Shown here in pieces: positions 1-33,613 of a stretch of 33,613 nucleotides of DNA. Within the stretch, counting starts at the first letter, position 1; each line of letters starts with the position of its first letter. The notes under the pieces are model-generated. The model had not been told where the DNA came from. It was given only the letters and a program-made list of their open reading frames with translations, and searched no databases. Position numbers and translations under genes: made by a program. Origin of the DNA: Elusimicrobiota bacterium (GTDB lineage Bacteria > Elusimicrobiota > Elusimicrobia > Elusimicrobiales > UBA9959); assembly GCA_029267355.1 (NCBI GenBank), contig JAJUJA010000011.1, positions 1-33,613 on the forward strand. Direction: 5' to 3'.

Positions 1-32
1 GATCAGGGGTTCGAATCCCCTTGAGGGCGCCA
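1..32 (+). tRNA. 3' end of a tRNA (T-arm, acceptor 3' strand, encoded CCA), truncated at the window start; isotype not determinable
   Basis: AGGGG-TTCGAAT-CCCCT T-arm, then 7 nt of acceptor strand, G discriminator and CCA, followed by a T-run. Confidence 0.85.
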
Positions 33-259
33 AGTTTTTTACAGTTCCCCCATCACGATCCCTCTTGCTTACCTCTTGACCGTTTTCCTCATACTAAGCC
101 GGTCTTTCATCGTGTGAAGCCGGTAAAAAAGTTTTGCACAAAGCAGTTTACTGAAGCTTCTTGAAAAAACCTCAGTTCAATGAGAAGTGAAATTTGCAGT
201 TTATCGATTTGCCTGCGCAGAAAAAGACGGCGCAAAGAAAAAGTTTTGCATGACAGCTG

Positions 260-1030
260 TCAGCTTTTCACGGCTATGCAGTCGTAAAGGACTCGGCCCG
301 ATCTATATTTTGTACTTGATCTGACAAAAACCTTATATCCAGCGGCCTCAAAATCATATCTGTCTTCAAGAGACGGGACATCGGCTGATTCCAACACCCT
401 GATAAGCTCATCATTTTGCGAAAGAATTATGTGTCTGTATCCCGCGCCGGCAATAAGATAAAAGGGGATAAGGCGATCTAGATTACAGTTGACGCCGGAA
501 GGGACATCGGCAGCCATGGCCTGCCTGGCCTCAAGCTTTATCATTCTGGCCTTCGCCTTTGGAAGATTGACATCTATTGAGGAGGATACCCAATTTAACA
601 ACTCATTGCGCACATCATTAAGATTGGAAGCTTTCTCTATGTTTTCTATGCCTTTACCGGCCTGTATAGCTTTCGCCAATGCGGAGAGCTCTTTGAGATA
701 AACAATCCGCTGATTTCCGGGTATATAATACATCACAAGCAGGTGAACTTTGGCGCCGTCGGATGAGCCGTAGTCTATGCCGGCCGGACTCCAGCCCAGC
801 ACCGAGAACAACTCTCCCTCTTTGTCCACCCTGATATGCGGGCAGGCCCAGCCGCGGCCTATACCGGTATTAGCGGATCGCTCACGCTCAAGCACTCCCT
901 CAGCAACATCCCCGGCGACTTCCGGGATGGCTTCCATAATGCTGGCCAGATAGCGCAGAGCTTTCTCCTTATCTGTCTCAGGCAATTCTATCAATCTTCC
1001 GTCTTTCAGAGCAGTAAGTATGCTTTTCAT
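260..1030 (-). CDS. PTS EIIA (type-2/fructose-nitrogen family) domain protein with a C-terminal extension
   Basis: MKSILTALKDGRLIEL..., with GIGRGWACPHIRV matching the EIIA active-site His motif (GiGrGvA.PH). ATG at 1030 overlaps the upstream stop as ATGA. Confidence 0.75.
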   Translation of the reverse strand: MKSILTALKDGRLIELPETDKEKALRYLASIMEAIPEVAGDVAEGVLERERSANTGIGRGWACPHIRVDKEGELFSVLGWSPAGIDYGSSDGAKVHLLVMYYIPGNQRIVYLKELSALAKAIQAGKGIENIEKASNLNDVRNELLNWVSSSIDVNLPKAKARMIKLEARQAMAADVPSGVNCNLDRLIPFYLIAGAGYRHIILSQNDELIRVLESADVPSLEDRYDFEAAGYKVFVRSSTKYRSGRVLYDCIAVKS

Positions 1031-3492
1031 CAGTCGTCTCCGTACCTGCGGTAAAACCAGACCTTCACGCCATGCGTCATAGCCGCGTAAACGGCCATAA
1101 AACCGGTTATCCACAGCCAGTAAACCCCGGGAAGGGGCACCATACCAAGCTTATCGGAAAAGTGAGAATACGGCAAATAAATTCCTACGGCGATCACCGC
1201 TGCGGTAGTTACGATCATCGGCAGCGAAGGCATACTCTGCAGGAACGGTATCTTCTTCGTGCGGATGATGTAGACAATGAAGGTCTGCGTAAGCAGAGAT
1301 TCCACGAACCAGCCGGTATGAAAAAGCTTTTCCAGATAAGGGGCATTAGCCCCGCCGTCCTTGAACGCTATGCAGCCGAAAAAGTAGAGCATCAGGAAGT
1401 AGGTGGCATAATCAAAGATCGAACTGATAGGTCCGACGAAGAGCATGAATTTCTTGATATTGTCTATGTTCCACTTCTTAGGTTTGGCGAGATAATCCGC
1501 ATCCACATTATCCATCGGAATGCCGGTCTGGGAAATATCATAGAGCAGATTATTCATCAGTATCTGTATCGGCAGCATGGGAAGGAAAGGCAGGAAATAG
1601 CTTCCGCCTACCACGCTGAACATATTGCCGAAATTTGAGCTGGCCCCCATCTTGATGTACTTGGTGATGTTTCCGAAAACGCGGCGGCCCTCGGTAATGC
1701 CGTCCTCCAGCACCGTCAGGCTTTTCTCCAGCAGGATTATGTCGGCTGACTCCTTGGCCACATCTACCGCAGTATCCACAGAAATACCGACATCCGCCAG
1801 ATTCAGAGCAGGCGCGTCATTGATGCCGTCGCCCATATAACCCACAACGTGCCCGGCTTTCTGCAAAGCGGATATTACCTGTTCTTTCTGAGACGGCGAA
1901 AGTCTGGCGAATATAGTGTGTTCCTCAGCAGCCTTCATTATGCCTGTTTCATCCATCAGAGCCAGCTGGCTTCCGGTGATGACGCCGCCTGCTTTCAGAC
2001 CGACATCGCCGCAGATTTTCTGTGTAACAAGCTCATTATCTCCCGTAAGAATCTTTATTGACACGCCCATGCCGGTAAGACTGGACAGCGCCTTGGCCGC
2101 AGAATCTTTGGGCGGGTCAAAGAAAGCAAGATAACCAAGCAGCACCATGCCAGCCTCATCCTTGATGCCGAATGCGGTTTTATCCCGCGGGAACTCCCGG
2201 TAAGCCACCGCCAATACCCTGTAGCCGCTCCGGGAGAGGCGCTCATATTCCTCCATCAGGTCGCGCCTTATAACGTCTATCAGGGGAAGCACCTCGCCGT
2301 CTATCTGGTAGGAGCTGCAGGCAGCATAAACTTCCTCCACCGCTCCCTTCGTAATCATGATATGCGCGTCTTCATGCTCAATGACCACCGACATGCGTTT
2401 ACGCTGAAAATCGTATGGGATTTCATCCACCTTGCGCGCTGCCCGCTCCACGTCAAGATCAGTATGCGACAGGATAGAGCGGTCCAGCAGATTGCGCAAT
2501 CCTGTCTGGTAATAGCTGTTCATATAGGCATAGCGCAGCACATCTTCGCTAGGCTGATTGGCCACATCAACGAATTTCTCCAGAACAACGCGGTCCTGAG
2601 TGATAGTGCCGGTCTTGTCCGTGCATAGCACGTCTATGGCGCCGAAGTTCTGAATGGAACTGAGGCGTTTGACGATGACCTTCTTTTTTGCCATGGATAA
2701 GGCGCCCTTGGAGAGATTCACGGTAAGTATCATAGGCAGCATCTCAGGGGTCAGGCCTACAGCCACGGAAAGCGAAAAAAGCAGAGCATCGGCCCAGTCA
2801 TGTTTAGTGAGGCCGACGATAAGGAAAACCAGACTGACCATCACTATCATAAACCGGATCATAAGCCAGGTAAAACCCTGTATCCCGCGGTCAAAGCTGG
2901 TTTGAGTTTTCTCTCCGGCCAACTTGGCGGAAATGGATCCCAAATAGGTTCTCTCTCCGGTATTTACAGCCACGCCCCGCGCAGTGCCGCTCACCACATA
3001 GCTGCCCTGAAAGCAGGCATTAGGCAGTTCTATGACCGAGCCCGGAGCTTTCCCGTTAAGCTCAGCTGTCTTTTCTATCGGCATTGACTCGCCGGTAAGC
3101 GCAGACTGGCTCAGAAAGAAGTCCTTGGCCGATATAAGGCGCAGGTCAGCCGGGATTATAGCTCCTGCATTGAGCAATACTATGTCGCCGGGCACCAGGT
3201 CTACGGTGGGGATATCAGTTTCCTTGCCGTCGCGCAATACAAGCGTGCTGGACTGTACCAGTTCCTGCAGTTTTTCCACGGCCTTGCCTGAGCGTGTCTC
3301 CTGCACATAAGCCAGCAATACGCTCAGAATCACCATCGCGCCCACCACTACTGTGGAGCGCAAGTCGCCCATCCACAAGGAAAGGCCCGCTATCACCAGC
3401 AATTGCACGGCCAGCGGGTTCTTGAAGCGTTCCAGGATGTCAAAAAAGAAAAATTTCTTCTCTTTCTTAGATAGCGCATTGAAGCCCCAGCG
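1030..3492 (-). CDS. mgtA: Magnesium-translocating P-type ATPase (MgtA/MgtB-like), main body downstream of an in-frame TAG
   Basis: P-type ATPase motifs: LTGES, DKTGTIT, TGDN, GDGINDAPAL. Same reading frame as the N-terminal fragment at 3493-3681. Confidence 0.9.
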   Translation of the reverse strand, partial: RWGFNALSKKEKKFFFFDILERFKNPLAVQLLVIAGLSLWMGDLRSTVVVGAMVILSVLLAYVQETRSGKAVEKLQELVQSSTLVLRDGKETDIPTVDLVPGDIVLLNAGAIIPADLRLISAKDFFLSQSALTGESMPIEKTAELNGKAPGSVIELPNACFQGSYVVSGTARGVAVNTGERTYLGSISAKLAGEKTQTSFDRGIQGFTWLMIRFMIVMVSLVFLIVGLTKHDWADALLFSLSVAVGLTPEMLPMILTVNLSKGALSMAKKKVIVKRLSSIQNFGAIDVLCTDKTGTITQDRVVLEKFVDVANQPSEDVLRYAYMNSYYQTGLRNLLDRSILSHTDLDVERAARKVDEIPYDFQRKRMSVVIEHEDAHIMITKGAVEEVYAACSSYQIDGEVLPLIDVIRRDLMEEYERLSRSGYRVLAVAYREFPRDKTAFGIKDEAGMVLLGYLAFFDPPKDSAAKALSSLTGMGVSIKILTGDNELVTQKICGDVGLKAGGVITGSQLALMDETGIMKAAEEHTIFARLSPSQKEQVISALQKAGHVVGYMGDGINDAPALNLADVGISVDTAVDVAKESADIILLEKSLTVLEDGITEGRRVFGNITKYIKMGASSNFGNMFSVVGGSYFLPFLPMLPIQILMNNLLYDISQTGIPMDNVDADYLAKPKKWNIDNIKKFMLFVGPISSIFDYATYFLMLYFFGCIAFKDGGANAPYLEKLFHTGWFVESLLTQTFIVYIIRTKKIPFLQSMPSLPMIVTTAAVIAVGIYLPYSHFSDKLGMVPLPGVYWLWITGFMAVYAAMTHGVKVWFYRRYGDD

Positions 3493-3681
3493 CTACCTGG
3501 CAGCAGCAGCCTGCTGCGAAGACAGGCCGGAATAGCCGGCGCCGAGCATCTCCAGCGCCTTATGTACAGGGATTGAGCATATTTCCAGCAGGCGGCGGTC
3601 GTTTTCTGAGACCACCGAAGACTTATCCTTTACGTCCCGCCTGACCAGCGAGGGAACAAGTTTGGCAAACGGAAACTTCAT
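3493..3681 (-). pseudogene. mgtA: N-terminal fragment of the same MgtA-like ATPase, ending at an in-frame TAG (3493-3495)
   Basis: MKFPFAKLVPSLVRRD...GLSSQQAAAAR*RWGFNALSKKEKKFFFFDILERFKNPLAVQLL. Frame is continuous across the TAG and the layout matches the MgtA N-terminus. Confidence 0.65.
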
Positions 3682-3824
3682 GGGCACATTATAGCTTTTG
3701 TATCCGGTAACGGACAAGGTATACCCGCATTTTCCGCCGCGCCTTCAGCCTCGTTTTCGGAACCATCCTGGGAAGAACTCTTTTTTGTCGGCCAGGCTGA
3801 GGAGATATTTGGACCGCTTCCCTG

Positions 3825-4022
3825 TTATAAATCTAATCTTTTGGCAGGCTCAGTTGAAGGGCTTTTTCGAGTTTGAAGCGGAATTTTTTCATAATGCGCA
3901 ATGGGATGTTTTCTTTTGTAATCCAAAAGATCGTCAAGCGAAGCTGCCCGCAGTATTGATTCAGGTTTTATCTTGAAGGCTGCGTTCTCATCGTATTTTT
4001 TATTTCTATGCAGTGTCTTCAT
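3825..4022 (-). CDS. Small hypothetical protein (about 65 aa) upstream of mgtA
   Basis: MKTLHRNKKYDENAAFKIKPESILRAASLDDLLDYKRKHP... preceded by a strong SD (GGAGGAATCAATG on the minus strand). Confidence 0.5.
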   Translation of the reverse strand: MKTLHRNKKYDENAAFKIKPESILRAASLDDLLDYKRKHPIAHYEKIPLQTRKSPSTEPAKRLDL

Positions 4023-4260
4023 TGATTCCTCCAACCTGTTCAATTATACGCTAATCTTCTATCTGTTTCTAAACGGCGCGCTGTAAATAACGATAATGGC
4101 CGAAAGCACGAGTAAAAATGCCGATTTTGATGCGCAGACTCTCATATTCTGCCTCAATATCAGTCGAGAATAGAAAAGCGGATATCAATAGGACCTTGGA
4201 CCCTTTAATTTTTCATGGAAACAAATTACAATCTAGAAGTTGAGTTAAGGGAGGTAAGGA

Positions 4261-5364
4261 ATGAATAAAGCTCTTTTTTTACTGCCTTTTTTTCTGGTTC
4301 AATCAGTTTTTTCCGCTGATTTGCAGCCCATAAGCGCAAAAGCTCTCAAGGATGCCGGACAATCCCTGCCGAATCCTTCGGCAAAAATCGTAACCAGGCA
4401 TATATGGATGAGCGTAAGAAACAATCCTTCATGGAAAGAAGTTGAAGCAAATGATTACGCCGAAAGGATTGAGGCCAGAGTGAGAATGTCCTTCAAAGAC
4501 AGTTTTGATGTCACTTTAAGGGCTGATTCCCAAACATCATGGGGAGATATAAGGAAAAACGGAAATTACTACACCTTCAGCGCCTCAGGCATATATCTGA
4601 ATATGAGCAAAACAGGAGATTCTTATTTCATAAACGGCAATATCAACGAAAACGGGAAAACAAGTTTTATATCTGTCACTATGAGCAGGAGATTTGACGA
4701 TTATTCCTTCAGCCTTTTCGGCTCCGGAATAAATCTATATACGGACGAACATTCAATAAACGGAAATTATGACGCTGAAAGCTATTCCAAAAAAGCCGTA
4801 GCTGCGGTCGTTTCTATGTGTCTGGCCGTGCAGGCTGAAAAAGGCCAGCCGAAACCTGAGACAAAGACCGCCTCTCAAGGACAAAGAGTATGGTTTACAT
4901 TCAGGCCGGGATTCGGCGCTTTCAGCGATATGGAGGCCTCGGAACCGTGGCTTAAAAGCGAAGTGAAAATAAGAAAAGTATTTGACAAGGATTTTGATGT
5001 AGAGATAAATATTGATAATAACAGGCAATTCGGCAGAATAAGCAATTTCTTTTCAGACAGAATAGAGCTGAGAGCGTCAAGAACTGATTTGCGTCTTGAA
5101 GAGTGGGCCGGACAGTTTGAAATAAAGGGGAGCGTAGAAACCCCATCATCCGAGAATGGAGAAAAGTATATAAGCCTGAGAGCCGATAAACGTTTCAATG
5201 ACGACGCTTCATTTTACATATATGACAAGGGAATACGCCTCAATATAGACAAAAACTCTGTATACGGAGAGGCCGACTTAAAAACCTATCCCAGAGAAGC
5301 GCTGGCTGCCATAACATCGCTGTTTATGGCCTATCAGCAGCTTCATCCGCAAAATCCAAAGTAA
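4261..5364 (+). CDS. Secreted protein of unknown function with two internal repeats
   Basis: Signal peptide MNKALFLLPFFLVQSVFSA; strong SD GGGAGG; C-terminal blocks of the two halves are alignable. Confidence 0.8.
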   Translation: MNKALFLLPFFLVQSVFSADLQPISAKALKDAGQSLPNPSAKIVTRHIWMSVRNNPSWKEVEANDYAERIEARVRMSFKDSFDVTLRADSQTSWGDIRKNGNYYTFSASGIYLNMSKTGDSYFINGNINENGKTSFISVTMSRRFDDYSFSLFGSGINLYTDEHSINGNYDAESYSKKAVAAVVSMCLAVQAEKGQPKPETKTASQGQRVWFTFRPGFGAFSDMEASEPWLKSEVKIRKVFDKDFDVEINIDNNRQFGRISNFFSDRIELRASRTDLRLEEWAGQFEIKGSVETPSSENGEKYISLRADKRFNDDASFYIYDKGIRLNIDKNSVYGEADLKTYPREALAAITSLFMAYQQLHPQNPK

Positions 5365-5384
5365 TTTTGCCTTAGCAATCAGGA

Positions 5385-5417
5385 TAAAAAAGCCGGGATT
5401 AATTCCCGGCTTTTTTT
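5385..5417 (+). terminator. Rho-independent terminator of the secreted protein gene
   Basis: AGCCGGGATTAATTCCCGGCT followed by a T7 run. Confidence 0.85.
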
Positions 5418-5432
5418 ATTTTCCGTTTTTTC

Positions 5433-5461
5433 TTGACAATGTCTAAATTTAGATGTATAAT
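5433..5461 (+). promoter_or_regulatory. Sigma70-type promoter with an embedded palindromic operator (TCTAAATTTAGA)
   Basis: TTGACA (5433-5438), 17-nt spacer, TATAAT (5456-5461). A 12-bp perfect palindrome lies in the spacer (5442-5453). Confidence 0.85.
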
Positions 5462-5467
5462 AAAAAT

Positions 5468-5905
5468 ATGCATGAAACGGCGCAAATTTTAAGAGATAAA
5501 AAAATAAGACCAACGCTCACAAGGCTTGCCGTCGGAGAAGTCTTCTTTAAAAGTTTTGACCATCCGTCTGCAGAGGATATGGTCTCAAAGCTAAAAAAAG
5601 TATCCCCATGCATATCCAGAGCAACCGTCTACAATACTCTTGAGCTTTTTGTTAAAAAAGGGCTTGCCAGCAAGAGAGCTTTAAAAGCCGGCGGCGTAAT
5701 ATACGATCCTGTTGTTTCCCCTCATCATCATTTTCTGGATAAAGAATCAGGGAAAATATATGATATACCATGGGATTTGGCGAAGCTGCCGGGGAAAATA
5801 GATTTGCCGGGCTTTGAAGTTGAGGATTATTATCTTGTAATAACAGGCAAAAAAACAAGGAGGACAAATGGTACCCAACAAAAAAATGGAAGAAATGCTC
5901 AATAA
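5468..5905 (+). CDS. Fur-family transcriptional regulator (PerR-like)
   Basis: MHETAQILRDKKIRPTLTRLAV...SRATVYNTLELFVKKG...SPHHHFLDKESGKIYDI; Fur winged helix and His-rich metal site. Confidence 0.9.
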   Translation: MHETAQILRDKKIRPTLTRLAVGEVFFKSFDHPSAEDMVSKLKKVSPCISRATVYNTLELFVKKGLASKRALKAGGVIYDPVVSPHHHFLDKESGKIYDIPWDLAKLPGKIDLPGFEVEDYYLVITGKKTRRTNGTQQKNGRNAQ

Positions 5906-6362
5906 GCAGCTTAACTCGGAGTTTTATAACTCCCATCTCTATCTCGCCATGGCCGCATGGTTTGAAGGTCAAAATCTGCCGGGCTTTGCTTCATGGATGG
6001 AAATACAGGCAGAGGAAGAGAGAAAGCATGCTCTCAAAATATACAATCACCTTAAAGAGAGAAGAGGCAATATAAAAATATCTCAGGTTCCACTACCCCC
6101 CTCCGAATATAAAAGCGCCCTTGAAGTTTTCCAGGCCGCCTATGATCACGAGGTTTCAGTAAGCCGGGAAATAAATAACCTTATGGAAGCGGCTCTGGCC
6201 GAAAAAGATTATGCGGCCGTACAGCTTCTGAACTGGTTCGTAAATGAGCAAGTTGAGGAAGAAGCCCAGACCGACGCCGTATTGCAGCAGTTAAAGATGA
6301 TAGGCGAATCCAGGGGCAGCCTGATGTATATAGACAGACATATGGCAAAGAGAAAAGAATAA
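5868..6362 (+). CDS. ftn: Non-heme ferritin
   Basis: Ferritin-like LNSEFYNSHLYLAMAAWFE...EEERKHALKIYNHLKERRG...NWFVNEQVEEE; SD AAGGAGG. Confidence 0.92.
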   Translation: MVPNKKMEEMLNKQLNSEFYNSHLYLAMAAWFEGQNLPGFASWMEIQAEEERKHALKIYNHLKERRGNIKISQVPLPPSEYKSALEVFQAAYDHEVSVSREINNLMEAALAEKDYAAVQLLNWFVNEQVEEEAQTDAVLQQLKMIGESRGSLMYIDRHMAKRKE

Positions 6363-6383
6363 ATCTCTGATCTATAAGCCGTA

Positions 6384-6416
6384 CCCCCCCCGTTTTTAAT
6401 AAACGGGGGGGGGTTA
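6384..6416. terminator. Symmetric terminator hairpin between convergent genes, with a C8/G9 stem
   Basis: ACCCCCCCCGTTT-TTAAT-AAACGGGGGGGGGTT. Confidence 0.75.
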
Positions 6417-6504
6417 TTTTGCGCGACAGGACGCTGTCGCGGATGTCTGCTAAGCTTTTTGTATGGGGATTTTAAATTTCAAAATTTGTCTCTCTGAAAA
6501 CAGG

Positions 6505-7527
6505 TCAAAATCCCGCCTGTTGAGGGTATTCACAATAGAAAATTTTATCTCCTGGTATGAAAACGGAAGTGCCGTCCCTGTCGGTTCTGAAAACCCTCGC
6601 GCCGATATTTTCCAGTCTGCCCAGCGTAGCGTCGGAAGGATGGCCGTAGCTGTTTTTCCCTACGGAAATATAGGCAAGCTTTGGAGAAACATAGGAGAGA
6701 AATTTTTCGGAAGAGGAAGTGGAGCTTCCGTGATGGCCGACTTTAAGGACATCGGAACGCAATTCATCCCTGTATTTATCGGCTATCAAATTTTCAGTTT
6801 CCCCCTGAGCATCGCCCATAAAAAGCATGGAAACATTCTGATAAGTCATTTTCATAACTATGGAACAGTTATTGAGGATCTCCCCCTGAGAAGTCTGACT
6901 TTCCTGACTGCAGGAGTTAAGTATCTTAACTTTAACCCCCTCAGCCCAGTCAAGTTCCTGTCCTTCAACCGGATAAAAGATATTTATGCCGGGCTCCGCC
7001 GCGGCTGTATCTCTGAATTTTTTAAGCGTGGAAGAAGAGGGGTTATTCACTTTTGTATCGTAGAAATTGGAAACGGAAAGATTATCAAAGACATATTGAA
7101 GCCCTTTAAAATGATCTGTATGCGGATGTGTCAAAACCACATAATCTATGGAGGAAATATTATGTCCGGTTAAAAACTTGGCGAGATTTGACGAGGCGGA
7201 AGAGGATGGCCCGCCGTCTATGAGAACTGTTTTGCAATTGGGCAAAACAATAAACTCGCTGTCGCCCTGTCCGACATTTATGAAAGTTACTGAAAACTCG
7301 CAGGCGCCGCGTTGAGTTTGCGAAGAATTATCGCTTTCATAGTAGGGGACGGGCAGGGTCTCCTTTTGTGAATTATCAAAAATGGAAAAATAATTTGAAA
7401 ATTTACCGTCAAAATCAGGCAGTTCCTTAATTTCCAGGGAGAAAACAGGCAAGGAAGATAAAAAAAACAATTGCACAAAAAGGACTGAAAGTGAAAGACG
7501 GACTTTTATTTTTGAGGGAATAAACAT
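6505..7527 (-). CDS. Secreted metallo-beta-lactamase-fold hydrolase, ComEC/Rec2 C-terminal-like
   Basis: FINVGQGDSEFIVLPNCKTVLIDGG...VLTHPHTDHFKGL...KVGHHGSSTSSS...ISVGKNSYGHPS; hydrophobic N-terminal signal. Confidence 0.85.
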   Translation of the reverse strand: MFIPSKIKVRLSLSVLFVQLFFLSSLPVFSLEIKELPDFDGKFSNYFSIFDNSQKETLPVPYYESDNSSQTQRGACEFSVTFINVGQGDSEFIVLPNCKTVLIDGGPSSSASSNLAKFLTGHNISSIDYVVLTHPHTDHFKGLQYVFDNLSVSNFYDTKVNNPSSSTLKKFRDTAAAEPGINIFYPVEGQELDWAEGVKVKILNSCSQESQTSQGEILNNCSIVMKMTYQNVSMLFMGDAQGETENLIADKYRDELRSDVLKVGHHGSSTSSSEKFLSYVSPKLAYISVGKNSYGHPSDATLGRLENIGARVFRTDRDGTSVFIPGDKIFYCEYPQQAGF

Positions 7528-7639
7528 ATCCACCTCCGCTCTCCTTTAAGCTGCCTTACCTTGGTGACTTCGGATTAAGGTCCGAAGGTGGATGCTCCCC
7601 GGCCAATCCCGGGGATTACAAGGAACAAAAATAACCTAA

Positions 7640-7653
7640 TTGACATAAATCAA
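7640..7653. promoter_or_regulatory. FNR/CRP-family-like site TTGAC-ATAA-ATCAA
   Basis: Matches TTGAT-N4-ATCAA in 9 of 10 half-site positions. Confidence 0.45.
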
Positions 7654-7726
7654 ACAATCAAGGACCATAAGGCCTATAATCAATATAGGCCCTATGACCC
7701 AAATCACAATCTAAATATTCTCAATT

Positions 7727-7840
7727 GAAAAAGGTGCCAGGCACATCAGATACCAGATTTAGCGTAAAGATGATGCTGGTCTTCTGATGATTGAAAAAGG
7801 TGCCAAAAAGGTGCCAGGCACCTTGTGCCTGACACCTTTT
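7727..7840. repeat. REP-like element: three copies of AAAAAGGTGCC(AGGCAC), an inner inverted repeat and a 16-bp stem palindrome
   Basis: AAAAGGTGCCAGGCAC(7806-7821)-CTT-GTGCCTGACACCTTTT(7825-7840), one mismatch; further copies at 7727-7744 and 7793-7804. Confidence 0.75.
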
Positions 7841-7864
7841 AACGGGATTTCGATCGTTTTTGAT

Positions 7865-10711
7865 TCAGATTACTACATTTACTATTTTGCCTGGTACTAT
7901 TATTACTTTTTTTGGATTCTTGCCTTCAAGCCATTTCTGGCTTTCTTTTGCATTGATGACGGCTTTTTCAATATCTTCGCGCGAGGCATTGGCTTCAATA
8001 TCCATAAAAAATCTGGTCTTGCCGTTAAAAGAGACAGGATACTTTATTTTATCCTCAGCCAGATATTTCTCATCCCAGGCAGGAAAGGCTGCATTGCATA
8101 CGCAATCCTTATGACCTGACAGGGCCCAAAGCTCCTCGCAAATATGGGGAGCAAAGGGAGAAAGGGCGATGATAAGCGGCTCCAGAACAGATTTTTTTTG
8201 ACATTTAAGTTCGCTTAACTCATTTACACATATCATAAAAGCGCTTACGCAGGTGTTCAGGGAGAATCTCTCTATATCCTCTGAAACTTTTTTTATGGTC
8301 TTGTGAAGAATTTTAAGCTCCTGCACCGAAGGCTGCGAATCATCCAGATAGAATTCCCCCTCCTCATTGAAAAACATTTTCCAGAATTTCTTAAGGAACC
8401 TGTTCACCCCCTCTATCCCTTTTGTGTCCCATGGCTTTGATTGCTCAACCGGCCCCAAGAACATCTCATACATTCTTAAAGTGTCGGCTCCATATTTGGC
8501 TATCAGGTCGTCCGGATTTTGAACATTATATTTGGATTTGGACATTTTCTCAATTTCCCAGCCGCATATATATTTGCCTTTTTCAAGAATAAACAGGGCA
8601 TTTTCGTATTCCGGACGCCATTTTCTGAAGGCCTCAATATCCAAGATATCGTTATCAACTATATTTATGTCAACATGAACCGGGAAGCAAAACTCCTTTA
8701 CGCCGGCAAAATTTTTAGATACAAAAACCGGATACTTTGACTGCTCAAGGGCCTTAAGCTGAGACTGCTCAACTTGAGAAGAAAGAGCGTCTTTCAATTG
8801 GGGGAAAGTTTCGGGCTTGGCCCTGTAAACGAAATTGCTTCTGCCCTGTATCATGCCCTGGTTGAAAAGTTTTTTGAACGGCTCATCCTCAACAGCAAGG
8901 CCGATGTCATACAAAAATTTATTCCAGAATCTGGAATAAATCAGATGCCCTGTGGCATGTTCGGCGCCGCCCACATAAAAATCCACATTTCTCCAGTAAT
9001 TTACCGCCTCTTTTGAAAAATATTCCCTGTCATTTTTGGCGTCCATATACCGCAAGTAATAGCCGCTGGAGCCGGCAAAGCCCGGCATAGTGGCCGTTTC
9101 AAGAGGAAAGCCGTCCTTATTAACCCAGTTTTTAGCTCTGGCCAAAGGCGGTTCCCCCGTTTCAGTCGGTAAATACTTGTCTATCTCTGGCAGTTTCAGA
9201 GGCAATTCGCTTTCATCCAAAGTGTAAGGGATTCCATCCTTGTAATAAACCGGGAAAGGCTCGCCCCAGTATCTTTGCCTGCTGAAAATGGCGTCTCTCA
9301 AACGGTAATTTATTTTCCTTTTGCCGAAATTATTTTTCTCGGCAAAATCTGATATTTTTTCAGCCGCCTCAACAGGATTAAGCCCGTCTGTAAATCCGCT
9401 GTTGACGCAAATTCCTTCCTTTGCCTCATAGGCCTCTTTGGAAATATCCCCGCCCTTTATAACCTCTATTATCGGCAGATTAAAATGCTTTGCGAAAGCG
9501 TAATCTCTGCTGTCATGGGCCGGCACCGCCATGACCGCCCCGGTGCCGTATCCGCCTATCACATAATCGGCAGCCCATACCGGCACTTTACGGCCGTTGA
9601 AAGGATTTATTGCATATGAGCCGGTAAAAACGCCGCTTGGAGTTTTGGCTGCCGACATAATCTCCAGTTCGCTTCTGTTTTTGGCATTTGCGCAATATTT
9701 CATCACCTCATCTTTTCTCTCAGGTTTGGCCAGAAGTTCAAGATACTTGTGGTCAGGCGCCACTGATATAAAAGTTACGCCGAAAACAGTGTCGGGCCTT
9801 GTTGTAAAAATTTCCAGATACTTGCCTTTATGCTCTTCAAGCTCAAAACGCAAAAGGGTTCCTTTGCTTTTGCCTATCCAGTTCCTCTGCATCTCTTTGA
9901 CATTTTCCGGCCAATCTATCCTTTCAAGTCCCTCAAGCAATCTGTCGGCATAGGCCGTTATGCGCAAAGACCATTGCTTCATCTTTTTTCTTTCAACAGG
10001 ATGGCCGCCGCGCACGCTGAAGCCGTCGCTGACCTCGTCATTGGCAAGGACCGTGCCTAAGGCCGGACACCAGTTTACGGACGTTTCAGCCAGATAGGCC
10101 AGTCTGTAATGCATAAGCATATCAGATTTTTCCAATTCGCTCATTTGCTGCCACTGCTGAGCGCTGAAAAGTCCTTCAAAACTTGAAGCGGCTTCAATAT
10201 TGTGATTGCCGTTTTTCTCAAATTCGCTGATAAGCTCTGATATCAGCCTGGCCTTGGCAGCTTTTTTATCATAAAAGTGATGGAAAAGTTTTATAAAAAC
10301 CCACTGCGTCCATTTGTAATAGTCAGGGTCCGAAGTCCTGAGCTCTCTGTCCCAGTCATATGAAAAGCCGAAAAGGTCCATTTGCTCTCTGTACCTTTTT
10401 ACATTCTTGTCCGTAGTAACGGCCGGATGCTGGCCTGTTTCTATAGCGTACTGCTCAGCCGGAAGGCCGAAAGCGTCATAACCCATCGGATGAAGAACAT
10501 TGAAGCCCTTAAGCCGTTTATATCTGGAATATATGTCTGAAGCTATATAGCCGAGCGGATGGCCGACATGAAGGCCGGCGCCTGAAGGATAAGGAAACAT
10601 ATCAAGGACATAGTACTTCGGCCTGGGGGAACCGTTTTCAACTTTAAAGATTTTTTTTTCTGCCCAGTATTTCCGCCAGCGTTTTTCTATTTCCCTGTGA
10701 TTGTATTCCAT
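7865..10711 (-). CDS. leuS: Leucyl-tRNA synthetase
   Basis: [18 protein letters not shown] (HIGH region) and EKMSKSKYN (KMSKS); full-length class I aaRS. Confidence 0.97.
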
Positions 10712-10890
10712 ATTTTACCTTCCAAAATCCTTCCGTCAAAAGTAGATTATATAAAATTTGATTATGACCCCGAAGCCGGGGCGGGAAAGATATTTTTTTG
10801 CAGGAATTTACATATCCGAAAAATACAGATTGAAGTTGAATTTATTCTTTCCGGCGCAAAGTCCGCATTTCCAATTCAGGCCGGCAATTC

Positions 10891-12294
10891 TTATTTCCCT
10901 ACGGCTTCAAGAATGACTTTGTCAGGTTTTTGGCTTTCAAAAACGCCTTCCCATTTGGCGATAACGGCCGTGGCAAGGCAGTTTCCTATGACATTTACGG
11001 AAGTTCTGGCCATATCCATCAGCTCATCTATGCCTAGTATTATGAATATGGGCTCAACGGGAAGATTGAAAGAAGCGGCCGTGCCGAGCAGTATCACAAG
11101 AGTGGCGCGCGGGACTCCGGCCACGCCTTTGCTTGTAAGCATAAGAGTAAAGACCATGGCCATTTGCTGGGCAAAACTCATATGCACGCCGGCAGCCTGA
11201 GCGACAAAAACGGAAGCCAGAGAAAGATACAGCGTGCTGCCGTCCAAATTGAAGCTGTAGCCTGTGGGCATAACAAAGGCCACAACCGGCCTCGGCACCC
11301 CTATAGCTTCCATGGCTTCCATAGCCCTTGGAAGAGCGGCCTCTGAACTTGTGGTGGCAAAAGCTATTGATACAGGTTCAATTATGGCCTTAAGAAATTT
11401 AATGACAGGAATCCCGGCAATTAAAGCTATAGGCAGCAGCACGAACAGCAAAAAGAAGGCAAGCGCGGCATAAAGAGTGGCCAGCAGCTTAAAAAGATTC
11501 AAAAGTATGCCGAGCCCCATATGCCCCACAGTATAAGCCATTGCCGCCCCTACGCCCACCGGGGCGAAATACATGACTATATTTGTGAATTTGAACATTA
11601 CTTCAGCCAGACCTGAACAAAGCTCAAGCATATTCTTTTTCTTTTCCTGCGGCAAAAGAGCCAGCGCTATGGCGAAAAGTATGCTGAAAACAACTATTTG
11701 AAGTATCTCCCCTTCAGCAACAGATTTGGCGATATTTTCCGGGAAAACATGCATTATTATCTCAGAGAGTGTCTGCTTCTTTACAGGATGCTCCGAAACG
11801 GCATGGTTTGAAACCTCGGGCAGCGAAATGCCCACGCCGGCTTTTGTCAAATTTATGGCGCCAAGCCCTATAAAAAGCGCCAGCGTTGTCACCACCTCAA
11901 AATATATCAGGGCCTTTATTCCCATCCTGCCGACCTGTTTAAGGCTTGAATGACCCGCTATTCCCGTCACAAGCGTGGCAAAGATCAGAGGCGCTATTAT
12001 GGTTTTTATCAGTCTCAAAAAGATCATGCTGATAATGCGCATATGCCCTGAAATGCCCGGAAAATCAAGGCCCGTCTCTAATCCTGCCGCCATAGCCACA
12101 AATATCCATGTCGTGAGAGAGCGCTTAAGCGCGGCAAACCATACAAGAGAAGCTATAAGAAGCCATCTGGATAAGGGAAGAAGCCATGCCGGCATTTCAA
12201 AACTGGTATATTTTGAAATTACAAAGAGAGCCGAAGCCGCAAAGGCAAAAAAAGCGGCAAACACAAGCGGTTTTGTTTTATTTTCCCTTTTCAT
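10891..12294 (-). CDS. Dicarboxylate/amino acid:cation (Na+ or H+) symporter, DAACS family
   Basis: LIKTIIAPLIFATLVTGIAGH...AFATTSSEAALPRAMEAME...PTGYSFNLDGSTLYLS...GVPRATLVIL. Confidence 0.92.
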   Translation of the reverse strand: MKRENKTKPLVFAAFFAFAASALFVISKYTSFEMPAWLLPLSRWLLIASLVWFAALKRSLTTWIFVAMAAGLETGLDFPGISGHMRIISMIFLRLIKTIIAPLIFATLVTGIAGHSSLKQVGRMGIKALIYFEVVTTLALFIGLGAINLTKAGVGISLPEVSNHAVSEHPVKKQTLSEIIMHVFPENIAKSVAEGEILQIVVFSILFAIALALLPQEKKKNMLELCSGLAEVMFKFTNIVMYFAPVGVGAAMAYTVGHMGLGILLNLFKLLATLYAALAFFLLFVLLPIALIAGIPVIKFLKAIIEPVSIAFATTSSEAALPRAMEAMEAIGVPRPVVAFVMPTGYSFNLDGSTLYLSLASVFVAQAAGVHMSFAQQMAMVFTLMLTSKGVAGVPRATLVILLGTAASFNLPVEPIFIILGIDELMDMARTSVNVIGNCLATAVIAKWEGVFESQKPDKVILEAVGK

Positions 12295-12295
12295 A

Positions 12296-13720
12296 CTATC
12301 TCCCTGAAATAATAAATGATATAAGAAAAGCGGTGCTTACAAACCACATAAGGGGCTTTATTTCCCCCCATTTCCCTTTGGCGGCCTTGACCGCCACATA
12401 AGAAATGAAGCCAAAGCCTATGCCGTGGCTTATATTGTAAGTCAGAGGTATTCCGGTAATTGTCAGAAAAGCCGGCAGAGATTCATCAAAACTGTCCCAG
12501 TCTATTTCTTTTACGGTTTTCATCATAAGCGCGCCTACTATTATAAGCGCGCCAGCGGTTATGGGGTAAAGGAAATAATCGCCTATCCCGGGAGCCATGG
12601 TATCCGGCGGCACGGCAAATCCCGCTGAAGACAAAAGGCAATAATGCTCGCCGTTTGAAATTCTGCAGCCGCCGCCTATCATTTCTATTAAAGGAGAGAA
12701 AAAAGCGCAAAGGGCAAAGAATATCCCGACAAATACAGCGGTAAGTCCGGTTCTGCCGCCTTCAGCCACGCCTGCCGCCGATTCTATGTATGTTGTAATT
12801 GAACTGGCGCCGAACAGTCCTCCTGCGGCAGCCGCAGCTGAATCAACGGCCAAAATTTTTTTGGCATCGCTGACTACGCCGTCTTTGCTTACAAAACCAG
12901 CCTGCTCGCCAACGGCCACAACGGTGCCCATAGTATCAAAAAAATCCGTAAGCATTATCGCAAAAACCGCTGTCATCAAAGAAGGCGTAAGAATTGAAAA
13001 AAGAGCGAGTTTCCCTCCCGGCGACTGGAAGGGAGCTCCAAAAGCCGAAAAATCAGGCCGGCTTAAAAAAGACGAAGGCAAAGATGTTACTCCGAAAAAG
13101 ACGGCTGAGACAGATGCTATGGCTATACCCCATAATATATCCCCCTTGACCCTGGCCGACATCAGAAAAGCCGTTGAAAAAAAGCCGATCAAGGTGACCC
13201 ACACATAAGGCCTTGTGAAATCGCCAAGAGAGACCAGCGTTATTGGAGCAGGCCTTATTATGCCGCCTTCATTCAAACCTATGAGAGTTATAAAAAGGCC
13301 TATGCCCACCCCTATGGCTCTTTTAAGGTTCATTGGTATGGCGTTCATAACAGCTTCCCTGAAGCCTGTCATAACCAGAAAGAATATCAGAACGCCTTCC
13401 GCGAAAATCACAGCCATGCCTGCCTGCCAAGGCACATTTGACTGATGAAAACCTATAACTGAAAAAGCCAGTACAGCGTTTATACCCATTCCTGAAGCCA
13501 TGGCCAGCGGCCTGTTGGCTATGGCGCCCATAGCAAAACACATAAGCGCCGCGCCAATAGCGGTTGATGTTGCTGCCGCTGAAAAAGGCACGCCGGCGGC
13601 TGAAAGTATGCCGGGATTTACAAAAATTATATAGGCCATTGTAAGAAAGGTAGTCAGACCTGAAAGAAATTCAGTTTTAACGTCGCTGCCCCTTTCTTTA
13701 AGCTTAAAAAAATTCTCCAT
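12296..13720 (-). CDS. NCS2/AzgA family purine (adenine/guanine/hypoxanthine) permease
   Basis: MENFFKLKERGSDVKTEFLSGLTTFLTMAYIIFVNPGIL...GMGINAVLAF...DFFDTMGTVVAVGEQAG. Confidence 0.92.
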   Translation of the reverse strand: MENFFKLKERGSDVKTEFLSGLTTFLTMAYIIFVNPGILSAAGVPFSAAATSTAIGAALMCFAMGAIANRPLAMASGMGINAVLAFSVIGFHQSNVPWQAGMAVIFAEGVLIFFLVMTGFREAVMNAIPMNLKRAIGVGIGLFITLIGLNEGGIIRPAPITLVSLGDFTRPYVWVTLIGFFSTAFLMSARVKGDILWGIAIASVSAVFFGVTSLPSSFLSRPDFSAFGAPFQSPGGKLALFSILTPSLMTAVFAIMLTDFFDTMGTVVAVGEQAGFVSKDGVVSDAKKILAVDSAAAAAGGLFGASSITTYIESAAGVAEGGRTGLTAVFVGIFFALCAFFSPLIEMIGGGCRISNGEHYCLLSSAGFAVPPDTMAPGIGDYFLYPITAGALIIVGALMMKTVKEIDWDSFDESLPAFLTITGIPLTYNISHGIGFGFISYVAVKAAKGKWGEIKPLMWFVSTAFLISFIISGR

Positions 13721-13737
13721 ATCAGTCCCCTTATTTT

Positions 13738-14748
13738 TCAAGATATAAGCTTAAGCTCTTTATCTCTAAAAGAATACCCCTCATGAGATGAAGGATTGTT
13801 TTCCAAATGCTCTTTTATCACTGAAAGAAGATATTCTGCCGGAGATCTTGTCTCCGCAGAGTAAATTGATATTGCCCTCTCAGGATCAGGCCTTGAACAC
13901 CATTTTCCCCAGTAAGGATAGCAAAAATCCGGTATTCCCGCCTCAATTAAATCTTCGGCTCTTACGGAAACGAATTTAGTATGATAGCCGGCAATTGATG
14001 CTGTCATAGAAATAAAATCTTTTAAAGTCGTTTCTTCCTTCTGCGCAAGATTCAGGGCTTTTTCGGAGGGCCATTTACCGAAGGCAGTTTTTTCAAGGAA
14101 AAGAGCTGCGTCTCCGGCATAAATAAACCTAACGATATTTTCTCCGCCGTCAGGAAGTATAACCGGTCTGCCGTCTTTTATCCTCTCAAGCCAGGCCCAT
14201 AATCTTTTTGAATTTTCCCAGTCCCTTTCACCCTGCACCACAGGCAGACGCAAGGCCAGCGAGTCAAATTTCTTTTCCAGAGATTTTTTCTCCAGGGCCG
14301 CTTCCGCCCTTCTTTTACCCATGCCGTAAACCCAATTATGCCAATCGCGAGTGCCGGCTGCCGGCTCGGGGATAGCCGGTTTTTGCGAGTCTTCTTCCTT
14401 GAAAGGAGGTTTTTGATTTTCAGAAACGAGATAAACCTGTCCGCTTGAAATCATACAATAGCGGCGCGTGAAGAAATTTTTGACTGAAAAAAGATTGTTT
14501 ATGTCCTCTTCATCATAAGCCAGAAAATCGGCCGTAAAATCAAATTCTGAGTTTTCAAGGGCTTTTGAAAGAGATTGAAAATCCTTTCTGTCCGCTTTAA
14601 TAACCTTTAAATTCTTAAAGCCGGGCAAAGGCCTTCGTCCTCTTGTTATTGCGGTTACCTCACAGCCGCTTTTAACAAATGCGCAAAGAGCCGCTGAGCT
14701 TAAAAGCCCGCTGCCGCCTAAAAGAAGAACTTTTTTACTCATAGCCAT
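13738..14748 (-). CDS. NAD-dependent epimerase/dehydratase family protein (atypical SDR)
   Basis: N-terminal KVLLLGGSGLLSSAAL Rossmann motif; RFIYAGDAA. Confidence 0.8.
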   Translation of the reverse strand: MAMSKKVLLLGGSGLLSSAALCAFVKSGCEVTAITRGRRPLPGFKNLKVIKADRKDFQSLSKALENSEFDFTADFLAYDEEDINNLFSVKNFFTRRYCMISSGQVYLVSENQKPPFKEEDSQKPAIPEPAAGTRDWHNWVYGMGKRRAEAALEKKSLEKKFDSLALRLPVVQGERDWENSKRLWAWLERIKDGRPVILPDGGENIVRFIYAGDAALFLEKTAFGKWPSEKALNLAQKEETTLKDFISMTASIAGYHTKFVSVRAEDLIEAGIPDFCYPYWGKWCSRPDPERAISIYSAETRSPAEYLLSVIKEHLENNPSSHEGYSFRDKELKLIS

Positions 14749-14814
14749 TAAGAAATGATAACAAAAAAGAATTTTTTTTAAAATTTAGTCCTTCCGATTT
14801 ATTAAAATAAGATT

Positions 14815-15300
14815 ATGCACATATCCATAAAAAAGACCGCTTCTCCAGCAGTTCTAAGGAAAGCCGCAGAAATTATGAGCAATTCTTCTCCATGGACTGC
14901 GCTGGGGATAAAATACAAAGACTGTCTTAAAACGCTTAATGACAAATCTTTTAAATTTTACGGAGCTTTTCATAAAAGAGAGCTGGCAGGCTTCATCCTT
15001 ATAGAAAACCGGGGATTGTTGAAAGGTTATATAAAAGTTTTGTGCGTAGATGAGAGATTCCGATCTCTTGGAATCGGCAGAAAGCTTATAAAAAAGGCGG
15101 AACGCGTGATTTTCAGAATTTATCCGAATGTCTTTCTTTGCGTCTCCTCTTTCAATAAAAGAGCAAGACTATTCTATAAGCGCCTCGGCTATAAAAAAAC
15201 CGGCACACTGAAGGATTTTCTGGTAAAAGGCGCTGATGAATATCTGCTGAGAAAAAGCAAAGGGCCGTTAAGAAAAACTAAATATCAAAAAATCTCCTGA
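14815..15300 (+). CDS. GNAT family N-acetyltransferase
   Basis: IKVLCVDERFRSLGIGRKLIKKAE (acetyl-CoA motif A) ...NKRARLFYKRLGYKKTG. Confidence 0.88.
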   Translation: MHISIKKTASPAVLRKAAEIMSNSSPWTALGIKYKDCLKTLNDKSFKFYGAFHKRELAGFILIENRGLLKGYIKVLCVDERFRSLGIGRKLIKKAERVIFRIYPNVFLCVSSFNKRARLFYKRLGYKKTGTLKDFLVKGADEYLLRKSKGPLRKTKYQKIS

Positions 15301-16795
15301 TCATCAAAAGAACATTGCCTTTTGAAGCGTCATTAAGACTTTCTTTTCCGGTTTTTGATTTTTCCATGGCCCTGGCTAGCTCGTTTTTTCTTGAGGCAAG
15401 TATATCAGCCAAATTTTCGGCTATTTCCGGTCTGGATGAAAGTATAACTGAAAAATCTTTTTTATCAAGACGGTAACAAACCGTTTCTCCGTCTGAAACT
15501 GCCGTGGCAGTTCTCGGTTCGCCTGTTAAGAGTCCCATTTCCCCCATAAAATCTCCGGCGGAAAGAGTCTTGAGAATTTCTGAACCGTTTATTTCTTTAC
15601 CGTCTCCCAGAACTATATTCGCTTTTCCTTCAGAGATTATGTAAAGGCAATCGGCCTTTTCGCCGCGTTTCATTATAATTTCGCCGCCGCTGAAAGGAGA
15701 GACCTTCAGAGAATCGGCCAAAATTTTTAACTCCTCTTCTGTGAGCGGCTTTAAAATATCAACTTTTTTAAGAGAGGACAATCTCTTTGAAAATTCCTCT
15801 TTTTCCCTATTTTCCCTGAATTCTCTTGCGGCTTCGCTTGTAACCACGGAGCGATTGGCCACAAAAAGTTCAATGCCGGCTCTGGCCAAAGCGTAATAAA
15901 TCCTGATTCTCACATCGGAATCCGTTCTTCCCGGAGAAGAAAGGTCTGAAAGGTAATACCTTAAAGCGTATACTATGCAATTAGGCTGGAACTCCTTTAC
16001 GGCGCAATACGGGGCTGGAGAGTCGGAAACATTTTTAAGAGGTTTTTCTGAAAAAGACCTTTCAACGGCCGATATTACCTTCCCCGGCGGAACATCATAA
16101 AAGACATTGAAACAAACTTCCCTGAACCTTATATTGCCGGCCGCTTTTCCCATAACATTTATAACGCCTTTCATAAGCATTATGTTTGGAATTATAAGCA
16201 AGTCTCCGTCAAGAGTTTCAAGCGTGGCATAGCGCCACCTAAGTTCCCTGAGTATGCCCTGCCTGCCGTCTATTTCTATCATATCTCCGGGCTTGAAAGA
16301 ATTTTCAAGATGTATGACCGTACCGCCTATTATGTTTGAAAGAGTATCCTGAATTGAAAACGCTATGACACCCGTCAAAACTGCCGAGGTGGTCAGTATT
16401 CCGCTCAAGTTTGAACCGTGAGCTGAAAGCACAGCCAGAGAAGCTATAGCGTAAAGGGCGGCAGTTATAATATCCTGCGCAAAGGTGGAGATATTTATGC
16501 CGGCCTTATCAGACATAAAATGAAAAAAGACTGAAACAAGCAGAGTTAAGGCAGAAAAAGAAGCAAATAGAGAGGCGGATATGCCCGAAAGATAGAGAGC
16601 TTTTTGCGGAATGAAAGAAGAAAAATAAGGGGCAAATGAAAAAAGCAGAGAGATAAGGCCCATATAAAGAGCCGGCTTAAGCCTTTTTATTCTGCCTTTG
16701 AAAATAAAAGCCGCCGCATAAATAGAAATGAACAGAACGGCATAAAAAAATATCTGGCCGAGGCCGAAAAAATCTTTCATTTTTTCCATAATCAC
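15278..16795 (-). CDS. MscS-family channel fused to a C-terminal cyclic nucleotide-binding domain
   Basis: MscS pore/beta region AFSIQDTLSNIIGGTVIHLENSFKPGDMIEIDGRQG...; cNMP domain ...ISEGKANIVLGDG...GDFMGEMGLLTGEPRTATA. Confidence 0.9.
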   Translation of the reverse strand: MIMEKMKDFFGLGQIFFYAVLFISIYAAAFIFKGRIKRLKPALYMGLISLLFSFAPYFSSFIPQKALYLSGISASLFASFSALTLLVSVFFHFMSDKAGINISTFAQDIITAALYAIASLAVLSAHGSNLSGILTTSAVLTGVIAFSIQDTLSNIIGGTVIHLENSFKPGDMIEIDGRQGILRELRWRYATLETLDGDLLIIPNIMLMKGVINVMGKAAGNIRFREVCFNVFYDVPPGKVISAVERSFSEKPLKNVSDSPAPYCAVKEFQPNCIVYALRYYLSDLSSPGRTDSDVRIRIYYALARAGIELFVANRSVVTSEAAREFRENREKEEFSKRLSSLKKVDILKPLTEEELKILADSLKVSPFSGGEIIMKRGEKADCLYIISEGKANIVLGDGKEINGSEILKTLSAGDFMGEMGLLTGEPRTATAVSDGETVCYRLDKKDFSVILSSRPEIAENLADILASRKNELARAMEKSKTGKESLNDASKGNVLLMIRRFFDI

Positions 16796-16832
16796 ATTTT
16801 AGAATATTGCACAGAGAAAGTCTTCAAAAAAG

Positions 16833-17351
16833 TTAGAGGCTGATTCTTTTGCCCGCTTTGATAAAAATATTTCCCGTAACATGGTGAATGGTTTTCGGCT
16901 CCCTGACGGAAAGGTCGCAATGAGCTTTTACGGCTTTTAACACGAAAAAATCATATTTTTTAGACATTTTGGAATCATGAACTTTGCACTCTATGCAGGC
17001 ATAGCATTCATCTATAAGCGGAGCTTTGACTTGAGAGGCCTCAACAGAAGTAAGTCCGGTTTTAAGAAATTTATCAGTCTTATATCCGCTCACTTTGCCG
17101 GCAAATAGCGATTGCTTTGCTATTTTGACTGTAGGGATATTTATAACGGCCTCTTTTGTTTCAAGCAGGGCTTTATGCGTAAAACTGTCTGAGCCGATAA
17201 CCACTCCTATCAATGGCGGGTCAAAATCCAGCATAGTATGCCAGCTCACGGGCATAAAATTATTCCTGCCTTTGTAAAAGGTGGAAACAAGTATCACCGG
17301 CCCTGATTGAAGGAGTGAATTGACCTTGTTCAATGGAAATATTTTTTTCAT
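16833..17351 (-). CDS. Flavin reductase-like (FMN-binding) domain protein
   Basis: VILVSTFYKGRNNFMPVSWHTMLDFDPPLIGVVIGSDSFTHKALLETKEAVINIP; SD GGAGGCAAAATG. Confidence 0.88.
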   Translation of the reverse strand: MKKIFPLNKVNSLLQSGPVILVSTFYKGRNNFMPVSWHTMLDFDPPLIGVVIGSDSFTHKALLETKEAVINIPTVKIAKQSLFAGKVSGYKTDKFLKTGLTSVEASQVKAPLIDECYACIECKVHDSKMSKKYDFFVLKAVKAHCDLSVREPKTIHHVTGNIFIKAGKRISL

Positions 17352-17363
17352 TTTGCCTCCAAA

Positions 17364-17397
17364 TACAATGCCTCCGCTTTGATGCGGAGGCATTGTA
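17364..17397. promoter_or_regulatory. Perfect 14-bp hairpin between aclA and the flavin reductase gene (terminator/attenuator-like)
   Basis: TACAATGCCTCCGC-TTTGAT-GCGGAGGCATTGTA. Confidence 0.7.
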
Positions 17398-17405
17398 ACA
17401 AAACA

Positions 17406-19232
17406 TTACAGGTCTGTCATATAAGCTATTTCATCGTAAGGGGTCCTGTAAAGCGGCTGCTTAAGTCTCTTCTGGTCAAATATATGGCCGAATATGCCTA
17501 TGGATCTGGCCACGACGAAAAGCGCGTTCAGGCAGCCGAGATTCACTATGTCGTCAATTTCCTTCTTTGAAAATCCGCAGCTGTTAAGCATATCCACAAA
17601 GCATATGCCTATGCAGCCGTCAACATTGAGTATGAGATTTCCTTTCTTGGCTGTCGTAAGTTTTTCAACTTCCAAAGCATAATCGAGCAGGGCCGTATTT
17701 TTGAAATGCTTTTTGCAGAAGGCCTTAAGCTGAGTTACGCGCATATCCGGATTTGTCACACTTTTCACTCTGTGGCCTATGCCGGGTATCGGTATTCCCC
17801 TGCTTTTCATTTCTTTTATGAACTGCTCCGGCTTGAGACCGCTTTCATGGGCTCTTTTGAATTCCTGAGCCGCGCCGTCTATGGCTCCGCCGAATCTCGG
17901 GCCTATAGTCAAAAGGCCTGAAACAAGCGATGAGATTATGTCTTTGCCTGCTCTGGCCGCGACTATGGCATTATGCGCGCCGCTTACTGCCGGGCCATGA
18001 TCCGCCGTGAGGATTATTGATGTTTCCAGAAATTTTCTGGCATAAGAAGGAAGCTCTTTTTTAAACCACAAAAGGCCGATAACCCCGCCTATACCCATTT
18101 CGCTCTCTATTATTCTGGATATCGGTATGTTTCTGTATTCAAGCTCCTCTTTTTTTTCATTTGAAATCGTTGTTATGAAAGTGGTTGATTTTCTTATTTT
18201 CCCTTCTTTCAGCGCCTGATTGAAGTCCATAGGCAGAGACGGGGCTTCAACCTCTTCAGCCGGTTTTATAATTCCTTTTTTAACAAGATTCTTGTATGTT
18301 TCGTTTATTTTCATGCCGTAATCGTCAAATGAATCTGGAACTATGGCGCCGGCTTCTTTCAAAGCCCTGTTCTTTGCGTCGGCAGTTTCCAGCTCGCTGC
18401 CGGCCTTGGCGCCTGCATGACCGAATTGCACGCCGGCAGGAAACATTTTGGAACAGGTGCCTGTCACCCATATTACAAGCGGCTTTCTGATTTTTTTTGA
18501 TTTGAGCGCGTCAACTATTTTCAGTTCTTCAGTGCCGCCTATCTCGCCGAGAGCGACTATCATCTTGACCTGAGGTATGGCTTCGTAGCGAAGTATATGA
18601 TCTAAAAGAGTGGAGCCCGGATAAGCATCACCGCCTATCGCTATGCCTTCATAAAGGCCGTCGGTGTTTCTGGCTATGATGTTGTAGCATTCATTGGACA
18701 AGCCGCCGGATTTTGATACAAAGCCGACGCTGCCGGGGCGATGAAGCTTTGACTCTATTATGTTCTCATAAGTGCCTGCGGTATTTCCTATCTTGAAACA
18801 GCCGGCTTTTATTCCTCCGACCGTGGCAGGACCTATGACTATTTTGTCCAGTTTTTTGGCCGTTGCCGCTATTATTCTTGCCCTTCTTTCGGGCACGCCT
18901 TCAGCTATGACAGCCGCTGTTTTTATATTGGGGTGATTCAGTGCCTCCATAGTTGACTCAAAAGCGCTTCTGAAGGAAGCGAAATTGAGCATTACATCGG
19001 CTTCAGGGTGATTTTCGGCGGCCGAGGCAAAATCCCTGTATATAGGTATAAGTATTTCGCCTTTTCCGAAAAAAGCCTTATGCCAGCCGTCAGAACCGGG
19101 ATTTACTATCGCCGCCACAGAAGGCTTTTTTCTTGAACAGGCAAAATCAAAATCAAGCATTCTCTGTATGGCGTTCACATGGTAGCCGTAAATTATGGCC
19201 TGAGTATCTTTTGAAAATATTTCAGGTTTCAT
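17406..19232 (-). CDS. aclA: ATP-citrate lyase alpha subunit (with citryl-CoA lyase/citrate synthase-like C-terminus)
   Basis: QFGHAGAKAGSE (phospho-His region), CoA-ligase fold, C-terminal citrate synthase-like ILTADHGPAVSGAHNAIVAARAG...IPGIGHRVKS. Confidence 0.95.
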   Translation of the reverse strand: MKPEIFSKDTQAIIYGYHVNAIQRMLDFDFACSRKKPSVAAIVNPGSDGWHKAFFGKGEILIPIYRDFASAAENHPEADVMLNFASFRSAFESTMEALNHPNIKTAAVIAEGVPERRARIIAATAKKLDKIVIGPATVGGIKAGCFKIGNTAGTYENIIESKLHRPGSVGFVSKSGGLSNECYNIIARNTDGLYEGIAIGGDAYPGSTLLDHILRYEAIPQVKMIVALGEIGGTEELKIVDALKSKKIRKPLVIWVTGTCSKMFPAGVQFGHAGAKAGSELETADAKNRALKEAGAIVPDSFDDYGMKINETYKNLVKKGIIKPAEEVEAPSLPMDFNQALKEGKIRKSTTFITTISNEKKEELEYRNIPISRIIESEMGIGGVIGLLWFKKELPSYARKFLETSIILTADHGPAVSGAHNAIVAARAGKDIISSLVSGLLTIGPRFGGAIDGAAQEFKRAHESGLKPEQFIKEMKSRGIPIPGIGHRVKSVTNPDMRVTQLKAFCKKHFKNTALLDYALEVEKLTTAKKGNLILNVDGCIGICFVDMLNSCGFSKKEIDDIVNLGCLNALFVVARSIGIFGHIFDQKRLKQPLYRTPYDEIAYMTDL

Positions 19233-20530
19233 TTTTCCCCTCCGGTTTTAGCGGTTTTTTTTACATTGGATTTTTCCTTTAATGCCATGGAAACGACAGC
19301 CGTCATATGAGTTTCAGGGCCGTAAACCTCTATCGGCACGCCGAGAGTTTCGCCGAGTTTTCTCATATTGGCCAGGCCCTCCTTGTAATTCGGGCCGCCT
19401 CTTCTGACAAATATCCTGACTTTATTTTCTATAAGTTTGCTTTTATACTCGGTCAAGGCCTTTATTATACCCTTAAATGTTTTAGCCACATCAGTAAAGT
19501 TTGCTATACCGCCGCCTATTATGAGAATTTTGCCGCGGGGGTCTTTTTTTCTGGTCATAAGGTCTAGTATGGTTTTAGCATACTGATAAGTGTCCTCGGT
19601 GGACGGGTCGCCTGAATATTCGCCGTAATTTGCCAGCTCCTTTGAAAAGCCGAGGTCGCAAACAGTATCGGCGTATATAACTGAAGCTCCGCCGCCGGCC
19701 ACCATATTCCAGATTCTGCCTTCAGGATTGAGTATCGTAAGCTTCAGGCTGGCGCCGGTCTTTTCGTCAATAGAGCGTATGAACATTTCCTCTTTTGTGT
19801 AATGCTGGCCGAAAGATGAAGGGAATTCCAGCTCGCCCCATATTTTGCCGCATTCAAAGGCCGCTGTGTCGTCAAGTCTGGCCACCAGATCAAGCGGCAC
19901 TATGTCCGAACCGGAAAAAGTGAAGGGATTTATCTCAAGATAAGTGAAATGTCCCTTCACATATACCTTATGCAAAGCCCTGACAAAGTTTTCTATTTCC
20001 TTTTTCCTGTCTCCAACAGCCGGCATATTAAGCTCAATTTCATCTATGGAAGAAAGCACGGGGACATTTGTTTCTTTGACTCTCTCCCAGTTCTCTTCAA
20101 CGTAAATTCCGCCTTTATCTGAAAGGTAAATCGTATCGTATTCGCGATATGATCTTATCGCAACATAAAACTCCTCGTCCTCTTTATGGGGAGTGAACGG
20201 CTCTATGAGAAAATCTTTAAGTTCTCCTGTTGTTTTGCCTACCGTGACAGTCTTGTTCATTCTCTCGGCTATCCACTTCTGCGCAGTTTTCCAGTCGGCA
20301 TTGAGACAGATAAGCCCGTGCTTGCCTCTCTTTCCAAAAAGCTGATCCGGTTTAACAACCAGTCTCTCTTTTTCAAGCCATGGATTTTCTTTTGCAAGTT
20401 TTTTCAAATCTGTATCGGGTCTGACCAGGGCAAGTTTTGCGGATCTTCCCTTGAAGGAAGCAATAAACTCGCTAAGGCCGTCAAAAAGTATCTTTTTGCC
20501 TTCGTATTCTCTTATTCCCTTTTGAGCCAT
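19229..20530 (-). CDS. aclB: ATP-citrate lyase beta subunit (ATP-grasp)
   Basis: Full-length similarity to ACL N-terminal half: IREYEGKKIL...YLEINPFTF...RIWNMVAGGGASVIYADTVCDLG...GGIANFTDVAKTFKGI; 4-bp ATGA overlap with aclA. Confidence 0.93.
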   Translation of the reverse strand: MAQKGIREYEGKKILFDGLSEFIASFKGRSAKLALVRPDTDLKKLAKENPWLEKERLVVKPDQLFGKRGKHGLICLNADWKTAQKWIAERMNKTVTVGKTTGELKDFLIEPFTPHKEDEEFYVAIRSYREYDTIYLSDKGGIYVEENWERVKETNVPVLSSIDEIELNMPAVGDRKKEIENFVRALHKVYVKGHFTYLEINPFTFSGSDIVPLDLVARLDDTAAFECGKIWGELEFPSSFGQHYTKEEMFIRSIDEKTGASLKLTILNPEGRIWNMVAGGGASVIYADTVCDLGFSKELANYGEYSGDPSTEDTYQYAKTILDLMTRKKDPRGKILIIGGGIANFTDVAKTFKGIIKALTEYKSKLIENKVRIFVRRGGPNYKEGLANMRKLGETLGVPIEVYGPETHMTAVVSMALKEKSNVKKTAKTGGEK

Positions 20531-20547
20531 AATTTCCCCTTTAAAAC

Positions 20548-20572
20548 GGGCGTCCCGATGGACGGGACGCCC
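20548..20572. terminator. Intergenic hairpin between icd and aclB
   Basis: Perfect 10-bp stem GGGCGTCCCG-ATGGA-CGGGACGCCC. Confidence 0.6.
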
Positions 20573-20587
20573 TGAATAAAGAACATT

Positions 20588-21799
20588 TTATTTAACAGCA
20601 GCGCCGAGCCTGTCAGCGACCTTGTCTATGAAGCTCTCTGTGGTTTCATAGCCTTTAGGCGCAGGATTGCAGAGAGGAACGAGATCCTTTGTCACTATGC
20701 CTTCCTCTATACAGTCCAGAACCGCTTTTTCAAGAGCTTCGCCGAACCTGACAACATCCGGGGTTTTATCAAGTTCGCCTCGTTTCTTCAAGGCGCCTGT
20801 CCAGGCGAATATTGAAGCCACCGAATTGGTGCTTGTCTTGTTTCCTTTGAGATGCTCGTAGTAATGTCTTCTGACAGTGCCGTGAGCGGCCTCATACTCA
20901 AACTTGCCGTCCGGGCTTACAAGAACTGATGTCATCATGCCCAGACTGCCGAAACCGGCGGCTATCATATCTGAGAAAACATCTCCATCATAGTTTCTCA
21001 TGGCCCACAGTATTCCGCCTTCATGCTTCATAATCTGAGCCACGGCGTCGTCTATAAGCAGGAAACGGTAACTTATGCCGGCCTTATCCATTTCATTTTT
21101 ATGGGCAAGAACTTCTTCATTAAATATGTCCTTGAATCTCGCATGGTATTTTTTGCTGATGGTATCCTTGCAGGCAAACCACAAATCAACTTTTTCCGAA
21201 ATGGCATAATTTATACAGGCCTGAGCGAAGGAATGTATTGATTTGTCTGTATTGTGCATACCCATTATGACGCCCGGGCCGTTGAATTTATTTATCGTTG
21301 CCCTTATCTCGGCGCTGCCGTCATCCGGGGTGAACAATATCTCAGCCTTGCCGGGTCTGTCTGCTATAACTTCCATTGACTTATAAAGGTCGCCGTAAGC
21401 GTGCCTGCCCACAGTTATCGGCTTTTTCCAGCTTCTAACGGCAGGCGTTATATTTTTGACTATTATCGGCTTTCTGAAAACAGTGCCGTCAAGTATGCTT
21501 CTTATGGTGCCGTTGGGAGAAGGCCAGGCTTTTTTGAGTTTATACTCGGTTATTCTCTCGGCATCGGGAGTTATAGTGGCGCATTTGACGCCTACACCGT
21601 ATTCCTTTATGGCATTGGCGGCATCCACTGTTATTTTATCGTCAGTTTCGTCTCTCTTGGGCAGGCCGAGATCATAATACTTCAGGTCTATGTCTAAATG
21701 AGGCAGTATAAGTTTGTCCTTTATCATCTGCCATATTATGCGCGTCATTTCATCGCCGTCCATTTCAACTAACGGCGTTTTTACTCTTATTTTAGGCAT
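20588..21799 (-). CDS. icd: NADP-dependent isocitrate dehydrogenase, eukaryote-like homodimeric type
   Basis: [23 protein letters not shown]...[18 protein letters not shown]...[27 protein letters not shown]...[12 protein letters not shown]. Confidence 0.96.
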
Positions 21800-23736
21800 T
21801 TATCCTCCTTGGTCGTGTGGTTCAACAATCCCCCGGCTATTAGTATGTTCGTCTGCCTGGGGGATAGAGAGCAGAGGGCTTCTATCGTTTCGCCGCTTCT
21901 TTCATTAAGAAGCTTCACAGTTTCGCCCTTTTCAAAGGTTTCCTTCCACGCCCTGCATGTCAATTTATCGCCGGGCTTTATTTTTTCAATATCGGAAGGA
22001 TTTTTGAAAACTAAAGGCGCTATGCCGAAATTTATCAGATTGGCCGAGTGTATTCTCTCAAATGACTTGGCCAATACGGCTTTAACGCCGAGATACATCG
22101 GACACATGGCAGCATGTTCGCGGCTGGACCCCTGTCCGTATGACTCGCCGGCTACTATTACATTGTGTCCGCCTGCCGACTTGTTATCAAGGCATTTTTT
22201 ATAGAATTGCGGGTCTATGTTTTCAAAAACATACTGGGCATATTTGGGCACATTGGATCGGTATTTAAGCCTGGCGCCTGCCGGCATTATATGGTCTGTT
22301 GTGATTTTATCGCCGAGAACTATCTGAACGGCGCCGTTTAAGGATTCAGGCATAGGGCCGTTTTTAGGCGGTTCGCCTATATTTGGGCCTCTGAAAATCT
22401 CCGTTGATTTAAGAGCCGGCGAAGGCTTAATGAACATTGAATCGTCTATTAAGAATGAAGAAGGCTCTTTTATCTGCGGATAATCAATTCCCGATTTTGA
22501 AGGCGATGTTATTTTGCCTGTTATAGCCGCCAAAGCTGCCATTTCCGGGCTTACAAGATAAACCTGAGCGTCAGCCGTGCCGCTTCTGGCCTCAAAATTT
22601 CTGTTTGAAGTTCTCAGAGAAACGCCGCCGCTTTTTGGAGAAAAATGATTTCCTATGCAGAAGCCGCAGGCGCTTTCCAGAATTCTGGCGCCGCTGTCAA
22701 GCAAATCAGCCAAAGCTCCTTTTCTGGCCATCATTTGAAGCACCTGTCTTGAGCCGGGAGCTATGCCGAGGCTTACCGTGTCTGACACCTTCCTGCCTTT
22801 AAGTATTGCGGCAACTGTAAGCATATCCCTGAGGGAAGAATTGGTGCAGGACCCTATGCAGACCTGGTCCACGCTGATGCCTTCCAGCTCCGATATCTTC
22901 TTTATATTTCCCGGACTGTGCGGGCAGGCCGCCAAAGGTTCCAAAGAGGACAAGTCCACATCTATAACTCTGTCATATTTCGCGCCCTTATCCGCCTTAA
23001 GCTCAACCCAGTCATTTTCTCTTCCCTGTGCTTTGAGGAATTTTTTTGTCACTGAATCCGAAGGGAATACCGAGCATGTCACTCCCATTTCGGCGCCCAT
23101 ATTGGCTATGGTAGCCCTCTGCGGCACCGAAAGAGTTTTAACTCCCGGCCCGCCGTATTCAAGCATAACCCCTACATTGCCTTTTGTAGTAAGTATGGAA
23201 AGCATATGAAGGACTATATCCTTGGCGGTAACCCATGGTTTAAGTTCGCCGGTAAGATTCACAAGATAGACTTTCGGATAGGTGAGATAAAAAAGTCCGC
23301 CGCCCATGGCGACTGCCACATCAAGTCCGCCGGCGCCTATGGCTATCTGGCCTATGCCGCCGCCTGTGGGCGTATGGCTGTCTGAACCGAGCAAAGTGGT
23401 GCCCGGTTTGCCGAAACGTTCAAGATGAACCTGATGGCAAATGCCGTTGCCGGGCCTCGAATAAACTATTCCGTATTTGGCTGCGACGGTTTGAAGGTAT
23501 TTATGATCGTCTGAATTTTCAAAACCGACCTGCACGGTATTATGGTCAACATATGAAACTGAAATGTCGGTTTTTATCTCCTTAAGCCCCATTGCCTCAA
23601 ATTGAAGATAAGCCATGGTTCCGGTGGCGTCCTGTGTAAGTGTCTGGGCTATTCTTATGCCTACTTCGCTTCCCTTGACCGGCTGGCCTTCTCTTATATG
23701 GGAAGAAAGTATTTTTTCAACTATATTCTGTTTCAT
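21787..23736 (-). CDS. acn: Aconitate hydratase, Aquifex-type/AcnA-like
   Basis: [56 protein letters not shown]. 649 aa; overlaps icd by 13 bp. Confidence 0.95.
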
Positions 23737-23914
23737 TTTACCTCCTGATACGCGAGAATCTTTTCAGAATTGTTTTTATTATGATTTGAGATAAAGAGTT
23801 ATAGCACATAGAAGCTCTAAAAAAGGGGCATGATCCGTTAAAATCCGGATATTTCAGATATTAATTTACCAAATACTTAATCAACTGTCAAAAGCGCCCG
23901 TCAATAAAGGTAAA

Positions 23915-23943
23915 TAAAAAAGCCCGCCTGAAGCGGGCTTTTA
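23915..23943 (-). terminator. Rho-independent terminator of argF
   Basis: Stem AGCCCGC-CTGAA-GCGGGCT with a T-run on the minus-strand 3' side. Confidence 0.85.
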
Positions 23944-23959
23944 TTCTTAGCTGCATATT

Positions 23960-24961
23960 TCAGCCGAGAGTGGCGACCATAACCGCCTTTATGGTATGCA
24001 TTCTGTTTTCGGCCTGATCAAAAACTATTGAAGCTTTTGACTCAAAGACATCTTCAGTGACTTCTATACCGTCTTTCATGCCGAATTGTTCAGATACCTG
24101 CTTGCCGACCTTGGTTTCAGCATTGTGGAACGAGGGCAGGCAGTGCATAAACTTAACATCCTTATTCCCGGTCTTTTTCATGGTTTTGGCATTCACCTGA
24201 TACGGCTTAAGCAGTTTTATCCTTTCGGCCCAAACTTCTTTCGGCTCGCCCATTGAAACCCAGACATCGGTATGCAGATAATCAACTCCTTTAACCGCTT
24301 TATCGACATTGTCGGTAATTGTTATTCTTGCGCCCGAATCCTTAGCTATCTCTTTGCATCTCTCTATCAAATCAGCCGGCGGCTGCAGGCCCTTGGGCGC
24401 GCCTATTCTTACATCCATGCCGAGTATGGCTCCTATGGTCAGAAGAGAACGCCCCATATTGAATCTGGCATCGCCCAAATACGCATAGGAAATTTTTTCA
24501 AGCGGCTTTGAGGAATGCTCCACCATGGTCAGCACATCGGCAAGCATCTGAGTTGGATGCCATTCATTTGTAAGACCGTTCCAAACCGGCACTCCCGCGT
24601 ATTTCGCCAGTTCTTCAACTATCTCCTGTCCGAAACCGCGATACTCTATTCCGTCATACATTCTGCCCAGCACCCTTGCCGTATCCTTTACGGTTTCCTT
24701 ATGTCCCATCTGGCTGCCTGTCGGCTCAAGGTAAGTTACATGAGCTCCCTGATCATGAGCAGCCACCTCAAAAGCGCAGCGGGTTCTTGTTGAAGTTTTT
24801 TCAAATATAAGGGCGATATTTTTGCCTGTAAGCATTGGTCTTTCGGTGCCGGCGTATTTGGCAGCTTTCAAATCGGCAGAAAGCTTCAAAAGAAAAACCA
24901 GCTCCTCCTTTGTGAAATCAAGCTCTTTTAAGAAATGTCTGTTTTTTAGATTTACCGGCAT
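23960..24961 (-). CDS. argF: Ornithine carbamoyltransferase
   Basis: [53 protein letters not shown] (OTCase signatures). Confidence 0.95.
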
Positions 24962-24972
24962 AATTTTCTCCT

Positions 24973-25416
24973 TTACTTTGTTCTCTTGAGTATGGCCACC
25001 ACGGATTTTATCTTCCCGGCTAAAACGCCGTGTATATTCAATTCCCTCATTATTTTGTCCAGGAATTTATGCTCTGAAGGAACCGTTTTACCGTCAGACA
25101 TAACCATCTGTACAGACATGGCATAAGCCGTTTCTCTGAATCTTTTGTCCAGTATTGACTTGACCGACTCTATAGTGCTTTCTCTTCCGCGGGAATATAT
25201 GCTCTCGGCTATGCAGGCTATGTATTTTTTGTAATTTTTTATTTTGGAAAAAAGCGGATTAATCCGCAAAGTTTCTTCCAGATGCTTCATCTCTCTGTCC
25301 TTTATCTTGCCGTCAGAAGACATGGCCAGCACAAGAACCGCGCATATTGCATCCGCTTTTGAATGCAATGAAGGAAAATTCGCTGAGCACTCGCAGCCGC
25401 ATTTATCTTTATTCAT
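24973..25416 (-). CDS. TerB-like (tellurite resistance TerB family) helical protein with a Cys-rich N-terminus
   Basis: Two similar segments with acidic DGK motifs: [20 protein letters not shown] and [20 protein letters not shown]. Confidence 0.55.
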
Positions 25417-25499
25417 ATCAGCCTCCGGATAGTAAACATTTTACACAATTTTAAGCGGCTTTAAATACTTGGTGCGCTGAAAAGCATATCCGGTGTGGG

Positions 25500-28400
25500 T
25501 CAGCTTTCAAGTTTTATAACGGATTTTACCTTAAGGATCAGTTCTTCTATCTTGAAAGGCTTGTGTATGAAATTAATACCGTCTTCCAAAACCCCGTGTC
25601 TGTTTATAACCTCGTCAGTATATCCGGACATAAACAGGACGGTTTTTATTTTCCCTTCGGCAAGCAGCCTGTCGGAAAGCTCCTTCCCGTTCATGCCCGG
25701 CATAATTATATCTGTTACAAGCACATCTATAGGCTCAGTTAACTCCCTGATCTTTTCAAAGGCATCAGAAGCGTTTTTCGCGCTTATAACCCTGCACCCT
25801 TCAGTTCTAAGTATCCTTTCAGCCAATCTTAGCAGCGATTCTTCATCCTCAACAAGAAGTACAGTTTTATCCGCCAATGAAACATCCGGAGCCGTAGTTT
25901 TATTTTGCCGGCTGTCATATCTGTCTGCCGCGGGAAATAGTAGAAGGAAAGTTGTCCCCTTACCATACTGGCTTTCAAATGTTATGCTTCCGCCGTTTTG
26001 TTCCATTATGGAATATACCGTGGCAAGCCCCAACCCTGTGCCTCCGCTTTTATCCTTGGTGGTAAAGAAAGGCTCAAATATATGCTTCTTATGCTCTTCT
26101 TTTATGCCCTTGCCGTTATCGCTTATCTGTATGCAAACCTTTCTATCCTCATTTCCGGTGGTCTGATCTTCCGAGAATGTCCTTATTTCTATTTTGCCTT
26201 CGCTATCTATGGCATCCCTGGCATTCAGAACCATATTCATAATAACCTGCTCAAATTGAGATCTATCCATATCGACATAGCATTCATTGGGGCAGGGGAT
26301 TATGGTCAATTCAATATTTTCTCTCACAACACGCCTTAACATGGCGTTCAATGACCTTATGGCCGAATTAACCTCAAATATCTCCGGGCTTACCAGACCT
26401 TTCTTTGCGAAAGTAAGAAGCTGTTTTGTCAAAGCCGCTCCTCTTTCTGACATGTGTATTATCTCTCTTATGTCCTCCACAGGTTTCTGGCCTTTTTGTA
26501 TCGCGTCAATTGAAACCTGCGCATATGACATAATTGCGGTAAGCAGATTGTTGAAGTCATGTGCTATGCCGCCTGACAGAAGCCCTATTGCCTCCATTTT
26601 CTGAGACTGCAGCAGCATCTGATCTTTTTTCAGTTTTTCAGTAATGTCTCTTTTCACCGCTATGAAATTTTTTATCTCCATCTTGGAATCAAACACGCAT
26701 GACACTACGCTCTCTTCATAAAAAAGCGTTCCATCTTTCTTTCTATTGCAAAAAGTGCCTCTCCATGTCTTTCCTGAGTTAATCGTTTTGTAAAAATTCT
26801 GGTAAAAGACCGGGTCATGTTTACCGCTTTTTAAAATTCTGGGATTTTGACCGAGTATCTCGTTTATGGAATAGCCTGTTATTTTTTCAAAGGCCGGATT
26901 GGCATACTCTATTTTTCCTGTCTTATCCGTTATAACTATTGAATCCGCGCTCGTGTCTATGGCCGTCTTAAGTTTTTCAAGGTCATTTTGATATTCCCTG
27001 CTTTCGGTTATATCCTGAAACAAGGTTGAAAATTTACCCTCTTCAGGCGAAACAACGAAAAATGAGAGATATTTGTTTAATGGCCTGAAGTAGACGTCAA
27101 ACAAAGCTGGTTTTTTAGTCTTTACCACATTGAAAAATATATCTTTAAACGGCATTTCCTCATATACCTGGCAGGATCTTTTCCCTATTACATCCTCCCT
27201 TTTCATTCCCATCAATTTTTCATAAGCCTTGTTAACATCCAGTATCACATAATCCACAGGGTTATTGTTTTCGTCGTATATTACATGGTCATAACAGGCG
27301 CCGAGAGAAATATTCTCAAAAATGGACCTGTATTTAGCCTCGCTTCTTGCAAGGCTTTCATCGGAAGAAATTTTTGAAATGGCATATTCTATGTCTCCCC
27401 CTAGCTCCTTGAGCAGATCAACCCTTTCCTTGGTAAAGTATCCTTTTATATCCGAATAAACTGTAAGATTCCTGTAAATCTTTCCTTCTTTCCTTATCGG
27501 TATTGAGCATATGCTGGCTATATTGTTCCTAATGCTTATTTCTCTGAAAGATTCCGGCATAACCGAATACCAGTCATTTTCAACAAAAATTTCTCCATGA
27601 GCAAAGGCCCGTCCCGTCGGAGACCTGCCTTCCTGCAAAGTCGGGTCTGCAACGATTTTTATGGACTTTACATAAAGGGAACCCTCCGGGAATACAGAGA
27701 CAGGTTCCACTGAATTCCCCTTAGACAATTTTCCGAACCAAACTGTTTTAAATCCGCCGTATTTCACCATTACCTTGGGAATTTCTTCAAAAAGCTCTTC
27801 CTCGCTTTTCGCTCTCACCATGGCCTGATTGGCCTGGCTCAAAGTTAAATAAAGGGCATTAAGGGTCTCTATTTTCTCTTCATACTTTCTTCTCTCTGTT
27901 ATATCCTCAACAAAAGCAAGGAAAAAACCTTCCATATTTTCCCTATAATACTGCAAATGAATTTCCGCAGGATATTTGGAACCGTCCTTCCTGATATGAG
28001 TGGTGAAAAATACTTTTTTCTCGTACTGCTTCTCTTTAAGATAATTCAGCATTTCATTGAATTTCTCATGGGAAATATCCTGCTTTATGTCAAGAGGAGT
28101 CATTTTGTAAATTTCTTCTTTTTGATATCCAAGATTTTTCAATGCCCCGGAATTTACATATTCAAATTTCAAATCCCTCTCCCTGAAAACGTATATCTCA
28201 TTCAAACTGCTGTCAAGCATTTTAAAAAGAATTTTATTTTTTTCCTCGGCTTTAAACTCTGAAGTAACATCCTGCATTACAGAGTACAATAATTGCCTGT
28301 TTTTGAAACGTATATGAGCCGAGTAAACCCTCATATGTCTCAAGGATCCGTCCGCCAGTCTATGAATGAAATTGAAATAGTTCTGCTCGCCTCTTAGAAC

Positions 28401-29438
28401 CTTGCTCAATTCGTCATTTACTTTGTCGCCCATTATGTTTATATCTGAAACCTTCATCCTTAAAAGTCTGTCCCTGCCGTAGCCGTAGAATTTTATTGCA
28501 GACTCATTAGCATCAACTATTTGACCGGTTTCAGGACATACCAGCCATTTTATAGCCGAATGTTTGTAAAACATGTTCCTGTAATAGTCTTCGCTTTCCC
28601 TGAGCTTTTCCTCATTTTCCTTGTTTTGCGTTATATCCTGGAACAGAGTAACGAAATTATCATCCTGAATTTTATAGGCGCATACATTAAAATGCCTTTT
28701 CAACTGCGGAGAATACATCTCAAAATTTTTGGCCTGCCCTGTAGCAACAACCTCGGCATAAGTCTTTATAAAGTCGGTTTTTTCTATGCCTGGAAGAACC
28801 TCGGTGACTCTCTTTCCTATTATATCCGCAGATTTTAAAGAGGTTATTCTTTCAAAAGCCGGATTAACTTCCAGAAAAATATAGTCAATGCCTTTGCCAT
28901 TATCATCAAAAAGCATTTTATGCGAGGCAAATCCGTAAGCAGACTTATTTATCATTTCAGCATGGTTTTTTTCAGTTACAATATTGTTCAGAGCATATAT
29001 CAAATCATGCGAAATCTCTCTTATTATCCGCAGTTTCCTCGCCCCGAACATCCTCAGGTCATTTGAGTAAAAGGTGAGAAAATAATACATGTCTGCGTTT
29101 TGCTTGAAAGGGAAAACTGCCAGATGTACAGGCCTCATTTTTCTGTTCTTGAAAACTGCTCTTTCGCAATTCCTTATTATATAGCCGGTCCCTTTGCCTT
29201 TCGGCTTCTTTAAATCTGAGGAAAATACATTTTCCTTTTTGAACAGGTCCGCAATTTTTCCGCAGTAAAAAAGATATTTTTTTATCCCGTTAGAGTATTC
29301 CCTGTGCACGGAAAAGCCCTTAAATCCGTACTTAAGTATCTGTTCTGAGAATCTCTTTATTATTTCCTTTTCGTCTTTTTGTAAGGTCAGAAGCCTGTTT
29401 ATTGAGCTTAAAAAATATAACTCTTTCTTATAATCCAT
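25500..29438 (-). CDS. Multi-PAS (about 5 PAS, plus GAF) hybrid sensor histidine kinase with a C-terminal receiver domain
   Basis: PAS segments ending in (L)FQDIT/VEDITERR/VKRDITEK; HisKA GGIAHDFNNLLTAI; HATPase GTGLGLATVYSI; REC LVEDEESLLRLAERIL...VTDIIMPGMNG. Confidence 0.93.
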   Translation of the reverse strand: MDYKKELYFLSSINRLLTLQKDEKEIIKRFSEQILKYGFKGFSVHREYSNGIKKYLFYCGKIADLFKKENVFSSDLKKPKGKGTGYIIRNCERAVFKNRKMRPVHLAVFPFKQNADMYYFLTFYSNDLRMFGARKLRIIREISHDLIYALNNIVTEKNHAEMINKSAYGFASHKMLFDDNGKGIDYIFLEVNPAFERITSLKSADIIGKRVTEVLPGIEKTDFIKTYAEVVATGQAKNFEMYSPQLKRHFNVCAYKIQDDNFVTLFQDITQNKENEEKLRESEDYYRNMFYKHSAIKWLVCPETGQIVDANESAIKFYGYGRDRLLRMKVSDINIMGDKVNDELSKVLRGEQNYFNFIHRLADGSLRHMRVYSAHIRFKNRQLLYSVMQDVTSEFKAEEKNKILFKMLDSSLNEIYVFRERDLKFEYVNSGALKNLGYQKEEIYKMTPLDIKQDISHEKFNEMLNYLKEKQYEKKVFFTTHIRKDGSKYPAEIHLQYYRENMEGFFLAFVEDITERRKYEEKIETLNALYLTLSQANQAMVRAKSEEELFEEIPKVMVKYGGFKTVWFGKLSKGNSVEPVSVFPEGSLYVKSIKIVADPTLQEGRSPTGRAFAHGEIFVENDWYSVMPESFREISIRNNIASICSIPIRKEGKIYRNLTVYSDIKGYFTKERVDLLKELGGDIEYAISKISSDESLARSEAKYRSIFENISLGACYDHVIYDENNNPVDYVILDVNKAYEKLMGMKREDVIGKRSCQVYEEMPFKDIFFNVVKTKKPALFDVYFRPLNKYLSFFVVSPEEGKFSTLFQDITESREYQNDLEKLKTAIDTSADSIVITDKTGKIEYANPAFEKITGYSINEILGQNPRILKSGKHDPVFYQNFYKTINSGKTWRGTFCNRKKDGTLFYEESVVSCVFDSKMEIKNFIAVKRDITEKLKKDQMLLQSQKMEAIGLLSGGIAHDFNNLLTAIMSYAQVSIDAIQKGQKPVEDIREIIHMSERGAALTKQLLTFAKKGLVSPEIFEVNSAIRSLNAMLRRVVRENIELTIIPCPNECYVDMDRSQFEQVIMNMVLNARDAIDSEGKIEIRTFSEDQTTGNEDRKVCIQISDNGKGIKEEHKKHIFEPFFTTKDKSGGTGLGLATVYSIMEQNGGSITFESQYGKGTTFLLLFPAADRYDSRQNKTTAPDVSLADKTVLLVEDEESLLRLAERILRTEGCRVISAKNASDAFEKIRELTEPIDVLVTDIIMPGMNGKELSDRLLAEGKIKTVLFMSGYTDEVINRHGVLEDGINFIHKPFKIEELILKVKSVIKLES

Positions 29439-29607
29439 ATTTTTTCAAAACAAAGATTGCAAAAATCCCTCTCCGGCGATTATAGCATAAAAAAGGCCTT
29501 AAGGCCCAAAAAAAAATGGGAACAAATACTTGGCTTTGCCGGTACCTTTGTATGTTTTAATAAGGACAAGCATTAGTTAAGATATTACAAGCACCTAAGG
29601 AGGTTAA

Positions 29608-30990
29608 ATGAAAAAACAAATGGTATTGCTGCTGCCGCTTTTATGCTCTTTCTCTTTCGCCTTTGAAGGCGAGATATCAAGAATAAACAAGGAGAGCATC
29701 AGAGAAATGTCCGGCTCTCTGCCGACGCCGAAATTTCAAGAGAGCAGGGCTTTACAGAAAGAACTGACCATAATGATTTTTATGAACGGCAAGAACAATC
29801 TTGCCGATTATGTCCTTAAAGACATAAATGAAATGGAAGTTTACGGCCCAAGACAGGATATGAACATAGTTGTTCAGGCAGGCAGGATAAACTATACGCC
29901 TTCCTATCCCGGCGGCGATTATGACCCTTATGATCCCTATGATCCTTATCCATGGGGCGGGCCCGGTATACATCCTCACTGGCCCCCTTTGCCTCCCTAT
30001 CTCAATAAAAACTCTACTGAAACAGCTTCCTCATCCGGTATTTCATCATTTACCGGAGTAAAAAGATTCCTGATAACCAAGGATGACAATACAAATTCCA
30101 TAGGGTCAAAAGAACTTGAAACGCTGGCAAAATCCGATATGGGGGACCCGCAGGAGCTGGTAAATTTTGCGCTTTGGGCAAAGAAAAATTTTCCGGCCAA
30201 GAAGTATATGCTGATGGTCTGGAATCACGGCGATGGCTGGAAAAGGAAAAACATTATGCCTGACCTTGTTAAAGGCATTTCTTCTGATGACGAAACAGGA
30301 AATGAAATTTCAACCCCTGAATTGGGACAGGCTCTTTCCAAAATAGGAAAACTGGACATCTACGCTTCAGACGCCTGTCTTATGCAGATGATGGAAGTTG
30401 TCTATGAACTTAAGGACTCGGTGCCCGTCATAATCGGCTCGGAAGAAACCGAGCCCGGCGACGGCTGGGCTTATGATTATTTTCTGAAAAAACTTCACGC
30501 CATGCCTTCTCTTGAACCGCAGGCTGTGGCTAAAGCCGCGGTTGAAGCCTATGGAGAATATTATGCTCAGAAAGGGAAAGGCGTGACTCAATCGGCCGTC
30601 AAGACTGCAAAAATAGATGAACTCAGATATAAACTTGACCTGTGGGCTGATGCCGCCATGAAAACAGGCGACAGGGAGAAATTAAAAGCCGCTCTCAATA
30701 AATCTCTCGGTTTTGAGGCTTCGGGCTCCAGAGACCTTCTGGATTTCATAAAAACAGCCTCCCAGGATTTGCAAAATCAGACATTGATTGCTTATGCTTC
30801 AGACATAGAGAACTTCATTAAGAATTCCATATTGATAAAGAATATCTATGTAACCGAATCCTATAAAAATGCCAACGGCCTAGCGATTTACTTGCCCACA
30901 TACTCATACGACAATAAATATGACGGGCTTAAATTTGCTCAAACAGGCATCTGGGATGATTTTCTCAAATGGCTTTATCAGCAAAATTAG
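29608..30990 (+). CDS. Secreted clostripain-family (C11) cysteine protease
   Basis: Signal peptide; MIFMNGKNNLADYVLKDINEME; catalytic MLMVWNHGDGW and YASDACLMQMMEVVYEL; SD AAGGAGG. Confidence 0.9.
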   Translation: MKKQMVLLLPLLCSFSFAFEGEISRINKESIREMSGSLPTPKFQESRALQKELTIMIFMNGKNNLADYVLKDINEMEVYGPRQDMNIVVQAGRINYTPSYPGGDYDPYDPYDPYPWGGPGIHPHWPPLPPYLNKNSTETASSSGISSFTGVKRFLITKDDNTNSIGSKELETLAKSDMGDPQELVNFALWAKKNFPAKKYMLMVWNHGDGWKRKNIMPDLVKGISSDDETGNEISTPELGQALSKIGKLDIYASDACLMQMMEVVYELKDSVPVIIGSEETEPGDGWAYDYFLKKLHAMPSLEPQAVAKAAVEAYGEYYAQKGKGVTQSAVKTAKIDELRYKLDLWADAAMKTGDREKLKAALNKSLGFEASGSRDLLDFIKTASQDLQNQTLIAYASDIENFIKNSILIKNIYVTESYKNANGLAIYLPTYSYDNKYDGLKFAQTGIWDDFLKWLYQQN

Positions 30991-33257
30991 CTGATTTCCG
31001 CCTTGAGAATTTTAAAGTAGAGCTGGCCGGCCGATATGCCGCCGTCGTTTGAAGGAAGTTTTGAATTGAAGTAAACTTTAAGGCCTCTGCGTTTTAACTC
31101 TTCTGCCAAAAATAAAGACAGTTTTCTGTTCTGGAAGCAACCCCCGGAACAGCAGACTGTTTTTATTTTTTTGATTTTTGCCTCAAGAGCGCAAACCTCT
31201 GCAATACCGCGGGCAAAACCTTTGTGAAATTTGTATGCCGCTATAGCTGGAGATAGTTTTTGTTTTTTATCGGCAATCGCCTGCTTAAGTGCAATAGAAA
31301 AATCAAGCCTCGGTATTTGGCCGTCATTAAATGGAATAAAATCGTATGGTGAGGCCTTATGATTGTTCAGAGATATGGACTCAAGCTCCATAGGCAATTG
31401 CGCCTCATAAGTGGCGTATTTTTTGCCGAGTATAAGGCAGGCAAAAGCATCAAAAAGGCGGCCGGCTGACGAGGTTAAAGGCGAATTGAAATTATTTTCA
31501 ATCATTTTCCTCATGGCCTTCTCTTCATCTATGGGGATATTCATAATCCTCAAATCTGCGCCGGCGGTCAAAGCCATTGAGAAAAGGACTCTGTAGGGTT
31601 TGAAAGCGCAAATTTCGCCTCCCGGAAGGCGAAATTCCCGCAGAGAAGCAAATCTTCTAACGCGCCCGTTTTCATAAGCAAAAAGCTCGCAGCCCCAGAT
31701 TTTTCCGTCAAGGCCATAGCCGGTACCGTCTAAAACTATGCCTATGCATTTTTCATCAATCCCATACTCGGCCATAACGGAAAAGAAATGAGCTATATGA
31801 TGCTGAACATAATACGGCTTGAAGCCGAGCTCACTCGTCAAATAAGACGACCTGTACAAAGGATGCATATCGCAGACCGCAGAAGCAGGCCTGCTTGAAA
31901 GCATTCTGGAAGTCTTTTTATATGTTTCAATAAAAAAATCTGCATTCAAAGAGTCATCCAAATCGCCTATGTATTGAGAGACAAAAAGCTCATCGCCTCT
32001 TGTAAATGCGAAAGAGTTTTTTATATCCCCCCCTGCGGCGAAGGTATCTTCTTTGGGTTTTACAGGAAGTTTAATCAGCTCCGGGACATATCCTCTAGCG
32101 CGCCTTATTATTCTTTCCTGCGAATAATCGTCAATATAAATCAAACTATCGTCTATTCTGTTATGAATCGGCCTGTTATGCAAAAGCAAAGGGCCAAGAC
32201 TTGAAAATAACTCAATCGCTCTCTCATTATCTTTTGTTATCGGTTCATCCCTGAAATTGCCTGATGTCATTATCAGCGGATTTTTGAATTTTTTGTTTCT
32301 TAAATCTTTAAAAAGCGCAAGATGCAGGGGAGTATAGGCGGCCATAACGCCCAAAGTGTCCAGATTTGGAGCGGCATACTTGAAATAAGAAATATCTTTT
32401 TTTTTCAAGGCGACTATGGGAGCTCTTGGAGAAAGTAAAATTTGTTTTTCTTTTAACGAGATATGAAGATATTTACCAAGTTCTTCAATGCTGTCTGACA
32501 TTATTGCAAACGGCTTAAAAGGCCTGTCCTTAAATTTTCTAAGTTTCTCAACAGCTTTTTTATTGAAAGGGTCGCAGGCCAGATGAAAACCGCCCAGGCC
32601 CTTAATAGCGACGATATGACCTGAAATTAAAAAATCTGCGGCTCTGCTTAAGGCAAACTCTTTTTCAGCTATTTTTTTACCTTTGTGTATAAGGAAAATT
32701 TGCGGTCCGCAAACAGGGCAGGCATTGGGCTGTGCGTGAAAGCGCCTGTCGGCTGGCTCTTCATATTCTTTGAGACAATCAGGGCACATCTTAAATTCTT
32801 TCATTGACGTAAACGGCCTGTCATAGGGAAGTTTTTCCACTATTGTAAATCTTGGTCCGCAGTCTGTACAATTGGTGAAAGGATATAAATATCTCCTGTT
32901 AAGCGGATTGGCAATATCTTCGGCGCAAGCAGGACAAACAGCTAAATCAGCCGGAACATTTGCGCTGGCCAGACTGCTTTCAGAGCTTTTCTTTATTGAA
33001 AAATCTGAAAAATTTTCAGCCGGTGCAGGCCTCACTGTGAACGAAGTTATTCTTGAAGCCGCAGGCGCTTCCTTTTTAAGGCTGTCTATGAATTTTCTCA
33101 TGTCATTTTTTCCGCCGCAGGCCTTTATAAGAACTCCGCCTGAATTATTCAAAACGAAGCCTTTTATCTTGTGCTTCAAGGCCATACGCCATACGAAAGG
33201 TCTGAAACCCACGCCCTGAACAGTACCAGAAATCACTATTTCTTTATTTACCGGCAT
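30987..33257 (-). CDS. hypF: Carbamoyltransferase HypF ([NiFe]-hydrogenase maturation)
   Basis: Acylphosphatase SGTVQGVGFRPFVWRMA; two CxxC zinc-finger pairs; YrdC-like region; YVQHHIAHFFSVMAE Kae1-like domain. Confidence 0.96.
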   Translation of the reverse strand: MPVNKEIVISGTVQGVGFRPFVWRMALKHKIKGFVLNNSGGVLIKACGGKNDMRKFIDSLKKEAPAASRITSFTVRPAPAENFSDFSIKKSSESSLASANVPADLAVCPACAEDIANPLNRRYLYPFTNCTDCGPRFTIVEKLPYDRPFTSMKEFKMCPDCLKEYEEPADRRFHAQPNACPVCGPQIFLIHKGKKIAEKEFALSRAADFLISGHIVAIKGLGGFHLACDPFNKKAVEKLRKFKDRPFKPFAIMSDSIEELGKYLHISLKEKQILLSPRAPIVALKKKDISYFKYAAPNLDTLGVMAAYTPLHLALFKDLRNKKFKNPLIMTSGNFRDEPITKDNERAIELFSSLGPLLLHNRPIHNRIDDSLIYIDDYSQERIIRRARGYVPELIKLPVKPKEDTFAAGGDIKNSFAFTRGDELFVSQYIGDLDDSLNADFFIETYKKTSRMLSSRPASAVCDMHPLYRSSYLTSELGFKPYYVQHHIAHFFSVMAEYGIDEKCIGIVLDGTGYGLDGKIWGCELFAYENGRVRRFASLREFRLPGGEICAFKPYRVLFSMALTAGADLRIMNIPIDEEKAMRKMIENNFNSPLTSSAGRLFDAFACLILGKKYATYEAQLPMELESISLNNHKASPYDFIPFNDGQIPRLDFSIALKQAIADKKQKLSPAIAAYKFHKGFARGIAEVCALEAKIKKIKTVCCSGGCFQNRKLSLFLAEELKRRGLKVYFNSKLPSNDGGISAGQLYFKILKAEIS

Positions 33258-33612
33258 TGTATTTTGAATAGTCCAGCTCGCTTCCAAAAAGACTGTGAGG
33301 TATAAGATAAACGATGAAAGTCACGGCAAAAGCCGCATTAACGGCAAATTTTGCTTTTCTGCCTTTGACAATACAATAAAGAGGCCATAGCCAGAAGAGA
33401 AACATAATTAAAGTTTTATTATCGGTAAGATCGTGTCCGAAAGGAAATCCAGTCCAGAATTCGCCGAAGGCATAATACTGCGTGAGCGGACCTAAAAACA
33501 TTCCCCCGGCCAGAAGGAAAAAGAAGTTTAGGAATATCTCTTTTTTTGAAATAATGCCGCGAATATTTGCAGATAGAAAAATTTTCACACTGTAAAGCAT
33601 AAACAAAAACAT
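33244..33612 (-). CDS. Hypothetical integral membrane protein, truncated by the window end
   Basis: Several hydrophobic segments (FFFLLAGGMFLGPLTQYYAFGEF..., TLIMFLFWLWPLYCIV); overlaps the hypF start by 14 bp. Confidence 0.55.
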   Translation of the reverse strand: MFLFMLYSVKIFLSANIRGIISKKEIFLNFFFLLAGGMFLGPLTQYYAFGEFWTGFPFGHDLTDNKTLIMFLFWLWPLYCIVKGRKAKFAVNAAFAVTFIVYLIPHSLFGSELDYSKYNAGK

Positions 33613-33613
33613 C

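Follow-up and report, generated by a model that had tools for sequence, protein, structure and literature searches.

An acn-icd-aclB-aclA cassette in Elusimicrobiota and a possible citrate-forming role for its ATP-citrate lyase

In most of the organisms in which it has been studied, ATP-citrate lyase (ACL) is a citrate cleaver, and in metagenomics its genes widely serve to mark reductive-TCA autotrophy. Operation towards citrate is also on record. ACL has been described as fully reversible (PMC12137691), Desulfobacter postgatei runs it oxidatively, making ATP (PMC12743299), and for ANME-1/2c it has been proposed to work in the ATP-forming direction for 2-oxoglutarate (PMC9012536). Elusimicrobiota have been named among the MAGs with rTCA-related genes, ACL modules included (PMC13014828); in the openly accessible literature we found no account of an acn-icd-aclBA cassette in this phylum. 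Here we describe such a cassette in a stretch of 33,613 nt (the window, analysed at its whole length), which is contig 96 of an Elusimicrobiota MAG of 1.93 Mb and 93.8% completeness. The nearest named relative of this MAG is an Elusimicrobium sp. MAG, isolate SulCav_AS07-7 (AclA 92%).

Gene content and layout of the locus

The cassette consists of four consecutive minus-strand genes (Table 1). The calls made for them in the earlier note (acn, icd, aclB and aclA) agree with the open reading frames and with the Pfam and NCBIfam matches, and the ORF coordinates bear out the overlaps it gave, 13 bp for acn/icd and 4 bp (ATGA) for aclB/aclA. Each of the two overlaps holds an AGGAGG/GGAGGGG-like ribosome site, while icd and aclB are spaced by 57 bp.

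Table 1. Features of the window discussed in the text
Feature	Position	Strand	Remarks
acn	21787-23736	minus	649 aa; monomeric aconitate hydratase, citrate <-> isocitrate
icd	20588-21799	minus	403 aa; homodimeric eukaryote-like NADP-isocitrate dehydrogenase
aclB	19229-20530	minus	433 aa; ATP-citrate lyase ATP-grasp/citrate-binding subunit
aclA	17406-19232	minus	608 aa; ATP-citrate lyase CoA-ligase + citrate-synthase-homology subunit
Intrinsic-terminator-like hairpin after argF	23918-23942	minus	11-bp stem + T-run; -16.8 kcal/mol, z -4.7
Promoter-like site TTGACA-17-TAAATT upstream of acn	23863-23891	minus	called purely from its match to the consensus; 17 such sites in the region against 13.9 expected, close to chance
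10-bp hairpin between icd and aclB	20548-20572	minus	predicted fold of the 57-nt gap
Flavin reductase gene	16833-17393		12 bp after aclA
Putative dicarboxylate or glutamate symporter gene	10891-12294	minus	DctA/GltP family; scores under the cut-offs of all named models
2dG-II purine riboswitch	7556-7626	minus	Rfam RF03165, 85 bits
Gene of secreted MBL-fold ComEC-like protein	6505-7533	minus
HypF gene	30987-33287	minus	hydrogenase maturation carbamoyltransferase, 731 bits

Domain matches of all four predicted proteins lie far above chance. Acn combines PF00330 with PF00694 and scores 912 bits with NF005558 (cut-off 612) and 837 bits with TIGR01342 (cut-off 719). Icd passes the cut-offs of both NF006156 (643 bits) and TIGR00127 (552 bits, cut-off 397), consistent with the eukaryote-like NADP-dependent enzyme proposed previously; its closest solved chain is 1zor. 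AclB carries ATP-grasp and citrate-binding domains (PF16114, 304 bits; PF24948, 259 bits), and AclA carries CoA-binding (PF02629), CoA-ligase (PF00549) and citrate-synthase-homology (PF00285) domains. AclA residues H272, H412, R498, D538 and R576 are the equivalents of human ACLY H760, H900, R986, D1026 and R1065; H760, kept in AclA as H272, is the phospho-histidine of the human enzyme, and the roles of H760, H900, D1026 and R1065 are treated in PMC10115795. Judged by these domains and catalytic residues, the pair is a two-subunit ATP-citrate lyase. The alternative assignment, succinyl-CoA synthetase plus citrate synthase, was rejected, the scores being far below the respective cut-offs (125 vs 336 and 61 vs 376 bits); a separate SucCD is encoded elsewhere in the genome, away from the ACL locus. 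Taken by their assignments, the four genes jointly encode the linear segment acetyl-CoA + oxaloacetate <-> citrate <-> isocitrate <-> 2-oxoglutarate + CO2.

The closest solved ACL is that of Methanothrix (6hxi), with 884 bits for AclA and 551 bits for AclB (the latter against 6hxi_A). Human ACLY gives 792 and 441 bits, respectively, and 6hxj, which we take to be the Chlorobium ACL, only 430 and 167 bits. By these scores the window enzyme is of the Methanothrix/eukaryote type, and the Chlorobium type was ruled out. The parallel with Chlorobi and Aquificae drawn in the earlier note is thus weak.

The four genes are probably co-transcribed. The nearest relative, G109, has them in the same order, and there too argF lies upstream of the operon. 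In the window genome argF was ruled out as an operon member by the terminator-like and promoter-like sites between it and acn. The flavin reductase gene was likewise rejected, as it is not kept downstream in G109, in which an epimerase-like gene follows aclA. A search with Rfam found no element at the operon. For the icd-aclB gap the predicted fold has -28.7 kcal/mol (z -5.3), which no shuffle equalled. Long stems are also present in the icd-aclB gaps of G109, G140 and G101, conserved in position with sequences unlike one another; the shorter gap of G082 (18 nt) is without such a stem. This hairpin is possibly a processing or partial attenuation site.

Two other features of the window are of separate interest. 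The 2dG-II riboswitch lies just upstream of the ComEC-like gene; a nuclease-like protein may thus be expressed under nucleoside control. HypF hints that other parts of the genome encode a [NiFe] hydrogenase.

Central metabolism of the host and the direction of the ACL reaction

Homologues of the oxidoreductases that the earlier note had proposed looking for in the rest of the genome were all found. They comprise PFOR (TIGR02176, 1808 bits), a KorA homologue (TIGR03710, 635 bits) whose KorAB pair is divergent from sucCD, and SdhCAB, a fumarate reductase/succinate dehydrogenase (NF005749, 1139 bits; NF005746, 408 bits). Sequence assigns KorAB to the 2-oxoacid subfamily only, and context makes 2-oxoglutarate its probable substrate. 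The host genome also encodes a VorB-like complex, ATP-PEPCK and malic enzyme.

Absences were scored as no match to a named family in targeted searches. AclA is the sole PF00285 match in the host genome, and apart from it this search, which the earlier note had also suggested, revealed no Si-citrate synthase. There is no PF00682 protein, and hence neither Re-citrate synthase nor pyruvate carboxylase. Besides ACL, no enzyme that forms or cleaves citrate was found in the genome. Incompleteness of the MAG is an unlikely cause of the missing citrate synthase, since 34 of the 35 ACL genomes of the phylum are also without it. The searches returned no Ldh_1-type malate dehydrogenase (PF02866; Ldh_2-type enzymes and malate:quinone oxidoreductase fall outside this family), no class I fumarase (PF05683; non-canonical fumarases fall outside it), no FumC/AspA-like protein (class II fumarase; E. 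coli FumC query, E<=1e-10) and no PEP carboxylase. Within the enzyme families searched, the absence of malate dehydrogenase, fumarase and FumC/AspA-like proteins leaves the oxaloacetate-malate-fumarate link apparently open both ways. With citrate synthase, PEP carboxylase and pyruvate carboxylase missing as well, a closed reductive TCA cycle is not supported by the gene content.

These absences favour citrate formation by ACL. With neither a second citrate synthase nor a closed C4 branch in evidence, it is most economical to see in the operon a linear biosynthetic module leading from acetyl-CoA and oxaloacetate to 2-oxoglutarate, in which ACL would be the sole citrate synthase and would form ATP; we judge the chances of this reading to be a little better than even. 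We infer the direction of flux, the formation of ATP and the sources of both substrates as follows. PFOR would supply acetyl-CoA and ATP-PEPCK would supply oxaloacetate; ACL would condense the two to citrate, phosphorylating ADP; aconitase and NADP-IDH would then turn citrate into 2-oxoglutarate and NADPH. The 2-oxoglutarate would enter the synthesis of the glutamate family or be passed on to the 2-oxoacid:ferredoxin oxidoreductase and SucCD.

The earlier note had seen in the same genes the citrate-cleaving arm of a reductive TCA cycle. In such a cycle or branch Icd would carboxylate 2-oxoglutarate and ACL would split citrate at the cost of ATP, with fixation of CO2. PFOR, the 2-oxoacid:ferredoxin oxidoreductase with SucCD, SdhCAB/Frd and ACL are all present, so that reductive 2-oxoglutarate synthesis would be possible and the cassette could extend this branch to acetyl-CoA. 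KorA (the alpha subunit of the 2-oxoacid:ferredoxin oxidoreductase) and SdhA are, in addition, nearly universal in the family, even in genomes that have neither ACL nor citrate synthase, which speaks for the reductive arm and counters the citrate-forming reading. However, in the absence of an Ldh_1 malate dehydrogenase, fumarases of the kinds searched for, PEP carboxylase and pyruvate carboxylase, oxaloacetate could not return to fumarate via the usual steps, and the ACL is not of the Chlorobium type. Although three oxidoreductase steps were found, we consider a reductive arm unlikely.

The reversibility of ACL (PMC12137691), together with the formation of citryl-CoA from products by a mutant human ACLY (PMC10115795), also agrees with a third reading, in which ACL, Acn and Icd would work near equilibrium in both directions, to 2-oxoglutarate in biosynthesis and to acetyl-CoA and oxaloacetate under glutamate or 2-oxoglutarate excess. 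The window does contain a gene for a DctA/GltP-family carrier (Table 1), but the match to DctA/GltP models is below cut-off; we regard a bidirectional module as distinctly unlikely. Finally, ACL might scavenge external or internal citrate and convert it to acetyl-CoA for lipids, as in the eukaryotic cytosol and as suggested, with citrate uptake, for ACL-bearing groundwater MAGs (PMC13014828). Eukaryotes do share this ACL type, but tight coupling to acn and IDH would be unneeded in such a role, no citrate transporter was identified within the window and PFOR already provides acetyl-CoA. Citrate scavenging thus appears very improbable.

ACL, citrate synthase and the cassette in other genomes

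The reading of ACL as a citrate-forming enzyme is further supported by near-exclusion of ACL and citrate synthase in the family, and by the apparent loss of acn together with aclBA in one relative. In the family set of 59 genomes ACL is present in 29, of which 28 are without Si-citrate synthase; the latter was found in nine family genomes (the G134 copy is a fragment). Both enzymes occur only in G143, a genome with 7% contamination and two aclA copies. Phylum-wide, 35 genomes have ACL and about 90 others a Si-citrate synthase match, with G143 again the only one having both. Fisher p-values for the exclusion are 0.026 (family) and 2e-4 (phylum), and are descriptive, the genomes being related. 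PF02866 malate dehydrogenase was found in 7 of the 9 citrate synthase genomes and in 1 of the 29 ACL genomes (G143), plus G110, and it adjoins citrate synthase in G133, G137, G144 and G150. When Re-citrate synthase was searched for in the ACL genomes of the family, the PF00682 proteins obtained were either partially matching ones of ~600-900 aa or a single protein of 345 aa.

Close acn and icd homologues were checked in 24 genomes and occur only with ACL or citrate synthase, with the exception of one truncated acn remnant. Four genomes without either enzyme (G106, G107, G108 and G110) have no close acn/icd homologues, and in G113, G121 and G156 there are merely aconitase-family proteins of 36-38% identity. 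The remnant (213 aa; L186, G118:C84, 1974-2612) belongs to G118, which is 100% complete and has no ACL, icd or citrate synthase. Behind it, on the other strand, comes a dUTPase-like gene; since a gene of this kind likewise stands next to the intact acn in G138, the acn-icd-aclBA module has apparently been lost at this locus.

A different arrangement was observed in another Elusimicrobiota genome (L185, G176:C27, 1238-4500), where SucC-like, SucD-like and citryl-CoA-lyase-like ORFs are consecutive and resemble a split citryl-CoA synthetase/lyase; Si-citrate synthase is encoded elsewhere.

Named genomes were scanned for AclA, which gave 80 loci. The order acn-icd-aclB-aclA recurs in Thermoplasmatota, Bathyarchaeota, other Euryarchaeota and delta-proteobacterial/Myxococcota MAGs; in a Thermoflexus MAG the cassette genes are near each other and not contiguous. 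Loci without the window-type icd often have another IDH nearby (monomeric, NAD-IDH-like, or a third type), the monomeric one matching TIGR00178 with 1234 bits. In several Elusimicrobia, aclA and the monomeric idh are convergent, which makes the latter a neighbour and not an operon member. Overall, acn and aclBA recur with four IDH types, with at least nine type changes on the AclA tree (43 typed loci).

The main Elusimicrobiota AclA sequences form one group (SH-aLRT 91). The AclA of G115 (L055), from the same family, groups with that of Thermoplasmatales L085 (support 100), and both loci have an NAD-type IDH, which makes cross-domain transfer of a whole cassette, in a second version, likely for G115; argG lies downstream of it. 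Distances of AclB, Acn and Icd follow those of AclA (Mantel r 0.93, 0.88 and 0.95, respectively), and in the trees of Icd and Acn the window falls beside the same relatives. The suggestion of a transferable cassette is thus strengthened both by the common gene order across domains and by the position of the G115 AclA. Some of the cassette genomes outside Elusimicrobiota also have Si-citrate synthase, and the role of the cassette may differ there.

A euryarchaeal MAG that has an ACL cassette also encodes, after a SucC-like gene, a 718-aa fusion of a SucD-like and a full citrate-synthase-like protein (L181, G361:C102, 1032-3185). Five other genomes encode proteins of 715-718 aa that have this domain match.

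Implications and comparison with described systems

An ATP-forming ACL is already known from Desulfobacter and proposed for ANME. As far as the literature searched shows, what is new is that the cassette spans domains and has interchangeable IDHs, that ACL and citrate synthase almost exclude each other, and that the cycle looks broken in an ACL-bearing genome. We tentatively extend these observations to a wider proposal, whose chances we put at somewhat under even: acn, one of four IDH types and aclBA of the eukaryote/Methanothrix type would constitute a cross-domain operon family in which ACL serves non-autotrophs as an ATP-yielding citrate synthase for 2-oxoglutarate, and this ACL type would be a misleading rTCA marker in Elusimicrobiota, Thermoplasmatota and Bathyarchaeota. 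Should ACL make citrate in this genome, the autotrophy assigned to many uncultured bacteria and archaea would have to be reconsidered, and an ATP-conserving way into glutamate synthesis would be common, beyond Desulfobacter, where it is shown, and ANME, where it is proposed. The cassette, with its interchangeable IDHs, offers a clean test system for a citrate-forming ACL.

Among characterized enzymes, the heteromeric ACL of Methanothrix (Methanosaeta; PDB 6hxi, 6znw) resembles that of the window in its two subunits, equal architecture and preserved catalytic residues. However, the gene that comes after aclB-aclA at Methanothrix loci codes for another kind of aconitase-like protein (33-36% identity), and no IDH was found beside it. 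Human ACLY is of the same enzyme type and shares the five active-site residue equivalents, but is one fused chain with a cytosolic lipogenic role. Chlorobium-type AclAB of the rTCA cycle (6hxj) is also a two-subunit ACL, but is far more distant in sequence, and its rTCA context with malate dehydrogenase and fumarase was not found in the window genome.

With respect to pathway, Endomicrobiaceae belong to the same phylum and arrive at the same end product, 2-oxoglutarate, but use Re-citrate synthase (PMC11257099), whereas the window genome has no PF00682 protein. The oxidative TCA cycle of Desulfobacter postgatei is a closed, acetate-oxidising one coupled with sulfate, while no closed cycle was detected in the window genome; the two are alike in the proposed direction of ACL, with citrate and ATP formed. 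ANME-1/2c are archaea, and their likeness is one of proposed pathway: in their partial oxidative TCA route, too, ACL, aconitase and IDH make up a biosynthetic sequence in which ACL is proposed to form ATP (PMC9012536).
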